A DNA stretch of 7,233 bases from Caldifarciminota bacterium (GTDB lineage Bacteria; Hydrothermota; Hydrothermia; LBFQ01; DSFT01), in contig JANXBH010000023.1 of NCBI GenBank assembly GCA_025060695.1, forward strand, positions 1 to 7,233. The letters are read 5' to 3'. A model generated the notes under the pieces. The model was given only the letters and a program-made list of their open reading frames with translations. It did no database searches and was not told the DNA's origin. A program made the position numbers and the translations under genes. Positions 1-7,233 of the stretch are shown here, piece by piece. Each line of letters starts with the position of its first letter. Positions within the stretch are counted from its first letter, which is position 1.

Positions 1-126
1 TAGGATAGCTTTTAATTTACTTTTTGAAACTTTGTTCTTAAGTGATTTATAAATTTCGCTTATCGTTCTTCCTTTCTTTGAACTATGGATAATTGTATAT
101 ATTTTATTTTTTAGTTTATCTATCAC
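1..126 (-). CDS. N-terminal fragment of a helix-turn-helix-like protein, possibly the start of RNase R
   Basis: An open frame of 42 codons runs off the left edge. The chosen start is GTG at 126-124, overlapping the end of dUTPase by 11 bases. A GGAGG (plus-strand cctcc, 138-142) lies 11 bases upstream, although those bases also encode the dUTPase glycine motif. A TTG at 135-133 is an alternative start. The peptide begins MIDKLKNKIYTIIHSS and continues with KKGRTISEIYKSLKNKVSKS and KLKAIL. This helix, turn and helix spacing, with a basic and hydrophobic pattern, resembles a small winged-helix domain. The N-terminal winged helix of ribonuclease R is one family that looks like this, but no catalytic part is visible, so that name is a guess. 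Reality of the gene is supported by the lack of stops, the lysine-rich composition like its neighbours, and the tight overlap. Confidence 0.55.
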   Translation of the reverse strand, partial: MIDKLKNKIYTIIHSSKKGRTISEIYKSLKNKVSKSKLKAIL

Positions 127-547
127 TACTTCCAAAACCTCCAATACCTCTCTTTGTCTGACCTAACTCCTCTATATTACCAACTTCAACAATTTCCCTT
201 GGTTCTAATACTTTTACTATTAATAGCTGAGCAACAAATTCCCCTTTTTCTATTTTCACATATTCATTTTTATTCGTATTATAGAGAACAACCAGTAATT
301 CTCCTCTGTAGTTGTTATCAATTACACCTGCTATAGCAATTAAGCCCTTATTTAATGCAACAGAACTTCTTTCCTTTATAAAACCGAAAGTTCCAAAAGG
401 TAACGATATATGAATACCAGTTCTTATAGCTTTTCTTGAAAGTGGCTCAATTATATAGTCTTCTATGCTTGAAAGATCTATACCTTGGCTTTCATTGAAT
501 GCTACCCTATACTTAGAAAATTCAGAATTTCTATAAATCTTAATCAC
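116..547 (-). CDS. dut: deoxyuridine 5'-triphosphate nucleotidohydrolase (dUTPase)
   Basis: Hydrolyses dUTP to dUMP and diphosphate, keeping uracil out of DNA and supplying dUMP for dTMP synthesis. It acts in the cytosol as a homotrimer. At 143 residues it has the normal length of the trimeric family, and all five motifs are visible: motif 1 around GIDL (22-25), motif 2 RSSVAL (60-65), motif 3 GVIDNNYRGEL (74-84) with the expected catalytic Asp77 and the base-stacking Tyr80, motif 4 GEFVAQL (102-108), and the C-terminal glycine-rich motif 5 RGIGGFGSS (133-141), which closes over the phosphates of a neighbouring subunit. The start is GTG at 547-545, because an in-frame TAA lies just upstream. 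No Shine-Dalgarno sequence is present; a TAAAAT box ends 6 bases before the start. The channel gene ends 9 bases upstream. Assignment is secure. Confidence 0.96.
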   Translation of the reverse strand: MIKIYRNSEFSKYRVAFNESQGIDLSSIEDYIIEPLSRKAIRTGIHISLPFGTFGFIKERSSVALNKGLIAIAGVIDNNYRGELLVVLYNTNKNEYVKIEKGEFVAQLLIVKVLEPREIVEVGNIEELGQTKRGIGGFGSSDR

Positions 548-552
548 TTTGA

Positions 553-562
553 AATTTTAAGG
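553..562 (-). promoter_or_regulatory. CCTTAAAATT box; putative -10 element of a leaderless dut promoter
   Basis: On the minus strand the sequence reads CCTTAAAATTTCAAAGTG, with TAAAAT at 559-554 and only 6 bases before the GTG start. That is the spacing expected when transcription starts at, or next to, the start codon. The box overlaps the stop codon of the channel gene (557-559), so a promoter would lie inside the upstream gene's end. There is no purine-rich ribosome binding site. No convincing -35 hexamer was seen. The same 10-base pattern precedes four other genes in this window. Confidence 0.5.
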
Positions 563-1234
563 TTTGCTATTCTCATTAGCTTGTTGATACTCAGAAAGTG
601 CATTTACAATTATACCTACAAATAGATTTAGAACTATAAAAGTTCCAAATAGTATATAGCTAACGAAGTAAATCCAAGCCCAACTATAGTAATTTGCAAT
701 TTCTAAATATATATCAAACCAACCCTCAAGCGTAATGACTGAAAAAAGTGTTATAAATGCTCTTGAAAGGTCAGAAAAATAGGCTGGTGCAACCCTTGAA
801 AATAGATGCACGCCGATGATAGAATAGATATAAATCATAATAATTAGCAGTAAAATAATATATGAAACTGACGGAATAATACTAAATAAGGCACTAATTA
901 GCATTTTGAGTTTTTTTATCCTTGTTATTAATAACATAATTCTTAGAACCCTAAAAATCCTCAAAACTGAAAAGGCAGAATTTGTAGGAAGTAAACTAAT
1001 AAGAATTATAAAGCTATCAAATACATTCCAACCATCTCTTATGAATGATAATTTAGGTTTAGTATTAATAAACCTCAAAATTAGCTCAATTACAAAAATG
1101 TAAACAATAATTTTATCGATAAACTCTATGGTTTTTCCGTACTTTTGGTAAATGCTTGGATAAGTTTCAAGACCAAGTAAAACTGCATTTAAAATAATCA
1201 AAAAAAATATAAAATATTCAAAATATTTGTTCAA
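557..1234 (-). CDS. single-domain voltage-gated cation channel (BacNav/CavMr-like), glycine-containing filter
   Basis: Inner-membrane six-helix channel subunit, expected to act as a homotetramer. Residues 5-22 match S1 (ILNAVLLGLET). S2 carries the conserved acidic residue in VIELILRF (48-55), and S3 has FD in GWNVFDSFIIL (68-78). S4 is LRIFRVLRIMLLIT (91-104), with gating arginines at 92, 95 and 98; the fourth charge position is Leu101. S5 spans roughly 122-145. The pore helix and filter are ITLFSVITLEGWFDIY (161-176), and S6 is roughly 186-211. Bacterial sodium channels have TLESW at the filter; here serine is replaced by Gly171, with Asp174 three residues later. A glycine here is also found in calcium-selective CavMr and in domains I and III of animal calcium channels. 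The cytoplasmic tail after S6 is only about 14 residues, so the usual C-terminal coiled coil is absent. TTG 1234-1232 is the only plausible start: an in-frame TAA at 1262-1264 precedes it. Family assignment is strong; calcium selectivity is inferred. Confidence 0.92.
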   Translation of the reverse strand: MNKYFEYFIFFLIILNAVLLGLETYPSIYQKYGKTIEFIDKIIVYIFVIELILRFINTKPKLSFIRDGWNVFDSFIILISLLPTNSAFSVLRIFRVLRIMLLITRIKKLKMLISALFSIIPSVSYIILLLIIMIYIYSIIGVHLFSRVAPAYFSDLSRAFITLFSVITLEGWFDIYLEIANYYSWAWIYFVSYILFGTFIVLNLFVGIIVNALSEYQQANENSKP

Positions 1235-1243
1235 GGGAATAAA

Positions 1244-1253
1244 AATTTTAAAG
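1244..1253 (-). promoter_or_regulatory. CTTTAAAATT box; putative -10 element for the channel gene
   Basis: The minus strand reads CTTTAAAATT at 1253-1244, with TAAAAT ending 10 bases before the TTG start. It lies in the 27-base gap after the broken Nudix gene. No Shine-Dalgarno sequence is seen between box and start (TTTTATTCCC). The spacing would leave a leader of only a few bases. It would let the channel be transcribed independently of leuS. Confidence 0.45.
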
Positions 1254-1261
1254 TGAAGACG

Positions 1262-1631
1262 TTAAAAAGCAATTTTGATACGCTCTAATATAAACTTGTT
1301 TGCATTTATTAAAACTCTTTTGTTATTCTCATGTCTTACAAGTTTTATGGCATCTTCAAAACTAAACCAACCTCCTGCAAAATGCTCATTACTTATACAA
1401 AATTTCCTTTCTAATGATCTTGCAAGAAATAATATTAACTTCTTATTTATTAACCTATATACCAGTCTCTTCGTAAAGCTCTCTTATTGCACCTTCCAAT
1501 TCATTTTCATTCTTTTCAATTTTACCCTTTGGAAATCCCCAATAACTTGTATGCTTTAAAAGTAAATAGTATATTCTACTATTTTCAATATAGAAAAGTA
1601 TAAAACCTGTAGATATTTCATCAAAACTCAT
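1262..1631 (-). pseudogene. frameshifted Nudix hydrolase, Ap4A-hydrolase (NUDT2) type
   Basis: The first frame (1631-1455) gives 58 residues with a complete Nudix box: GKIEKNENELEGAIRELYEE with TG following, preceded by YWGFPK, the signature of asymmetric diadenosine tetraphosphate hydrolases. It ends at TAG 1457-1455. The rest of the fold continues one frame over to TAA 1264-1262, reading NKKLILFLARS, HFAGGWFSFEDAIKLVRHEN and a C-terminal helix. The joined product would be about 122 residues. Family members are usually nearer 140, and the missing part falls exactly between the Nudix box and the KKLILFLARS strand, so a small out-of-frame deletion is likelier than a single miscalled base. The ATG overlaps the leuS stop as ATGA, implying translational coupling. 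The first frame alone lacks the second half of the fold and is probably inactive. A sequencing error remains possible. Confidence 0.85.
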
Positions 1632-4144
1632 GCTACTACTAAACTTAAAACTTTGTTCTTTACGTATATTTTTTTGACAATTTTTTTATGTTTTATGTAT
1701 TTTTCGTAAATCTGAGAATTTTTGAAAACTTCAAAAACCTCATCTTCATCACTATTAACACCTACACTAATTACCCCTCTAAATATACCATTTATCTGAA
1801 CACTTATTTTTATTTCCTCTTGGATTATATACTTTTCATCGTAATCAGGTAAAGGATTTTCAAATACGCTATTTTCATAACCAAGTCTATGGTAAATTTC
1901 TTCTGCTATGTGAGGAGCAAATGGTGCAAGTAATATTGAAAATATTTTTAATGCTTCTTTATACTGATAGCTTTTTTTGTTAGGATAGTCCTTTAGATAA
2001 TTTAAAAATTCCATAAGCTTTGCTATAGCAGTATTAAACCTAAAATCATCCATCCTTTCTCTAATTTCTTTTATTTTTCCATGGATGAAGGACTTAAGCT
2101 TATAGTCTTCAATATCTTCAGTAAATTCCAAGCTGCTATACAAACTTAAAACTCTATTTAGGAATTTTTTTGCACCTTGGACTATTGAATCTGTCCATTC
2201 AAAATCTTGTTCAGGTGGTGCTGCAAATAGTATAGCAATTCGTGCAACATCAGAACCATTTTCATCTAAGAACTTAGAAAGTGGGACAATATTTCCTCTT
2301 GACTTTGACATCATTTCTACTTTTTCTTCTAATTCTATACCACTTTCAGCATGGTAAAACTTTCCCTCTTTTTCAACTACAACGCTTTCATCAACAGTCT
2401 TATAGTTTACAGGATCCCAATAGAACCTCTTTAATACTAAACCTTGTGTAAATAATTTATTAAAAGGTTCATCGTAATTAACTATACCTTCATCGTATAA
2501 AACTTTATATATAAATCTTGCATAAATTAGATGTTTAGTTGCATGTTCTATTCCTCCAATGTACAAGTCTACTGGCATATACAATTTTTCTAAGCTTTTA
2601 CTTATAATCTCGTTTTCATTTTTAGAATCTATGAACCTAAGATAATACCAAGAGGAATCCACAAAAGTATCCATAGTATCAGTTTCTCTTCTTGCCTTAG
2701 ATTTACATTTTGGACAGTTAGTATATACAAAATTTAAATCATTTTCTAATGGGGAATAGCCATATATAGGCTTCCAGCTTTCAAGCCTTTCAGGAAGTAG
2801 TACAGGAAGTTCACTTTCTGGAACTTCAACTATACCACAATTATCACAATAAATAATGGGTATTGGACAGCCCCAATATCTCTGCCTTGAAATTAACCAG
2901 TCTCTTAGTCTATAAGATGTACTTCTTTTGCCTAAATCTAAACTTTCTAACTTTTTCGCAATTTCAAGTATTGCATCTTTACTCTCTAAATTGTTAAACT
3001 CACTACTATTTATTAAAATTCCATAATCTTCAAATGCTCTCTCTTTTAAAATTTCATCTAAATTACCTTCTTTAGGCTTAATAACTGGAATAATTCTTAA
3101 ATTAAATTTCTTTGCAAATTCGTAATCTCTTTGGTCATGCGCTGGAACACCCATAACTATACCTGTTCCATAGTCGTATATTACATAGTCAGAAATATAA
3201 ATAGGAATTTCTTGACCCGTAAGGGGATGAGTTGCATATTCATACGTAAATACTCCAGTTTTCGTAGTTTGAGACCTCCTTTCAATTTCTGTCTTGCTTA
3301 AAGCAATATTAACGTATTTTTCAATTTCTTCTTTATTCCTTGAATGCTTAATTATTTCCTTTACTATTGGATGCTCAGGTGCAACTGATATAAAGCTCAC
3401 ACCAAATATGGTATCTACTCTTGTAGTAAACACCTCCAAGAATTTATCTCTATACTTAAACTTTATTAAAACTCCTTCACTTTTTCCTATCCACTCCTCT
3501 TGCTGCTTTATTACATTATCTGGCCAGTTCCCCCTAAGTTTTTCTAAGTCGTTTAGCAGTCTTTCTGCATATGCAGTTATTTTAAAAAACCATTGTTCAA
3601 ATTCTTTCTTTACTACAGCCCTTTTACATCTTTCACATTTTCCATCTATTACTTGCTCATTAGCCAAAACCGTCTTACAATGTTCACAGTAATGAACAAA
3701 CTCTTTCTTTCTATAAGCAAGTCCTTTTTTATATAGTAATAAAAATATCCACTGTGTCCATCTGTAATAATCTGGTTCACATGTAGAAATTTCCCTCTCC
3801 CAATCATAGCTCATACCTGCTTTTTTCAGTGTTTCTCTAAATATATTAATATTTCTATTAGTCCAATCTCTTGGATGAATATTATAATTAATTGCAGCAT
3901 TTTCCGCAGGTAGTCCAAATGCATCCCAACCCATAGGATGCAACACATCATACCCTTGCATAAATTTTATTCTTGAAACAACATCTCCAATTGCATAATT
4001 TTTCAAATGCCCCATATGCAAATCACCAGATGGATATGGAAACATTTCTAAAACATAGAACTTCTTTCCATTTCCTTTTACTTTAAATAAATTTTTCTCC
4101 TTCCAAAATAGTTGCCATTTCTTTTCTATTGCTACAAAATCCAT
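1628..4144 (-). CDS. leuS: leucyl-tRNA synthetase
   Basis: Class I synthetase that charges tRNA-Leu and edits mischarged isoleucine or norvaline analogues. It has 838 residues from the chosen ATG, a usual bacterial length. The HIGH-type motif is PYPSGDLHMGHLKNY (HMGH at 43-46). A first zinc module has Cys 153, 156, 170 and 173. The CP1 editing domain shows TTRVDT (240-245) and GTGIVMGVPAHDQRDYEFA with its conserved Asp. RDWLISRQRYWGCPIP (415-430) leads into a second zinc module with Cys 433, 436, 477 and 480. The KMSKS loop reads MMSKSRGN (611-618), so its first lysine is Met. The anticodon-binding helices include LLAPFAPHIAEEIY. ATG at 4144-4142 gives the canonical start MDFVAIEKKWQLFW; a GTG six bases upstream and a TTG at 4180 are also in frame, but the latter would overlap mlaE. 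Its TGA stop overlaps the Nudix start. Confidence 0.97.
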   Translation of the reverse strand: MDFVAIEKKWQLFWKEKNLFKVKGNGKKFYVLEMFPYPSGDLHMGHLKNYAIGDVVSRIKFMQGYDVLHPMGWDAFGLPAENAAINYNIHPRDWTNRNINIFRETLKKAGMSYDWEREISTCEPDYYRWTQWIFLLLYKKGLAYRKKEFVHYCEHCKTVLANEQVIDGKCERCKRAVVKKEFEQWFFKITAYAERLLNDLEKLRGNWPDNVIKQQEEWIGKSEGVLIKFKYRDKFLEVFTTRVDTIFGVSFISVAPEHPIVKEIIKHSRNKEEIEKYVNIALSKTEIERRSQTTKTGVFTYEYATHPLTGQEIPIYISDYVIYDYGTGIVMGVPAHDQRDYEFAKKFNLRIIPVIKPKEGNLDEILKERAFEDYGILINSSEFNNLESKDAILEIAKKLESLDLGKRSTSYRLRDWLISRQRYWGCPIPIIYCDNCGIVEVPESELPVLLPERLESWKPIYGYSPLENDLNFVYTNCPKCKSKARRETDTMDTFVDSSWYYLRFIDSKNENEIISKSLEKLYMPVDLYIGGIEHATKHLIYARFIYKVLYDEGIVNYDEPFNKLFTQGLVLKRFYWDPVNYKTVDESVVVEKEGKFYHAESGIELEEKVEMMSKSRGNIVPLSKFLDENGSDVARIAILFAAPPEQDFEWTDSIVQGAKKFLNRVLSLYSSLEFTEDIEDYKLKSFIHGKIKEIRERMDDFRFNTAIAKLMEFLNYLKDYPNKKSYQYKEALKIFSILLAPFAPHIAEEIYHRLGYENSVFENPLPDYDEKYIIQEEIKISVQINGIFRGVISVGVNSDEDEVFEVFKNSQIYEKYIKHKKIVKKIYVKNKVLSLVVA

Positions 4145-4153
4145 ATGCACTAA

Positions 4154-4163
4154 AATTTTAAAG
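4154..4163 (-). promoter_or_regulatory. CTTTAAAATT box; putative -10 element for leuS
   Basis: The minus strand reads CTTTAAAATTTTAGTGCATATG. TAAAAT (4160-4155) ends 10 bases before the chosen ATG and 4 bases before an in-frame GTG. It lies in the 25-base gap after mlaE, and no Shine-Dalgarno sequence is present. A possible weak -35 is TTTTGG about 16 bases further upstream. The spacing to ATG is identical to that at the channel gene. Confidence 0.45.
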
Positions 4164-4169
4164 TAATTA

Positions 4170-4922
4170 CTAATTACCAAAAACTACTAAACCTATTAAG
4201 TAGTCTAAAAACAATATCATAAATGCGCATACTACAACACTTATAGTGGTAAATTTCCCAACACCGACAGCTCCGCCTGTTGTATTAAATCCAAAGTAGC
4301 AACTAATAATTCCTATACTTAATCCAAAGGAAAAAGCCTTTAATAAACCACCAAAAACATCCTTAAAGTTATAAAAATTCTTCATACCCATAATAAGATT
4401 TGAAACATCCATAGAAAAAAGAAAATAACTCAAACCAAGAGCGGAAGATATTGATACTATCATAGAAAGTATTACAAGCAACGGAGTTGATATAGTTATT
4501 GCTATAACCCTAGGAAGAACTAAGAATCTATACGGATTTATTGACATTATTTCAAGTGCATCTATTTGCTCAGATATTCTCATAGTTCCAAGCTCTGCAG
4601 TAAAACCTGCACCAACCCTGCCTGCCAAAACTATAGCGGTAAAAACTGGTGCCATTTCAATTGATACAGCCTTCCAAATACCCGCACCTATCAAATCCTC
4701 AGGGACATAATTTTTCAATTGATATGCGGTTTGAAGTGCTGCAACCATACCAGTAAATGCAGAAGTCAATATTACTATTGGAATAGAATTTATACCAGCA
4801 TTTATTACCTGATATACAATCTGAGGAAAACTCTTATAAACGTCTGAAACAGCTTTTATTGACCTTAAAATAAATACCGACATTCCTCCTACGTGATATA
4901 GTATCTCTAATAAAAACTTCAA
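4170..4922 (-). CDS. mlaE: MlaE-family ABC transporter permease (phospholipid transport)
   Basis: Integral inner-membrane permease of the Mla/TrgD-type ABC systems, which move phospholipids between inner and outer membranes in diderm bacteria (or other lipids in relatives). It has 250 residues, normal for the family. An amphipathic N-terminal helix (about 1-20) is followed by membrane segments near 44-66, 92-106, 136-170, 193-212 and 225-249. The diagnostic cytoplasmic coupling region is EMAPVFTAIVLAGRVGAGF (89-107) followed by TAELGTMRISEQIDALEIM (108-126). The conserved C-terminal GGAVGVGKFTTISVV is at 216-230. Start is TTG 4922-4920, placed 7 bases after a TAAAAT box and without a Shine-Dalgarno sequence. 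Partners MlaF (ATPase) and MlaD (substrate-binding) are absent from both flanks here; leuS follows instead. The gene probably pairs with an ATPase elsewhere. The family is certain; the lipid substrate is inferred. Confidence 0.94.
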   Translation of the reverse strand: MKFLLEILYHVGGMSVFILRSIKAVSDVYKSFPQIVYQVINAGINSIPIVILTSAFTGMVAALQTAYQLKNYVPEDLIGAGIWKAVSIEMAPVFTAIVLAGRVGAGFTAELGTMRISEQIDALEIMSINPYRFLVLPRVIAITISTPLLVILSMIVSISSALGLSYFLFSMDVSNLIMGMKNFYNFKDVFGGLLKAFSFGLSIGIISCYFGFNTTGGAVGVGKFTTISVVVCAFMILFLDYLIGLVVFGN

Positions 4923-4928
4923 TACTAT

Positions 4929-4938
4929 AATTTTAAGG
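4929..4938 (-). promoter_or_regulatory. CCTTAAAATT box; putative -10 element of a leaderless mlaE promoter
   Basis: The minus strand reads CCTTAAAATTATAGTATTG. TAAAAT (4935-4930) ends 7 bases before the TTG start, the classic spacing for a leaderless transcript. It sits in the 65-base divergent region between mlaE and the plus-strand genes. No Shine-Dalgarno sequence is seen on this side, unlike the plus-strand side. Confidence 0.5.
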
Positions 4939-4960
4939 TTTCGTGCTTTGAACTTATAAA
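4932..4960 (+). promoter_or_regulatory. putative promoter for the plus-strand gene pair
   Basis: TATAAA at 4955-4960 with a weak TTTAAG at 4932-4937, 17 bases apart, would give a sigma-70-like promoter facing right. It overlaps the mlaE box on the other strand, so the two divergent promoters may compete. Purine-rich AGGAG (4965-4969) and AAAGG (4971-4975) follow before the ATG at 4988; their spacings (18 and 12 bases) are longer than ideal. The evidence is motif resemblance only. Confidence 0.35.
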
Positions 4961-4987
4961 GTTTAGGAGAAAAGGTAAAAAAATAAT

Positions 4988-6282
<1,295 letters not shown>

Positions 6283-6332
6283 AGTTTTTCAGAGCTTTAA
6301 TAGACTTTACTTCAATTTCACAATTTTTTATG

Positions 6333-6342
6333 CTTTAAAATT
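6333..6342 (+). promoter_or_regulatory. CTTTAAAATT box; putative -10 element for the surface protein gene
   Basis: The only plus-strand copy of the shared box. TAAAAT (6336-6341) ends 27 bases before the ATG, leaving room for a leader of about 20 bases that includes a Shine-Dalgarno sequence, unlike the minus-strand genes. A weak TTCAAT at 6311-6316 is the best -35 candidate (spacing 19). Confidence 0.45.
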
Positions 6343-6354
6343 ATGAGATTTAAT

Positions 6355-6362
6355 AAAGGGGG
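6355..6362 (+). promoter_or_regulatory. strong Shine-Dalgarno sequence
   Basis: AAAGGGGG sits 6 bases before the ATG at 6369-6371. It is the best ribosome binding site in the window and fixes the start of the following gene; an in-frame TAA at 6363-6365 rules out an upstream start. Confidence 0.75.
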
Positions 6363-6368
6363 TAAAAA

Positions 6369-7233
6369 ATGATAATATTGCTGATATCATACAGTGAGCT
6401 TACAGAAAAATTTATATCTTTGTTTAGTGAAAGATACAACACTCCACACGAGGAAGTAGTGGAGTTTATAAAACGCTCAGATATTTACGTTCTTGCAAGT
6501 TATATTCAAGATTTTTGGTCTATAAGTCCAATAAAAGAAGCATATAGATATGCAGAAATTATCAAAGAAGACGTATTAAATAGTCCAAAAGAAAAAAATC
6601 CTCCAAATATAAATGTTAGTTATATAAACTGCGGTTCTACTACACAAAGATGGCAATGGGGAAATGACAACGGAGGACCAGCATGTACTGGTGCCAATAG
6701 ATGTTGGGGAACTATATTAAATGGAAATTATCCTCCAAATATGGAAGACACTTTATACTCACCAATAATAAATGCGAGTGGATATAGCAGCATTGTACTA
6801 AGATTTAGACAATGGTATTACACTGAAAATAACTTTGATCAAGGTTTTATTTTATGCTCACCTAATGGGGGAAATAATTGGTATTTAGTGGCAGGACCAA
6901 TTCAAGGTAATTCAAATGGATGGATAAACACTAATCTAAATTTACCTCCACAATGTCAAAATACATCTCAGTTAAGAATAGCATTTAGATTTAGAAGTGA
7001 TTTTTCAATTCAATACTATGGATGGTATATAGATGATGTAGTTATAGAAAATCAACAGACCACTATTGCATCATACGACTTTAACGCAAATGATGGAGGA
7101 TGGACTGCAACACAAGCTATAAGTATATCAGACCCTTATCTACTATCAAATAACTTCTTACAATGGTATGTAGATATACTTTCAGCAAATGATCTTGGAA
7201 CATATGGAACATATACAGCAAGAACAGGACCTT
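6369..7233 (+). CDS. N-terminal part of a MAM-like/choice-of-anchor-J jelly-roll protein (immune inhibitor A-like)
   Basis: An open frame of 288 codons continues past the right edge. Residues 1-80 form a helix-prone segment without recognised similarity (for example HEEVVEFIKRSDIYVLASYI, 27-46). Residues about 83-227 resemble the jelly-roll domain found after M6 peptidases and in choice-of-anchor-J proteins: a WQWGND opening, NRCWGTILNGNYPPNMEDTL (110-129), LRFRQWYYTENNFDQG (144-159), a PNGGNNW turn (165-171) and the closing YYGWYIDDVVIE (216-227). Aromatic and Asn/Gly-rich content fits an extracellular protein. From about 235 (YDFNANDGGWTA) a second, similar domain begins and is cut off. No peptidase motif is visible. 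The N-terminus (MIILLISYSELTEK) is not a normal signal peptide: there is no basic region and the hydrophobic run is very short. The export route is unclear. The full protein could be a secreted adhesin or enzyme; its function cannot be assigned. Confidence 0.8.
   Translation, partial: MIILLISYSELTEKFISLFSERYNTPHEEVVEFIKRSDIYVLASYIQDFWSISPIKEAYRYAEIIKEDVLNSPKEKNPPNINVSYINCGSTTQRWQWGNDNGGPACTGANRCWGTILNGNYPPNMEDTLYSPIINASGYSSIVLRFRQWYYTENNFDQGFILCSPNGGNNWYLVAGPIQGNSNGWINTNLNLPPQCQNTSQLRIAFRFRSDFSIQYYGWYIDDVVIENQQTTIASYDFNANDGGWTATQAISISDPYLLSNNFLQWYVDILSANDLGTYGTYTARTGP

Follow-up and report, generated by a model that had tools for sequence, protein, structure and literature searches.

Does a one-domain voltage-gated channel encoded by a Caldifarciminota bacterium, with a glycine in its selectivity filter where NaChBac- and NavAb-type sodium channels have a serine, conduct calcium, and does it extend native calcium-type filters to another lineage? 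The window, that is the whole stretch of DNA analysed, comprises 7,233 nucleotides of contig JANXBH010000023.1 (assembly GCA_025060695.1). Here the channel occupies positions 557 to 1234 of the minus strand as an unbroken ORF of 225 amino acids, counted from a TTG at 1234. There is no in-frame ATG; TTG starts are normal in bacteria, and translation may in fact begin as many as nine codons away. The filter was originally placed at residues 168-174, and these indeed read T168-L-E-G171-W-F-D174, with Glu170 at filter position 3, Gly171 at position 4, Phe173 at position 6 and Asp174 at position 7. Its codons run from 733 down to 713 on the minus strand; the interval first given for it (712-734) marks the right site, but is one base too wide on each side.

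The identification of the protein as a single-domain voltage-gated channel stands on several grounds. The Pfam Ion_trans domain matches the ORF at 2.2e-51 (174.9 bits against a cut-off of 25). The AlphaFold2 model, computed from a 45-row alignment, is confident throughout (mean pLDDT 94.6, as opposed to only 60 in a single-sequence prediction) and displays six transmembrane helices (S1-S6) and two pore helices. Among PDB structures, NavAb entries resemble it most, with Z 21.1 and an rmsd of 1.3 over 211 residues. Given this Ion_trans match and the 39% identity to both NavAb and NaChBac over the length of the ORF, the filter motif is not a chance occurrence. For the latter comparisons we used a NavAb sequence, which matched NavAb PDB entries, and what is presumably the NaChBac sequence. 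The six-helix Ion_trans domain, the NavAb-like fold and a filter of the T-x-E/D-x-W type, rather than the TVGYG of potassium channels, make the channel a single-domain member of the prokaryotic BacNav superfamily in the broad sense. By analogy with that family, it probably forms a tetramer and is gated by voltage.

The voltage-sensor residues E50, W69, D73, R92, R95 and R98 are retained. Of these, the three arginines are the gating charges of the S4 segment (residues 92-104; positions 923-961, minus strand), whose fourth charge position is Leu101 in this channel as against R or K in 161 of 170 aligned relatives. The protein lacks cysteines entirely, and its C-terminal tail (positions 557-601, minus strand) amounts to 14 residues after Asn211, plus the stop codon, against a median of 47 aa and a 5th percentile of 32 in the 170 relatives. 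The gene for a dUTPase begins about 10 bases beyond the end of the channel.

What such a filter might conduct can be judged from published measurements. The filter of CavMr from Meiothermus ruber, TLEGWVD, is separated from TLEGWFD by V6F only, and has a PCa/PNa of 218, which falls to 12 in G4S and to 40 in V6T (TLEGWTD) while D7M (TLEGWVM) still holds 144 (PMC7041947). Hence, Gly4 and position 6 matter in CavMr and Asp7 does not: the glycine is a selectivity determinant in that channel, as had been stated for it, and the additional role envisaged for Asp174 as an extra acidic residue is not supported. On the NavPp background, D4G (TLEGWTD) yields a PCa/PNa of 41 and the graft of the whole CavMr filter (NavPp-Mr) 215, such that all published TLEGWx(D/M) filters that we found on CavMr or NavPp backgrounds prefer Ca2+, with PCa/PNa of 40-218 (PMC7041947). 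In contrast, NavAb S178G, which also reads TLEGW, stays Na+/Li+ selective with a PCa/PNa below 0.01, in a study whose authors cite CavMr as their own earlier report (PMC12919392). The TLEGW motif is therefore insufficient and the surrounding pore decides, which deprives the glycine alone of the predictive value for calcium selectivity with which it had been credited. At the same time, the literature searched yielded no natural TLEGW channel demonstrated to be sodium-selective, the finding that the original prediction had named as speaking against itself.

An alignment with 170 relatives shows the T, L/F, E/D and W columns of the filter to be conserved in nearly all of them, with the filter of our channel in the expected column; the TLESW attributed to NaChBac and NavAb is confirmed and occupies the same columns. 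Phenylalanine at position 6 is found in none of the 170 sampled relatives (0/170), the usual residues being A, V, T, P, S, I and N. All sampled TLESW channels (8/8) have an extra residue after position 7. Our channel and 134 of 151 Gly4 channels lack it, a structural marker that sides with CavMr. TLEGWFD with Asp7 also agrees with the description of the AnclNav group, to which CavMr belongs, as having TLExW and an extra acidic residue instead of the canonical TLESW. The long P2-S6 loop with a cysteine pair, which characterizes CavMr orthologues and is not required of the wider group, is missing; two or more cysteines occur in this loop in 30 of 171 aligned rows.

The glycine filter itself is widespread. 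A scan of 84,980 species genomes with the degenerate pattern LFxxxT(L/F)EGWxD recovered at least 116 stretches. Of the 114 motif ORFs listed, five are unrelated and all others are homologous by BLASTP (E 3e-17 or better), which puts the number of such channels with TLEGWxD or TFEGWxD at 109 or more; the pattern selects for Gly4, and these ORFs carry no frequency information. Judging by record titles among the matches listed, the motif channels span over a dozen phyla, namely Pseudomonadota, Bacteroidota, Ignavibacteriota, Verrucomicrobiota, Planctomycetota, Cyanobacteriota, Chloroflexota, Actinomycetota, Acidobacteriota, Spirochaetota, Campylobacterota, Bdellovibrionota, Myxococcota, Deinococcota and others. 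Protein searches in sampled phyla found Gly at position 4 in 17/17 channels of Chloroflexota, 13/14 of Deinococcota and 11/25 of Bacteroidota, shares that may lean toward the type of the Gly4 query by similarity to which the matches were ranked. Moreover, the AnclNav group had already been placed in many phyla and in archaea (PMC7041947). Thus, TLEGWxD is not a new native filter type but one common across bacteria, and the novelty claimed for the filter is not supported. Two alphaproteobacterial genomes (loci L069 and L108; Hyphomicrobiales; Xanthobacteraceae) each encode a tandem pair of distinct TLEGWVDG channels, separated by about 1 kb.

We then asked where the channel falls in a tree of 65 representatives from which the filter columns were removed and in which a Meiothermus rufus homologue stands for the CavMr side. 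Two clades are well supported, one of 22 members with the M. rufus homologue (100/99) and one of 29 members with NavAb (100/98). The channel belongs to neither and stands by itself on a long branch, at a fork that the tree does not resolve and that includes NaChBac as well; its composition is atypical, and the bootstrap of the tree had not settled. The anticipated clustering with CavMr is hence not recovered, although forcing the channel into the CavMr clade is not rejected by the AU test (p-AU 0.37), nor is placing it beside NaChBac (p-AU 0.375). A forced grouping with the Chloroflexota group is 16.6 log-likelihood units worse and likewise not rejected (p-AU 0.18). No major clade is without TLEGW, the NavAb-like clade included, and there are at least 11 changes between the Gly and non-Gly states on this tree.

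Examination of 147 genomes of the same phylum revealed nine other Ion_trans loci, of which six carry the TVGYG potassium signature and three (L018, L020 and L021) have neither TVGYG nor T-x-E/D-x-W recognised in the matched frame; no other Nav/Cav-type channel was recognised in these genomes, and no protein-level homologue of the channel was found in 100 relatives. The simplest reading is that the channel was gained from outside the phylum. A contaminating contig is an unlikely source, as the LeuRS encoded on it is nearest to that of same-family genomes (62%); within the short flanks covered in three relatives, LeuRS was not accompanied by any of the other genes of the window. A viral origin was also considered and set aside, one scan of viral contigs having returned no relative. 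The only match to the channel in a phage collection, at 31% identity, lies on an unannotated 17-kb faecal scaffold. This scaffold (MT835812.1), labelled 'Bacteriophage sp.' and derived from human faeces, has near its end a homologue of the one-domain voltage-gated type (L012, 16545-17153) with a divergent filter, SPDSG, and may itself be bacterial sequence.

A comparison with Rfam yielded no matches. Between LeuRS and the channel, upstream of the latter, lies a NUDIX hydrolase gene (about 1264-1632, minus strand), split between frames just past its NUDIX box (RELYEETGI), whether by a genuine frameshift or by a fault in the assembly. A D12-class adenine methyltransferase (5522-6282, plus strand) is similarly split between two frames near 5740, its N- and C-terminal pieces matching the two ends of the Pfam model. 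At 6369-7232 (plus strand) lies the beginning of a large protein that weakly matches MAM-type domains of InhA/M36 metallopeptidases and runs off the contig end. The GC content of the 16S gene, 57% against 31% for the window, suggests that the host is probably a thermophile. Its genome also encodes a Na/Ca-exchanger-family protein with both repeats and one P-type ATPase, and extrusion of Ca2+ is therefore possible.

The channel most likely mediates voltage-triggered cation entry with Ca2+ preferred over Na+, a function that we regard as probable, though by no means assured; the preference for Ca2+ is plausible by extension from the CavMr and NavPp mutants. We envisage a homotetrameric, voltage-gated channel with a CavMr-type (AnclNav-type) filter, in which depolarisation would move S4, together with the three arginines it carries, and so open a pore with four TLEGWFD segments along its wall. 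The high-field-strength site would then be a ring of Glu170, and Gly171 would create a wide mouth admitting hydrated Ca2+. We count in favour of calcium the match to CavMr at 6/7 filter positions, the missing extra residue, the retained voltage-sensor residues, the resemblance of the model to NavAb along its whole length and the possible Ca2+ export. Against it we count NavAb S178G, the absence of Phe6 in 170 relatives at a position that matters, the lack of grouping with CavMr, the lack of the cysteine loop, the missing fourth S4 charge, the lack of an ATG start and the two frameshifted neighbouring genes.

Some of these points bear on a possible but distinctly less probable alternative, a non-selective or sodium-preferring voltage-gated channel that carries TLEGW incidentally and whose Ca2+ selectivity is lost through the bulky Phe6 and a different pore scaffold. 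It would agree with the behaviour of NavAb S178G (PMC12919392), with the weakening of CavMr selectivity by substitution at position 6 (PMC7041947) and with the presence of TLEGW inside the NavAb-like clade, and the identity of the channel to NavAb and NaChBac (39%) is no lower than that to the Meiothermus channel (38%). However, Asp7 and the direct passage into the P2 helix, with no residue inserted, resemble the CavMr type and not the NavAb type, and PCa/PNa is at least 40 in all TLEGW variants measured on CavMr or NavPp backgrounds (PMC7041947). A more radical reading, which we consider unlikely, takes TLEGWFD, the three-charge sensor and the near-absence of a tail together as a minimal channel with selectivity or gating unlike that of CavMr, acquired by a thermophilic lineage from outside its phylum; in its lineage-unique filter, the aromatic ring of residue 6 would lie above the mouth formed by the glycine.

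The short tail, the lost S4 charge and the absence of an in-frame ATG could also be read as signs of a decaying or non-functional remnant, as could the NUDIX and D12 methylase genes nearby, each split between frames, and the failure to recognise a Nav/Cav-type homologue in the 147 phylum genomes. Yet nothing interrupts the ORF, the filter is intact in all its residues and the voltage sensor in most, the AlphaFold2 model is confident throughout, a TTG start is nothing unusual for a bacterium and the frameshifts may be draft-assembly errors, making decay a quite improbable account. Voltage-triggered entry with a preference for Ca2+ is our favoured function: the channel is a plausible calcium channel, but an unsurprising one, given how common its filter type is. 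It is of little importance alone, with the survey as a useful by-product, indicating that Gly4 is common and not exceptional in prokaryotic one-domain channels, in CavMr-like and NavAb-like pore contexts alike. Since TLEGW tracks Ca2+ selectivity in CavMr and NavPp while NavAb shows no such link, the natural range of these channels could help to tell apart what the glycine contributes and what the pore around it does.

In terms of known systems, NaChBac and NavAb share the fold and 39% identity with the channel, but have TLESW with an extra residue after position 7 and no acidic residue at that position. Domain I of the T-type calcium channels resembles the channel in the filter (VITLEGWVDI in Cav3.1/Cav3.2 versus VITLEGWFDI here), but Cav3 channels are eukaryotic and four-domain. 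They are not the nearest relatives either: their top rank in the PDB search is the sum of six matched stretches, the best of which scores 88.8 bits, whereas a bacterial channel with one domain reaches 181.7 bits. The top-scoring relatives, at about 45% identity, are uncharacterised TLEGWTD/TLEGWTE channels of Chloroflexota (L148, L149, L119 and others), which have the same filter type and short P2-S6 loop but differ in having Thr at position 6, longer tails and, for the most part, a complete set of S4 charges, and do not group with the channel in the filter-free tree. Other Chloroflexota channels (L163, L164 and L165), with TLDGWS(D/E) filters and without the first and fourth S4 arginines, are second paralogues, their genomes (G235, G275 and G191) encoding in addition a channel nearer to our query. 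CavMr (PMC7041947) differs in Val at position 6, a cysteine-bearing P2-S6 loop, a fourth S4 arginine and a longer tail, with the M. rufus homologue 38% identical to our channel; nevertheless, both are single Ion_trans domains with the voltage-sensor signature, and share the TLEGWxD filter with no extra residue after position 7.
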